A model generated the notes under the pieces. That model did no database searches. It had not been told where the DNA came from and worked only from the letters and a program-made list of their open reading frames with translations. A DNA stretch of 64,000 nt, taken from Fulvia fulva. Its lineage: Eukaryota > Ascomycota > Dothideomycetes > Mycosphaerellales > Mycosphaerellaceae. A program made the position numbers and the translations under genes. The stretch is from contig NC_063013.1 of NCBI RefSeq assembly GCF_020509005.1, positions 558,001 through 622,000 on the forward strand. The letters run 5' to 3'. How positions within the stretch are numbered: the stretch's first letter is position 1; each line of letters starts with the position of its first letter. Below are positions 1 to 64,000 of the stretch, piece by piece.

Positions 1-570
1 GCGACTCGAGCGTACCAGATACTGTCGCGCCCGCCAGAAAGAGGGTATGTAATCATGTGCGAGGTAATGCAGCATTTCAGCTAACCTAGCTCCTAGACTC
101 GGCTGACCAAACCACTTCTCCTATCCACCACCGGTCTCGAAGAGCTCGCGGACTTTGCGCAAGAGCTTCAGACTAACCGCCCCCGCGAGCTCGAGTTGTC
201 GACGGAACCTCCCGACAGCGCCCTCCGCGAGCAAGGCTGCGATCTCGAGATCGGGTTGACGGAAGAGCCTGACCGCGATCCATTCTTCCCACGTAGAGAA
301 CCCCCGAGAACAGTCCACGAGAAGTTGGAAAGGGCTTACTTCCACCTCATCAAGACATGGAGGACTCATCACTCGATCTTTTACGAGTATGATATCGTAT
401 GTCTGAAGGGAGTGCAAGCCATCACCATCGAGAGGCCGTTGGACGGTGTGCCGCCTGCTGTCGAGATGGATCGGGTGGTGTATCCGTATCGCCAGCTGCC
501 AAGTGGAGGGCTGTATTTCTTCTTACCGGCGCAGATCAAGGTGTTTGAGGCTGAGAATTTCTCGCGATAG
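1..570 (+). CDS. 3' part of an unrecognised protein gene (cut by left edge)
   Basis: I do not recognise the family. The frame is open from the left edge, reading codons from base 3 to a GTATGT donor at 45-50. A CTAAC branch site at 81-85 and a TAG acceptor ending at 96 close a 52-nt intron. The reading frame then continues from 97 to the TAG stop at 568-570 with no break. The downstream exon gives about 157 residues, rich in Glu, Pro and Arg, with no membrane segment or signal peptide. An ATG-less start at 196 (TTG) is not needed once the upstream exon is joined. Confidence is moderate because codon continuity across the intron is good, but the 5' half and the function are outside the window. 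Confidence 0.5.
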
Positions 571-845
571 TAAGTGGGTGGAGGGAAGGAGATTGGTAAA
601 TGGTGTAGGTTCTGCCGAATGGCGCAGGAAGCTTGTATCTATGATGGCAGAAGTGGTTGTGCAAGGATGAGATGTGCCATTCGACCGGCTCACGAATGCT
701 TTCCACGATGTCGGCGCGGGCTGGATCCCAGCGGTTGCGGTCTGTAGATGTAAACGAACAAAGCTCGACGCAGGACCTTTCCCTACTGCCATACTTCCAA
801 ACGCAGTGTGATGAGATAGTGAGGAGAAAGATACTAGTTGTTCAT

Positions 846-1679
846 CTATCTTGTTGACACATACAGCTCACTGGCCTGATGCGAGCTTAGCTCCTGAGCC
901 TCTCGACCAACATCCAGCTCTCCAACGTGGCGCGATCCATAGCTGGTATACGAATTATTGTGATCATACTGCCCAGACGGGTATGTTTGCTGCACACCCA
1001 AGTGACTCTCCGGCGCCAGTGGCTGAGACTCTTCCTTATGCAATCTCGGCTTCTTGGGAAGTAGGAATATCGCCCCAAGCAAGGCTGTTAGTAATGGTAC
1101 ACCAATTCCAGCTCCAACCGCGGCCATATCGCCCGATGTATACTTTACGTTCGGATTCCTGGTAGCGGTCGACTGTGATGATGTGCTGTTCGAAGCAGTA
1201 CCTGTCGCACTGGCCGCTGACAGAATGTCCGTGGCAGAGAGCGCTATCGCCGCTGTTGATCCCAGCGGCTTGACCTGCGCGTCCCTAAGGATGGCGGCAG
1301 ACGTTCCTTTGACGGGGAATGACGTGTCGCAAGAGCCCCATTGGCATGAGAAGACGTTACCAAAAGGGCTGCATGGGAGGAGAGCGATTCCAGAGGCATT
1401 GTTGACTTCCTTGCACCATTGAGGACAATCTTGTCCCCAACTCTGTTCTGTGCAGCTGCCACGGCTGATCCCTCCTCCGTGTAAGCAAAGGCCGTTGTCT
1501 AGGCACATGTCTTGCTTGTTACAGCATGGTGATACTGCAGCAGATGCGTTGCAAGGTACGTCGTTTGCTTGTGATGTGATACCATCGGGGTAGTAGCATT
1601 GTTGGGTGAAGACGATTGTAGCTAGTGAGACGAGCAGGATGGCTAGTCGAGTAGGTGAAGGTAGTGGTTGAGATCTCAT
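846..1679 (-). CDS. single-span cell-surface protein with Cys-rich ectodomain
   Basis: About 277 residues from the Met that directly precedes the signal peptide (a Met 7 codons earlier, at 1700, is possible). A hydrophobic signal segment ends near the first Cys. The ectodomain has about a dozen Cys, including a CC pair. A Ser/Thr/Ala-rich stalk follows, then one membrane helix near residues 190-212 (glycine/leucine rich, stopped by KKPR), then a roughly 70-residue cytoplasmic tail rich in Ser, Gln and Tyr. This architecture is common for fungal wall-sensor-like or unknown surface proteins. I infer a surface location only and propose no ligand. The ORF is uninterrupted. Confidence 0.7.
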   Translation of the reverse strand: MRSQPLPSPTRLAILLVSLATIVFTQQCYYPDGITSQANDVPCNASAAVSPCCNKQDMCLDNGLCLHGGGISRGSCTEQSWGQDCPQWCKEVNNASGIALLPCSPFGNVFSCQWGSCDTSFPVKGTSAAILRDAQVKPLGSTAAIALSATDILSAASATGTASNSTSSQSTATRNPNVKYTSGDMAAVGAGIGVPLLTALLGAIFLLPKKPRLHKEESQPLAPESHLGVQQTYPSGQYDHNNSYTSYGSRHVGELDVGREAQELSSHQASELYVSTR

Positions 1680-1700
1680 AGCTTCCTCGTGCGCTCTCAA

Positions 1701-2482
1701 GAAGTGTGTTGCGTAAGCGTCTGATCAGGGAGGTCGTCCGCCTTTGAGCATCTGCCAAAGACCATGGCCCCTCCGATCAAATGTACTGGATTAGGTCATG
1801 CTTGTCGACCTTTCCAACAACACGCTTTAGCCATGCATGAGGTTGGCGGGAGTTGCACAGCCAGCGTTGCCCATGGCAGCTTTAGGGTCATGTCTCGGAA
1901 GCTCATTTCTAGTCAAGTGCCATGACTATGGGAAGCTTGTGATGCACAAGGGGAGACTGCGAGATTCTTGTTGGCTCAAACGATACTTGAAGGCGATTTC
2001 TGCCGTGTTGATCGCGCTCAGCCACACCACGAAGGATTCCACCACAGCAGCACGGGCGGCCAGCTCTCGAAGGATGCCGTCCACGGCGCTAAGGGCTGAA
2101 GGATTCCATCAAGTCGGGCCTGCAGTGCAGTTTCGCATCCTGAGGATATCGATGGTCATGTTGCAATGATACTAATGTTGTCATGGACCAATCACGGGAA
2201 GGCTAGTCGCGACGTTGACAAATGCGCACGACGCCCCGATACTCGGCAGGGATTTCGGTGCTTCCTCCCAGAGTCCAAAGACCGATGTTGTCTAGACATA
2301 GTATATCAAGTGAGCTTAACTTCCAGATCTTGTATTTCGTGTACTCCACTTGCTGCTTTGACCACCAACAATTGTCATTAGCAGTCCTGATCTGGTCAGA
2401 CAAAGGGCAGAACGACGTCAGCTGCGAGGAATGACGTCCAACATCAACAGGGAGCACCTGATGTGCCCTTGGGGGCATGATG
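1701..2482. other. intergenic, no supported gene
   Basis: Only short overlapping ORFs in several frames, with no splice pairs or protein-like pattern that I could support. It holds the upstream region of the membrane protein gene and the 3' flank of the GST-like gene. Confidence 0.5.
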
Positions 2483-3656
2483 CTATGCCAGTGGAAGAAT
2501 CTTGAAGTTGATCCTTGGATAGTGCAGTCTCAGCTGGCCTCGACCTCCGGGCACATCTGAAAGGATCACGACTTCGTCCTTTGAAAGGCCAACAAGCTCT
2601 CCCTCATCTTTATGTGTGAAGCCAAAGTCCACTGGCGCAACGCTCACTCTCTGGCCACGCCGGAGATTCAACACGTCCCTCTCATCGACAGTGGTAGCAT
2701 CGCTTTCTGTGAGCGCGCTGTCAAGGATGCGCTTCACAATGTCTGCTTCGGCCTGTGCGCCTTCGTCGAGCTGTCCAGCGCTTGGTTTACTTTTCTCGGT
2801 CTCGGCTGTGATCTTCCTGAAGCGGTCTATCCAAGCATGCACGTTTGGATACACTTTTGGGCCCAATGCCCCCCTCATGTCTGCCATCGAATCGTCTGAC
2901 TCACTCTGCATATCGCCTGCCATATTGATCGCCCAGTCGAAGACCCATCCCGCATGGATTTCTGCCAGTCCTGGCTCGGAATTGCCCATCAACCAGGGTC
3001 GGCCGTCAGCAAGCATCTTCTCAAGCATACCAAAGTACACTGTGAGCTGACTGATGCACCAGGACCTATTCTCTACGAGCTTCTCCATGGTGAACTGCCC
3101 ACCAGACCCATCGAAGCGGTCTTTCATCCACACTTCATTTTGCACAAGAGGTGCATTGAGTGGTAAACAGCCACTCGTTCGCCAGAAAGGACCTCCGTCG
3201 ATAATGAACTCTTCCAGCATATCCTCAAAGCCTGAGTTGAAGGGGTCTGGTGAGCCAAGCTTGCCTTCCGGGAAGAACGTCTCGAGCTTGTGCAGCATCA
3301 GGCGGCTGTCAATGTAGATGTCTCTGCCAATGGACATGACGGGGATTCGTCGATAGTTGATGCCGAGCTTTTCCTGCAGTATGGGTCGCGGCATGTTGGG
3401 TGGCACACGAATCTGCGAGAAAGGAAATCCCTGCGTGTGCAATAACGTTAGCTCTGGCACTCACAACCCTTCCTCTCGAAGCTGCAAAGAAGCAATTCCA
3501 ACAGATTTAGGTCTTGGTATGCACGTGGATTACGTGGCTCCTACTTACACGCAGATCGAGATACCTGACCATGCGTCTGCCATACACAGACTCCGGGAAG
3601 CTGAACAGGATAATCTCTCCTGGATGCCCATCTGGAAGGGTCTCTGTTGCAGCCAT
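2483..3656 (-). CDS. glutathione S-transferase-like protein
   Basis: Two exons. Exon 1 is 3656-3549 (36 codons from ATG). A 118-nt GTAAGT...CAG intron follows, and exon 2 is 3430-2483, for 351 residues. The splice is chosen because it joins a conserved N-terminal thioredoxin-fold pattern in phase 0: YLDLR then GFPFSQI, followed by NYRRIPV and IGRDIYIDS. These are typical of a fungal GST-like family with an N-terminal GST domain (about residues 15-95) and a helical C-terminal domain. The region after about residue 290 is a short beta-rich tail. No classical catalytic Tyr/Ser is obvious, so transferase activity is not shown. A 17-nt piece flanked by splice-like sites inside the intron (about 3465-3481) would shift the frame and was not used. 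Confidence 0.75.
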
Positions 3657-6111
3657 AGTCTGCCTGCCGTATGGTGAAATGCCTGGGAGCCAGCTCAGTG
3701 GTAAAAAGTCCGGCCAAAATCTGGAACCTGTCTGTTGAGTGCGGCTCTTATGGTCCTCGTCAGGTTCACTGGTGACAGCTTGCAGTAACCAAGTAGCCCG
3801 GGGAAGTTCAATCTAGCACGCTGTTACAGCATGAGGTGCTGCTCTCGACTTTGAACGTCATGCCTGTGGAGAGCTGTAGCTTGCCTCGGTTACGAGGCGG
3901 ATCATCTTGCTGGAGCTGCGTTTGAGCTGTCGACCTGGTAACAGCATCTAGGGCAGAGCTGAACTTGATATCGACGTCGCGAGCGGCTGTCGTAGATTGC
4001 CATAAGATGAGACGTATCCAGGTCTGTCATGCATGACGGCCATATTTCTTCTGAAGCACGCACTATTCTTCCATCGCCGGAACATGGGGCGCTATTGAAG
4101 AGGGCAATGGTCGATATGTGGGCACGAGGAAAATGTTGAAGGATCAAACACCAAGACGCCGCGTCGGCATTGACAGCCACTGTGTCTCAAGGTCGTGGAC
4201 TGCGGGACCCACGATTCAATTCATAAACTATGGCCATTCCAGACATGCTCGTACTGACAATCATCCGTCATTATTGGCTTGAATCCGACAAAGCTCTGCT
4301 GACCTGCAAGTCGTCATGCCAATGCAAAATTCCAGAGTCAGGCTACTACAAGCTATGCCGTGATGCTGCACAGAGTTCGTAATCCACAGACCTGGCACGC
4401 ATGCTGAAATGAGAGGATCTATTGACCTTTAGGCAGACGTATTCTGGCAGGCAACCATGTCTCCTCTTGTAGACGTGCCAATGTCCCCGTACCTGTCATG
4501 ATAAGCAACGGTTAGACAGGGCCTTTCTTTGCCTGAAATTCTACACATCACGAGCTCTGCCACATCAACAGACAGGTCATTCATGGAGATCGACATAGTC
4601 GAATTAGCCTTCCCACTTTCTCAAACATGTCCCTCAAGCTTCCAATCGAGTCTTCTAAATGCGGTCCAGAGTATCGAGGTGCCCCAATCGCCTTGAGTCC
4701 GGTCCGTCAGATCGAGTCCTCGGAATTCTATGCATCCTGCTCTGGTTCCCAGCATCCGGCTTCCTACTCCCGCACGGCATCGTCACAGAAACGCTCTGTC
4801 CAGTGCTTGGCATCGTTAGTTCTAGCCCTCACTCATCACCCCAGGTTCGCAATCAAGCCACCCGGCTAACGACCTCAATCAGATCCCCATGACCATCTCC
4901 CTCCTCGCAGTGATCCACATGCAAAGCCCACAATCGCAATACCAACATCCTCGTCGACACCTTCACTGCATGATTTCTGCTCTCAATACTCATCGCCGGC
5001 TGGATCCTCATGCTTGATGGGTCCTGCTGGAACTGCAACGACACTTCAATCATCATGGTTGGAACATACGGAACCACTCCTATGATGCTTAGATTTTGTT
5101 TTCATGTTTACTTCGTGCTGAGCGAAGTCCCTTGGAGGGATCTATTCTACTGCTGCAGTGGCAGACGCGGCCGCAGGGAATGTCCACACTGCCATGGTGA
5201 CCTTTCACGCAAAGCTAGGAGGGCATTGAAGAATGGTCCGGCGAGTGGGTCGAAGGATCTGTATGCTGCGCTCCCTACTCATGGGGAAGGTGATGAGGAG
5301 GTAGGGGGTGTTAGTAAGTGGCATGGAAAAGACGCAGGTCGTCAAAGTACCGACGAGGAGACTGCGATGCTTGTGTGACTAAGCCTGGTGTTGTCCGAGG
5401 CAGAGTCCTGGTTGAAGGGAGGGTCAGCAAGGTGAACATCATCAAAGGGTGGTAGTGTTTGGGAGAAGGCGTCGTCGGATTCTGAGAATGCCACCAGAAT
5501 GGTACATGGTGTAGTCGCAGTCCATCAACTAAGAAACGTCGTCGCTCTAGCTCTTGCTATCCCTTCGCAGGTTTCCGTGGGTAGCGCTCTTTGCCCTTAC
5601 CGGTTTTATACAGCGTCTGTGAACAGTGGAGTGATGACTCGGCCAGCTGACGCTGGCTTTTTGTTCACCGATTTGTTGCCACCTTGGTTCTGGCGTAGAT
5701 TAGTGATCAATGCGGGCCAGTTCTGTTGCTCTGCTGTTCCTGGACGCTGTACAAGGCTCATATCTGATGCACAGACAGCATTATGGGCCCATCGCTGTGT
5801 ACAGGGATTCTGGCGATAAGATGCCAAGCCCGATCGGGCTTTCCATGGGACCGCATGTGCTGTGCAGTAGTTAGGTGTCCAGGCTGGTCTTACTGCAGTC
5901 TCGGGTCTTGGCAGCCGGTAGCCCCGTCGAGGGTTGTCTACGAACCAGGCAATAAGGCCAGTCATCTGAGACTAGTGTATGGCGGCATAGCGAAGCCCAT
6001 GCCTCCATCAGTGCCGGGATGGTCTCAACCTGCCCGTCGACCATGTATAAGCCTGTACAACAGAGCTGCGTTTACTCTTTGTGATCGTGACACTGCTCTT
6101 CACTGTGCACC
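3657..6111. other. 2.4-kb intergenic stretch with little protein-like sequence
   Basis: No convincing intact gene. Short ORFs occur in all frames. The only protein-like patch is the hydrophobic, Cys-containing stretch at 4659-5378, listed separately as possibly degenerate. The last few hundred bases are the promoter side of the MFS gene at 6112. Confidence 0.45.
4659..5378 (+). pseudogene. possible degenerate small membrane-protein gene
   Basis: Two frames carry protein-like pieces. The first, from 4659, has a strongly hydrophobic run (LGILCILLWF...) and then a possible intron with CTAAC and CAG near 4844-4881. The second, open from 4974, has another hydrophobic run, a WNC segment, a hydrophobic stretch (MMLRFCFHVYFVL), CPHC and a polar tail to 5378. 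A TGA at 4971-4973 and incompatible phases stop me from joining them into one gene. I do not recognise the family. Chance ORFs are a real alternative. Confidence 0.18.
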
Positions 6112-7714
6112 ATGATAAAACAGCGACTTGCAATAGCCCAGGACTCAAACGTGGTAGGGCGGCGTTGGTATGACTGGTTTCATCCAAATGACTGCAAGGA
6201 GGAACGCAAGCTTATCGTGAAGCTCGATCTACTGATCGTCATCTATGCTTTATCCTGTACTGGGTGAAGTACCTGGATCAGGTGAGAATCCCCTGAACAC
6301 ATCGAGGAAGCAGCAGGCTGATGGACCCCAGGCAAACATTAGTCTGTCCACTCTGGCAATTTGCAGGTGTCAAGGACTGACAGTGTTGCAGACAATGCCT
6401 ACGTCTCCGGCATGTCAGAGGAACTCGGCTTCCACGGTAATGAGCTCGTGCACTTCCAAACGATGTACATGGTCGGTACGATTCTCGGTCAATTGCCATT
6501 CGCAGTCCTCTTCCCGAAAGTGCGAATGAACTGGCTGATACCAAGTCTGGACATCTGCTGGGGCATCTTCACACTGCTGCAATATCGCGCAAACAGCTAT
6601 TCGGAGATCATGGCGTATCGTTTCATGGTCGGACTGTTCGAGCCGGCGTACTTTCCTGGAGTTCAATACGTCCTCGGTGCATGGTACCGAGCTGATGAAA
6701 TCGGTCGACGTGGAGGCGTGTTCTATGTCGGCTTGACTCTAGGGACCCTGACCGCAGGTCTGCTTCAAGGCGCAGCTGTGGCAAACCTCGACGGTGCCAA
6801 TGGACTCTCTGGCTGGCGGTGGGCGTTCATTATCAATACCATCATAACTCTGCCGCTGGGGTTCGTCGGCTTCTTCCTATGGCCAGGCACACCGGACAAG
6901 GTCAAGTCGGTCTTCCTGTCGGCAGAAGAAGTCGCCCTGGCCAAAAAGCGCCTGGAAAGAGCCGGCCACCGTCAGCCGGATCCGTTGACATGGGCTGGAG
7001 TGAAGCGAGTGTTCACCAGCTGGAGGCTGTACGTCCTCATAATGTGGGACACGTTCTTCTGCTGCAGTGCGACCAATACGACAGCTGCAGGATATCTGCT
7101 CTGGTTGAAGAGCCTCAATCGCTACTCCGTCGAGAGAGTAAACCAACTCAGCGTTACCTCGCCAGCAGTCGGCATATTCTACGTCCTCTTTATCGCCTTA
7201 GGGGCGGATTTTTTCCTTGGAAGAGCGCTCGCGATAACGCTGGCATCCACATGGAACCTGATCGGTCTCGTCATCTTGATCATTTGGAACGTTCCAGAGT
7301 ATGCAAAGTGGTTCGCTTTCAACACGACTTATTCGTCAGTTGCCGTGAGCTCCGTGCTGTATGGCTGGGCAAACGACATCTTGAAGCAGAGAGCTCAGGA
7401 AAGATCATTTGCACTGGTAGCCATGACTGCCATTGGGCAGGCCACGGCTGCATGGACACCACTGCTGGTGAACAAGACAGTCGAAGCGCCACGGTTTCCG
7501 AAAGGCTATGCTTTCACGGCAGCGAGTGCAGTATTGCTCATCGCTATGACTTGGATTGTGAAGTGGATGCATGACAAGCAAGAGTAAGTGCATTAACCGT
7601 TAGCCAGGACAAGACTGACCAAGACTGTGCAGGAGAAGCACACAAAAGAGCGTATCGTCCGAAGAGAAGAGCATTGGAGATGCTGTGCTGATGAACGTGT
7701 CTCCCAAGCAGTGA
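6112..7714 (+). CDS. MFS permease, allantoate/Dal5-type, with microexon and apparent frameshift
   Basis: The family is the anion:cation symporter branch of the MFS, probably plasma-membrane uptake of a small organic anion or vitamin-like compound (substrate unknown). My model has exons 6112-6281, 6332-6341, 6392-7583 and 7633-7714. The 10-nt microexon between two 50-nt introns restores the family motif LDQANINNAYVSGM. The last exon adds a 27-residue tail. About 12 membrane segments are visible, with typical motifs such as ELGFHGNELV and YRFMVGLFEP. Odd point: in exon 1 the frame must slip by one base at about 6247-6250 (a TTT run) to go from KLDLLIVIYA to FILYWVKYLDQ. Without that slip the protein stops at 6265. 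Either a homopolymer error or a disabled gene explains this. Confidence 0.75.
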
Positions 7715-7909
7715 TTGATGCTATGATAAGCGGTTGTGGTAGGCAAGCAGGATGTCGCTCTCCAAGAATGACTGCAGTAGAAACCGTAGCATGAGGCCGC
7801 TTAGTCGTCAGTCGACTCCAATGCACGGCTCGAAAGGCATGCCTAGTCCAGGTCTCCATCGGAATAGATGGTTTCACAGCCTTAGCGTAGTCTTGGTTCA
7901 ATGCAATGA

Positions 7910-8905
7910 TCAAAATCTTCGCTTTTTGGGTGGAGGACCCCCTGCATCGCCATCTTCGTCCTCATCTCCTGCGTCTTCATCTTCGTCCTCATCCTCCTCT
8001 TCAGACTCAGTGTCCTCGTAGCCATCATCCAACATGTCGATCTGAAATGCCTTGACCTCAACAATGAAATGATCGCGATCATCCTGGTAAGTCCTACATT
8101 CCAGCACAACGCCATCGGCATAGTTCTTGTCTTCACTTGGGGTCTCAGCACAGCCATTATCGACCTCGGCCCGCTTATACTCCCGCTCTGTATGCTTGCG
8201 TGCAGCTGCGTTTGCTTCTTTAAGATCGAGGAACACGCCTAAGACATGGGTTTCTTCCTTCGCATCGTCTTCCCAGTGGTCATAATCGACCCTAGTCAGA
8301 GTGTAGGCAACATAGGGTCGTTGTAAGCTCGAGCTTTTGGGCGGCGCAGCGATGGGAACTGTCGCTTTTTGTGTCGGCTGCTGGGAAGCATGCTGCAGCA
8401 AAGGTGCAATCGGAGGAAGTGTATGCGCGTGTGGGAGCACCTGATGACCATTCGAAGGAATGCGAGGCTGCGCAGGCTGTTGTTGCTGTTGCAAGCCAGA
8501 TCCTGTCGCAACTCCCGGATGATGGCGCCCACCGGTATGGATCGATTGGCTTTTGTTGAATAGCACCGATGTATTGCCTTGTAGATTCACCACGTTAGAT
8601 GTCCCGGCTGAGGGAGGTACGCTCGGGCGTGATGCGTCTCGTCGAGTTGATCGGACAACCTCTAGTTCGAAAGGCTCTCTGTGCACCTCTCCGGTCTGGC
8701 AATAGGCACTGTACCCTCCAAAGTGATGATAGGTAACCTCGATACGTTGGGCACCTCCCGCCAGATCTTGAGCACATCGCTGTGCATTGAGGTTTGCTGA
8801 ACCAACGCTGCTATGTTCGCTGATGAGGGTGGCCTTTTGACCGTACTGACTGAAATCGCGCAGGACGACGGCATGACATGGTTGAGCCATGCTTATGATT
8901 GCCAT
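7910..8905 (-). CDS. unrecognised protein with acidic tail and C-terminal NLS; paralog 1
   Basis: The ORF encodes 331 residues if it starts at 8905. The true start may be more internal, because the first 200 residues are low-complexity (a Q5 run, Pro/Ser/His rich). The C-terminal 125 residues hold a domain shared with the next gene: LTRVDYDHWEDDAKEE, then FLDL..AN.AARKH, then a CR.YQDDRDHFIVEVK segment. A long Glu/Asp tract follows, then a final GGPPPKKRRF that looks like a nuclear localisation signal. I do not recognise the family. Nuclear location is inferred from the tail. The two genes lie in the same orientation about 0.3 kb apart, indicating tandem duplication followed by divergence of the N-terminal half. 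Confidence 0.6.
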   Translation of the reverse strand: MAIISMAQPCHAVVLRDFSQYGQKATLISEHSSVGSANLNAQRCAQDLAGGAQRIEVTYHHFGGYSAYCQTGEVHREPFELEVVRSTRRDASRPSVPPSAGTSNVVNLQGNTSVLFNKSQSIHTGGRHHPGVATGSGLQQQQQPAQPRIPSNGHQVLPHAHTLPPIAPLLQHASQQPTQKATVPIAAPPKSSSLQRPYVAYTLTRVDYDHWEDDAKEETHVLGVFLDLKEANAAARKHTEREYKRAEVDNGCAETPSEDKNYADGVVLECRTYQDDRDHFIVEVKAFQIDMLDDGYEDTESEEEDEDEDEDAGDEDEDGDAGGPPPKKRRF

Positions 8906-9228
8906 GTATCGACAATTGAGATGATCTGCAATAGATTCAAGGTCAGTCGCGGAGAAAAGACGCGTACCTTGACAGTCGCACGCGGTTCAACAGACTTCAG
9001 AGTCGTTGAGCCTAGCCCGGTACGACAAGCGTGTAAGTTTCGTGGCTGTCACGGCTTCCATGGTCGAGGTGCGGCCCGTGATGGTAGAGCACGACCAGAC
9101 CGCAGTGACTTGGCCCCCCAGTGGCGTGTGATCCGGCGCATACCATAAGAGAGGCGGAGCAAGAGCTGAAACGCGATGAATGCCCTCAATGCACGTGGGG
9201 CGTGTTCGGCAGCGTGCCGCTGAGTCCT

Positions 9229-9669
9229 TCAAGTCCGCTGCTTCTTTGCGGGAGGTCCATCCTCTTGCTGCTCTAGCTCGCTGACGTCTTCGCCGTCTTT
9301 GGAATCATCGCTGGCATCTTCCGACTCCGAGAAACCAGCATCAAGCACATCAAGAACATATTGCTCAACTTCCACTGTGAAGTGATCTCGGTCGTCTTCC
9401 ATGGTTCGGCATTCCAGATGGACGGCGCCCAGACTATTATACGACTGCTCTGAAGAGCCAGGATCTCGACCGGCTATGGGAAACGCACGCGAGCGTACAC
9501 GTCGTGCGTGCTTGATTGCGGCATCATTCGCAGACTGAAGGTCCAAGAAAATGCCCATCAGGTGATGCTCCTCTTTGGCATCGTCTTTCCAGTGATCGTA
9601 ATCGAGACGAGTGACAACATACGCCCACTGTATGGCTGTGGCTGCTGCTGCAACTGTTTGATCCGACAT
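9229..9669 (-). CDS. unrecognised protein with acidic tail and C-terminal NLS; paralog 2
   Basis: 146 residues. I chose the Met at 9669 because it sits in a good AAAAATG context (a Met 5 codons upstream, at 9684, is possible). Nearly the whole protein is the domain shared with the gene at 7910-8905: VTRLDYDHWKDDAKEEHH, FLDLQSANDAAIKH, ECRTMEDDRDHFTVEVE. An acidic stretch and the ending GPPAKKQRT follow. It lacks the long low-complexity N-terminal region of its neighbour, so it defines the minimal domain. Its start is 171 bp from the divergent MET8 start, so the two may share a promoter region. Function is unknown. Confidence 0.65.
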   Translation of the reverse strand: MSDQTVAAAATAIQWAYVVTRLDYDHWKDDAKEEHHLMGIFLDLQSANDAAIKHARRVRSRAFPIAGRDPGSSEQSYNSLGAVHLECRTMEDDRDHFTVEVEQYVLDVLDAGFSESEDASDDSKDGEDVSELEQQEDGPPAKKQRT

Positions 9670-9839
9670 TTTTAAGTATGGCAATGGTGGTCATATCGAA
9701 AGGAGGAAGGAGGAACTGGAGTTCCTGCGTCTCCCGCATGGCTGACTCATCGGACCCACATTCACATGCCTTATCGTCGAACTTGCGCAAAGTATCAACA
9801 TCATCGACGTGGCTCACTGCACTCTCACCACATACGGCA

Positions 9840-10657
9840 ATGGCAGACCACGAATCGTTCCCCGAAGTGCAAGGCGGTGGATCCTTGATCCTCGCGTGGC
9901 AAGTGCGCAACAAGCGAGTCCTCGTCATCGGCGGCGGCGAGGTAAGAGCATTCCCGCAACACCACCCACTCTCACTGACATTGACACTCCAGTAATGTAG
10001 GTAGCAGCCGGTCGAATCCTCAATCTCCTCAACGCCGATGCTCTCGTAACCCTCATTTCCCCTCGCGATGGCCTCAACCCCGAAGTCGCCCATCGCATCG
10101 AGCGCGGGCAGGTAACATACATCGATCGCGTCTTCGAGCCCTCCGATCTCGACGATCCAGAGATAACGATGGTCCTAACCGCGATCGACGACCCGGAAGC
10201 ATCATCTCAAATCTGGAAGCTCTGCAAACAGAAGCGCATAGCAGCCAACATCGCCGACGTCCCTCCCGAATGCGACTTCTACTTCGGCAGCGTACATCGC
10301 GATGGCCCTCTACAAATCATGGTCAGCACAAACGGCAACGGGCCGAAGATGGCGAACATCGTGAGGAGAAGGATAGCAGCCAGTCTGCCTCCCAACATCG
10401 GCGATGCGATCAAGAAGGTGGGCAGACTGAGGAGGAAGCTGAGAGATGTGGCGCCGGAGATTGAACAAGGGCCGAAGAGGATGGGGTGGATGAGTAAAGT
10501 GTGTGTGCAGTGGACGTTGGAGGATCTGTGTGAGATGACGGAGGAGGATATGGAAGGTTTGTTGGAGTTTTATGGGCCGGATCAGGTGCCGAGTTTGGTG
10601 GAGGTTAGGGGGCCGTGGGAGTTTGATGGGAGTTTCGGGTGGAGTTGTGTGTGCTGA
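9840..10657 (+). CDS. MET8: siroheme synthase: precorrin-2 dehydrogenase / ferrochelatase
   Basis: Exons 9840-9941 and 10001-10657, joined in phase 0 across a 59-nt intron, give 252 residues, close to yeast Met8. The exon junction falls inside the Rossmann glycine loop (VLVIGGGE then VAAGRIL), which supports the splice. Later family landmarks are LVTLISP, the region TAIDDPEASSQIWKLC, and STNGNGPKMANIVRR. Met8 oxidises precorrin-2 with NAD+ and inserts Fe2+ to make siroheme, the cofactor of sulfite and nitrite reductases, so this gene belongs to sulfate/nitrate assimilation. It lies head-to-head with the small paralog at 9229-9669 and is convergent with the MDR oxidoreductase gene. Confidence 0.92.
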
Positions 10658-10983
10658 GTGATGTAAGCGGTGTTTGAGTATGTAGGATACAATTTGCACG
10701 GAGACATGGAACAATTGTTGTCGAGGACTGGAGGCTACCAAAAGGTGCAATACATCTCCGCACGACTTGGGGCCACAGGAGGCGGAAGGCCATCGAGCTG
10801 GTATATCTGCACTGCGACACGGGCTTCCTGGCAGCTCTGGGACGCTGGGGCGATAGACATTGCGCAAAGACTTGGTTTTGAAGGAGGCGCTACATGCCAG
10901 GCTTAATTTTGTTCCATTCACGATGTAGAGAAGTGCGAGGGTAACACAAGATCATGATCATTCCTCATTGCATTCCTACATAT
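10658..10983. other. convergent intergenic spacer
   Basis: Lies between the 3' ends of MET8 and the MDR gene. Nothing else is supported. Confidence 0.5.
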
Positions 10984-12078
10984 CTACAGCTTACTCTTGC
11001 CTCCACCGTCATCCTTCGCAATCTCAATCACAAGCTTGCCGAGCTGAGTTCCCTTGTTCATATCCTCAAAAAGACTATCAATATCCTTAATATTCTCAAT
11101 CCCCTGCACCGTCCTGCTGACCAACGGCTTCAGCCCCTTCTCGCCCACAAACTTCACCAGATCCGCAAACTCCTTCCTCGACCCCATTGTGCTACCCCTC
11201 AGCTCAATATTCTTGAGCACATCCGGCATAATCCACGTCATCTTCGGTCCCACCGTCATACCATACTGTGCAATCACGCCGCCATCTTTCAGGAGCTTCG
11301 CGCCAATTTGTGCAATGTCTCCACCCGCACCGTCGATGATGGCGTCCAGCTTTTTCCTGCCGGTGTCTTTTTCGAGTGCAGCGGCGAGTTTCTTGTCCCA
11401 GTCTTTCTCCTTGTAGTTCACGCCGCCTTTTGCGCCGAGTTGTTTCGCTTTCTCGATTTTCTCCTGTGAGCCGGAGGAGACGTAGACGTTTGCGCCGACT
11501 GCTACTGCGTATAGAAGTGCCATGACTGCGACGCCGCCTCCGATTCCGGTGACGAGGATGTTGTTCCCTTTCTTCGCGGCTTGGCTCTTTGTCATAACGG
11601 CCCTCCATGCGGTGAGTCCTGCGAGGGGGAGTGCGGCTGCCTCAGCAGATGTCAAATGGCTTGGTGCCTCCTCAACCTCACTAGCATCGATACACAGCAC
11701 CTCCGCCGCAGTGCCGAGCGGGTTCAACTTCGTGCCTCCCAAGATGGCATATCCCTTGACCGACTCTGGGCCATCAGGGTGATCCTTCCATCCGTGTCCT
11801 GGATTGAGGATGACACGCTTGCCTTGCCATGCTTTTGCTTTGTTGCCGGTCTGCACTACTACTCCGCAGCCATCGGCGAGGAGAGGAACGCCGAAGCCAA
11901 TGGCACCATAGAGACCTTGACGGATGAAGAGATCGCGATGGTTGAGGGCGGCGTGGGTGATTTTCACTACGAGGTCGTTGTCCTTTGGTTGTGGGGTGGG
12001 CTGCTCGATGGTCTTGAGAGGGTAGTAGACTTTCCCGGGCTTGCCTTCGACCTTTTCGATTACGAGGGCTTTGGGCAT
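10984..12078 (-). CDS. zinc-free MDR oxidoreductase (quinone-reductase/enoyl-reductase-like)
   Basis: Single-exon ORF of 364 residues. The N-terminal GroES-like domain carries HAALNHRDLFIRQG and PLLADGCGVV. The Rossmann domain has TGIGGGVAVMALLYAVAVGANVY (about residues 172-196). The catalytic zinc ligands of alcohol dehydrogenases are absent (no GHE motif), placing it in the NADPH-dependent quinone/zeta-crystallin-like branch of medium-chain dehydrogenases. Probable cytosolic reductase of small carbonyl or quinone compounds, substrate unknown. The Lys/Gly-rich C-terminus ends GGGKSKL. SKL is a classical peroxisomal PTS1 tripeptide, so peroxisomal import is plausible and worth noting. Confidence 0.85.
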   Translation of the reverse strand: MPKALVIEKVEGKPGKVYYPLKTIEQPTPQPKDNDLVVKITHAALNHRDLFIRQGLYGAIGFGVPLLADGCGVVVQTGNKAKAWQGKRVILNPGHGWKDHPDGPESVKGYAILGGTKLNPLGTAAEVLCIDASEVEEAPSHLTSAEAAALPLAGLTAWRAVMTKSQAAKKGNNILVTGIGGGVAVMALLYAVAVGANVYVSSGSQEKIEKAKQLGAKGGVNYKEKDWDKKLAAALEKDTGRKKLDAIIDGAGGDIAQIGAKLLKDGGVIAQYGMTVGPKMTWIMPDVLKNIELRGSTMGSRKEFADLVKFVGEKGLKPLVSRTVQGIENIKDIDSLFEDMNKGTQLGKLVIEIAKDDGGGKSKL

Positions 12079-12483
12079 GATGGCGCTTGGTAATGTATGT
12101 TTGTGGGAGAGGGGCTGGATCGTAGAGGATGTTTGTTATAACTTACGCTTACAAATGACGGTCTATCAATACCCATACACGATTCGTGACGATGATGTCG
12201 CGCTGGGAGGAGAGCTTCAAGGGAAGCCGAGGTCATCATCGGGTGGCCGGCCGAAGCCCGGGGAGCTCAATGTTGACAACGCTTGCACTTCGACCTTCCA
12301 TGCACTCCAATGCATATATCTCCACATCGATCTCCAGAGCGCCAGTGTAGAACCACTCGCTCATGTCGTCTCGAATGATAAACCGCTATCTCATACCTCT
12401 AAACCCTCACCAAACGCTTCCCTGGCACGCTTGACAGTCCTCCGTCTTGAGCAGCATCGTGACCTTTCTTCCACAGATGACCT
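12079..12483. other. intergenic, no supported gene
   Basis: Upstream of the MDR gene and downstream of the first small secreted protein gene. Only chance ORFs seen. Confidence 0.45.
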
Positions 12484-12751
12484 TCAACACTTTCCAGCGG
12501 TCGCCCAATGGCACCCACCGCCACAAATCGTGTTACAGGAGCAATAGTACTGGCGGGATGCTATCAGCACATTGTCTTCCAGGCAGTGTAGAACGGAGAC
12601 TAACCATGGTATGGCCTCTACATTTCTCGCCTTGGCCGTACTTGCACGCCTCACGGCGTTCGAGTCCACTGGACTCCCTTCGACAAGCAAACGCAGCCCC
12701 AGCACAGGCACGAATTATCAGTGCCACGAAGACCGTTGTGAAAAGCTTCAT
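12484..12751 (-). CDS. small secreted cysteine-rich protein (70 aa), effector-type candidate
   Basis: Exon 1 is 12751-12605 (49 codons). A 55-nt GTTAGT...CAG intron with a branch-like CTGAT follows, then exon 2 at 12549-12484. Phase is 0 on both sides. The first 22 residues form a strong signal peptide ending AGAAFA. The rest holds 8 Cys in 48 residues, including YYCSC and ICGGGC. An LERR site before EAC could be a Kex2-like processing point. Neither exon alone looks like a gene. Joining them gives signal, cysteine array and a stop right after the last Cys (GKC-stop), which supports the model. I know no named family for it. Secreted location is inferred. A role in host interaction or microbial competition is only a guess. 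Confidence 0.6.
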
Positions 12752-13476
12752 GATGATGTGGACTTGGCTGATGGATCAAAATGGGTGAATGAGGTACTGT
12801 TCTGGGGCAATGGATCATGTGCAGCTGGGTCTCGCCACGGCAGTGACAGTGACTATACTTATAGCACTGACCTGATAGCTCTAGCAAAGCGACTGTCTGG
12901 AGCCACTGGAGATGGTGTGGCGCTCCGCGGATGAAAGTTACCACATCAGCTGCAAAGATCTACGATCGGTACTGTTGTACCACACCGTATCAGTTCCCCT
13001 TGCATCGGCGTAACAGCCACTGGTTACATCAGGAAGCATATGTTCGAAATCGCATCCACCGTCTCGCTTGCTCTTCGTCTGTAACTCGCTATTCGACAAC
13101 AGCCGATGGCACGGCGCACATCGTGCCACCCACCTGCTCATCCTAGCTGCCATAAATGCTGCCTCATATTCCTCCAACATCAGCCAAGGGAAGAATAATT
13201 GCAGTCATCGAGCCGATGCAAAGAGGCATGAAAGTCGACAACGTTTATAAGTTTGCTAGGTCTGCAGCAGCCCTTGCTGAGGGTGAGTAATGGATGATGT
13301 TGATGAGCCACCCGAACATGAGCAGAAGGATACAAGAAATCGCTAGAGTCCGCTGCTATTGCTAACGTAGGCATTCGTCTTCGAAGGCGCACATGAAGAC
13401 TTCCATCACTGGAACCCGTCCAAATGTATCGAAATCGTCGAAAATATGACTAGAGCAAGACAACATCACAACATCG
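12752..13476. other. gene-poor spacer between two secreted-protein genes
   Basis: No supported gene. On the plus strand a GTGAGT donor (13283) and a perfect CTAAC...TAG acceptor (ending 13370) flank two open stretches, but their frames do not join (see rejected items). Confidence 0.4.
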
Positions 13477-13790
13477 TCAAGACGAACACTTCATACACCC
13501 CGCCCACATAAAGTCAGTATCGCTCCCCTGAACGCATCGGCCTTCTTTCTTCCCGGGGCAAGGCTTGCAGTTGTCGTTCAACACCCACTTGGTCCCGCAG
13601 CCGTCGTACCGATAGTCACAAGCACTGGTACATCTCACCTGCAAGACTATTCGGACTTGCAGCGAAGGCTAGCGTTCGATACACTCACGACTCAAAGCTT
13701 GTGCGTACTGCAATGAGCTTCGCCAAGTCTGCAGGCCGCAGAGACCGTGAAGGGCAGCAAGACTAGGCAGCCTAGAAAGAAGGACCTCAT
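13477..13790 (-). CDS. small secreted cysteine-rich protein (about 83 aa), splice uncertain
   Basis: Exon 1 (13790-13709) encodes a clear signal peptide (MRSFFLGCLVLLPFTVSA) followed by ACRLGEAHC. Exon 2 (13646-13477) encodes eight more Cys with patterns such as RCTSACDY, DGCGTKW and CKPCPGKK, ending MKCSS-stop. My model uses a GTACGC donor and the AATAG acceptor, which keeps the Cys-rich frame. The stronger-looking pair (GTGAGT at about 13691-13686 and TTGCAG 8 nt further on) also keeps the frame, but would include an in-frame TGA 2 codons before the donor. So either the weak pair is used or the gene is recently disabled. Ten Cys in about 65 mature residues suggest a disulfide-stabilised secreted protein of unknown function. 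Confidence 0.5.
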
Positions 13791-15020
13791 CGTGTATGAT
13801 ATGTGATGATATGCCTTGATACAGTTGGATGCCGTGAGTGATAGAACAAGCGTCAATGGACATGACATGAAGCATGCAGACAGACTGGCCAGTAACACGC
13901 CTTTATCTCGCAGTCCCACTGAGCCGTCAAGGCCGCAACCAAGATACGGCACACGACTCTCGCTTTCGCGTCCGGCAGATGAACCGAAGGTTGAATCAGG
14001 TCACCCCAGATCTCTATTGATCCGGTTACACAACATGCCTTTCTGGGCCCTTGTCATGGCTTACGACTGAGAATGAAATACTCGCAACGCAGAGCAAGGG
14101 CATTAGACGATCTCTTTGCTCCTTCACTGCATGAGCAACACTTCAATCATGGCTTGTCTCAGCCTCTGATAGCTTGATGGTTGCACGCAGCAGCAAATGC
14201 GAACTGAGCAACAAAGACGAATGCCAGGCCCAGTACGACCCTGCTGTACGGCTGCCGTTGAGACTGCTTCGAAGACACGTTCGACGAGCAGATCAACCTC
14301 GACGCATTAAGTCGCCTACACGCACAAAACGCTCGCTTCACAGACATTTTTAGGTATGTCCCCTGGCTGGCAGTGATTCACCCAAGTTCAAGATGACCTC
14401 CAGATGGCTTCTCTATTCGCCCAGAAAATGCAATACAAGAAGCCACTCATGGACGTGGCTGAAGCTCTTATCAGCAGACAGGTATAACATCTGTGCGACT
14501 ACACCTCCCAGGTCTTTATGCTCTCCGCGCTACTCCTTACTTTGTACGACCTGTTTGCTCCGAGCTGAGTAACACAGTGCTGTGCGAAAGCGAGCTGAGG
14601 ATGCGCTTGGTACGATTTGATGAGTGTTAACCAACCGGACACCACATTATAGGCAGCTTGTAGACGGTGTGGAAGAATGCCTCACCGAGGGCCCGAGGGG
14701 CATCGCATTGCAGAGCTATACTTAGCCTACCGTGTGTCCTGAAGGGGATGTGGGTTTAGATCTGGATCGATGTTGTTTCTCAGACTAGCTTGACAAACGT
14801 GCGCAGTAGCTACGGCGTACGACTGCGACTGCCAACAAGGCTACGGGCTCAATACTACTCTTAGCATGCAAAGCAATCACTACGCCTCTTTCTGATACCA
14901 AAGCACTGAGACCTGGAAGCATTCCATCACCTCAGAATATCTCCGGTCCATACTACCCTCAGCCAACAGCCTCAAGCTAAACAACCCCGCTGCAAAGGAC
15001 CGCGAATGGATCCACCCTTC
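13791..15020. other. 1.2-kb gene-poor stretch
   Basis: Nothing firmly supported. A plus-strand run of codons near 14269-14353 followed by GTATGT...CCTCCAG and another open stretch to about 14481 resembles exon-intron structure, but the phases do not fit. Confidence 0.35.
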
Positions 15021-15245
15021 TTAGGGGCAGGTGAACTAATCACATATGAGTGAATGCATCAACTTTCGATGGAGAGTGCTTGAGCATACCTTCGTGCAAC
15101 CGGGCTCACGAGCTTCAATTCCAGGAGCTTTTCCCTGGAGATCTTGAACGTCACGGAATTCCTTGAATTCAGGATCGCGTCGCATGACAGCCGCCGTAGC
15201 GAGGCTGGCTGTAAGGGCGAGGATGATGGGTTGATGGACTTGCAT
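15021..15245 (-). CDS. small secreted peptide precursor (56 aa)
   Basis: Exon 1 is 15245-15090 (52 codons). A 54-nt GTATGC...TTAG intron follows, then a 15-nt exon 2 (15035-15021) that adds FTCP and TAA in phase 0. The signal peptide covers about residues 1-20 (MQVHQPIILALTASLATAAV). An RR pair just after it could be a processing site, followed by a charged 30-residue region. Only two Cys remain, in the C-terminal motif CTKFTC, which could form a small loop. Without the splice the ORF would run on with a less plausible tail. Family unknown. It is the third gene of this type on the same strand within 3 kb. Confidence 0.45.
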
Positions 15246-16121
15246 TGTTGTATGCTTCGATGACAATACTGGATGATGACAGGAGCTCTTTGTCATCAAG
15301 TTGTTCAAGTGTTGAGAGTTTATGATTCACATACCCTTCGGGGAGTTCTGAGATTTTATGTCCAGTGAACTATCCAGTAGCCCGAGCGTCAGCGACAAAG
15401 ACCAACACGAGCATTGTTTCGTATCTTCAGCTTTCGGCTCCTTTGGCTCTCTTACTGGTCTATAGTGACCATGGTGTCCGGTGATGTCCGGCGAAGCACA
15501 CGGTGCACAGCAAGTGAAGTGAACTGTCGCACCAACCCCACGCGAGCTTCATGGTGCCATTCGTCGGCGAGAGTACGATGTGTCAACATCAGACCATGGC
15601 GATATCCAGGAAGTGGTGGACTGCTTGGCACGTAAAGGGAGTGCTGTCAATCTGAGACCGGCGGGCACGTGGAGGGATGCTGCCAAGAACCAGCTCGTGA
15701 CAACTTTTTACCAGAACGTGGAAGCATCCTGAGTTTGGACAGCACGACACGTTCATCACTCTCTCGGATACAACGATACTGCTGAGCAGAAGTTGCAGCT
15801 ACACGGGGGGATTCAGGTATCTAGAGAGGAAAATAGATGATGCACATACTCATTTCGAGAACTTCTTCCGGCCTATGGGGCCTAGGATGCCACCGCATCG
15901 CTTTGATGATGTGCAGTCCCGATCAAATGCTCCGGGTAGTTGTTGTTACCAAGCTCCTCAACCGAAGGATGAACCTAGATGTCGCGCATGATGTGAGACA
16001 ATGTCTACCCACGTGCTACCTAATAACATCAAACCACTCTTCAACACAGCCAAAGATCCATTCACCACGCCTCACCACTCCATCAACTCAAACCATTCAC
16101 TACCCTAACCCCCTCCCCACC
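15246..16121. other. intergenic, no supported gene
   Basis: Only short ORFs, including one starting with a hydrophobic stretch near 15414 that lacks an ATG. Pyrimidine-rich sequence at 16080-16180 already belongs to the 3' end of the next gene. Confidence 0.4.
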
Positions 16122-16664
16122 TCACCCCTCCATCACCACATCCACATCCCCCTCCACCACCTCCCTCAACCCCCTTACCTCCCGCCCCAGCGCCTTCACC
16201 GCAATCTTCGCAATCTCCAACTTCATCTTCAACACCCTGGCGCGCCTCTCATACTCCTCGATCCTCCTCCGTTGCTCCTCCTTCAACTCGAACAAAGCCC
16301 TAAACGCCGTGTCGAAAACGCTCGGCTGGCCGTTCTTGGGAGGCTTAGGCCATTCGAGGAGGGATTCTGTCTGTTCGATGGAGGTCTCGATCAAGGCGGA
16401 GAGGGATGCGCGTTGAGAGGCTTCGAGGGCTTTTCGCGCGGCGAGGTTGGATTTCATTGTTTGGAGGATGCTGGGTGCGCGGGGTTTTTTGCGCGAGGGA
16501 GTTGCTGATGTGGTGTGCGGAGGGGCGGCATGGGGTTGGATCGCTAATGCTAAGGCTGCAGCGCCGGTCAGGATGGTCTCGAGGTTGGAGATGTGCTGGC
16601 TGATGCTGGTAAGTGCTTGCTGGTGTGCCATTGCTATGCACGGTGTCTCTGATAGTTGAGACAT
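16122..16664 (-). CDS. small coiled-coil protein of unknown function
   Basis: 180 residues from the Met at 16664 (an internal Met at 16631, MAHQQAL, is an alternative). An Ala-rich segment in the first half is followed by a basic SRKKPRAPS patch. The second half is a long charged helix (FELKEEQRRRIEEYERRARVLKMKLEIAKIAVKALG) that reads as a coiled coil. It has no signal peptide or membrane segment. The architecture recalls small kinetochore or transport-complex subunits, but I cannot assign a family. It lies downstream of, and in the same orientation as, the mitochondrial uS9 gene. Confidence 0.55.
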   Translation of the reverse strand: MSQLSETPCIAMAHQQALTSISQHISNLETILTGAAALALAIQPHAAPPHTTSATPSRKKPRAPSILQTMKSNLAARKALEASQRASLSALIETSIEQTESLLEWPKPPKNGQPSVFDTAFRALFELKEEQRRRIEEYERRARVLKMKLEIAKIAVKALGREVRGLREVVEGDVDVVMEG

Positions 16665-16822
16665 TCGTCAGAAGGGGGCTGCAGTCTTGTATATGAGCCA
16701 TCGGATGTTTGGCAGTTGTCAAAGGATAAGGCATTGGACAATGGCAGATGGAAGGATAGCCATTGTGGCTTTGATATCGAGGCTTTGTACAGGTGGTATA
16801 CACAGCTTTTGAGCATGCTCTT

Positions 16823-17864
16823 CTAACGCTTGACCCAGGCGGGCATCTTTCGTGCCTTCAGCTTGCCAGGTTTCTTTCTCTCGACTCTTCTTGGGTCGCG
16901 CTTTACAACGCCGGCTGTGAATATATGTTAGCAGAGCGTACTGGTCAGGTATTGATGGTGTGGACTCACCTCTCCTCAACGCCGGCTTCAATGCCGGCTC
17001 ATGTGCCAGCAGAGCCTTCGCGACACCCAATGTAATCGCCTCAGCCTGTCCTGTTGTGCCACCTCCCTTCACCAACGCCCAAACATTGTACTTATCTAAC
17101 CTTTGCGTCGCCTTCAATGCCCACACTGCACTCTCCCGATCATGCATACGCCCGAAGAAGTCTGTCAACTTCTTACCATTGATCAGACATTGTCCATCAC
17201 CTTCCACGAGATACACTGCTGCTTTGCTGGACTTTCTTCTGCCCACTGCCTTTGCTCTCCCATACTGATCAATGACAATTGGATTTGGTGTGTTCAGATG
17301 TGGCTGCACCAGGCGCTTGTACCTATCCAGGGCTTCCGTCACTTCGGCAGGTATCAAAGAGGGATGGATGTAATTCAGACGCTTGAGCAGCTCGACTAGC
17401 GTGTTGTAGGACTTTGCTCGGACATTCTCCTGCGTCTCGATCTTGTACAGGTCTCGTGACTTCCATCGTACGCTGGGCGCTTCTCCTCGAGGTAATGTCG
17501 GCAGTGTTTGATATTTCCGCAGCAGTGCTGTGAGCTCCAGCAGATCGTCTGTGTACTTTGGCGTTGCTGTGAAGTACGAGGGCGATGCTGGGACAATGCG
17601 GATTCGTCTGAGCATAGCCCGTTGGCGTGATTCGGGGTCGTTGCGGGAGTCCTCGTTCTCTACCAGCTGTGCTCGCGGTCTGCCTCGTCCGAATTGATTC
17701 GGGTCCTTGTTGAGTCGTACGGGTGGTGCTGCTTTGATGTCTCCCTGGCGTTCAATGGGCGTTGCCCGACATCTGCTGGACTGATGTATCGTTCGCCGCC
17801 TTGACGCAGTCTGGCATACTGCAACAGCCCGCCGACAGCCATTGCGCACGAGATTCGACTCCAT
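16823..17864 (-). CDS. MRPS9: mitochondrial small-subunit ribosomal protein uS9m
   Basis: Exon 1 is 17864-16970 and exon 2 is 16914-16823, separated by a 55-nt intron with phase 1 (328 residues; a Met 5 codons earlier, at 17879, is possible). The splice restores the canonical S9 ending: KPALRR then [20 protein letters not shown] and a final WVKR that reaches into the decoding site. The core S9 signature [12 protein letters not shown] and the segment [19 protein letters not shown] are present. An Arg-rich, Ser-containing N-terminus fits a mitochondrial targeting peptide. The gene is divergent from eEF1B-gamma, so two translation genes share one 289-bp upstream region. Confidence 0.93.
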
Positions 17865-18153
17865 GGCGACAGTGTCCACACGTCAATGCCGTTCGTGCTC
17901 GACTTGATAGACATCTTGGGCAGGAACGAGTCGCCGGAAGTGCCAAGCAGTGCTCCCATTGGTCAGTGTCAGCAGGGAAGCTTTGGCGAGCACGGCCAGA
18001 GAAAAATGCCCGCCTCTTCCAACAGACCGCGCTGCTCTTGCTCATCCCCCATACACCACCGACAGTACTCACATCTCACCCACGTCTTCGCTACAAAAAG
18101 CCAACGAAGGCGACCTGCACATACACACTCTCTCACACGACAGCACAGCAACC
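17865..18153. promoter_or_regulatory. shared divergent upstream region of uS9m and eEF1B-gamma
   Basis: A 289-bp region separates the two start codons. No TATA box is obvious. It is GC-mixed with CT-rich patches just upstream of the eEF1B-gamma ATG. Bidirectional promoter use is inferred from spacing only. Confidence 0.4.
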
Positions 18154-19689
18154 ATGGGTTTCGGCAAGATCTACTCCTACGAGGTGTGTCCTCCCACGAA
18201 ACCCCCACCGCCCAAGCATCTGTAGCTTGCGGCGTATGGAGAAACTTGCGCTGACACGCCTTCCACTCGTAGGGCAACCCACGCACCACCGCCATTCTCG
18301 CTGTTGCCAAGGCCAACGGCCTCGACCTCGAGCTGGTGCACACCGAGCCTGGCAAAGTCAGCGACGACTACAGGAAGATCAACAAGCTCGGCAAGGTCCC
18401 AACTTTCCAGGGCCAGGATGGCTACGTCCTGAGCGAGTGCATCGCCATTGCCATCTACCGTCAGTCTCCCATATCCATACGCAGGAAAAGCCGCCGTCTG
18501 CACATACCACCCCACCTTGCAATGATGAAAGATCAGTATAAACAGTTATCCCTGTCTGAAGACTATTGTTGAGAACGTATTCACACTCTGATTGCAATCC
18601 ATCATACAAGCTGCTACACTCACACAACTCTGGTGGGCATCGACTGACAGCATCATCTTAGTCACCTCCCAGAACGAGAAGACCGCACTCCTCGGCAAGA
18701 CCAAGCAGGACTACGCATCCATCCTCCGCTGGATGTCCTTTGCCAACACCGAGCTCCTCCCCGGCCTCGCTGGCTGGTTCCGTCCGCTGCTTGGCAAGGA
18801 CGCTTACAACAAGAAGAACATCGAGGACTCCAAGAAGCGCACCCAGAACAACATCAAGGTCCTCGAAGACCACCTCTTGGTCAACACCTACCTCGTTGGC
18901 GAGCGTCTCACCCTCGCCGACATTTTCACCGCCGCCATCGTTGCACGTGGCTACGACTACGTCTTCGACAAGGCATGGCGCGCACAGAACCCAACCGTCA
19001 CTCGATGGTTCGAGACTGTAGCCAACCAGGAAATTTACAAGGCTGTTGCCGGTGAACTCAAGTTCATTGAGAAGGCCATCCCAGACACTCCACCAAAGAA
19101 GGAGAAGGAGGATAAGCCAAAGGCTGAGCAGTCAAAGAAGCAGGAGAAGAAGAAGGAGGTCGCGGAAGAGGAGGAGGATGAGCCAGTTGAGAAGCCAAAG
19201 GCCAAGCACCCTCTCGAGGCACTACCAAAGGCAACCTTCGTCCTCGACGACTGGAAGCGCAAGTACTCCAACGAAGAGACCCGTGAGGTCGCTCTTCCTT
19301 GGTTCTGGGAGAACGTCAACTTCGAGGAGTACTCCATCTGGCGTGTCGACTACAAGTACAACGACGAGCTCACCATGACCTTCATGACGAGCAACCTGGT
19401 CGGTGGTTTCTTCGCCCGTCTCGAGGCCAGCCGCAAGTACCTCTTCGGTGCCGCGTCCGTCTTTGGCGTTACCAACGACAGCGTCGTTCGTGGTGCCTTT
19501 GTCGTCCGCGGCCAGGAGGCCCTCCCAGCTTTCGATGTCGCACCAGACTACGAGAGCTACGAGTTCACCAAGCTCGACCCGACCAAGAAGGACGACCAGG
19601 AGTTTGTCAACGACATGTGGGCGTGGGACAAGCCAATCGATGTCAACGGCAAGCCATACGAGTGGGCTGACGGCAAGGTCTTCAAGTAA
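18154..19689 (+). CDS. translation elongation factor eEF1B gamma subunit
   Basis: Exons 18154-18183, 18273-18459 and 18662-19689 (414 residues). The 10-codon first exon and the 202-nt second intron were chosen because they give continuous family sequence (YSYE-GNPRTTAIL; IAIY-LTSQNEKTALLGKTKQDYASI). Domains are an N-terminal GST-like fold (1 to about 80), GST C-terminal helices (about 90-200), a Lys/Glu-rich linker (PPKKEKEDKPKAE...) and the conserved EF1G domain to the end (about 255-414, with WRVDYKYNDEL and FFARLEASRKYLFG). The protein is a scaffold of the eEF1B exchange complex that recharges eEF1A with GTP. Yeast equivalents are CAM1/TEF4. Confidence 0.95.
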
Positions 19690-20138
19690 GCGTGTCGCCT
19701 TGACGACATGGTTTCTTGATGACGCTCTTTCTTTAGATAGACGACGGCATGTGGCATGAATGAACAATACCAACAAAAGTTCGTGCAGGGTTCTGGCAGC
19801 ATTGATGGCATGACTGATGAAGCATGAAGACAATGCTCTTGTCGGGTGGTGCTTAATAAAGCTGTTGGGACTTGCAGCGGATAGAGAAGAGCCACAGAAA
19901 GCGAGCAAGCACAATATGATACCATCCTCCCGCCATTACTTGCTTTCCCTTAATCGTTGGCCTTGCCATCGGTGAGTAAAGTGTTGATGCACGATTCTGA
20001 GAGACTCTTCCCGGCCGCGTGCCGTGTCATAGTACGACCGACTTGGGATCAGTTGCGACCGGTGTATCATGCAGAGCGGTGAAAATGTCCTGATGTGCAT
20101 GGCCAGTCTACAAGACTACAGAAAGGTACCCGAACCAG
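19690..20138. other. 3' flank of eEF1B-gamma / intergenic
   Basis: No gene supported. Probably the eEF1B-gamma 3' UTR and spacer. Confidence 0.45.
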
Positions 20139-20558
20139 ATGCCAGACACGACTGATTGGGACATTCTATTCGACCTGCGCTCGTATCCGCAGCCCGATAC
20201 AGTTACGCCAATTCCTGCTGACAGCATCCCTCAAGCACACAAGATAGCCACCGAATGGCTTATTGGCACCGAGCTCATCACTTGGAGTGGCGTAGTAGCC
20301 AGAACAAGTCTCGTCCCATACACAAAGCCAAGGATGACGGTATTCGCCATCACTGTCCCGTCACAAAGCGCTTCCTGCATAGTCCTTCCCTCCCTAGAGA
20401 CAGTAAACGCATCGAAGCCTGGACAGCCTCTAAGACCACTTCCGATATTCGTAACCCCGCCCTGTGTCAATGGTGGCTGCAAAGAAGATGACAGCACAGC
20501 CTACTGTTACTCTCATCATCAAAAGCAACAGACACCACACCATCCATCCTATCATTAG
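20139..20558 (+). CDS. possible small unknown protein (139 aa)
   Basis: An ATG-started ORF whose composition reads like a protein for the first 110 codons (TEWLIGTELITWSG, a VPYTKPRMTVFAI segment), with CVNGGC near the end. It has no signal peptide, membrane span or family that I recognise. Its last 92 bases overlap the minus-strand MYND gene's 3' end, and its tail is low-complexity His/Gln, so the true 3' end may be an unrecognised splice or the ORF may be chance. Confidence 0.25.
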   Translation: MPDTTDWDILFDLRSYPQPDTVTPIPADSIPQAHKIATEWLIGTELITWSGVVARTSLVPYTKPRMTVFAITVPSQSASCIVLPSLETVNASKPGQPLRPLPIFVTPPCVNGGCKEDDSTAYCYSHHQKQQTPHHPSYH

Positions 20559-21842
20559 CCTCCTCATCATCAGTAACGCCCGCTTTCAAAACACGCCAGT
20601 CATCCAGATAGACAGCCCACTTCGCCGGTGGGGCCTGATTTACCGCCAGATCCTCGATCTCACGCGTGCGTGCCTCGCTCGACTCGTTGTTGAGTCTACG
20701 CTCGCGTGCCAGCTGGAAGAACGCCGACATGTGGAACTGACAGAAATCGCCGAAGGCTTGGACGAGCTCGGGGTCGAGGGGCTCGCGATCGAGGCGTGCG
20801 ATGTAGACAGTGCCGAGTCCGGCGTCCCAATCCACTGGCGGAAGGCCGTATCCGCCGTCGGGCGAGCAGAGAAAGCCGGTCGGGTCGCCTGCTTGTTGAG
20901 TAGGGTCGATGCCTTTGTGCATGTAGGCAACCTGACTGAATCGACCATTTGGTACGTCCTGCCAGGCAGTAGCCTGCGCCTTGGTCTGTGGCTGCTTCCA
21001 GGTGATGAGTGGCATGCCGATGGCCTGGCTTGATGTTAGTAGACGCGGTTCACAATGATGATGCGGGACTTACCTTGGAGATGTCGGAGACTTTGCCGTC
21101 GAGGCTGTCGAATAAGGGGTGCATTCGTGGAAGCTGCACTGACGCGTGTGATGGCGAGCCGACAAGCTGCTGCTCACCTGGACAGGCGATCTTGACAGCC
21201 TCAACTTTGGGTCCACAACTTGGACGGAGGCCTCGAGTCCTCCACCCGTACCAGATCAGCCATGCCACCACATCGCTGTAAGCGACTGGGTCCATGTCTG
21301 CGCCAGGGGCATAGGCAACTGCCGGGCCACTCCAACCATGCTCCAAGCGGTTCTTGACGCCACTAGCACAGCAGTGCATGGTGGAGAGGTTGTACTCGGG
21401 GTGCTCTTTGCCGGCCTGGTACTTGAAAATGTACTTGTTATCGGAAGTGAATATGAGGCGCTTCTGCACCTTGCGAGCCGCCTCGTAGCTGAGATCGTCA
21501 CCATCTTCGGACAGATCAGCCCAAAGGATGGGGTTGTAGTACGTCTCACGGCGCCCCAGCTCCTCGACTCCAATGAGGCGCTTGAGGTCCTCCTTGGTGT
21601 CATCGTCGGACTTGCCGCTGATCCACACACGCTCGGGCTGTGGGCGTGCGTGCGGAAAGAGGATTGCGAGCCGAGCATGTTCGTTTGGGGCGCTGTCCGG
21701 TGTTCTTGAAGCTCTTGCAGACCATCTTGTGGGCGTTCCAGTCCGCCTGCTGGCATTCCTTGCTGCAGTAGGACACCGATTTGCAGTTGCCACACTTCGA
21801 GGTGCCTGGAAGCCTGCAGGTTGGGCAACGGGTGGTTGCCAT
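20467..21842 (-). CDS. MYND-type zinc-finger protein, apparent 1-nt frameshift
   Basis: The Met at 21842 directly precedes a complete MYND finger (CPTC, CGNC, SYCSKECQ, HKMVC; residues 5 to about 42). The frame must shift by one base near 21697-21700 (a GG pair) to enter the next open segment, which begins ARLAILFPH and runs to 21074. A 49-nt intron with a perfect CTAAC branch (21073-21025) leads to the last exon, 21024-20467. The long region after the finger has no domain I can name. MYND fingers bind Pro-rich peptides, so a protein-interaction role is likely. The frameshift may be an assembly error or a real lesion. The downstream coding stays clean, which favours an error or a very recent event. 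Confidence 0.65.
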
Positions 21843-23990
21843 GCTGTCTGTCTCTGTGGTGTTGCACTTCAAAGAGGATGTTGATGTTCGACTTTCAGGC
21901 AAAGTGGAAAAGAAGCTTGGTATTTCTGAAATTGATTGTGCGGAAGTGAGTGCGGCAGAGGCGCAAGCGCTCGGATCACATGCAAACGCTGACATGAGGA
22001 AGGAGTGCCGAGCTGGAGTTCAATGTACTCTTGCGAATTCTAGCTCCGTCTAAATGAATGTCCGCGAATTTCGTTGCCTCCACCTGCTCAGTGAACTCAT
22101 CCTGGTTCGGTGAGAATGCCAGACTGTCGTCGATCAGGAGTTGTGCGAGTGACACGAACATCGTCAGAAGTAGTGACTGCCATCCTTTGGTGCGGTTCTT
22201 ATTGCTGTGGTGGAAGATGGTGATGAACTTGATAGAGTTCACCTCTGACCCACAAATTTATAGCAATGTGCATCGGTGCCTCCTGGAATCTGTCCTGGTG
22301 GAAGTCGAGCTGCTCGTCTCGTGTTGCGGAGTCCAGACTCGCATGCCTTCTTGGAGGCTCCCACCGCCAAGGTCCCTGATCATCTCTGTGCAGCCCTAAG
22401 GTAATGGTCAGTCGGTCACAGTCGCAATATTTCGGCAATACCGCAGCGATTCACTCACGAATCTCATCAGGTTGAGGGTCTTTAGCTGAGCCAGAGATCG
22501 AGGGCGAGCACCGTATCATATCAAGACAGTCTGGGAGTAACGCGGAGAGACAAGAGGGCGATAATCGCCTCTGCAAATACTGGAAGACTCTCCGGGGACA
22601 TTCGAGAAATATCCCCCGACCTCTGCAGGCTCAACGTCGACTTCATCCCAACACACATCATCGCAGTGCTCTGGACTGTGATCAATCTTGTCTGCAGGAC
22701 TTGGTGTACCGAAGTTCAGGTCGAATGCTGCACTCTTTCACGATCTTCGTCTGCCGTTGCTCCACTCGTCGAACTCCCACGACACTGCCAAGATCTGCAT
22801 AAGTGTCCACCTGGCGTTCTCGATGGAGGCGGGCTGATGAGACGTGTCGTTGCACAGCCGGCAGTATATCGTAGAGGTAGCAGCACGGCGCAGTAAGTCG
22901 CTTATGGTATTGCACTGCTTCAGCCTCTCGCTCGGAGTGGCTGAGAGGGTCTGGGGTGGTGCAGGTGATGTGTATCACGCAGTCTGAGTCTTTCGTGCAA
23001 AAAGAATAACAATCGCCCTTCTGCATGATCGCACCTAGAATCGAACCCAATCTAAACCGCAAAAGAAGACCTACCCAATCCAATATCACCGCTTTTGGTG
23101 ATATCAGATTTAAATAGGTTCAAGAAACAGGACTCATTGATGAGATGAGCTGAACAACCTAATCTCCTATGCTTGGGGCGGGAGATTTACTCGCTATGGT
23201 CTTGTTTACGCAGAGCGTTCACTGCGGGATGTCTTGCCTGTTTGCTTGATTGGTAATCGTAGATAATAAATGACATATATAGCTCAGAGCGGGAGCACCC
23301 GGGGCGCATGTGAAGATCTGAGAATTTCAGATTTGATGATAGTCAGGGTTCCGGGTAGAATGATAGGCTTGCAACGACTTCTGCTCTTGTTGTTGCCCAC
23401 GGATGACGGCGAGGAAACGAGTGACGGGACGCTAAGCAAGATGGGTAGTGGTCGATGGAGGTCGCAAGATGGAGGAGAGAAACGAGGGATGAAGAAGCTA
23501 CTTGAAAGAGCGGAAACCACCATGGTGTTCAACGATGCAGTGTCATCCAGCCATTACTGCTCACTCTTGATGCGTCTCTTTCTTGTTTGACTCGAGTCGG
23601 TATTGTTTACCACTCCGCACTCGTAGCATCGATATAGCGTGCATGGCACCCTGCACGACAATCCGCGATCTGCAACATGCACGGTGAAGTAGCTCTCTGG
23701 CACAATATCGAAAGACTTAGTCCGCATCATCGTATCCTCCAGTATATCGCTGGCAGCTCGACCCCGTACAATCCCGCGAGCACTCACCTATGGCCGCATT
23801 GGTGCCTCGAGCGCAGCAATCGTATTGACCTTGATGGTGCCATCGTCCGGATTCGCACGCTCGAAAGTATGTGACTGCGTACCGTATCATCCTTTGATCA
23901 CTATCCCAGATGGACGTCGTAGGCTGCGGTACTTTGCCTCGGCGTCCTGATTAACATGTGGTTTCGTAGGACTCCTGATCTAGCCATCTC
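21843..23990. other. 2.1-kb stretch without a supportable gene
   Basis: Several ORFs of 60-135 codons overlap on both strands. None has a start, signal or splice logic that I trust. Two Cys-containing fragments on the minus strand (around 23026-22900 and 23690-23860) lack signal peptides. The segment may hold remnants of decayed genes. Confidence 0.35.
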
Positions 23991-25073
23991 TCATATAGCA
24001 CATCCGCAATTCTTTTGATTTAGACGATTTTGATGGCCATCTTCGTTGCATGCTGCGTCGCTGGGCACTGTTTCATATCGATGATAGCGAAAGAATGTCT
24101 CCAAACGGAGTGTGTGCTGTAAAGACAGTTGGATGTGAAGCTCCCGGTGCACCAGATGTCCGCTGCAATCGCTTCGAGCAGCAACCTGTGTTGCGTAAAA
24201 TTCCACATCTTTGCTGCAGTCTATGCCATATACTAGAACCCGCTTGATGGACGGAAGACATGACGTTGGGAAACACGAGACATTCGGGCAGAGCTTGTTG
24301 CTGGGAAGCATTCTCACCAGCCGTCCTGAGAGTTCGTCGAGCCCCTCGTAATGCCGAAACCTGGAACTTGGCTTGATAGCGTGGTGGGCCGGCACTTCTT
24401 CATAGTTGGTCAGGCCGCCTTCCTTGTTGACCAGAGTGATCAGAGCCACCGAGTTCTGCTCGTCCCAGCTGGCGGACACTCACGGTGCGTGGGTCAAGGT
24501 CAAGAGCCTTCCGGCCTCCTCAAGATCTATCAGACTCTAAGATCGTGCGTCGTGTACATACTTCAGTTGCATGTATATTTCGCTCAGGACTGCCAGTTGA
24601 CGTAGGCAAGTCCCTACTCCCAGAGAGAGACGGTCTGGTTTATCGAAGAGCCACCAGATAGTGAAGATCTCATTCATCCGGGCGTCCCTAAAGATCCAGA
24701 CACCGAGACGGATGCCATCCCGCTTGCGATGCCTTGGACTCATGTCTCGGTATTTCCCGCCTGCCTTCATGGCGTGGCATTTGGCCCTGCTTAGCAGGTG
24801 GCTGCGTAGAAATGGGTCCGCACCGTCCTCGCCATCGTAGTCACCGCGATTTGGAGTCGTCCTCGTCCTCGTAGTCACCGCGATTTGGAGTTGCGCGGAT
24901 GTACGTCCAGCGAGATAAGACATGACGCCTGGTGGTGCGGCCTCTCTGAGTGCGAGCGATGCTTCATCTGCGATTGAACCATCAGCTGGCAAGATGACAC
25001 CTGGTGCTGTCAATGAGACCTCGTCGGCACCTCTTTTAGCCCCCATCGAGGCACTGGGATGATGGCGACCCAC
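23991..25073 (-). pseudogene. long reading frame broken by in-frame TAG and TGA
   Basis: One frame is protein-like from about 25040 down to about 24300. It is interrupted only by a TAG (near 24537) and a TGA (near 24481). The ORFs on both sides are in the same phase (25073 and 24479 differ by a multiple of 3). Protein-like parts include GVWIFRDARMNEIFTIWWLF, LEEAGRLLTLTHAP and LITLVNKEGGLTNYEEVPAHH. No introns of normal size would remove the stops. I do not recognise the family. A decayed gene fits best. Unusual splicing is the alternative. The 34-bp tandem duplication inside it (24836-24891) also changes the frame locally. Confidence 0.4.
24836..24891. repeat. 34-bp tandem duplication inside a broken ORF
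   Basis: The unit begins CGTAGTCACCGCGATTTGG and recurs 34 bp later, almost unchanged. As 34 is not a multiple of three, the duplicate puts the same peptide (TPNRGDY) into two different frames on the minus strand. Confidence 0.8.
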
Positions 25074-26473
25074 CGGCTATACTCGGCTTGCACCAGACGG
25101 TGCATTTCCATCAGGAAAGCAAGCTCATCTACGCTTTTCTCGATGATTGCCTTCTTCTGGTCGTGTTGGCAGCCATGTTTCGTTCCTGGAGTCTGGAAAG
25201 ATCGTATGTTGGGACCACTGATCCATCACTGTGGATGGTTTTGAGGATTGAGCTGGCTGGTAGCCTCAGACGGCTTAGTCACTGCCGGTGATGCTGTAGA
25301 CAGTGTGTGTGCGAGCAACGTCCGGTTGATGAAACTGTCGAGAAATTCGATGCCCTTCTGCGCAGGAGGAGCACTCAGGAGCGGGCCGCCAAAGCGTGTT
25401 AGACATCTTCGTGCCGCTCGTCCATCCGGCGTTGCTATGATTCGCATGATAGCTGTGGCCTTGGAGGTAGAGCTCGATGAGCGGTGGTGTATCATGCAAG
25501 TAAAGTTGCTGAAGTCGGCATGAAGCAAGACCAAAATAGGCAGGGGTGCGCACGGACTATGGTACGGGCCGGCGTCTCATATGATCCGGCTTCACATACA
25601 CATCAATGCCGACATCATGCGAGAAGTGTAAGAAGTGAAAGATGCGAGAGAGGTGAGAAAATTTTCAGCGAATGAGCTCAAAGCCCAAATTGATTGATGC
25701 TGAAAATATATAGGTAGAAAGCGCCAAAGTTATGCCTGACCACTCTGGTACGAGCAGCCATACCTTGCCTCCACGCCTTGCATGAGTATGAACCATCCAG
25801 TGCTCACATGCAACAAAAGCTCACATGCCCGCGCTAAAGAGTACCCATCTCTCAAAGATGAATACCCAAGCCGTCCTTGTCGTAGTTCCCGAGTCGTAGT
25901 AGCTGTAACCGTTCGATATCTGACTCCAGTCCGAGCGGACCAGAGTCATGCTTCACTCATGCCCATTGCGAGGACATTAGTTGTTCATGAGCTCGCAACC
26001 GGTGTAGATCTTCTCGGCGACGCTGTGAGCATGACGAGATTGCATGCCCTTGTGAAAGGTAGAATTTGTATGACAACAATCACCCTCGTCACGTGCAATC
26101 CCGGGCCCAAAATTTCACATGCAAATCGAGCTTCGTTTGACGCCTCAGGCATACATGCTTTTTGCGGGATGGCCCGCACATATGTTCGCATACTTCTCAC
26201 TCACAATTGGCTCTTCTTGCCCTCCAAACCAGAGTCATGAACAATGCCGTGTCGCTAAGAGCACATCCATGAGATCCTCCAGACAATGGAGAAATCTGCC
26301 CTCTCAAGCCTACACAACTAAACCCGCCTCAGAGAGCCCTTTGAGAGCCGTCAGATTCTGGAATAACTCTCGTCTCACCCTCCCATCAAGATCGTCATCC
26401 GTACCAAGGGCCACACCCAGCCGTTCGTTCAACCACACAACTCTGGGGAACGAAATCGGAAAAACTCCAGCAC
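25074..26473. other. stretch with coding-like fragments but no complete gene
   Basis: On the minus strand a 50-codon run (about 25175-25025: HDQKKAIIEKSVDELAFLM..., then LVQAEYSRWVAIIPVPRWG) ends at a possible GTGCCG donor and could be an upstream exon of the broken ORF 23991-25073. Another open stretch (25534-25226) lies further upstream. I could not join them in one phase. Confidence 0.3.
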
Positions 26474-26917
26474 ATGTCGTCAAACATGGCGCTCGCAAAG
26501 CTCAATGATGACGACTACAACCACTACAAAACCATCCACTTCTGCCTCTTCGTAGAGCGTCAGAGCGCGAACAGCAACTCAGAGCTGGCGTACTGTCACA
26601 GAGAGTCTATGCGGATGCCAGAAATCGCCACCAAGCGCTTCGAGTCTGTTCAGCACTACCACCTTTTTCGTAAAGCAGAAGTCATCAGCAACTATGGATA
26701 TGAGGATGATGGCGATAGCCGGAACATCCCCGTGGTATCACCCCTCAGCATGGACGTTCGCAGGAACATGGACGTTCGCAGGAACATGGACGTTCGCAGG
26801 AACAAGAGCGCATGGTTTTGGCAAGAGATGACATCGGTCACCTTGACCGGTCGGGGCAAGCAAGAGTGGGAGAGCACGGATAAGAATTATATCATGCATA
26901 TCACCAGAGTACAGTAG
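26474..26917 (+). CDS. unknown protein containing a threefold MDVRRN repeat
   Basis: An ATG-started ORF of 147 residues, polar, with no signal peptide or membrane segment. Residues 93-110 are three exact copies of MDVRRN from the 18-bp repeats at 26750-26803. Flanking sequence (KTIHFCLFVERQ, FWQEMTSVTLTGRGKQEWES) looks protein-like but matches no family I know. An upstream exon is possible, because an overlapping ORF runs into it. Low confidence. Confidence 0.3.
   Translation: MSSNMALAKLNDDDYNHYKTIHFCLFVERQSANSNSELAYCHRESMRMPEIATKRFESVQHYHLFRKAEVISNYGYEDDGDSRNIPVVSPLSMDVRRNMDVRRNMDVRRNKSAWFWQEMTSVTLTGRGKQEWESTDKNYIMHITRVQ
26750..26803. repeat. three perfect 18-bp tandem repeats
   Basis: The unit ATGGACGTTCGCAGGAAC is repeated exactly three times with no spacer. 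The length is a multiple of three, so the repeats keep the plus-strand frame (MDVRRN x3). Confidence 0.95.
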
Positions 26918-27358
26918 GCTTTCGACGGGAAATGCTTCTTGTAGAGGGAGGAGCAACGTCAAATGGCGGCCGAGGTGATGATCAACAACTACTCAATGAT
27001 CAATGCACCGACTACTCTCGCCTGGCGATGCTGGAGGCAGAATGCAGCCCGCGTGGCATTCAGGTAATATCGAAGAATAATTACTGCTGGCTTGAGCAGC
27101 ATGACAGGAGACAGTGGTTGTTGTGCATAGGCAATGTGCCCAGCATGTTTGATTCTGAGACTATATAACCCTCAGGTGCAAAGCAAACACTGGAGGTGGG
27201 CACAACTGAAACCAGATGTACACCCTCCCGTGCCTCGAATGGATTTTGTAGTTTACCCATCCATCGTAGCTTCAAGGCGATATCCATTTGCCAGTAGATG
27301 AGACCATTGCGGACGACGTTGACCGAGATTCCAGTCGCGAAGGATTTGAACAAAGGAC
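26918..27358. other. spacer; possible decayed copies of the exon-repeat unit
   Basis: No gene supported. Just 3' of the exon-repeat gene (minus strand, about 27310-27280) a segment reading TCATCTACTGGCAAATGG resembles the exon unit ending ATCTACACTGG and may be a decayed further copy. Confidence 0.3.
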
Positions 27359-27712
27359 TTAGTTGACGGTGCAGCTGGAGCTGCGTCAGAGCGACATACT
27401 TCAGCATCATATAGTCGACTTACCCAGTATAGATCTTTTTTTGGACAGTGCAGCTGAATATATGTCAGAGTCAAGTATACTTCTGCGTCGAGCAGTGGAC
27501 TTACCCAGTGTAGATCTTCTTCTGAACTTCACATCTTTCCTTCCGTTAGATCGCATATTGTAATGACGATGCGAAAGGAACTTACCCTGTGTAGATCTTG
27601 CGCTGGATCTCGCATCTTCATTCCGTCAGAAGACAGATCAACATAGCGAGGCGATGAACACTTACCCAGTGTAGATCTTGCGGTCGCAAGCGTTCATGGT
27701 GGTGAGTTGCAT
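27359..27712 (-). CDS. micro-gene of tandemly duplicated 30-nt exons (10-residue modules)
   Basis: Five exons on the minus strand: 27712-27666, 27615-27586, 27534-27505, 27453-27424 and 27374-27359. All introns begin GTAAGT, are 49-51 nt, contain CTRAC-like branch sites and are phase 2. Exons 2-4 are each exactly 30 nt and encode the same module, C-(E/T)-(I/V)-Q-(K/R)-K-I-Y-T-G. Exon 1 ends with a shorter version (CDRKIYTG). Exon 5 starts another copy (CTV) but soon hits TAA. The protein is about 50 residues with no signal peptide or membrane segment. The acceptor of exon 5 could also lie 6 nt upstream (start 27380), adding two Ser. Introns have diverged while exons are nearly identical, suggesting selection on the peptide. 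Function unknown. No family is known to me. Confidence 0.55.
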
Positions 27713-27747
27713 TTTTGCTGGTGGTTTGAGGGTTGAGCTTGGAAGGC

Positions 27748-27890
27748 CTGTTAAGTGTGTTCATTAGTGTTTGAAGTTCTTGTTGTTGTTCGTTGTGTAG
27801 TGTGATGTGATGCTTACTGTAGCGAAGGTATTGAAGTTGGTCTGTGGGTGCAGAAGAAGCTGGTAGAGTGGTTGATGTCGTGGTATTTAT
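27748..27890 (-). promoter_or_regulatory. putative TATA-like box and 5'-UTR intron of the exon-repeat gene
   Basis: On the minus strand a CATAAATACC element (27884-27890) precedes a GTAAGC donor at 27817 and a TTAACAG acceptor ending at 27748 (70 nt). The ATG follows 35 nt later in a CAA-rich leader. This is a complete promoter-leader arrangement, but it is assigned by eye. Confidence 0.3.
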
Positions 27891-28582
27891 GATCGCTTGA
27901 GTGGTTTTCGGTGCCGTGGTTTGTGTTTTGTTCTCTTTGGAAGAGAGACCTTTCAAATCTTTCAAGTACCTCGGCATGAACCATAGCTAGGTCTTAGTAT
28001 TGTTGTTGGAGCTGGACATGAGCCCAAATCGTTGTGGCTTGGCATTGTTGGTGGAAGCTTCATATTGTTGTTGCGAACAAAGCCTCGCCGAGGGTGACTC
28101 GAATAGGACTGCGAGATAGGAACAGAAAGTGTCAACAACCAATCAAGGCCAGTGGTCTCAAGAGGCCATGTGCCCGTATGCCAGAACAAGCCTTTGGTAG
28201 CGACTGTTGCCACGCTACCGCCACGAGTCGGTCTGGTCTGGGCGTCGAACACCACGCCAGCTATCGAGCTAGCCCCTGTGGGGCCCTCTCATGTATTGGG
28301 TGATGCCGCCGAGTGCTTGTGCGGTTGAAAGAAGCGGCAATCTCGACTCCTTGCCGATATACCCATGAGGCAGAGCGGCGTATTGAGATGCCTACTGGTT
28401 GGCCTCAATCTTGCTCATGTCCTGAGCGGTGGATTGACCGCTGGGATGTGCATTGTCGCTCAGACAGCTGAAGAGAAAAGTGTTGGTACCAAGGTGGGCT
28501 GTGGCACTGGCTTGTTCCGTGAAGCGTGCTTTGGGTATCTTACGAAAGCTTTACACGGTTGGACTCTAACTCCTCCAACCGT
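27891..28582. other. intergenic, no supported gene
   Basis: Only overlapping short ORFs. The right side is the 3' flank of the minus-strand gene at 28583-29568. Confidence 0.4.
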
Positions 28583-29568
28583 TCATGCCTTCGCGCTTTT
28601 CATGATTGCCCTGTACCGCTCGATAACCTCTTGTCGCGCTTCTCCGAGCTCTTCACGACGCTTGAGACTACCAGCAGCTCCAGGCACGTTCGCCACATTG
28701 ACCTTCGCACCATTCCGGACCTTGAACTTCTCTTTCGGTATGACCTTCAACGTCGGCGGTGCTTGAACTACATCGTTCAATCCCTTCGGCGCCTCTCGTC
28801 GCGTCTTCAACACAGCCCAAGGATCATCGTCGGCATCATCGACTTCACCAACCATACGCTTTCGCTTCGCCTTGCGACCTGAGTCCGGTAAGTCCACTCT
28901 CTGCCCGCCATACTCTGCTTCCTTCTCCTCGTCCTCCTCTTCTTGCTTCTCCTGCAGTTCCTCGAGCCTTTCCTTTCGCTTCGTCTCTTCTTCCCTCCAC
29001 TCCGCGTACATTTTATGCAGACGTTTCTCGGTCTTTGTCTGCCGTTCCTTGGGTCCATCCTTGTACTTCCCCTTCCGTGTCAAGCCTCCCAGTGGTAGTG
29101 CTTGGTTGACACGCGCTGCGAAGTCTGCCAATCGCTCGCCAGGTAGAATCTTGAGCTGTTCGCCAGTTTGTGGATCTACAGGCAAGGTCTTTTTCGTGAG
29201 TTCTGGCTCGTCGTTGCCCGCCTCATCTGTCTTGCGCTTCTTCTTCGTCTTGCGACTCTCTCCATCGTCCAGTCCTGCTCGCTGTTTCTGGCCATCTCGC
29301 AGCTGCACCAATCGCGCAAACGCCCGGGGTGTATCATCTTGCTTGTAGTCACTTGTACCAGTGCGCTTTCGCTTCAGACTTGGTTCTGCTGCCTTTTTGC
29401 CCTTTGGCGCCGCTTTTTCTGACTTTTCGAACGCTGGGAGTGGCTTTGCGACTTGGGATGGTGCAAGATCGAAACTGGAATGACATTTAGCAAAGACATT
29501 GCAAGGCGCATGCTGGACTCTTACTTGGCCTTGCCGCTCGCCCGCCGGCGGGTGTGTTTATGCGGCAT
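28583..29568 (-). CDS. conserved basic/coiled-coil protein, probably nucleolar (family unnamed)
   Basis: Exons 29568-29525 and 29474-28583 are separated by a 50-nt intron (phase 2), giving 311 residues. The N-terminus is MPHKHTRRRASGKAN followed by FDLAPS, then Lys-rich segments (KGKKAAEPSLKRKR) and DDTPRAFARLVQLRDGQ. The middle has LPGERLADFAARVNQALPLGGL. A Glu/Lys-rich helix of about 45 residues (EWREEETKRKERLEELQEKQEEE) follows, and the C-terminus contains DDPWAVLKTRRE and a final helix RQEVIERYRAIMKS. The basic clusters and coiled coil resemble ribosome-biogenesis factors. I infer nucleolar location but cannot name an ortholog. Confidence 0.75.
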
Positions 29569-30739
29569 CTTTGTCCAGTCGCAAGAGTGCGATGCGGTGA
29601 AATCGCGAACTGAGATTTGGTTTAGAGTTGCTGGGTCGGCGGCTAATGCTCAAGCTGTACGCTAGACGTCGCGTGGAAGGCCATGAAGCTTCGACGGCTC
29701 CACCATCAATACTTGCTAGCAATGGTGCCTATCCACGCTTCCACAGGGTGGCATCCTCCTGTTCCATGACATCCCGCGGTCTGGACAGCCATATCACACA
29801 GCATGGACACGTCGGCGTAACTACGACACGGCCTCCCACGTCGTGCTGCCAACTCGAAGGAGCGAGGTACGTCACGGCAATGACCAACATCGAACCTGAA
29901 GAAGCCCGAGGTCGCACACGACAACGTGAAACAGCGACAGGCTGACAAGATGCCCTGCCAGCCGTGGATTGTGCAACACACACCAGAGTCGACGTGGTGT
30001 GGCACGCGAGCACTACCGAGACTGCTATTTCTCATCCTACTAGTGCTTGGGCGGCGATGCCCGGTCTTGCGTAAGGGCTGAAGAGCTGCCAGGCGTGCGT
30101 GTCCCGAGATCTTGGAACAGGCCAATACCATCTCCAACCGGCAACTTGACTCAGACTGCCGGCGGTGCGGAAGCGCCTATCACTCCTCCTCGGACGACAC
30201 CTTGTCATCTCTGGTGGTCCGCGGCAACATCTTGCAGCACCAGCCCCAACACCGACGAGCGGTGAACGGCCCACGATCCGCGCTTTGGGACGGGCAGCAA
30301 GGAACGTCCTTGGTTTGCAACCTCATCGTAGCGCGGCGGTATGGTCTGGCCGTCATGGAGGTAAGGTGCTCCTTCTCATTGCCCTCCTGATCAATCAAGA
30401 TAAAGACTCGCCCTTCCTTGCTCCGAAGAGCCATGTCTGCAGTTGACGTTTTCCTACCTGTGGCGTTCGAGGCACGGGCGTGCTCGACAAGGACTGAGAT
30501 GTGATCTATCAAACGGAGTCTGGACGGCTGGCCACCTCCGCTGGCATTGTGTAAGTCTTTCGAAACTGGTATGCAATACAGAACAGTGCCACGTGCGCAT
30601 CTGTCCTGTCACAGCCTGCCCTACCAAGTCGATGCCGTTAGGCATTGTTCCACCTCGAGCAAGATATCGCTCCCTACATTATCCAGTCAAGTGCTTACAG
30701 TTCACGCGACTCTGACATGTCACATTTGCAGCCTCCACC
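29569..30739. other. 1.2-kb intergenic stretch
   Basis: Many short ORFs on both strands, none supported. It includes the divergent upstream regions of the coiled-coil protein gene and GTR2. Confidence 0.45.
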
Positions 30740-32142
30740 ATGCATACACTCTTCGGCGAAGCCATTCTCAGTCCTGGGCCCAAGACCGTGCCTCCAAGCA
30801 AGCCAAATCCATTCGAGCTCTCGTTTCAATCTAGCGTTGCGACCAGCTATACAGACTCATCATCGAGTTCAAACGGCAAGAACGATTGGTTGACACAATA
30901 TCACCAGGCACAAGATCGACTTTCTGGAGAACCAGCCAACCAAGCCAGCAATGATGCTACAAGCAGATACGGCCACGCCGGGCATAAAGGCAACCCCAAA
31001 CTGCTCTTCATGGGTTTGAGAAGGTGAGCGTTCGTCGATGAGTGTGGTGGATTCTGCTGATCACCAACACCTATCCAGAAGCGGCAAGTCATCTGTACAA
31101 AAGGTCATCTTCGAGAAGTTCTCCCCAGCAGAGACCCTCTTCCTAGACCCAACCACCAAAATCGAGACAGCAAAGATGGAGTGCGATCCAACCCCCTACC
31201 CTCCCTCACACCAACACTAATACTCCCCCTCAGCTCCTTCATAAAATTCGAAAGCTCCGAACTCCCAGCAAACCTCTCCTACCTCGCGCTCGACTTCGAC
31301 CACGAAGGCGTCTTCGGCTCCGTAGGCTCCCTCATCTGGGTCCTCGACATGCAAGACGAATACTTTCAATCCATCAGCAAACTAATCGAAACAGCAACCT
31401 TCCTCCTCGAACACTTCCCCCGCATCAACTTCGAAGTCTTCATCCACAAAACCGACGGCCTCAGCGAGGAATACAAACACGACACCTTCCGCGACGTGCG
31501 CCAGCGAGTCCAAGACGAACTCAGCGACGCGGGCTACGGCGACCGCGGCGTGGCGTTCTACCAGACTAGCATCTTCGACCACTCAGTCTACGAAGCGATG
31601 AGTAAAGTCGTGCAGAAACTGCTACCCCAGCTACCCGTCATGGAAGCGTTGCTGAACAGACTCTGCTCTGCGTGTCGAATCCAGAAGGCGTATTTATTCG
31701 ACACAATCTCGAAGATATACCTAGCAACAGACGCCAGTCCAACCTTCCTCAAAGACTACGAAGTCTGCTCCGACTACGTCGATGTCATCGTCGACATCAA
31801 GCAGATCTACGGCTGGCAGGGCCGGGGGAGCCACCAGGATGGGTCCCAGAGCCAGACGTCGAACTCGACTGAGAGCAGTGCGGCCGTTGGCGAGAGTCTG
31901 ATAACGTACGACAAGAGTGGCAATACCTACATCTACGCCCGGGAGATCAACGAGTAAGAAGTCCCGTCCTCTTCCCTCAAACCTTTTCTAACGAGAACAT
32001 TAACTAACCACGAAATTCTTTATGTAGATACCTCTCCCTAATCTGCGTCATGGGCCAAGGCAGCACGGCCGACAAACGCATGCTAATCGACTACAACGTG
32101 ACAATCCTGCAAGAAGCACTGCAGCAAATGTTCAAGCTGTGA
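30740..32142 (+). CDS. GTR2: Rag-type GTPase Gtr2 (RagC/D homolog)
   Basis: Exons 30740-31023, 31079-31180, 31234-31953 and 32028-32142, with consistent phases (2, 2, 2). The P-loop [13 protein letters not shown] is formed by joining exons 1 and 2. It is followed by LDPTTKIE (switch region), a [11 protein letters not shown] segment and a Roadblock-like C-terminal half ending [10 protein letters not shown]. Gtr1-Gtr2 heterodimers sit on the vacuole and signal amino-acid sufficiency to TORC1. LFMGLRRSGKSS rather than the Gtr1-type LLMGRSGSGKSS, together with the long polar N-terminus (about 90 residues), supports Gtr2. A polar Ser/Gln-rich insertion lies near the end of exon 3. Confidence 0.93.
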
Positions 32143-32796
32143 TTGATGACGGAGCGAGCGAGCGACATCAAGTTTCTATGTACATGTCATAACAAAGGCA
32201 AGGCATAATTGAAAGCGTTTACCACTCAAATATATGATCAAAAATGCTTCAGTTATGGACACATGCTACCAAGTTTTTCGAAAAAAAAAGTCCCATATAA
32301 GAGAACAACAACAACATCGCTCCGACTCACAGTCACCCACTGCTTCGGCTTCGCCACCACATTGATCGAGCTGGCCTCATTCTCTCAATCTGTGAAGATG
32401 AAAGATTGATCATTAGAGAGCCGTGGCCAGGCCACCATGACTGTCAGCCTCCAATCACATGTATACTATGTTCCATATCATCGACCATCGACCATCGACC
32501 TTCACCGCTGCACATAAGGTATCTTTAGGGGTATTAGGCACCAACTCCAAGATTGACAACTCTTCCACACGAACTCATACTCATGGTCCCTGCTGATCGT
32601 TTCATGCTGTAGACAGACTGGAGGCAGGACGCTGGGACATTGTCGACCGTGACTCCTTTCTTTTGTCTATATCCAACCCTGCGCCTCGAGCCTGCGCCAA
32701 CGTTGCTGATCGACAAATTTACTTGCAAGTGCATTTCCATGTCCATGGCAATTGCGTGTCGCGTGCAGCAGGTCGACTGGGCATCGTGGCTGTAGT
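32143..32796. other. convergent spacer between GTR2 and the Hsp70-like gene
   Basis: AT-richer than its surroundings. It includes an A-rich run near 32282 and a short (CATCGAC)x3 repeat near 32480-32500. No gene supported. Probably the two 3' UTRs. Confidence 0.5.
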
Positions 32797-35321
32797 CTAT
32801 CGGAATCTCGCAGAGCAGCGACCCATGACCTCGCCCTGACAGACCAGCTCGGCGTTGAACTCTGATCCGTCGAGAGTGAGGTAGATGTCGAAGTACACAC
32901 GGTAGAAGGTACCTTGTGGCGTGTCCATGCGCTCAAAGTCCTTTTCGAGATTCTTTCGGCTCAGATCCGATGTCAATGTGACGATCTCCTTGATACCTGT
33001 GACACGTTGTTAGTCTTGCAAAGCACAGCCCGTTAGCGTTTGTGACTTACGTGGGTCCTTGGTATATTCGGGGCACACATCCTCGTCACAAGCATACAGC
33101 ACATCCTCGTACATAAGTGTCGCGCCGGGAGCCACCTGTCGGAAGAAGGAAACCTTGACAGGCTCGCCGATCTTGACTCTCTGGCCCTTTTGCACGAAAA
33201 TCTGTCTGGTGTATTTGCAGCGGTCCTTGCCGTCAAGAGATGGGACACGGTACTGCTCGGGATGGTGGCCTTCCTTGAACGGTTGCAGAGTGGCCATGAG
33301 ATAATGTCTTCTGGCAACACGGGATGTGATGACACGCTCTGTGATACCGGCAGTAACAGCACCCTTGACGATAGCGGCCACGGAATCCATGGGTCGGACC
33401 ACCTTGTTCTGGAACTGAGGCGGCACATGCAGCTTGATCTGCTGGAACAGGTATTCAGATGCACCGAAACCACCAACAACAAGCACATTCTAGTTATCGG
33501 TCAGTATGCCACAATATCGAGAGAAGCTTCACCTGCGCTCACCTGTAATGATCTGTTCTGTGCCTGGATGGCAATGATCTGATTCCTCACCAGCTCCAAG
33601 ATCCGGTTGACCACAGGCTCGAAGCATTGTAGAATCTCCTCGTTCGTGAACGTCATGTAACCCTCCTCAATGCCGGCTTCTGGAAACTCGGCTTCTATGC
33701 CGACGTCCACAGCCCACTTCTGACCATTGTTTCGGAAGTCGGCCTTTATTCTGTTCTCGAAGTCCATGATGCACTTTGCGTATACCTTTCCTGCCGTCTT
33801 CGAACCGTCTGGTAGCTTCATCTTTCTAATCTTCGCTCGTAGGATGTTGGAGAAATTACGGTTGAGCGCTGTCGAACCGCAGGAGTCACCAGAGCCAGCG
33901 GTACACTCTGCAACAGTAAACGGCGACTCTTCCTCGACTTCGTATGCGATCAAATCGACGGTACCACCACCACAATCGACAATCAGAACTGCGTCGTGAA
34001 CCTTGAGGTTTAACAGTCCAGTCTTTGAACAGAACATGGCAGCAGCTTCGGGTTCGGTGATCAGGGTCAGGCGGTTATCATTCTCGTCTCGCAGGAAGCC
34101 GGCCTGAATGGCAGCAGCTCTTGTCGCGGCCTTGCCGGCATCGTTCCAAATGGCAGGCACGGTCAAGAAGTATCTGATGTTCCGCTCTTCTCGGTTGAAC
34201 ACCTCACCCAGTGTCTTCTGCAGTTGGTTTCGCATGGCTTGGCGGAGCTTGAAGAGGTAGTCGGCAGCGACATCGATCTCAGACTTGCCCGGAGGAAGCG
34301 GTGGCAGGTTGATGGGATCTATGTAAGTGTTGCCGCTCAGCATGAGCTGAAGCTTGAACCATTCCACCTTTTGAACACCAGGCTTCGGGTAACCTGTTGG
34401 CGCAAGCGCCTCGGCAATGTCTGGTCCCCATCCGACGACTTGTTGGTGCTGGTCGTAGTAGAGTACAGTCGGGATCTAGGGGTGAAGTCAGGCGGGTGAA
34501 GCATGCGTAGCTGTAGGAGGTGCGTACCTTTTGTTTCGTTTGAGTACCAGCACCTGGCCATTCGACGATGATATCCTCTTTAGCCTCGGTATTTGTAGCA
34601 AAGGCAAAAGCGACGCCAGAGAAGGTGGTTCCCTATGTAAGCAAGGTAAGCAAGGCTGGGCCGCCAAGAGCTGAAGGGTAGGAGCACGTACGAAGTCAAT
34701 GCCGACGATGAGCTGCGCTTTGCTGCGCTGGCTGCCCTCGACCTCGGCGAGACGATTGTAGGAGTGTGGGCCTTGAGGACCACCCGGCGGGCCACCGTAC
34801 GGATATGCTCCTCCTCCTCCTCCTCCTGCGTTGTTGTTCATCGGGTAGCCTGGCGGGTTAGGGGCCGGATACATGTTGTTGTTACTGTTATGGTGAGGCG
34901 GGTAGCCCCCGCCAGTGTTGATAGGTGGCGGTGGCATGGGACTCGTGGGTCTGCCCGCGTTAGGATGCCCACCAGCGGCCAATTGGTTTCCACCCTGGTT
35001 GGCGTACTGGTATGAGGGAGGCCTGCCCTGCGGCATGTTTCCCTGGCCGTTGGGGTTCATGGCCAGCGAGGTGCTCGAGGCCGATGCTTGCTGGGCGACG
35101 TTGTTGTTCTGCTGCGATGGTTGAGCGGTCGAGGCGATGCTGCCGGCAGAGGATGAGGGAGGGGCGGTGCGGTTCACTGGGCGCGGCGAGGGCGAGGTAG
35201 CCGCGGAAGGGGCGAGGTTGGTGGTGGAGTTGCTCGCGGACTGGACCGACGAGTTGCTGCTGGAGCGTCGAGTGGTGCCGAATACCCTTTTGAATCGACT
35301 CTGGACTGAATTCGAAGACAT
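32797..35321 (-). CDS. Hsp70-superfamily ATPase, HSPA12-like, with disordered N-terminus
   Basis: Five exons: 35321-34692, 34632-34528, 34475-33543, 33489-33051 and 32996-32797 (768 residues; introns 52-59 nt, phases 0,0,0,1). The first 200 residues are low-complexity (Ser, Pro, Gly, Asn; GGGGGG run). The actin-like ATPase fold then begins at GIDFGTTFSGVAFAF (about 207), with LTEPEAAA, VLIVDCGGGTVDLIAYEV and NVLVVGGFGASEYL in the expected order. The absence of a canonical DnaK-type substrate domain and the shape of the C-terminus match fungal HSPA12-like proteins rather than Ssa-type chaperones. Their clients are unknown. Each splice was set by these motifs and by phase. Confidence 0.85.
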
Positions 35322-37755
35322 CAAGAGGAGCTCATGAGCGGAAGGAGCAACAGCATGAGGGCGGAGGGCGGAGGGCGGAGCGTCAGTGGACGGAACGCTC
35401 TCGCCTGGTCCGATCGGGGCTGTCAGATCAGATCAGCCTCAGGTTCGCAGGCAAGGCAGGCGCGCAGGCTGGGCGTGCTGGGGCTGGGCGGGTGCGGGAT
35501 ACAGATTGCGGGTGCTGCTCAGAACTCAGAAGCAGCCAGGCGCAGACAGCGGCAAGTGCAGGTGACAAGGACCAGGACACGCGATAGCGCAGGCCTGAGG
35601 CGGCGGATCGCAGCTGTCAGCCTGTCAGTGGTCGGACGCTCTGTCGGGGTTGGCTGTGCGCTGTGCCAGGTGATAGCCTGTGATGATAGGTGTGCTGGTG
35701 GCGGACTGGTGGTGGTGCTTGCTGGGCTGGCGGTCAAAAGTGGAGTGGAGTGGGCGCTGAGAGCTGAGACGGGGTCGGGTTGTGCGAGGCAGGAAGCTTG
35801 CGACAGATTGGGCCGCGCTGACTGACTGGTGCGCGTGCAAGCGAGTCGTAGGAACGAGGTATGAGGTATGCACTGGAGGTATGAAGGAAGTCCAACCCAA
35901 GCACCCAAGATGGAGGACTAGTTCTAGTTCTAGTCTCGTTGAACAATCCTCACCAATGCAATGCCGTGAGCCTGCAGCAACAGCCTCGAACCCAACCAAA
36001 ACCAAACCCCAAGGGCCTGAGCTCCGTCACCAATACGTTTACACTCTCGCCGCGCACAGCCAGCAAGCTCCACAGCCAAAAGCCCAGCCCATCATCATCA
36101 GCCGCAGCAGCGGGATCATCGATGTTTCCAGCAACATCTCACTGTCTCATATCACAGTGACAAGGCACTTAGCTGCGTGCTACATGGCATAGCCTACTCG
36201 ATAGAAACATCACTGCCATCACTTGCCATCGCATCAATGCCCCTCCACCACACCTCAACAACGATTCACGCACCACCAAAAAGTTGAGAACCATCGTCGG
36301 TCGAAAGCTCCCGCAAAAAGCTTAACCAAATTCAGGACAGCGCCTTTCAAACACCACACCCCAGTCCTCTGCACAACATCGAAATGGGGCAGTCTGAGGT
36401 GCTAGTTCGCATCCACTAAATAAATCCTAGAGTAGACACCTACAAAACCCTGAGGTGTCTAAGCATCACCATCTCACTGCTCACAACGATAATCTCATCT
36501 TCCATCCCTCCACACAACCATGACGAAACTCGTGCACATCCATGACTCAGTGCACATGCCCTCCCTCCCATTCACCCATTGTCCTCGGCCGGCGCAGCCG
36601 CAGACTGCGTAGTCGACGCATAACAGAGTTGCTACCGTATCCTATCGCTAGACCAACCACGCCCCGATTCACATCACGAGTCCGCCAATGGCAAGGCAAC
36701 GTGCAGATCCCACAAGCCGGCATTGCCATGTGCTGCATGTCACTTCATTCTCTGAGCCGACATATCGTGCTCATGTCTTACGGCTCGCGCTGACGAAACG
36801 TACCGACGCACAGTTGAGCCACACAAACAGACCCAGCGTTCACACAGAATATGGTTGCTCCAACGTCGGAACATGCCTGAGCGTCCAATGAGCGCGTAGA
36901 TGGGAAGCCGAGATCACGTGTTGAAACATTGATGTGAGCAAGGTGCTAGAACTTGGACATTTCGACAAGTCTTCGTGATATCTGATGAAGCAAGTAACCA
37001 ATGCGTCCGGCGGGCTCAAAGTCAGGAGCTTCTATGCCGACTATGTACTCGACACTGCCATCCATTACTACTGCCAGCAAGGTTCGTGCCGACTGTCAAA
37101 CTTGCTCAGAGTTTCGGCTTTCGCAATAGACCGGATGACTGCCTATACGACGGCAAACCTATTGAAGACACCCGTCAGCTACTCTGCGTAGTGCAGCTGC
37201 CAGGGCCGACCGCAGTCCACAAAACCAAGACAGTGCGCATAGAGTTATAGCTGAGGTCCGTAGACCACGGTCAATGGCTTCATTGAACTACTATGTACGA
37301 AGGTTAGGAGCAAGACGTCCATCACATCTTGGGTACGGAGGTGTGTCGGGGCAACTCCCTTTCTTTTTGGCTGCGCGCAGCTCTGTCTCTGTGGTTCCCC
37401 GCTGCGCGACATCATTTGTCGTTTTCGAACTTGTCGTGGTACTCGATTCGGGCTGCCTGCAAGTCTGTGGAAGTATGCGCATCCAACCGAATCGACTACT
37501 TACCAGGCTCCGGCAATTTTTTTTTCAACTTTTATTTTTCGTTCGAAGCCGCATGCAAGGTAATGCAACGACGTTGCCCACTCGGCTGGATACGTTTTCA
37601 AGAATTGGCGAGTGCTGCTGGCCTGCATTGTGGGCAGCACGGCTCGGTCCTGCGGGTATCGCCTGGACAGCAAGGTGGCAGTGGTGTTGAGGTTCTGTTC
37701 TCACATGTCACTCACGCCGAGATTGTTAGTGGTATGGCTTTCCGCTTCGGTCTGT
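35322..37755. other. 2.4-kb stretch without a supported gene
   Basis: Dense overlapping ORFs at 35330-36190 have skewed GC-rich composition but no conserved pattern. 36190-37755 has short ORFs only. It contains the upstream region of the Hsp70-like gene and the 3' flank of the poly(A) polymerase gene. Confidence 0.45.
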
Positions 37756-39852
37756 TCAACCGTTGCCGTTGGTCATGCCATTCGTTTTGGGGTCCGCGAT
37801 TCCAGACTGGCGGCGCTTAGCTGGATCCTGGTTCTCCTGCAAAAATAAAGCATCGCGTTAGCAATCCTTGTGACATGCAGCCGGTCAAAGCACACCTGCT
37901 TTGGTCAGTTTCTGTGCACGCTCATCACTCACGTCCAGGCCCGCATTTGCAACAGTACGCTTCTTATGCGCGGGCAGAGCTTCGGCGGCGGACGCTGCAT
38001 CCTTTGCCTTCTTGCTCTTCTTCTTAGTCGGCCTCTTCTCGCCATCGACGAAAACGTCGTCGGGAAGCATGTGGCTGCAGGTGCGAAGTCAGCATGGATT
38101 TTCTGTGCTCCACGAAGCTCAACTTACTTTCGAACATGCTTGATGGTAATAGAATGAATGCTCTCATCAAAGACGTTCCATTGTTTGCAGCCGTTCCGGA
38201 ATGTGGTGATGGGCTCAGAGATGTCCAGTTCATTTTTGCCTGCGAAATCAGTCAGAAGCCGTAAAGGCTCACTCTTGTCACTATTGTGGGGACAACGCAC
38301 CTGGTTCAAGCTCAATGCCTAGGAAGTATCGAGTGGTGTGGTACATGAGGGGCCCGTCTTTCTTGGTTGTATCATTCGAGGTCGCGTCAGATGCCGCCTG
38401 AGCAATAGCATCGGCGCTGCCCTGTGCAGCTGCCGCGACTTTGACATCACCGGACTCATCGACAGTCTTCGTCTTGGCCACCTGGAACAGCAGACTGCCT
38501 TGTTTGACCTGCTCAAGCTCATCCTCAGTCTTGCATTCGTGGACAGCTTCAAATCCTTTGTTGAATGGATGAATCAGCTTGACCGCAGCCGTGTTCGAGT
38601 GCATCTCGATGCCGGAAACGAGTCTGCGCAACCTAGAGGAAATGAAGCCCGACCATGCCTGCTGCGCTTCCAAAGTGCGTGAGCCCGTGACGAGACACAA
38701 ATAATGTTTGTAATCTTCCGTAAAGAATGTTTGTCGGGCGAACAGAGCTTTCCACTCCTTTTTACCAGCGTGAATGTCGTTCGTAATCTCGAGGCCGCGC
38801 TTGAACTCTCGGAGTATGACCTGTCGGTTGGAATTCGTCAGGCCTGCCGTGGCGTTCATGCAGGGGAATGCTGGAGTGATGATGGGCATGAGGTCAAATC
38901 TGTCTTTGGTCTGCTCTCCCCATTGTGGCGGGGTCACTCCCAGGTCTGGAGCAGCTTCACGCTTGCACAGTGTGACGGGATCCGGCCAGCGCCATTTGCC
39001 CATGACCATGAAGAACTTGTTGACGATAACAGGAGCAGCAGCTCTTGGGTACAGCTGGCACATGCGTACGACCATCATGGCATATGCAACTCCGCCTGGG
39101 AAACCATACACGTTGCCGTAGACTCCACGTCTTTGCGCCCAAAGCTTGATGGCCCGGAGTGCGAGGCGGAATGTCTTGGTCTCGGGTACCAATTGCAGTA
39201 GCCGATCCGTGACTCGTGTACCATTCACACACTTCATGTCCGTCTCGCTCAGACCTCGCAGGAGATTGTTGTCGGTCAACTGAAGGTCCTTCGGCACCGA
39301 GGCGATGTGCAATGTTGAGAAGATGAGATCGACAGCCACACCTTCAATCTCGGTTTTGATGATGGGTACACTGGAGGCCTCGACAGGTACGAGCTCGGTG
39401 AGCTGATCAGGCGGGGTGGTCTTGCGGATCATGTCGGGCATGTGCTTGAAGAAGTCCTCTCGTGTGACATGTCTCGGGGCGATCATGAGAGCATCGATAT
39501 CCGAGCCAGGACCAAAGACCTTAAGTCGATAGCTGCCATATGTGAAGATTCTCCCACCCGCCTCTTTCATGATCTCATCCGGAAGTCCCTTGCTCTTGCC
39601 CACCATTTGCACCAGCTGTTTGAGCAGGCCCTCGAGCTTGACTAGTACGCGCTCCCTGTGAATCGGTCAGTCTGTGTTGTACGCCTTTTCTGCAGTGTAC
39701 CTATACCTCTTCTGGGTCTGCTCCGGCGCTTCAAAGTTGTTCTGCGCCTTGAGCTCTTGGATCAGCTCTCCACTCAACTTAAGGTCGCGCTCGGTTGGCG
39801 GATCGGTCGACAGTGGGGCTGACACGCCTCGGGTGTCGTCGTTCTGCGCCAT
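37756..39852 (-). CDS. PAP1: nuclear poly(A) polymerase
   Basis: Exons 39852-39707, 39655-38301, 38239-38128, 38074-37894 and 37836-37756 (624 residues). The nucleotidyltransferase signature is complete: GSYRLKVFGPGSDIDALMIAPRH (GS at about 89-90, DxD at about 101-103), with the third acidic position in VDLIF. The central domain has TFRLALRAIKLWAQRRGVYGN. The RNA-binding C-terminal domain is followed by a basic tail (KKKSKKAKDAA, and a final exon with DPAKRR). The enzyme adds poly(A) tails to cleaved pre-mRNA as part of the cleavage/polyadenylation factor. The last donor lies in a GTGTGC context where two GTs are possible. I chose the one that keeps the basic tail in frame. Confidence 0.95.
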
Positions 39853-40322
39853 ATTGAATGCTCCTTTGCGTAGGTCGGTGTGATGAAGCTGATGGATGCG
39901 CGCTACGAGAGCATCTGAACAGGCGGCGCGGTCGCGGACCTGGCGCAATCGCACGAAGCAGACAAGGGGAGAAATAAGCTGTTGATCAGTACTGCCGCAT
40001 ACCACAGCACCTGCGACGCGTTAATGGAGAGGATGTAGGAAGAAGAGAAGAGGAAAGAGTGAAGAAGTTTGGCAGCTGCCGACGATGCGATGGCTGCTGC
40101 AAGGTCGAGGACGTTTGGAGATCGGCACGCCGCACGACAAGGCAGCCTTGAAGCAAGGGTCGCGCCGAGCTAGCCGGATCGTTCTTGCGGAGGCACATGT
40201 CAGGCAGGTGTGCTTTCTTCCTTCATTGACTACCTGCGGTTCGCGACAATTGATCTACACGTGCTCTGACCGCCTGCATGCGGCTATGGAGCCGGAAACG
40301 ATCACATACGACTCGGAGCAGC
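39853..40322. other. spacer between PAP1 and the alpha/beta hydrolase gene
   Basis: Upstream region of PAP1 and 3' flank of the hydrolase gene. No gene supported. Confidence 0.45.
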
Positions 40323-41633
40323 TCAGTTGTTGGCGAGGAAATCCCTCAGCTTCTCGTCCAGCCACTTCAAATCTTCCTTGCTGTCCCCTGGACCACCAGC
40401 CCAGTGACCCCAAATGCTGGGAAACGGTATACACTTGCCAATGCCTGGATTCATCCGCGCTACCTCGTCTTCCGAGTCCTCTGGTGCTAGATGGTGGTCA
40501 GTTGGAAGTTTCGCGTTGAGGATTCACGACTTACGGAAGTACAGATCCGTCTGAGCGGGAAGTACCAATGCTTTAGCCTTGATCCCTTTCATTGCGGCGT
40601 CAAAATCGCCTGACACATCGTTAGCTGCTTGACCTCGCGGAAGATCACGACACTGACCATTGTATGGCTCCTGAGCCGAGCAGTCACCTGCTTGCCACGT
40701 GTATAGCATGGCCACCATGTTATCGGGATCTGAAAACTTGATCAGCAGCGATCGATCCTTCTAGGGAAGCCATCGAACCTTTCGACAATGCCCACGGCTC
40801 CCAAAAATTCAGCATGAAATCTTCGATATCCTTGAAGCCGAGTACGGACTCGTAAAGACGTTGGCGGTAGAACGGCTGGCTAAAACCCCAGCCAGAGTAC
40901 ACACGACCCAAAGCTTTGAGTCCAACAGTCTTTTCTTCCTCCGACCATGCACGGCATGCTCCCGCGTTAGCCTCACCTTTGCAAACACCTCCGGATACAG
41001 CGCCCTTGCCGGCAAGGACGGCCGACTTCACGCCCTCGAGCATAGATTGGTTATGAAGAGCTGTCTTCGCCGAGCCACAGAATGGCACCACCAAGTCCAT
41101 GAAGTCTGGGTACTGGGTAGCCCACTGATATGTCTGACCAGCTCCCATACTCCAGCCCAGTACTGCGCGAGCATGCTTGATGCCGAGCTTCTTGGTCACA
41201 AGCTGGTGCTGTGCTTTGACGTTGTCGTAGAAGAGTACCTCAGGCCAAGGACGAACATCGGGCATGTTACTGGGACTACTGGACTGGCCGTTGCCGAATA
41301 GCGCTGTGATGATAATAAAGTACTTGTCCGGATTGAGGGTCTTGTCTTTTCCGATCAGCCACTCGTTGTCGGAGATCTGAGGGTAAGTTATGTTAGCATA
41401 AATGCCTCAGGAAAACAGGTCAGAAGTACTGAGCGTCCTGAGTGCGTCTCAGGCGTCTCAACAAGGCTTTTGTGCCTGAGTTTACTTACCAGCCCGGAAT
41501 ACCATGAAGGATAGATGACGGCTGGGTTGGTCGATTCACCGAATGTCTTGTAAGCTATACTAGCATTTGGTATCATGCCGCCATTCTTCAGCTTGAAGTC
41601 GCCTAATGAATAGGTGTCGTAGTTCGATGACAT
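40323..41633 (-). CDS. alpha/beta hydrolase, homoserine O-acetyltransferase-like fold
   Basis: Exons 41633-41490, 41376-40779, 40729-40658, 40609-40535 and 40486-40323 (350 residues; the phases agree at every junction). The start MSSNYDTYSLGDFKLKNGG and the segment NPDKYFIIITALFGNGQSSSPSN are typical of the MetX-like branch. The nucleophile elbow is GWSMGAGQ (Ser about 124), the acid is likely in LVLPAQTDLYF, and the His is in SIWGHWAGGPG. No signal peptide, so cytosolic. Many fungal members are esterases or acyltransferases of unknown substrate rather than true Met2, so I do not assign homoserine acetylation. Confidence 0.85.
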
Positions 41634-42231
41634 CTCCTTGACCTCTAGCTAGAGCGTATCGTTGCTGGTCCACGTTGATCGCCCGGCTGTAGTGTCGCAA
41701 GAAAGAAGAGATATACTAAGTTTGTTGGATGCGTACAGCAGGCTGTTGTGATAGCTTATCTAACATTCATTGCAAGGTATGGGCTGACCACTCCCTGCTT
41801 TGAGAGCATGGACCTGGTACAGTAGCGACAGGCTGTCATTGCCCCGCGGTGGGGTACAATGCCAGATGGACAACCGGAGACATTGATCAGAACTATCTGC
41901 TTACAATACCTCAGATGAATTAGGATATCAAGTGGATCATAATAACAGCAGCCTCGCGAAAGAATAGCAGCCTTTACCTTCCATGGTCAGCTACCTGTAG
42001 TGATGTGCTGGATGAAGACCGAGATATGTCCAGGTCGGCATCGGGACCATGCAGCTATACAGCCTAGTCCCTGCATGACGTACCTTCCTCGAGCCATTAA
42101 TGTCGATATTGCTCTTTCGCTTACAGAGCATCAACAAGCAAGATTAGTGTCACCGTCAATATCAAGCATTCACCACCTCCCAAGCTCCAATCCCCCATCC
42201 ACAAGCACCACCATCACACCCCACCGCCACA
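41634..42231. other. divergent upstream region
   Basis: 598 bp between the head-to-head hydrolase and flavin-reductase-like genes. No gene supported. Confidence 0.45.
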
Positions 42232-43218
42232 ATGTCCTCCGACAAAGAACAAAAAACCCAAGACCCCAAACCCCACGAATCCATGTACGACAACGAAAAA
42301 CAAATCCAACGCAACCCCCACGGCAACTTCAAAGAAGTCGAAGCCTCTCGCCCAGGATGGGACAATGATGCCACCTGGCACTACACCCAAACCAGAAACC
42401 CCTCCTGGAAACCCGGCGACGGCGCCAACGACAATGGCGAAAGCCTCAAAAAGAACCACATCTGCATCGACCCCTACGAAGACGGCCGCCCAGCAACATT
42501 CAACTACAAACTCCTCATCTCCGCCATCATCCCCCGCCCGATCGGCTTCGTATCCACACGTTCAAAGGATGGCACCTCGACGAATCTCGCGCCGTTTTCT
42601 TATACCCAAGTCATCAACCACGATCCGCCCGTTTTCATCGTGGGGTATGCCGGCGGTTTCGACAAGCAGAAGGATTCGTTGAAGAACTTGATGGAGTCGG
42701 GCGAGTGTACTATTAATATTATTAGTGAGCATTACCTGGAAGCGGCGAATGCTACGAGTGTTAATGCACCGTATGGGGTGTCGGAGTGGGCGTTGACGGG
42801 GTTGACGCCGGCGGAGTGTGAGGTTGTGAAGGCGAGTAGGGTGAAGGAGGCGGTGTTTAGTGTGGAGGGGACGTTGAGTGAGTCGGCCTAAAGTCAGAGA
42901 TTGACTGTACGTGATGACAAGAGCTAACGTGGTATCCGTCTAGTGAACACTCAAGAATTCGAATCGAGGGCAACACCAGGCAAGAAGACCGGCGTCCTAG
43001 CAGTGATTGAAGGCGTCCGCTTCTGGGCGAGAGAAGATGCCATCAATGAGGACAAGAACATCATCGACCCAGCAATTCTCCGCCCCATGAGCCGTCTCGG
43101 CGGCATCACGTATGGACGCCTCCTCGAGGGGATTGAGCTGCCACGACCAGACTGGAACGAGTTCAAGAAGGAAGCCGAGCCAGCCGGACTCGCGAAGCCG
43201 AAGGCAGATGGGCAGTGA
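42232..43218 (+). CDS. flavin reductase-like FMN-binding split-barrel protein
   Basis: Exons 42232-42877 and 42944-43218 are joined in phase 1 over a 66-nt intron with CTAAC, giving 306 residues. The flavin reductase-like (DIM6/NTAB) pattern is clear: ISAIIPRPIGFVSTRSKDGTSTNLAPFSY, HDPPVFIVGYAGG, ESGECTINIISEHYLEAAN, then after the splice ESRATPGKKTGVLAVIEGVRFW and LGGITYGRLLEGIELPRP. The first 75 residues are polar and unconserved. Such proteins bind FMN and reduce flavins or act as pyridoxamine-oxidase-like enzymes. The physiological partner is unknown. The 5' part is extremely C-rich at wobble positions. Confidence 0.9.
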
Positions 43219-43269
43219 GGTACATAGATCTAACTACACGGAGATGATAGAATAGACAATCATCACTAC

Positions 43270-46200
43270 CTACCGGTCAAGTCCATCTAATTCCACCATC
43301 TTCCTCACAATCTTGACAACCTCTGACTCCCCAAGATCGGTACCCGGCTCCTCAATCTTCCTCGCCAATACCTCATCAAGCATCATCCTCATCCTACTGA
43401 CCAGAACCCCTATGCGTGCCCAGCCTCGCAATCTCAACCATCCATCCACCAGCAGTCCTCGTCCTTGGGGATCAATCGTGATCGGTCCACTGAACATCAA
43501 CAAGCTGTACACATTGAATGGTGTAAGATCTCGGATGAAGACCTTGCTGGTCGCCATCTTGTTGAAGTAGGACATATAAGCGCTGTTTCCAGGAAACTTG
43601 TCGGCTGACAAGAGTGTCGATGATGGATGCACGAAGACTCGACCGTTCTCCTCGTTGAAGTACTTGATCGTTCTTGCTTCCGGGTCGAGCTCTACGGCGC
43701 CGGATGAGGATGCGGCGTATTTCTTGTCTGGGAACTCTATACGTGACACTTGAGGTTGGAAGGAGCCCGCGACGACGGCGCGAAGCAGTGTTTCGGAGCC
43801 GTTGTGACGATTGAAGCTTTGTGCTGACTGGTGGTCGGGGCGGTAGTGAGGTGGCAGGAAGCCGATCTCTTGCAGTGAAGCGATGTATTGCGTACGGTTC
43901 GTCGAGATGTCAAGAAGCGTTTGGTGCGTGAGAAAGTACTCATCGCACCAGCGGCGGATGGATGATGTTGGCTCGCCGGAGGACCGCTTGTCAGCCCAAG
44001 CCTCATAAGCTCGAAGGTCGCACATCAAATCGCCGTTGCCATTACCGAATGATGCTCTGGCTGCTTTTGACTCTTCGCGCTTGGGCTGGGGGCTGACGAA
44101 TGGACTCTTCACAGTCAGAACAGCCGCGATTGTCAGGCAAGCTTCGAGACACCCGAACGTGGCCCCGTACACGAGGAGTTTGCCGCATCTCAAGTCGGCG
44201 GGTATCATGGACAGATGGCGACCTAGTGCAGTGAGATCAGTGTTATCAAGTGCACCAATTCTGCCCAGCATCTTAAGTGCTCCATCGACAGCTAGGCTCT
44301 CTGGTGGTGTCAGTGCGCTAGCGAGGAAAGATGGCACGTCTATAACGCCCATGGCTCTCACTGACAGACAGAGTTGCTCCAGCGGAACTCGACGAATCTC
44401 GGGATCTGGTCGTTCGGCCATCTTCGCTTCAGCTGATCGAGTGTACAGCTTGTAGCATTCGCCAGCTCTGACACGACCAGCACGACCACGTCGCTGCTTA
44501 CAAGCTGCTCGACTTGCCCACACCTCTGCTAGCTTGACCATGTTGTTTGCAGGGTCGAAACTCGTCTCTTTGACTCTGCCGGTATCGATGACCGCGACGA
44601 TGTCTTCAATCGTGATGGATGTCTCGGCGACATTGGTAGCAGCAATGACTTTTCGCAAGCCAGGTGGCGGCTTAGGGAAGACTCGGCGCTGTTCAGAACT
44701 CTGCAAGGAAGCGTGTAAGGGTAATGCGTGCAGCCCAGGTATACCGCGCAGAGCACGTAGTGTCTGATCAATCTCAGCGACACCAGGAAGAAAGATCAGG
44801 ATGCCTCCCTCAGTACCGCCGAGTTGCTGGTCAATGAGATCCACTGTGCGAGCGATGAGATCGTAGTTGATCCTAGTCCCAACAGCACGAAGGGCACTTC
44901 CAATGCTGGGTGCGACCGGCTGTGGAGTCGAGGTACCAGAAGACGGTCGACTTTCGTACGGCGAAGCGGTGCTGCCTTCCTCATCTTCGACCGAGCCGAA
45001 GCCGGTGGCACGCACGATCTCTTCGAGGTAGATGTCCTGAACTGGATATGTCCGACCTTCGATCTCGACCTTACCAACACTGGAGACTGCTTTGAAGTAG
45101 TTCTCGAAGGTAGCAGCGTCAAGCGTGGCACTCATGAGGATCAACTTGAGATCTTTCCGCTTCTTCAAAACATCACGTAACAGCAGCAGCAAGAAGTCCG
45201 TGTCGAGACTGCGTTCGTGCACCTCATCGATAACGACGTGGCTGACATCCGCGAGGCTTCTCACTACGTCGTCGGTGCTGCCGCCACTTGTTGGTAGCCG
45301 ACGCAAGAGCACACCAGTGGTGACGAAGGTGATCTTGGTAACGCCGAATCTCTGCTTGGACTCGCCACGGATCGCGTAGCCGACTTCGTCACCCACTTTG
45401 ACGCAGCGCTCATCTGCTACACGATCTGCTAGCCCGAGAGCAGAGATCCTGCGTGGTTGGGTACAAATTATGTTCGCCTGCTCACCAAAGCAGCGCATGA
45501 TGAGATCGTCGAGAACGAACTGCACAGATTGTGTGGACTTTCCAGACCCGGTCTCTCCAGATATGATCGTCACTTGGTTGGAAGTAACAGAAGTCACAAT
45601 TGCGTCTTGCAGGTTCCATGCTGGCAATTTCTGACGAGCTTGAAGCATGCGTTTCTGGTCAGGCGTCGTTTGTCGCGTCCGCCACTCCTCAAGAATACGC
45701 TGACTGGTGGATGTCTGTGGCGTCCACTTGATGGGTGTCGGCTGCTTACGAGCTCTCTTGCGGGAGTGTTGCACGCTGGCCTCAGCGGAAGGCGTTGCGA
45801 CGCTAGACACCTCGCTGAGTCGCCCTGGGTTTTCGATGACAGCAGGGATGTTTTGTTCGAGCCAGCCCAGCACGCTAAAGATCATCTGCTCGCCGACGTA
45901 CTCAGACTGCGCAGTTACAAGAACCTTCTTGAGTATGCTGAGCCGTACATACGCAGGTAGCTCAGCCTCGACTGACAATATTGGCACAGCATCCGGGTAA
46001 GAGCCCGGAGGCGGACGAGCTCGGAGAGTGATAGGTTTCTTGGTCTGAGTCTGTACGTCGAGCGTGATGCTGCATATTCTGTCGTGGTTGGAGTATCTGT
46101 CGCCAAATATCGCTTCGAGAGTGGCTTGTTCTTCGTCCCAGATCTCGTAGTCTTCAACACCGGCGCCCTGCACCTCGTCCTGTCCGAGCAGTCGAGCCTG

Positions 46201-47424
46201 TAAAGTGTTTGCAGCGAGCGCCTCGTCGCCTCCGCAGGAATCAAGGACGTCTGCGCAGACTTCCATCGAGTACCCAGTGGCAGCAAGACGTTTGATCTTG
46301 CCCTCACGCCTCATGTCGCCACTCGCAAGGCTGACGCCAGCCAGATAGTTGTCCGGTAGTGTCCACTTGGGCAGGTCATCCTCAGGCACATGGATGAGTA
46401 GCCACTCGAGGCACTCTTCTCGATCTTTGCACAGCTCCGCTGCCTCTTCAACGTGACTTTTACGGAAGCCAATGCTTGCCAGGTCGTCCACGATGAATTC
46501 TCGGCCCACAGCGCCAAGCTTGTGACCGTTGGGATTCCAGGCTCCTCCTTCTCGGATCAGTCTTTCGACCTCCCTCCTGGTCTTGACGCCCATTTCCACC
46601 TTCGGTACTCTCATCCAGCCCTTGAGAACGTGCTTGCTTTGCACTTGGCCGTCGAGACTTGTGACCTCTAGCTTCTTGTCCTCGACCTGCTGCTTCGCCT
46701 TGTCTGCTCTTGCCTTCTCCTTTGCCTTCTTTGCCTCCTCATGCTTCTGAAACGCCAGGAATGGGTCTGCCTCATACAGATATCCTTGTCCCTGTGCAAC
46801 AGCCTCGCTCTTGAGATCCTGGAAATCGCGCTTGCACAAGTCGCGAAAGGTGGGCGGAAGCATCATGTGGATGTTGTTCATGTTGCTAACACGGAACAGG
46901 GCGTAGGCGGCCGCGAAATGTCGTGCCTCCACTGCTGAGTCTTGCGCGCCTCGTTCTCGGTTGTAGTCGGTCGGAGGAACGATGGGGGCCAGGATGGTGA
47001 GGGCCTGCGTCTTGGGGTGCTTCCGCTTCAGTATGACGCCGCCGGTGAACTTGTTGCCAGGTGCGCGATGGATCGTGTACTCCGGCTTCTCCCATCGCTG
47101 CTTCTGACAGTGCTCGTTGAAGAGTGTCTGAGGCAGCTTGCCCGTCCATGATGCGCCTGCGATCAGGGTTCGTGTGTCAGGCGTCTTGGGCTCTTCTGCT
47201 TGGGGTGCACCATTCGCAGCAGCCGGCGCTTTGCCTTTGCTGTCACCGGCTTTGACATCGCTGGCAGATGGCTGAGGTGGTGCGGGCTGTTTGTTCTTCT
47301 TGGGCTTCTTGTCGTCGCCAAACACGATGTAGCTGGTGTCTTCTTCGTTCAGGTTGGCAGCACTGCTGGCCGGCTTCTTGCCCGACTTGTTGCCACTTCG
47401 GGGCGCATGAGGTTTGTTAACCAT
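43270..47424 (-). CDS. DExH-box RNA helicase with RWD/UBA-type N-terminus (DHX57/DHX29-like)
   Basis: Single exon of 1384 residues. A Lys/Pro-rich N-terminus (about 1-80) and a coiled Lys/Glu segment come first. A UBA-like region and an RWD-like region (WDEEQATLEAIFGDRY...) precede the helicase core. The core has GETGSGKST (about 623-631), TQPRRISA, DEVH (about 730), MSATL, FLPGVAEI and QRRGRAGRVRAGECYKLY, then the HA2 and OB-fold domains that are standard for DEAH/RHA helicases. This layout matches the DHX29/36/57 group, involved in translation initiation on structured 5' UTRs or RNA turnover. The exact role here is not known. A CTT-rich tract lies in the upstream region. Confidence 0.93.
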   Translation of the reverse strand: MVNKPHAPRSGNKSGKKPASSAANLNEEDTSYIVFGDDKKPKKNKQPAPPQPSASDVKAGDSKGKAPAAANGAPQAEEPKTPDTRTLIAGASWTGKLPQTLFNEHCQKQRWEKPEYTIHRAPGNKFTGGVILKRKHPKTQALTILAPIVPPTDYNRERGAQDSAVEARHFAAAYALFRVSNMNNIHMMLPPTFRDLCKRDFQDLKSEAVAQGQGYLYEADPFLAFQKHEEAKKAKEKARADKAKQQVEDKKLEVTSLDGQVQSKHVLKGWMRVPKVEMGVKTRREVERLIREGGAWNPNGHKLGAVGREFIVDDLASIGFRKSHVEEAAELCKDREECLEWLLIHVPEDDLPKWTLPDNYLAGVSLASGDMRREGKIKRLAATGYSMEVCADVLDSCGGDEALAANTLQARLLGQDEVQGAGVEDYEIWDEEQATLEAIFGDRYSNHDRICSITLDVQTQTKKPITLRARPPPGSYPDAVPILSVEAELPAYVRLSILKKVLVTAQSEYVGEQMIFSVLGWLEQNIPAVIENPGRLSEVSSVATPSAEASVQHSRKRARKQPTPIKWTPQTSTSQRILEEWRTRQTTPDQKRMLQARQKLPAWNLQDAIVTSVTSNQVTIISGETGSGKSTQSVQFVLDDLIMRCFGEQANIICTQPRRISALGLADRVADERCVKVGDEVGYAIRGESKQRFGVTKITFVTTGVLLRRLPTSGGSTDDVVRSLADVSHVVIDEVHERSLDTDFLLLLLRDVLKKRKDLKLILMSATLDAATFENYFKAVSSVGKVEIEGRTYPVQDIYLEEIVRATGFGSVEDEEGSTASPYESRPSSGTSTPQPVAPSIGSALRAVGTRINYDLIARTVDLIDQQLGGTEGGILIFLPGVAEIDQTLRALRGIPGLHALPLHASLQSSEQRRVFPKPPPGLRKVIAATNVAETSITIEDIVAVIDTGRVKETSFDPANNMVKLAEVWASRAACKQRRGRAGRVRAGECYKLYTRSAEAKMAERPDPEIRRVPLEQLCLSVRAMGVIDVPSFLASALTPPESLAVDGALKMLGRIGALDNTDLTALGRHLSMIPADLRCGKLLVYGATFGCLEACLTIAAVLTVKSPFVSPQPKREESKAARASFGNGNGDLMCDLRAYEAWADKRSSGEPTSSIRRWCDEYFLTHQTLLDISTNRTQYIASLQEIGFLPPHYRPDHQSAQSFNRHNGSETLLRAVVAGSFQPQVSRIEFPDKKYAASSSGAVELDPEARTIKYFNEENGRVFVHPSSTLLSADKFPGNSAYMSYFNKMATSKVFIRDLTPFNVYSLLMFSGPITIDPQGRGLLVDGWLRLRGWARIGVLVSRMRMMLDEVLARKIEEPGTDLGESEVVKIVRKMVELDGLDR

Positions 47425-47575
47425 TCTCGCCGGATCTCACGTGCTGCCGATGTTCTGCTGTGTGCAGGAGCCATGTCGGAAATGTCTTGTAGAAGTGGTC
47501 ATGCAGCAACTAAATCGCGAATGCAGGTCAAACAAAAATTGTGGGGCACCCTTCTCGATGGCAGCATGTGAGCCG

Positions 47576-47611
47576 TTCTTCTTCTTCTTCTGCTTCTTCT
47601 GCTTCTTCCAC
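47576..47611. repeat. CTT/CTTCTG microsatellite
   Basis: A short (CTT)n tract with interspersed CTG, upstream of the helicase ATG (GAA-rich on its sense strand). Probably a 5'-UTR or promoter purine tract. Confidence 0.8.
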
Positions 47612-48117
47612 TTCTCTCCCTGCATGCCATGTTGCCGACCTACATGTCCCTCACCTGCCTACACAACTACTATTGAACACAGCGAACGGTGTTTGACGGG
47701 GTGCCGTCACTTCCACCGTAGACCACCTTGTCCCCCAAAGAATGCCGCTGACACCCGACCCGGACGCGATAGAGTTCCACCCATGACTGGGCCTCCTTCT
47801 ATGCGTCCGTCAAGTCCTTCATCAGCCTGACGTGCAAGTCGAGCGCGTCCTATCATCGACTCGCCGCCACCCTGCCAGCTCGCTCACAGTCCTTGGTCTG
47901 AGGATCGTGCCTGCATATCTGCTCGGGTGTTGCAGAGCGGGGATCGCAGTAGCCAACACCTCCCTCGGCAGTGCATCAGGTTTATGGTCATTGAACATCT
48001 CCTATGTCGAAAGTCACGTTTCTTGAATTCTCAGACACACTATCGTCCCCAGAAGCTAACGCCATCTGACCGGAACCATGGCTTCTACCACTTCCAGTAC
48101 CTAGAAGGAGCATCGAC
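47612..48117. other. spacer in which the missing 5' half of the AMP-ligase would be expected
   Basis: No adenylation-domain motifs upstream of about 48118 in any frame I read. An open frame extends back to 47927 but does not look like the family. Confidence 0.45.
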
Positions 48118-48889
48118 AGGAGCGGCGCCTATGGACAGCAAGCTTCAACAGACAGCGAACAAACGCCTAGCTGATGGTGAGAGCACGTTCATTGGACAGA
48201 CGTGGGGACTATCTGAGACGACGGGAGCTGTGACTGCGCCACTGAAGGACTCTCCAGACAATACAGGATCAATCGGATACATCCTGCCCAGTGTAGAGAT
48301 CCGGGTTGTGGATGATGACTATCGTGATGTCCAGGAAGGCCAAGAAGGAGAACTTATCATCCGAAGTGTCCTCGTAACGAAGGGCTACTACGACAACCCC
48401 GAAGCAACCAAAGCTAGCTTCCACGGAGAGTGGTTCTGCACTGGTGACATTGGCGTCGTGAGGAATGGCAAGTTCTACGTGGTTGACAGGAAGAAGGTAA
48501 GCTTCGACCAAACAAACAACTTCACTTACTATGCTAACCCCAATGACCCTTAGGAACTCCTCAAATACAAAGGCCTCCAAGTCGCACCCGCAGAACTCGA
48601 AAACATCCTCTTCACGCACCCACAAATCCGCGAAGCGGCTGTCGTGGGCGTCCCAGCTCCTGAAGATCCCACTACAGATCTGCCGAGGGCGTACGTGGTT
48701 GCTGTCGATCGTGCCAAGGTCAGTGAGGAGGAGGTGATGGAGTTTGTCAAGGCAAGAGTGGCGCCGTATAAGCAATTACGGGGAGGTGTGGTGTTTGTTG
48801 ATGAGATTCCGAAGAATGCTATTGGGAAGTTCTTGAGGAGAGAACTGAGGGATCGGGCGAAGCGGGAGGTGGGGAGAGCGAAGTTGTGA
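48118..48889 (+). pseudogene. truncated acyl/aryl-CoA synthetase (AMP-binding), N-terminal half missing
   Basis: Two exons (to 48496; 48554-48889, a 57-nt intron in phase 0) encode only the C-terminal half of a 4-coumarate-CoA-ligase-like adenylating enzyme. It begins at the family's TGAAP segment (here STGAAPMDSKLQQ), then GQTWGLSETTGA, GELIIRSVLVTKGYYDNPEATKASF, WFCTGDIG, DRKK-ELLKYKGLQVAPAELE and PKNAIGKFLRRELRD with the catalytic Lys. The ATP-binding P-loop (SSGTTGxPK) and about 280 upstream residues are absent. No compensating exon was found. Decay or a deletion breakpoint near 48.1 kb is the simplest reading. A C-terminal GRAKL could once have been a weak PTS1. Confidence 0.7.
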
Positions 48890-49068
48890 TGGCTGCGCGG
48901 TTGTTTGTATACATCAGCATCGACATTGTGATGTGGTTTTAGACGGCCTATCTCGCCAGGCTCCTTATCGCTCACGGCGAGCTTGACCGGAGCCTGGCCG
49001 CTCTTGCCTGCAACATCCCAAGTGCTTACCATCAACACCATCCCCCAAGCAAAGCAAAACACCCCAAA

Positions 49069-50111
49069 ATGCCCACCACCCGTCCCGACATCCTCCTCAT
49101 CCAATCCCCCATCCAAGCCATAGACCACACCCGCCGCACCCTCCTCGCACAAAACTTCAACCTAATCAACTACGACTGCACCACCCTCTCCGACTTCCGC
49201 CAGCGCATGCACCCCGGAAGACCCTACGCCTCACTCCAAGCCATCCTACGACTAGGCTGGCACAAAGTCGGCGCGTACGCCGACCTCAAACCCTTCATTC
49301 AGCACGGACATGGTAGCGCATTTCCACCCTCTCTCAAAATACTCTGTTCCTCCGGCCACGGCTACGACGCCGCCGACACATTCGCTCTAGCCAAACGCGG
49401 GATATGGTACTGCAACACGCCGAACGCGTGCACAGAAGCAGTCGCGAATTCTGCGCTGTGGCTCGTGTTGGATACGTTCCGGTATTTGACTTTTGCGCAG
49501 AATAGTGCGCGGCATGATTGGAGCCTCAGTTGGGATTTTGGGATGGAGGCGGAAGATCCAACGGGGAATTCGCTAGGGATTGCCGGGCTGGGGGATATTG
49601 GGATGGCGATTGCGAGGAAGAGTGAAGTGGCGTATGGGATGAGGGTGCATTATTGTGGTCCGAGACGGAAAGTTGAGAATGAGAAGGGGCTGGAGTATGG
49701 GGCAAGGTATTATGAGACGGTGGAAGATATGATTCCAGCTGTAGATTGTCTCGTTCTCGCCGCGCCGTTTACTAGGGAGACGCATCACATGCTGGGTAGA
49801 GATCAATTCGCTCTTGCGAAGCCATCGGTCTCAGGGTCTTGAACATTGCTAGAGGGAGCATGATCGACGAAGAAGCCCTGCTGGAAGCGCTGGAAGCGAA
49901 GCGAGTCGTTGGCGTGGGCCTGGATGTCCATGAGCATGAGCCTGTCGTGAATGAAAAGCTGCGGAGCAATCATAAGGTTACTTTACTGCCACATATTGGC
50001 GTGTGCTCGCAGACGAGTTGGGTTAATTTCGAGAAGCAATGTTGCGATAATTTGGAGGCTTACTTTGATACTGAGATACCGTTGACACCAGTCCAGGACT
50101 TGATCGCTTGA
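49069..50111 (+). CDS. D-isomer-specific 2-hydroxyacid dehydrogenase, apparent frameshift
   Basis: The first OR frame (49069 to about 49835) contains the substrate-domain half and the Rossmann loop GIAGLGDIGMAIARK, then FTRETHHMLGRDQFALAKPS. The continuation of the family (RVLNIARGSMIDEEALLEALE, VGVGLDVHEHEP, LLPHIG) is in another frame, 49839-50111. Removing the repeated dinucleotide in GGTCTCAGG near 49831 would join them exactly, so this copy looks frameshifted by two bases. The total would be about 345 residues, normal for the family. Conserved Arg (NIARG), Glu (HEHEP region) and His (PHIG) are all still present. NAD(P)-dependent reduction of 2-keto acids is the family reaction. A recent lesion or a sequence error is likely. 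Confidence 0.7.
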
Positions 50112-50306
50112 ATTTCGGCATAGCCTTCGCACGTCATCACGCTGGTCGTGTGCTGCAGAATGCTTCTCCTTGCTGGTTTATATGTGTCGTCTATGTACAG
50201 CCACGATAGCGTCGTCATCAATATGTACACCAAAAAAGTCGGATCCTCATTGCTTCGTAAATCATGCGACTGGCTGGCCAAGGCCGCCAGCTGATCGTCA
50301 GCTCAT

Positions 50307-52241
50307 CTATGCGCTCAAAATCCTGATGATGGGCCGTTGCTCGTGTGGCGAGGTGGTCTCGATATAAGTGACCTTGCTACTATCCAGCTTCTTCTCATCT
50401 AGTGTTGTACCAGGGGCGTCTTCGGGGTCATCGGCAGTCTTGATATCGAGCACAGTTGGTGCGCCGAAGATTGGCTCCATGTCCCTATTGCGTGTCAGTC
50501 AGCTCGGACAACGGGGCTGAGTCGTGTGAGGAGACTTACTCCAAACTCTTGCCTTTCGTCTCTGGCACAAAGAAGTCTGCAATCATGTGATTAGCACAGC
50601 CACATTTATGGCGCAGCCGTCTTGGCAGCGCGGGATGAGGCGAATACTCACATGCCCAGAAACCCATGCACACCATCAAGCTGGCGAAGAACATGTAAGT
50701 ACCTGTCAAGCGTTAGCATCCACAGCACACAACTAGGCGGCAGCGTGGGGACTCACCATAGCCTAGCGATGTAATCATGTATGGAGTCGTCCGCGAGATG
50801 ATGAAACTCCACAACCACTGGTCTGCTGTCGTAATGGCCACGCAGAGCATCCTGATATCCATTGGGAAGATCTCGGAGCAATATACCCACGTGATACCTT
50901 GCCAAGTCGCGCAATAGATCAGGCCGTAGAGGTAGACACATACCATGGCGAAGTACCCAGCGCCGCCTCGTGATGTCTCGCCAGCTGCAGCTGCGCCGGA
51001 TGGATCTGCCTTCATTACGTAGGCTCCAAGGTACCACATCGGTAGGGATCCTACGAATGCGCCCCATATGAGGCCTGGTCGGCGACCTAATCGCTCAACG
51101 AGCCATACGCTGAAGATGATCATGCCGAGCGTCTTAGCAAGACCGTAGAAGCCAGTCGCGAAAAGCTTAGTGTCAGTGCCGGTGATACCGAGAGTCTCGA
51201 AAATTCGAGGGCTGTAGTATGTGATGATGTTGACACCTGAAGGGGCAGGAATTAGCTACACTAGTATGGCCTTCTTGTTCAGAGCATTTACTCACCGGTC
51301 AAGTTCTGGAAAGCCATGAGCAAAAGACCAGTCCCGATCCTATTGCGGGTGCCTTTCTGGAACAAACGCTTGAACATGTACTTGTTGCTGCTCTTGACAC
51401 CAGGTGGTGGTTTGGCTACGATGTTTTGTGCGCGGATTTCTGAAAGTTCCTGTTGGATGTAAGGATGATCTTGTGGCAAGCCTCGGATCCACGACAGAGT
51501 GGTGGCTGCCTTCTCCAGCTGATCTGTCTTTGCATACCATCGTGGAGACTCAGGGCACCACAGAATGCCGACTAGAAGGAAGAGACCAGGTAAGAGCTGC
51601 AGTGCAAGTGGGATAATCCATTGTGTCTTTAACCTATCGGAGATCGTCTGGTTGACAGCATAGTTGATCCAGAAGCCCAGCATGCCACCTCCTTGGGACA
51701 AGATCTCAAAGATACCAACGAGCCGTCCACGAATCGATGGTGGACTGGTCTCAGCAATGTAGACAGGGACCAGGAGAGATACAGAACCGATGCCGAAGCC
51801 AGCAATGCCTCGTCCAGCATAGAGTAGCCCGAGCAAGCCGTTCGAAGCCGTCATCAGAGTACCCCCTACAAGGAAGATCATGCTAGCTACCATGATGGCA
51901 CGCTTTCGACCGATCTTCTCCCCAAGTGGGAACGTGAGAAGCGCACCGAAGAATGTGCCGGCCTGGAAGGTCGATACAATGTTGCCTTGGAGAGTGTCCC
52001 TCTGAAAGCTGGTTTTGCCATCGAGCCCGAAGTCTCGTCTGAAGGGAGCCAAGGCCATCGTCCCGCCTATCACGGACGTATCGTATCCCATCGCTGTGCG
52101 CTGTCAGGATATGCTTGAAGTCGTAAGATGCTCTCACATACCAAGTGCTCCAAAGCTCACAATCAATGCCATGAGGTGCACCCGCCAGTTGCGCACCTCC
52201 GGCGGGTCATCGCTACTCGCATGGAGCCGTAGGCCGCCCAT
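50307..52241 (-). CDS. MFS sugar transporter
   Basis: Six exons: 52241-52142, 52093-51296, 51236-50757, 50702-50652, 50576-50540 and 50484-50307 (547 residues; all phases agree). Two exons are only 51 and 37 nt. Family motifs are SFGALAMGYDTSVIGG, GRKRAIMVAS, GRGIAGFGIGSVSLLVPVYIAE, PESPRWYAK, FQNLTG-VNIITYYSP, QGITWVYCSEIFPMDIR and the C-terminal PETKGKSLE. Twelve membrane spans are expected, for proton-coupled hexose (or quinate-like) uptake at the plasma membrane. The substrate cannot be read from the sequence. Confidence 0.9.
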
Positions 52242-53334
52242 GATGGACGCCGGATCCTAGGAGGTAAGTGTGTGCTCGTACAGAACGAGACGGAACAGAC
52301 TATTGCAATCTGTTTGATGCTGTGATGGAGTTGTTTGAAGCAAAAGACCCACAGTCGAAACCTGAGGCCGCCGATAGTACTCACACAAGCAGATGGCATT
52401 CGACCTTATAGGTCTATCTGCTATGCTACTCGCGCCTCGATGCCGGATACAGAGCGGAGAAGGTCACCCTCCATTCTGTGCCACCCCAACAGTTCATGGC
52501 GACAACGCGGGGACCCATGGGGAAGTGGCGCTACACGATGCACACATGGCAGATCTGTAGTGTGGTACTGCAGGTGTGAATGCAAGCCATTGCCGACGAT
52601 ATGCCCGTGTGGTCGCGCGTGCAGAGACGATGCTGCACAGAAGGAAGAGAAGCGCGATAATAAGCGCAGAAGGATTGACTGACAACAGGTGGCTCAGACC
52701 ATATCATGGTACTGACCAATGGCGTCAAGACGGAGCAAACCACTTGTCAGAAACAGGCCGAGCATCTAGACCTCCAGTGGGCTTGAGCACTGAGAGAGAG
52801 CGGAGCTGCACCGTTTATGCATCGCCAAGCACACCACCAAGCACACCGCCAAGCACACCACCCATGCCCACGCCGCCTACGACATGCCTGAGCACGGCCA
52901 TCTCGACGGCTTTGTTCTAGCAAATTTGCCATCCGCATGCTTCTGAGGCTTTCTGCTTCTAGCGCCTTGAACCTCCGTGTCTGCAGCCAGACAGCGGCAA
53001 TCCCGCCCATACAGTGTGAAATGGCCGTCTTGTCAGGCCTTGGTCCGCTACTTCGCCTCGGATTGCAGCCAGATGAGCTGGTCACTTGGCACCTTGCCGC
53101 CGTGGTCCCACACCATCGGACAGGATCTTGTGCTGCGCCTCGCTAGGCACGTTTGATGATGGCTCTGACCAGGGCGATGTTCGCCTCTGGCATGAAGCAC
53201 AAAACCTCCCGAGAGGCCGCAAAGCATCAGCCATCACTGCCTCTTTAGTATTCGTCTAAAGTTGAGATAGTGTACAACGAACACTGCAGTGCCACGTTGA
53301 TCACAGCCTTACGTTCTGATCACAGCTGCTCATA
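52242..53334. other. 1.1-kb divergent spacer
   Basis: Upstream regions of the sugar transporter and the Ca2+-ATPase. No gene supported. Contains a short tandem repeat at 52825-52863. Confidence 0.45.
52825..52863. repeat. 12-bp tandem repeat (about 3 units)
   Basis: The unit CCAAGCACACCA/G is repeated about three times. Intergenic. Confidence 0.8.
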
Positions 53335-56300
53335 ATGGCAGGCACTCCTGCCCTTCCACGCATTGACGTCGAGGTCTCGGTAAGTCGATTGCATGGACAT
53401 AGCAAACGCGTGTGTACTGACATTTCATAGCCTGACAACGACATCAACGAGATTACCCCAACTACACCACATCCAGGCATGGGAGACCATTCTCCTCGTC
53501 TGCTCACAACACCGACCTGGAACGGACGAGATCGATCGTTGAGCGGGAGCACTGCGGCATATTCGACACTCAAAGTTCCAGACACCTCACATGGCGAGAA
53601 GAGTAGTGCATCGAGCATCTTCAGCGATGTGGACCGAGAGGATGCACTCAAGCCAGACCCCGGCTCAGAGAGAGACTTCGAGGTCAAGGACAACAAGTTC
53701 GCATTTTCACCGGGCCAGCTCAATAAGTTACTTAACCCCAAATCTCTTCCAGCGTATTTCGCTCTTGGGGGAATCAGGGGCATTGAGCGTGGACTTCGGA
53801 CCAACCTCGAGTCTGGACTCAGCGCGGATGAGAACACTCTGAATGGCAATGTGTCGTTTCAGGATGCCACTCAGTACAGCGAGAAGGCGAAGCACATTGG
53901 CTGGGACGAGGTGCCACTCAATCCAGCCGCTCACCAAGCAGCATCGTCTCCTGGTTCTGGCTCATTTTCCGATCGTCTTCGCGTGTTCAGCAACAACGCA
54001 CTACCGGACAAGAAGCCAACACCTCTGTGGAGGTTGATGTGGATGGCGTACAACGACAAAGTACTGATTCTGCTCACGGTAGCAGCTGTCATCTCCCTCG
54101 CCCTCGGACTTTACGAAACCTTTGGCGCTGAGCACGAGCCCGGTGCGCCTATGCCAGTGGATTGGATCGAGGGTTGCGCTATCTGTATTGCTATCATCAT
54201 TGTGGTGCTTGTGGGCTCCCTCAACGACTACCAAAAGGAGCGGGCATTCGTCAAACTCAACGCAAAGAAGGATGATCGCGAGATCAAGGTTATACGTTCT
54301 GGAAAGTCAGTCATGGTCAACATTGTCGATATCATGGCCGGCGACGTCCTTCACCTCGAACCCGGCGACATGGTGCCAGTTGATGGCATTTTCATCAGTG
54401 GCCACAATGTCAAGTGCGACGAATCCTCGGCCACTGGTGAATCTGATGCTCTCAAGAAGATTGGAGGCGAGCAAGTCATGCGACTGATCGAAGAGGGCCA
54501 AACAGATCTCAAGCACCTGGACTGCTTCATCATCTCTGGCAGCAAAGTCCTGGAAGGTGTAGGCACTTACGTTGCTACATCAGTCGGTGTCAACTCCAGC
54601 TACGGCAAGATTCTCATGGCCATGCGGGTCGACATGGAAGCCACTCCTCTGCAAGTCAAGCTGGACGGCCTCGCAACAGCCATCGCCAAGCTTGGTTCGA
54701 GCGCAGCTCTACTCCTATTCTTCGTCTTGCTCTTCCGTTTCGTGGGCGGCCTCTCGAGTAACACCGGAACTAGCTCAGAGAAGGCCTCTCAATTCCTGGA
54801 TATCCTGATTGTTGCGGTCACTGTTATTGTGGTGGCTGTGCCCGAAGGTCTTCCGCTGGCTGTCACACTCGCCCTCGCTTTTGCGACCACGCGCATGGTC
54901 AAACTCAACAACCTTGTTCGCATTCTGAAGTCTTGCGAAACGATGGGAAATGCGACAACCGTGTGCTCGGATAAGACAGGCACGCTCACGACGAACATCA
55001 TGACCGTGGTCACTGGGCACTTCACTAGCCGTTCTTTCGACGATAAGAACAAGACCGGAGCTGAAACGACTTCTTCATCTTTCGCATCACAGTTGAGCAG
55101 TGATGACCGAAGACGCGTGATCGAGTCGATCGCAATCAACTCTACTGCTTTCGAAACCGATGACGGTTCTTTCATTGGGTCCAAGACCGAAACGGCGCTC
55201 CTCGCCTTCGCTCGCACTCTCGGTATGGGTCCGGTCGCCGAAGAGCGATCCAGTGCTCGGGTCGTTCAATTGATGCCATTCGATTCTGGTCGCAAGTGCA
55301 TGGGAGCTGTGCAGAAGCTGGCAAACGGGACTTATCGCCTGATGGTCAAGGGTGCTTCAGAGATCCTCCTCGGTCACAGCACGAACATTGCGACCAGCTC
55401 TGGAACGCAGGTGCTCGACAGCGCCGAGCGTGAGAACCTCGAGGCCATCATCGATTCGTACGCTAAGCAATCGCTCCGCACCATCGCTCTGATCTCTCGC
55501 GAGTTCACCCAGTGGCCTCCTGCTGGCTTTGCCGATGAGCTCGATCCTCAAATTGCCGACATGGACCTCATTCTTAGGGACATGACATTCGACGGTCTCG
55601 TGGGTATTCAGGACCCTGTCCGACCAGGTGTTCCCGAGGCCGTTGCGAAATGTCACCACGCTGGTGTCACGGTGCGCATGGTCACTGGAGACAACGTCAC
55701 TACTGCCCGAGCCATCGCGACTGATTGTGGTATCTACACTGGCGGTGTTGTCATGGAAGGTCCTGTCTTCCGAACCCTCGACCAGGAACAGATGAATGAG
55801 GTCCTGCCAAAGCTTCAGGTTCTAGCTCGATCGTCTCCCGAGGACAAGCGTATCCTCGTTACTGGACTTCGTGCACTCAATGAGATCGTAGCCGTGACTG
55901 GAGACGGCACCAACGACGGTCCAGCTCTCAAAGCCGCCGACATTGGTTTCTCAATGGTAAGCACATCTCTTCAATCTAAGCACAAGGTTCGTACTGACTT
56001 TCTTTCACAGGGTATCACAGGCACTGAGGTCGCCAAAGAAGCCTCTGCCATCATTCTCATGGACGACAACTTCACATCCATTCTCACTGCACTTATGTGG
56101 GGTCGCGCTGTGAACGATGCAGTCCGCAAGTTCCTCCAATTCCAGGTCACCGTCAACATCACCGCCGTCATCATCACTTTCGTCTCTGCAGTAGCAAACG
56201 CCAATATGAGATCGGTCCTCACTGCCATCCAGCTACTTTGGATCAACCTCATCATGGACTCCATGGCCGCACTCGCACTGGCGTCTGACCCCCCGACTGA

Positions 56301-56949
56301 GGAGATTCTCGACCGCAAGCCGCCAAAGCGACATGCTCCAATCATCTCTATCACCATGTGGAAGATGATCATCGGACAAGCTATCTTCCAGCTCATCGCC
56401 ACATTCCTCCTCTACTACGTTGGCTACAGCATCCTCAATTACGGCTTCGACAGCACCGAGATCCGATCGGTCGTGTTTAACACGTTCGTCTGGTTCCAGG
56501 TGTTCAACATGTTCAACAACAGGCGTCTCGACAACAAGTTCAACATCTTCGACGGCATCCACCGCAACATCTTCTTCATCGTCATCTGTGCCATCATGGT
56601 TGGATGTCAGATCATGATCATGTTCGTTGGCAAGCGCGCGTTCCAGATCGCGCCCATCAGCGGCCGGGATTGGGGTGTCTCGTTGGTCATTTCGTTGATC
56701 TCTCTGCCATGGGCAATCGTTGTCCGCCTGTTCCCTGACTTGTGGTTTGAGAAGATCGCCAAATTTGTTGGCAAGCCTGTGGTCCTGGTCTACCGCCCAC
56801 TCAGCCGCTGGACACACGCAGCCTCAAGAAAGATCCGCAGCCTTCGCAGGAAGCGGAAGGAGAGCGAGACTGTTGCACAGGTCGCGGAAGAGGAGGAGAA
56901 GTTGGATCAGACCGGCAAGGTGCAGGATGTTGAGAAGGGAAACCAGTAG
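53335..56949 (+). CDS. PMC1: P-type Ca2+-transporting ATPase, plasma-membrane/vacuolar (PMCA, type IIB)
   Basis: Exons 53335-53379, 53431-55956 and 56011-56949 (1169 residues). P-type signatures are CSDKTGTLTTN (phosphorylated Asp about 529), the TGES-like SSATGESDAL, the KGASEI-type nucleotide-binding segment, and TGDGTNDGPALKAADIGFSM (about 838). VPEGLPLAVTLALAF in M4 and NLIMDSMAALALASDPP in M6 are typical of PMCA pumps. Type IIB pumps export Ca2+ to the vacuole (yeast Pmc1) or out of the cell. The last intron (54 nt) is a multiple of three and free of stops, so retention would insert 18 residues right after GFSM in the catalytic domain. The polar N-terminus is about 200 residues. The C-terminus is charged. 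Confidence 0.95.
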
Positions 56950-57519
56950 TCACTTTCCCATGTCATGTTTCAGTCACAGCGGTACGGCGACGCAAATACA
57001 GATAGACCATAGAGCTAGACGATACCACACGAGCAATGACACTCACGCTTTCAAGATGAAATCAACTTACCTCTCGATTGACCCTCCGCTCTCGGAAGCA
57101 CTGTAGCTTTCCTTGTTGAGGCAGAACAATTTCACGGCATCTACCCATCATGCAATACGTGCATATCAACCTTCTAGAACGCCTTCATGATCCTAGTCAC
57201 ATCGTGGCGACCAAGAGGCTATCCAAGGCTTGGCCCTGGGGCTGTGCAAGTCTTGGTACGGCGGAAAACCACTTCAGGCCTATCCATGCGGAGAACACCT
57301 CGCATTCTGTGGTACGGCATATGGAGGGATATGGCTTGCAGGACGTATCAGTCGTGCGGAGGGTTTTCTCGTCTTGATGAAAGTATGGCAGTCACCCACT
57401 TTGGCAGACCGACTCGTCTTGGATGTCCGTGCTATTGAGCGGCATTGTGAGAGTGTCGAGATATCAGGCGGTCTTGAAGGCTCCACCAGCGATGAGCATG
57501 AGCAAGAGCAATCACTACC
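56950..57519. other. spacer between the Ca2+-ATPase and Zn2Cys6 genes
   Basis: No supported gene, only short ORFs. Confidence 0.45.
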
Positions 57520-58899
57520 ATGTCAGAAGTCTACTCGCCAGTCGACTCACAAGCCGGTGATGAGCCAGGCGCCCCAGTGCTGACACGCCGTGCCACGATC
57601 GGGGATCCTGTCTACGATAACCAGGTACAAGTCAGGCAACGACGCAAGGCATCCGTCGTGGCTTGTGACCGGTGTAGGAAGAGGAAGATCCGATGCGATG
57701 GGCATCAGCCTTGTGCCACTTGCGCACGATTCAACGTAAGATGTGCTAGACCTGAGGCTGGGAGGGAGCGTAGCAGCAGGTACGTAAGTTGAATGAACAG
57801 AAGTTGAGTGGTGACTGACCTTGTGAATAGCTCAGCAGAGCACTCTGCTTTGGCAGATCGTGTGCGAATGCTCGAGGCGACACTCGCGGCTGTCACTAGC
57901 AACAATGCCGCTCAATCATTCTTCGAAGGTTCAGAGATGCTAGGCGAAGCATCGAGTCGCCCAACGCTGCAGATTGATACCAGTTTCGACGACAGCAGTC
58001 TGTCTCGATCATTCTCCTTCAACGACCTCAATGCCCCAGAGACAGACGACTCATCATCGTTGATGGTTCCCTCAATCCAGATCACAGCACCACATGGCAG
58101 CATCCCATCTTCCCCCTTGGCGATATCACCTTCCAGCCTGTACACAGGCACAACACGTGCGTCCACCCCTGATCCGATGTCGGCGATGTCGATGACTTTC
58201 GACTCACTTGGCACCGGAATGCTCGCACCTTCATCAACAGGCCACGCTCGAACACCAGCAGTATCGCAGTGGGCGGAAGTGTACGATCGAGGCAATACAC
58301 TGCAAACTCCCGGTTCTACTCACGGAAGTGGCTGGATCTCACGGCGGAGCTCTATCTCATCTTTCGGAGGCTTGGATCAAGGCATCTGCGATATGAATAT
58401 CGACATGCCGCCGATGTCTCCACAGACAGGAGACTGGAACTTCCAAGATCCATTCGATCATTCTTCCATGCTGGGTCACAATGGCCTCGCGGCTGAGCAC
58501 CGCATGCCACCTATTGCGCAGGCTGAAGCATTATCTCAGCGAGCTTTCGGCCATGGCGACATGCCGATTGACCAGACGGCATTCAAGGTCTGTCTGGGCG
58601 CGGCATATGATGCTGCGAACCATTCCAACACCATGTCTTCCAGCAACATGCCCTCGGCCGCACAACTGATGCTCTTGACTTTGACGCCGTTCTCGCTGCG
58701 GATGGCACGATGCCTGGCGTTCCTGGTGTTGACGATCGGGTCGAAGGTTGATATATCTGTGGGTGGAGGCAACATTGTGCTTGAAGACTGTTATGCGATT
58801 GCGCAGGAGCAGATGCGGACGACAGATTTTTGGGCTGAGCCTGGGGCGCAGAAAGCCGCCAGCCTGCTCGGGATACTTTCGAGTATCTCAATGCAATGA
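57520..58899 (+). CDS. Zn2Cys6 transcription regulator, possibly C-terminally truncated
   Basis: Exons 57520-57779 and 57831-58899 (51-nt intron, phase 2), 442 residues. A perfect Gal4-type cluster CX2CX6CX5CX2CX6C occupies residues 49-75 (CDRCRKRKIRCDG). It is followed by a leucine-zipper-like segment (HSALADRVRMLEATLAAVTS) and a long Ser/Thr/Pro-rich region. The C-terminal 110 residues have helical regulatory-domain character. Odd point: just after the stop, other-frame sequence (FEYLNAMTRDG, then LPAGHRRLALRATVLHRCSS) resembles the continuation of such a regulatory domain, so the C-terminus may be frameshifted or spliced differently. Target genes are unknown. The lipase and peroxidase lie just downstream. 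Confidence 0.8.
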
Positions 58900-59343
58900 C
58901 CCGCGACGGGTAATGGCTGCCAGCAGGCCATCGCCGCCTCGCGCTCCGTGCCACGGTGCTTCATCGATGCTCCAGCCGCTGCTCAAGTCCGTTGAGTGAA
59001 TCCAGAGATGCGCGAAGCGTCCTGTCGTGCGTGAGAGCGGCGGTCAGTTCTTTCGTGAAGAAAGGCCGAGGATTCGCGAATGGCAGAAGCGACCTTGGGG
59101 ACTCAAGGAAGGTGTTGGGCGGAGTCTACAAGATCGTGGCTTCGGATTCTAGAAAACCGCTCTCGGCAACCCGCGTGCCTGCGACCCGTGACATCATGTA
59201 ATCACCACCCCGAAAGTGGAAACAATACACTCGCCGATACATCCAGTCTCTTTCATTGGACCTTCATCCCTCACCCAGACTCTACACGCCTGTGCGACCC
59301 TATCATTTCTCACTTACCTAACCACGGCATCTACAAAGACAGC
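58900..59343. other. spacer; may hold remnants of the regulator's C-terminus
   Basis: Open frame fragments at 58890-59200 read like the end of a fungal regulator but contain a TAA (near 58910) and do not join to the preceding exon. Confidence 0.35.
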
Positions 59344-60723
59344 ATGGGCTTATTCAACTTCCTACTACGGCTCGCAGCCGCACTCCAAAACTTCGGGTCA
59401 GCCATACTCCTCCCCAGCCAACATCCGTGGTACAAGCCGCCTCCCGACATCAAGTCACACAAACCTGGCACCGTCATCAGTTCACGCGAAATCGACACGA
59501 ACCTACAGGGCATCCTTCCTCGAGGACCAACGCCGAATGTTCATACGGCATGGCAGTACATGTATAGATCCACAGACAGCCTGGGCAATCCGGTCGCGGA
59601 TGTTGCAACTTTGCTGGTTCCAAAGAATGCCGATCCGAAGAAGTTGCTGGTCTTTCAGTCCATCTACGATTCGGCAAATGCAGATTGCGGTCCGAGCTAC
59701 GCCTAGCGGGCAGGAGCCAACACCACATCGATTGACGACGTCCTTTTCGTGAGTGATGTTCGCTCATCGTCTTCGCTCTGAGCTAACATTACACAGATTG
59801 CTGCGGCCCTGAACAAAGGCTGGTATGTGCTCGGCGCCGACTATGAATGTCTTGAAGGACATGTCACAGCTGGTGTCCAGTCTGGTTATGCCACTCTTGA
59901 TGGTGTCCGCGCCGCACTCAATGCTGCACCAACTAATGGCCTCTCGAAACATGCCAGATATGCGTTGTGGGGCTACTCTGGCGGAGCCATTGCTACAGAG
60001 TTCGCGGTCGAACTTCAACCGAAATATGCTCCAGAGCTCAATTTCGCAGGCGCGGCCATTGGTGGATTGACTCCAAGCATCGAGACCGTACTCGATACTA
60101 TAAGTGAAACCAAGTTCGCCGGGCTGGCCATTGCAGGAGTGAAGGGAATGTCGAGAGCATACCCCAACTTTACGCGATGGCTCGACCATTCCCCTGTGCC
60201 GTCCAAGAAGGCTCAATTCGAATCAATCGCCAAAGGATGCCTCTCAGGAGCTTCGAAGGCTGCGACCAATATGGACGTGTTCACATTCGTGAAGAACGGC
60301 CGAGCAGCGATGAAGGAAGCCATCCCGCGGTCTGTGTTCGAAAAAGGAGGCACGATGGGAGTACATGGTGTCCCGACCATGCCCTTGTTCTTATACCAGG
60401 GCGTGATGGACCAGACCAGTCCTATCGGTGAGACTGATAAGCTCTTCGACAAGCTTTGCAAGCACGACGGCGTCAACATTCAGTATCAGAAGGACGTTGT
60501 TGCAGATCACGTCTCCGAGGCCCTGCTGGGAAGCTTGGATGCGTTTCAGTGGCTGACTGCACGGCTGGAGGGTAAGGCGATCAAGAACAAGGGCTGCAAG
60601 ATGAATCGTGTGTTTTTGACAGACTTGGATCCTGGCAGCTTGGATTCGATGGATGCTCATTTCCAGGCGGTCTTCGCGGCATTTTTGGGCCATGGGCTCG
60701 GTCGTCCGTGGTGGATCGGATGA
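59344..60723 (+). pseudogene. secretory lipase-family gene with in-frame TAG
   Basis: Exons 59344-59748 and 59797-60723 (48-nt intron with CTAAC, phase 0) would encode 442 residues of the fungal secretory lipase family. A hydrophobic N-terminus (MGLFNFLLRLAAALQNFGSA) suggests secretion. The nucleophile elbow is LWGYSGGAI (Ser about 196), with LYQGVMDQTSP for the acid and VVADHVSE for the His. All catalytic positions survive. A TAG at 59704-59706 interrupts the frame (GPSYA-stop-RAGANTTSIDD) where homologous sequence would continue. CAG to TAG is a single C-to-T change. So the gene is either recently inactivated, translated by read-through, or affected by an error. ORFs on both sides are otherwise clean. 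Confidence 0.75.
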
Positions 60724-61361
60724 GCAGCAATGTCGGAGGTGGTGTGAAGAGCATCAGTGTTCGTCTTTGAGGTTGGGTAGACCGATCGTTCGACATCGAG
60801 ATGCCTGAGTCGATCACGTATCCGTCCTTCCTTCTCTTCGTGTGTGTTCTCGTGCGTGGTGTTACCACCTGTGCACAATTTATGCTTGCTGTACGCTTTG
60901 TGCCACCGTCTCTTCAATGTGTGCCTGCCACGCTCTAGTAGCACCTGCAGTGTCAGTCTGAGGCAGGGCATTGAGAAGCACGACAGCAGCTCGACCACTT
61001 ATCCCAATGGCTGGGACGGGTCCCTGCATGAACGTCAACCAATGCGGTCTGCATTGTCCAAAACGGGTTACACCATGCTTTGACGATCAAGCCCAGATCG
61101 TCCACATGCAGACGGGCTACCAATCAGACATTTCCTATTGGCAGTCGTTACATCTTGCACTGCATGCACAGCTCACCTCCACGCTGCTGCGCTCTAGTGG
61201 TGTAGCTTGTGGATGGTCTGATGGAAGAGTCTTCAGAGGCTGGCGTCTGTCAACTGACGCCTTTTGTTCCTCCATTGCACTCACGCGACACGATTGCCAT
61301 CTTTTGAAACGAAGCTGCTCTTCATCCATAGCATTGGAGGCATCGCTGGACGATCAGCAAC
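60724..61361. other. spacer between the lipase and peroxidase genes
   Basis: No supported gene. Confidence 0.45.
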
Positions 61362-62239
61362 ATGGGCATTCTGGAGAAGCTTGGTGGCGTCGCCGTTGAC
61401 CTTTCGGTCATGGCCTGGGACAATGCCATCTTCATCGCCAATCTTCTCACCCCGAAACTCAAGGAAGGAACAGTAGTTCCAAAGGGAGCCCCGGGACACA
61501 ATCTCACGTGGCCAGAATACGTTCCACCAACGGAGGGCGACTCTCGCTCTGCATGTCCCATGCTGAACGCGATGGCCAATCATGGAATCCTGCCTCACGA
61601 TGGAAAGAACATCACCTTCAAAGACCTCAATCAAAAAGTCCGCGAGACCTTCAACTTCGCCTCTTCCTTCTGTTTCTTCGTGCCAAACTTCTCCGCCCGG
61701 TTCCTGAACAAGTCCTACTCGACTGATCGATTCGACCTCGAGGACCTGAGCATGCACTCTGATAAGGCTATTGAGCACGATGCCAGTCTTACACGACAGG
61801 ATGCCGCACTCGTCAAGGACCAAAGCAAGCCCGATCTGAAGCTGGTCCATGACCTGTTGAAGGAAGCGAGTGGAAAGACACCAGACGGGTATCCTCTGAT
61901 GACCAAGGCCGATCTATCCCGAGCACTTTCCAAGCGACGAGCAGATGCGAGGAAGTCGAACAGAGAGTATTCCGAGTCTTTCTTCCACAACATGTTTGGA
62001 AGTGCAAAGTACGTTGTGACCATATTCGAACACAGCTCTTGCTAATTCTTGACAGCTCCGCAACCATGTTGACCATCTTCGGTGGACGTATTGAGGACTT
62101 GGGGCCTATGTTGACTGAGGAGCGATTCTCCGAGCATTGGGAGCCACGTGTCTTGGACCGCTACGGCCTGACCATGGCCAAGTTCAACGGCACAGTCCTG
62201 CCGGTGGAGATGAAGATAGACCCAAAGAAGTACCAGTGA
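61362..62239 (+). CDS. heme-thiolate peroxidase (chloroperoxidase/unspecific peroxygenase family)
   Basis: Exons 61362-62008 and 62056-62239 (47-nt intron, phase 2), 276 residues. The axial heme ligand is in SACPMLNAMANHGILPHDG (Cys65), the family's PCP-type motif. The acid-base motif is present as IEHDASLTRQD (E138-H139-D140). The short form, with the catalytic Glu-His-Asp version, resembles short fungal peroxygenases/chloroperoxidases. Some N-terminal hydrophobicity (AVDLSVMAWDNAIFIANLL) exists, but a cleavable signal peptide is not clear, so secretion is uncertain. These enzymes use H2O2 for halogenation or oxygen transfer. The natural substrate is unknown. Confidence 0.9.
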
Positions 62240-62593
62240 GCGTGAGAATGGCTTTGAGGCGACGATATTTGCGTTCGAGAGGGTGGTAGAAGATGCTTTC
62301 ACGGCCATGTCGAGCAGCTGCGAGTGGCTCTTTGGAAGCACTGTCGCCAGAAGAAGTTGAAATTAAATCCAGATGCTTGAACACTGGAGTTTGAGACATG
62401 CTGTGCGCGATCTCAATGTCGTCAGGACAGAATATGTATGACTCTAGAGTGTGCAATGTTGTTGTCGAGGCACTGTGATTGTTCGTGCGAGCAAGTCAGT
62501 TTCTCCCACTCAACCTCTTCCCGGTCGGCCGCGGCACATTGATACGTAGGTACATATTGTTCTACCAAACGTCTGCCCCATCAATAACCACAC
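62240..62593. other. spacer upstream of the interrupted tRNA gene
   Basis: No gene supported. I saw no obvious Pol II promoter element close to the tRNA start, but I cannot exclude one. Confidence 0.4.
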
Positions 62594-62838
62594 GGTCGAT
62601 TAGCTCAGGTTTGTCGCAACAGCCAGCAAGGTTTCGTGAGCATTTGACTAACATCGTTCGCAGTTGGTTAGAGCGTATGTTCTCACATGACATCGGGCCC
62701 TCGAGCACGCAACTGACATCGCATCAGGTGGTGCTAATAATTGCTTGTTAACGCCAAGGTCGCGGGTTGTAAGTTGGATCCCAAGACCGTCTCACCACGA
62801 TCCCGTCTAATACATACCAGCGACCCCCTCATTGACCA
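62594..62838 (+). tRNA. tRNA-Ile(AAU) split by three GT-AG intron-like insertions plus an 11-nt anticodon-loop intron
   Basis: tRNA segments are 62594-62608, 62664-62674, 62728-62739, 62751-62768 and 62821-62838 (74 nt joined). Acceptor stem GGTCGAT pairs with ATTGACC (one G-U). D-stem GCTC pairs with GAGC, with loop AGTTGGTTA. Anticodon stem TGGTG pairs with CGCCA around CTAATAA (anticodon AAU). T-loop is TTCGACC with stem GCGGG/CCCTC (one C-U mismatch). Insertions: 62609-62663 (55 nt, GTTTGT, TGACTAAC, CAG), 62675-62727 (53 nt, GTATGT, ACTGAC, CAG) and 62769-62820 (52 nt, GTAAGT, TCTAAT, CAG). A further 11-nt insertion (62740-62750) lies between positions 37 and 38, the normal tRNA intron site. 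The joined sequence matches my recollection of fungal tRNA-Ile(AAU). Functionality is unproven. Confidence 0.85.
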
Positions 62839-62846
62839 TTGAATTA

Positions 62847-62854
62847 TTTTTTTT
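62847..62854 (+). terminator. T8 run, Pol III-type terminator of the tRNA gene
   Basis: Eight T residues start 8 nt after the discriminator base of the interrupted tRNA, the usual place for a Pol III terminator. Confidence 0.7.
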
Positions 62855-63777
62855 GCTGTTCTACTACCACGAGGTTGACATTTTTTGGCGTTCGAATGGA
62901 AGCTGAATCGTAGCATGTGGCCATGCTTCTTGAAGTTTTGGCTGATTAGACATGGTGGAAGCCGAGTCATAACTATAGAAAAGACCGCCTGATCGACAAC
63001 ATCGCGAGGATGGTCTACATGATGCTTTCCTTTCTGTCACATTGACGCCAAAGTAGGCTGCAAAGTTGACGCTTCCAACGATCTGAAGTACGACAGCAAA
63101 AGCCTTTTGCCCGGCAGTACGACGACGAGATGCCCCGATGACGAGATGCCTAGGACTGCCCTTCGGAACTCCTGGAGGGTCAGAATACCACGCAGCCTTC
63201 AAGATAGCGTCGGATGTCGAGTGGGTCCGAGACAGGGTGCCACACACATCACGCCCAAGAAGGAAATTGTCTCCACAAAGGATTGAACAGGGCCAGGTAC
63301 TTTCGCGGCGGCCATGCAATTTAATGATACGAAGGAAATGAGACTTCTAATGCAATTCAAAGATCACTCTGAGATGCTCCTCAAGCTCTCGCCCGCCGCG
63401 ATCCCTGTCCATTCCTCGCATTCTTTCCACAGCTGAAGCAGATATTGAGTTGAATCGCAAGGACATTAGATCAGAGTCGTCGGCTTCGATGGAGGTATTG
63501 CTGTGGTCATTTGGCTGCAAGTCTCGGTTTGAGATAGCAGTCGAGAATGGGTGCTTGCTGGCAGTAGCACTAGCTGGGCGAGGCGGCTTGGTGTCGTCTT
63601 GACCATTCCCATTGCAGAAGGAGCTGTGATACGGACCTTGGTTGACCACGGCACAGAAATGGGTATGTCTGCGGTCTTCCACGCACCATGGCAAGCACTC
63701 TGCTTTGTCAAGCCGTTACCATCTCGGTCCCTCGCTCAGAGCATATCACAAAGTTCGACTCTTTCAAGAGCACTTGA
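62855..63777. other. intergenic, no supported gene
   Basis: Overlapping short ORFs on both strands. None has a recognisable pattern. Confidence 0.4.
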
Positions 63778-64000
63778 TCACTCTTCCTCTCCATCCTCAA
63801 CGACCCTCGCCTTCTTCACTTGCGTGCTTTCCTCCCCCACCAAAGCCGAGCTCGCACTCAGGCCAACATCGTCCATCGCCTCAACCAACAGCTGGACTTG
63901 CTTGAGCTCCAGCACACCCTCCTCCCTCACGATCATGAGCTCCTCGAACATTGTCATCAGCTCCTTGAGCTCTTCCAGCCTCGCCGCCTCCAGCTTTCCA
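63778..64000 (-). CDS. 3' end of a coiled-coil protein gene (cut by right edge)
   Basis: On the minus strand one frame is open from the window edge to a TGA at 63780-63778 (about 73 codons). It reads as a charged helix with heptad-like Leu spacing (KLEAARLEELKELMTMF, EEGVLELKQVQLLVEAM), then a polar tail with KKARVVEDGEEE. Strong G/C-biased wobble use supports coding. Family and start are outside the window. Confidence 0.6.
   Translation of the reverse strand, partial: GKLEAARLEELKELMTMFEELMIVREEGVLELKQVQLLVEAMDDVGLSASSALVGEESTQVKKARVVEDGEEE

Follow-up and report, generated by a model that had tools for sequence, protein, structure and literature searches.

Candidate spliceosomal introns in a tRNA-Ile(AAU) gene and in other nuclear tRNA genes of Fulvia fulva

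Can a nuclear tRNA gene be divided into five blocks and still serve as a gene? The question is raised by a locus on the forward strand of a window of 64,000 nucleotides from Fulvia fulva (NC_063013.1, positions 558,001 to 622,000), part of contig C2 in a genome of 14 contigs and 67,169,167 bp. A preliminary description saw here a tRNA-Ile(AAU) interrupted by three introns with the signals of those in protein genes and by a fourth, short one of the usual tRNA kind. The splicing of nuclear tRNAs is taught as a pathway apart from that of mRNAs; if this description is true, both would act on one molecule. We put at roughly nine in ten the probability that the window gene is a working tRNA-Ile(AAU) gene with three mRNA-type introns and a 37/38 intron, whose polymerase III transcript would be spliced three times by the spliceosome and relieved of the fourth intron by the tRNA endonuclease, a reading drawn from sequence comparison.

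The gene and its four interruptions

The first exon (62594..62608) supplies tRNA positions 1-15, comprising the 5' acceptor strand, positions 8-9, the 5' D-stem and the start of the D-loop, and holds the first part of box A. A 55-nt intron in the D-loop, between positions 15 and 16 (62609..62663; GTTTGT, CTAAC, CAG), splits this box. Exon 2, 11 nt long (62664..62674), provides positions 16-25 with the remaining D-loop and the 3' D-stem, and is separated by a 53-nt intron between 25 and 26 (62675..62727; GTATGT, CTGAC, CAG) from exon 3a (62728..62739; positions 26-37), in which the anticodon AAU lies at 62736-62738. An 11-nt intron (62740..62750) occupies the normal tRNA endonuclease site at 37/38. 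Exon 3b (62751..62768; positions 38-55) runs through the 3' anticodon stem, the variable region and the 5' T-stem into the T-loop and contains the first part of box B, which is split in turn by a 52-nt intron between 55 and 56 (62769..62820; GTAAGT, CTAAT, CAG). Exon 4 (62821..62838; positions 56-73) completes the T-loop, the 3' T-stem and the 3' acceptor strand and ends in discriminator A. All these features are on the plus strand, as is a run of eight T followed by GC (62847..62854) that starts 8 nt past the tRNA end and resembles a polymerase III terminator. About 40 nt upstream of the gene stands TACATATT (62551..62558, plus strand), weakly TATA-like by sequence; the 100 nt upstream contain no exact TATA.

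When 62594-62608, 62664-62674, 62728-62768 and 62821-62838 are joined, ARAGORN folds the resulting 85 nt into a cloverleaf with an 11-nt intron. According to our own scorer, the acceptor stem pairs at 7/7 positions, the D-stem at 4/4, the anticodon stem at 5/5 and the T-stem at 4/5, the miss being C50-U64. ARAGORN prints 'Asn(att)' and sets the 11-nt intron two bases early, while the 37/38 rule places the intron at its usual site and leads to Ile(AAU). By the joined cloverleaf with its AAU anticodon, the window gene is a tRNA-Ile(AAU) gene. The five blocks and single C-U mismatch first described, the three GT..branch..CAG interruptions of 55, 53 and 52 nt and the position of the short intron are all reproduced, with exact coordinates.

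How much of this depends on removing the introns? The unspliced window yields no tRNA with ARAGORN, none at the Rfam gathering score, and nothing at E<=1 with a covariance model made from spliced tRNAs. In a chance test, GT..branch..AG introns were enumerated on both strands of the window and every subset was spliced and submitted to ARAGORN. Matches were confined to the locus of the window gene, with four overlapping variants on the plus strand and none on the minus strand, the best of the four having all three introns removed. Twenty decoy runs on the window, with junctions shifted by 4-9 nt, gave no match. The single protein-gene intron taken for comparison (62009-62055, 47 nt, GTACGT..GCTAATTCTTGACAG) leaves the reading frame open when removed.

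Sister genes and further interrupted tRNA genes in the genome

A genome search with the Ile(AAU) anticodon arm, composed of GGTGCTAATA, a gap of 0-30 and ACGCC, found three places against none in the reversed control, and all three are interrupted. On contig C1, locus L030 encodes a tRNA identical to that of the window, C50-U64 mismatch included, with introns at the same three sites (15/16, 25/26 and 55/56). Between these two genes the introns are 0.59, 0.69 and 0.66 identical, random intron pairs giving 0.56 (sd 0.04). The other sister gene on C1, L029, has introns at 15/16 and 25/26 only; its T-arm is uninterrupted, with a changed T-stem (GCGAG/CTCGT), and its tRNA has a mismatch at 7-66. 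The first two intron sites of the window gene are hence occupied in both sisters, and the third intron has a counterpart in L030 and none in L029. The sequence of the 37/38 intron differs among all three genes (11 nt in the window gene, 11 nt in L030, 21 nt in L029). Three features count against a working gene in the window: the C50-U64 mismatch common to it and L030, the split boxes and the lack of an exact upstream TATA.

Are there intact copies that could do the same work? According to the preliminary description, many of them together with a lack of spliced RNA product would mark the window gene as a dead relic. An RF00005 search that scored 63 of 1234 candidates gave 22 matches above cut-off, namely the uninterrupted L001-L020, an interrupted Thr gene (L021) and L022, which is without a clear reading and obtained no solution from ARAGORN or from our finder. 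No intact Ile(AAU) gene was found among these 22 or among the anticodon-arm places, a count that could miss intact copies because 63 of the 1234 candidates were scored. For one match, L019, ARAGORN and the finder agree on an uninterrupted Ile(GAU) reading, in which a 63-nt intron lies at 37/38 and the discriminator is G. Nuclear isoleucine tRNAs do not usually have the anticodon GAU, and it is doubtful that L019 is one of them; if charged with isoleucine it could read AUU and AUC, and its reading as Ile(GAU) limits the claim that isoleucine decoding as such needs interrupted genes. Two other searches contributed little: a BLAST-like search with the joined 74-nt tRNA returned no candidates, an empty answer that carries no weight from this tool, and the pattern GGTTCGANNCC was lost in background, with 495 places in the genome and 421 in the control.

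Beyond isoleucine, an intact D-arm pattern occurred at four places (control 1), all of them Lys(CUU) genes, and each of the four has one to three introns elsewhere. An interrupted-D-arm pattern occurred at nine places against five in the control, five of the nine being real, and an intact T-arm followed by TTTTTGC at 68 places against three. The finder lists introns by their signals, with GT-AG ends and a branch-like motif as requirements, and assigns a score to the cloverleaf that splicing produces, with a threshold of 28. Its input was 128 segments: a short stretch at each of 60 T-arm sites, the other eight of the 68 lying inside loci already in the set, and both strands of 34 loci. At a score of at least 28 it returned 13 uninterrupted and 26 interrupted segments, with L026 and L033 belonging to a single locus; the set including the window gene holds 26 interrupted genes with 48 introns. 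One of the 26, the elongator Met-like L028, is doubtful on account of its odd variable region.

Decoys place these numbers in context. In 640 finder decoy runs there were six interrupted solutions (at L007, L021, L025 and L060 and two at L023), all at tRNA loci. Over 205,510 bp, both strands considered, interrupted solutions of score at least 28 were found at tRNA loci only, and one decoy round over 205,510 bp gave three, at L023 and L025. Three more interrupted genes lie beyond the 26: L108 with three introns and L061 with two from a relaxed run, and L027 with two by hand, an extra upstream intron of the relaxed finder being taken as spurious. With a relaxed cloverleaf, 45 unsolved T-arm sites yielded a single weak solution; when 48 segments were run under a second relaxation, L027, L061 and L108 rose above 28. 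Among the relaxed-run decoys one of 144 exceeded 28 (L089, 31.36), at a locus where the real junctions gave nothing. The finder has no solution at 44 of the 68 T-arm sites, some of which are chance-like and others tRNA-like with long insertions; several of the unsolved T-arm loci are read by ARAGORN as uninterrupted tRNAs, such as Lys(UUU) at L092 and Glu(UUC) at L096.

No uninterrupted copy was seen for Ile(AAU) (three interrupted genes), Lys(CUU) (four), Glu(CUC) (four), Thr(AGU) (three), Thr(UGU), Phe(GAA) and Asp(GUC) (two each) and the initiator (one). Arg(ACG) is interrupted in three of four readings, L056 being readable as uninterrupted (score 28.0; Pro according to ARAGORN). Ser(AGA) has one interrupted copy (L102) and one intact (L004), and for Trp, L075 is interrupted and L013-L018 are not. 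Genes without such introns include, among others, those for Cys, Val(AAC), Ala, Gly, Tyr, Leu(UAA), Thr(CGU) and Arg(CCG). Internal exons are as short as 5 nt in three Lys genes. In the Glu genes L068 and L074 the finder's best acceptor leaves three extra nucleotides, and the next acceptor gives the same tRNA as in L048 and L062.

The initiator deserves separate mention. Two anticodon-arm patterns were used, both blind to an initiator whose stem pairs differ or whose 37/38 intron is longer: the first occurred at three places (reversed control 10), none of them a tRNA, and the second at nine (reversed control 33), one of them a tRNA, L108. Its exons are AGCTGAGTGGC, GCAGCGGAAGC, a third with a 29-nt 37/38 intron, and GATCGAAACCGAGCTCAGCTA, and its GT-AG introns measure 55, 54 and 55 nt. 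Unspliced, the locus is no tRNA for ARAGORN; spliced, it folds into a 72-nt initiator-like cloverleaf in which A1-U72 is present and every stem pairs, and ARAGORN names it tRNA-Met(cat). The solution was first found by reading, and the relaxed finder then gave the same one. L108 is the only initiator tRNA-Met gene found, and it is thrice interrupted with a 37/38 intron in addition. An initiator T-arm/terminator pattern occurred once in the genome and once in the control, and L076, read by ARAGORN as an uninterrupted Met(CAU), has neither A1 nor the initiator T-loop.

In an assembly described as free of gaps, neither an Ile(AAU) nor an initiator gene was found uninterrupted, and the spliced products are therefore predicted to be essential, most firmly that of the initiator. 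The Race 5 assembly of Cladosporium (Fulvia) fulva is listed with 67,169,167 bp, 14 contigs and no gaps (PMC9453070, Table 1); chromosomes complete from telomere to telomere are all 14 according to the abstract of that paper and ten according to its introduction. From the loci collected here we consider it probable that translation in this fungus is spliceosome-dependent. A large part of its tRNA genes, among them the sole initiator and all the genes that were found for Ile(AAU), Lys(CUU), Glu(CUC), Thr(AGU), Phe and Asp, would be polymerase III transcripts whose maturation calls on the spliceosome, with exons as short as 5 nt, and on the endonuclease. Their introns would have been gained, copied from one position to another and kept in some genes and not in others; this state would probably extend across the lineage and would have hidden part of the tRNA set from standard annotation.

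Transcription, exon conservation and proposed removal of the introns

A run of at least five T lies within 60 nt downstream of 26 of 27 interrupted genes, 14 of these having been found through the TTTTTGC pattern itself; among interrupted genes not found via a T-run the proportion is 12/13, compared with 1.8% of random 60-nt stretches. TATA at -20 to -70 is present in 17/27 interrupted genes (background 5.6%), and the 13 uninterrupted genes have the T-run in nine cases and TATA in nine. Within introns, runs of at least four T occur in 2/51, where shuffling predicts 6.9 (sd 2.3), and runs of at least five in none, where 1.7 are expected, a weak effect. The window gene has a polymerase III-type terminator in its T8 at 62847-62854. 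Of 26 interrupted genes, 11 have box A divided by an intron and 14 box B; the window gene, split in both by the introns at 15/16 and 55/56, is for that reason not an ordinary internal-promoter polymerase III gene. We infer transcription by polymerase III, with an upstream element probably doing more of the work.

Could these transcripts instead come from RNA polymerase II? The genes and the spliceosomal removal would be the same, and the tRNA would be cut from a capped transcript. Spliceosomal splicing is normally coupled to polymerase II, and in the many genes with a split box A or B the internal promoters are broken, which also fits this proposal. It has to contend with the T-runs behind 12 of the 13 interrupted genes that had been selected on other grounds, with the excess of T-arms followed by TTTTTGC over the control (68 to 3) and, as a weak effect, with the scarcity of T-runs inside introns. 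The U6 RNA of fission yeast, moreover, is a polymerase III transcript. Its gene has an intron, as reported in a title among the references of PMC5832005. We regard transcription by polymerase II as unlikely, if still a proposal to reckon with. In the F. fulva genome, U6 gave a single match, of full length.

Under the preferred reading, polymerase III would make the window pre-tRNA, as the T-runs and the frequent upstream TATA suggest, and the spliceosome would remove the three GT-AG introns, for which the GT..branch..AG layout and the missing bulge-helix-bulge speak. Folding, trimming by RNase P and RNase Z and endonuclease removal of the 11-nt intron would come afterwards, given that the introns interrupt the D- and T-arms.

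Do the exons behave like those of working tRNAs? In 18 paralogue pairs the mature exons are 97.6% identical on average. For 33 same-position intron pairs the mean is 62%, against 56% for random pairs, with Glu introns at 22/23 reaching 0.84. The 80 nt upstream of paralogues show 0.46-0.62 identity, not all at the chance level given by unrelated genes (0.50, sd 0.03). RNAalifold returned a cloverleaf of 20 pairs for 16 spliced tRNAs, 19 of the pairs with changes on both sides; one such change across introns is found in Lys L032, with GAGGG/CCCTC against GTGGG/CCCAC. A covariance model built from those 16 spliced tRNAs matched the tRNA in all 20 loci L001-L020 (E<=1e-7). Exon identity, paired changes and model matches together argue that the exons are kept as tRNAs across drifting introns.

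These results bear on the alternative offered in the preliminary description, a tRNA pseudogene invaded by mobile, introner-like introns, the work being done by intact genes elsewhere. In its favour are the introner-like elements described for F. fulva in the accessible text of PMC4457414 and the possible reading of L019 as an uninterrupted Ile(GAU). There is also a trace of mobility in the Glu family: among themselves the 22/23 introns of L048, L068 and L074 share 74-87% identity, and the L074 intron at 52/53 matches those at 22/23 in L074 and L068 with 78-80% identity, apparently a copy placed at a new site within a tRNA gene. Outside this family only two short matches, of 16 and 13 nt, link introns of different genes (48 introns, E<0.01), and many near-identical copies, as expected of introner-like elements, were not found among the 48 tRNA introns. 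Against a relic stand further the identical exons of the window gene and L030 despite their diverged introns, the both-side stem changes, the interruption of the only initiator gene found and the missing intact Ile(AAU) among RF00005 matches and anticodon-arm places. We have dropped the pseudogene proposal as very improbable, no intact Ile(AAU) having been found in these searches and the exons being conserved. Support goes rather to the other half of the preliminary description, joint action of spliceosome and tRNA endonuclease, which would fit the interruption of all three Ile(AAU) genes found and of the sole initiator, with exons kept and introns diverged. Differences in intron presence between paralogues (L021/L023, L049 and L051/L078, L050/L097, the Lys genes, and the window gene and L030/L029) show intron gain or loss.

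The introns themselves are 50-62 nt long, with a median of 54 (48 introns). All 48 are GT-AG, by construction of the finder, and end in CAG (32), TAG (10) or AAG (6). The branch motif is CTAAC in 28, CTGAC in 12 and another in eight, among them CTAAT in three and CTGAT in one, and the branch A lies 7-15 nt before the 3' end; since the finder accepts only GT-AG with a branch-like motif, these figures are partly by construction and favour the spliceosomal reading. One L061 intron from the relaxed run has no clear branch motif. An intron-free paralogue fixes the limits of the intron in the other copy, a test free of finder bias only in the setting of those limits: 14 of 14 introns bounded by such a copy permit a GT..AG placement, with one to seven placements each. 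By GT and AG ends and a CTRAY branch near the 3' end, the introns would class as U2-type spliceosomal.

Might the tRNA splicing endonuclease, or a variant of it, remove the extra introns at many positions, the GT-AG look being incidental? Endonuclease-type introns at non-canonical positions occur in archaea, a red alga and nucleomorphs, some genes having three (PMC4090602, in the text available), and 23 of the 26 interrupted genes here also have a 37/38 intron. In the window gene only the 11-nt intron fits the canonical arrangement of a single TSEN intron at 37/38; the three large ones, in the D-loop, at 25/26 and in the T-loop, carry spliceosomal signals and do not. A bulge-helix-bulge core with a 4-bp central helix is present in 0/48 introns, the mean number of pairs being 1.46 against 1.38 for re-paired ends, a simple test that is not decisive alone because it is also low on the 37/38 introns (mean 1.72). 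In tRNA endonuclease introns one would not expect branch sites set at a short, fixed distance, or lengths of 50-62 nt. With the bulge-helix-bulge cores absent, we dropped the endonuclease as the main agent and think such a route highly unlikely. None of the 48 introns lies within the acceptor stem. That the window locus is an isolated oddity is ruled out by the genome searches, which show other interrupted tRNA genes.

Relation to known systems

The nearest likeness is with the U3 snoRNA and U6 snRNA of fungi, small structured non-coding RNAs whose genes carry mRNA-type GT-AG introns with a CTRAC branch. The available text of a 2017 study says that, among small structured RNAs, only these two are known to carry introns often, describes U3 paralogues with and without an intron, and counts two introns in only 4/138 intron-bearing U3 genes (PMC5832005). 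In F. fulva, in contrast, the interrupted RNAs are tRNAs, with up to three such introns per gene in addition to the 37/38 intron, and many genes are concerned. Ascomycete rRNA genes carry spliceosomal introns too, and are thus a further case of mRNA-type introns in non-coding RNA genes; rRNA, however, is a long polymerase I transcript, unlike the small tRNA genes considered here. An 18S rDNA intron appears in a 1993 title among the references of PMC11782384.

Several introns per tRNA, in D- and T-arms, are found in a red alga, nucleomorphs and archaea. As far as the accessible text of PMC4090602 goes, non-canonical introns are presumed uncommon in eukaryotic tRNAs, nucleomorphs and a red alga providing endonuclease-type cases, and those of the Guillardia nucleomorph measure 3-24 nt and are attributed to the splicing endonuclease, whereas the introns described here have 50-62 nt, GT-AG ends and a branch site and lack the bulge-helix-bulge core. 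The introner-like elements of Dothideomycetes share with our set the group and the species, the gain of introns at new positions and, in one family here, the presence at two positions. The F. fulva introners include copies that are 99% identical (PMC4457414, available text), whereas most of the tRNA introns have no detectable shared sequence. In the literature searched, which covered few subscription papers or preprints, we found no report of spliceosomal introns in tRNA genes.

If the preferred reading is true, protein synthesis in this fungus would depend on pre-mRNA splicing, and several questions become testable: how the spliceosome would recognise a polymerase III transcript, how a tRNA gene functions with split A and B boxes, what the minimum exon size is (5 nt in the three Lys genes) and by what route non-coding genes acquire introns. 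In this fungus, standard searches for tRNAs can overlook genes. In the accessible parts of the sources, Zymoseptoria tritici has 11 codons without an isodecoder tRNA in a tRNAscan-SE-based analysis of 2017, in which this species and Passalora (Fulvia) fulva have near-zero codon-optimisation scores (PMC5315462), and the dothideomycete Peltaster fructicola has 44 tRNA genes (2020; PMC7181583); the 81 tRNAs predicted for Passalora sequoiae (PMC7640444) speak against a simple shortage. Hidden interrupted genes may play a part in these figures. Within the window, the nearest named proteins of the Ca-ATPase are from Zasmidium cellare (84%) and Pseudocercospora fuligena (81%).

Introns of interrupted Glu and Lys tRNA genes

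In three interrupted Glu(CUC) genes of this genome, L074, L068 and L048, the introns at position 22/23 are related to each other, with sequence comparison giving identities of 74–87%. L074 carries another intron at 52/53, which is 78–80% identical to the 22/23 introns of L074 and L068. An intron copy appears to have been inserted at a new site within a tRNA gene. In the Lys(CUU) genes L033, L034 and L035, an exon of only 5 nt, TCGTG, is flanked on both sides by spliceosomal-type introns.

Further tRNA-like loci

Another set of loci combines a T-arm and a terminator with long insertions near the anticodon arm: L092 (three copies in tandem), L057 (two copies), L052, L065, L076, L084, L091, L096, L099 and L101. 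ARAGORN reads these loci as tRNAs with introns of 35–102 nt, and the covariance model built from 16 spliced tRNAs of this genome matched some of them (best E-value 2.6e-13). Locus L019 allows a cloverleaf reading in which the anticodon is GAU, a 63-nt intron lies at 37/38 and the discriminator is G. Six near-identical tRNA-Trp-like copies (L013–L018) are located on six contigs and share their near flanks, as if they were part of a repeat.

tRNA gene counts in related fungi

Published studies report 11 codons lacking an isodecoder tRNA in Zymoseptoria tritici (tRNAscan-SE-based; PMC5315462) and 44 tRNA genes in Peltaster fructicola (PMC7181583); for Passalora sequoiae the number is 81 (PMC7640444). 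Interrupted tRNA genes that stay hidden might play some part in the Z. tritici codon gaps and the P. fructicola count.

Other known and possible small-RNA loci

Two similar loci, L055 (window 22990–23400, minus strand) and L072 on contig C4, share an upstream TATATA, a T-arm-like motif and a T-run, features that possibly mark an unknown polymerase III RNA; comparing L055 with Rfam gave nothing at E-values up to 0.5. The C/D-box snoRNA snoR38 is matched at gathering score at window 18516–18598 (plus strand). The sole U6 snRNA match (G000:C4:1169208-1169308, plus strand) is full length and uninterrupted.
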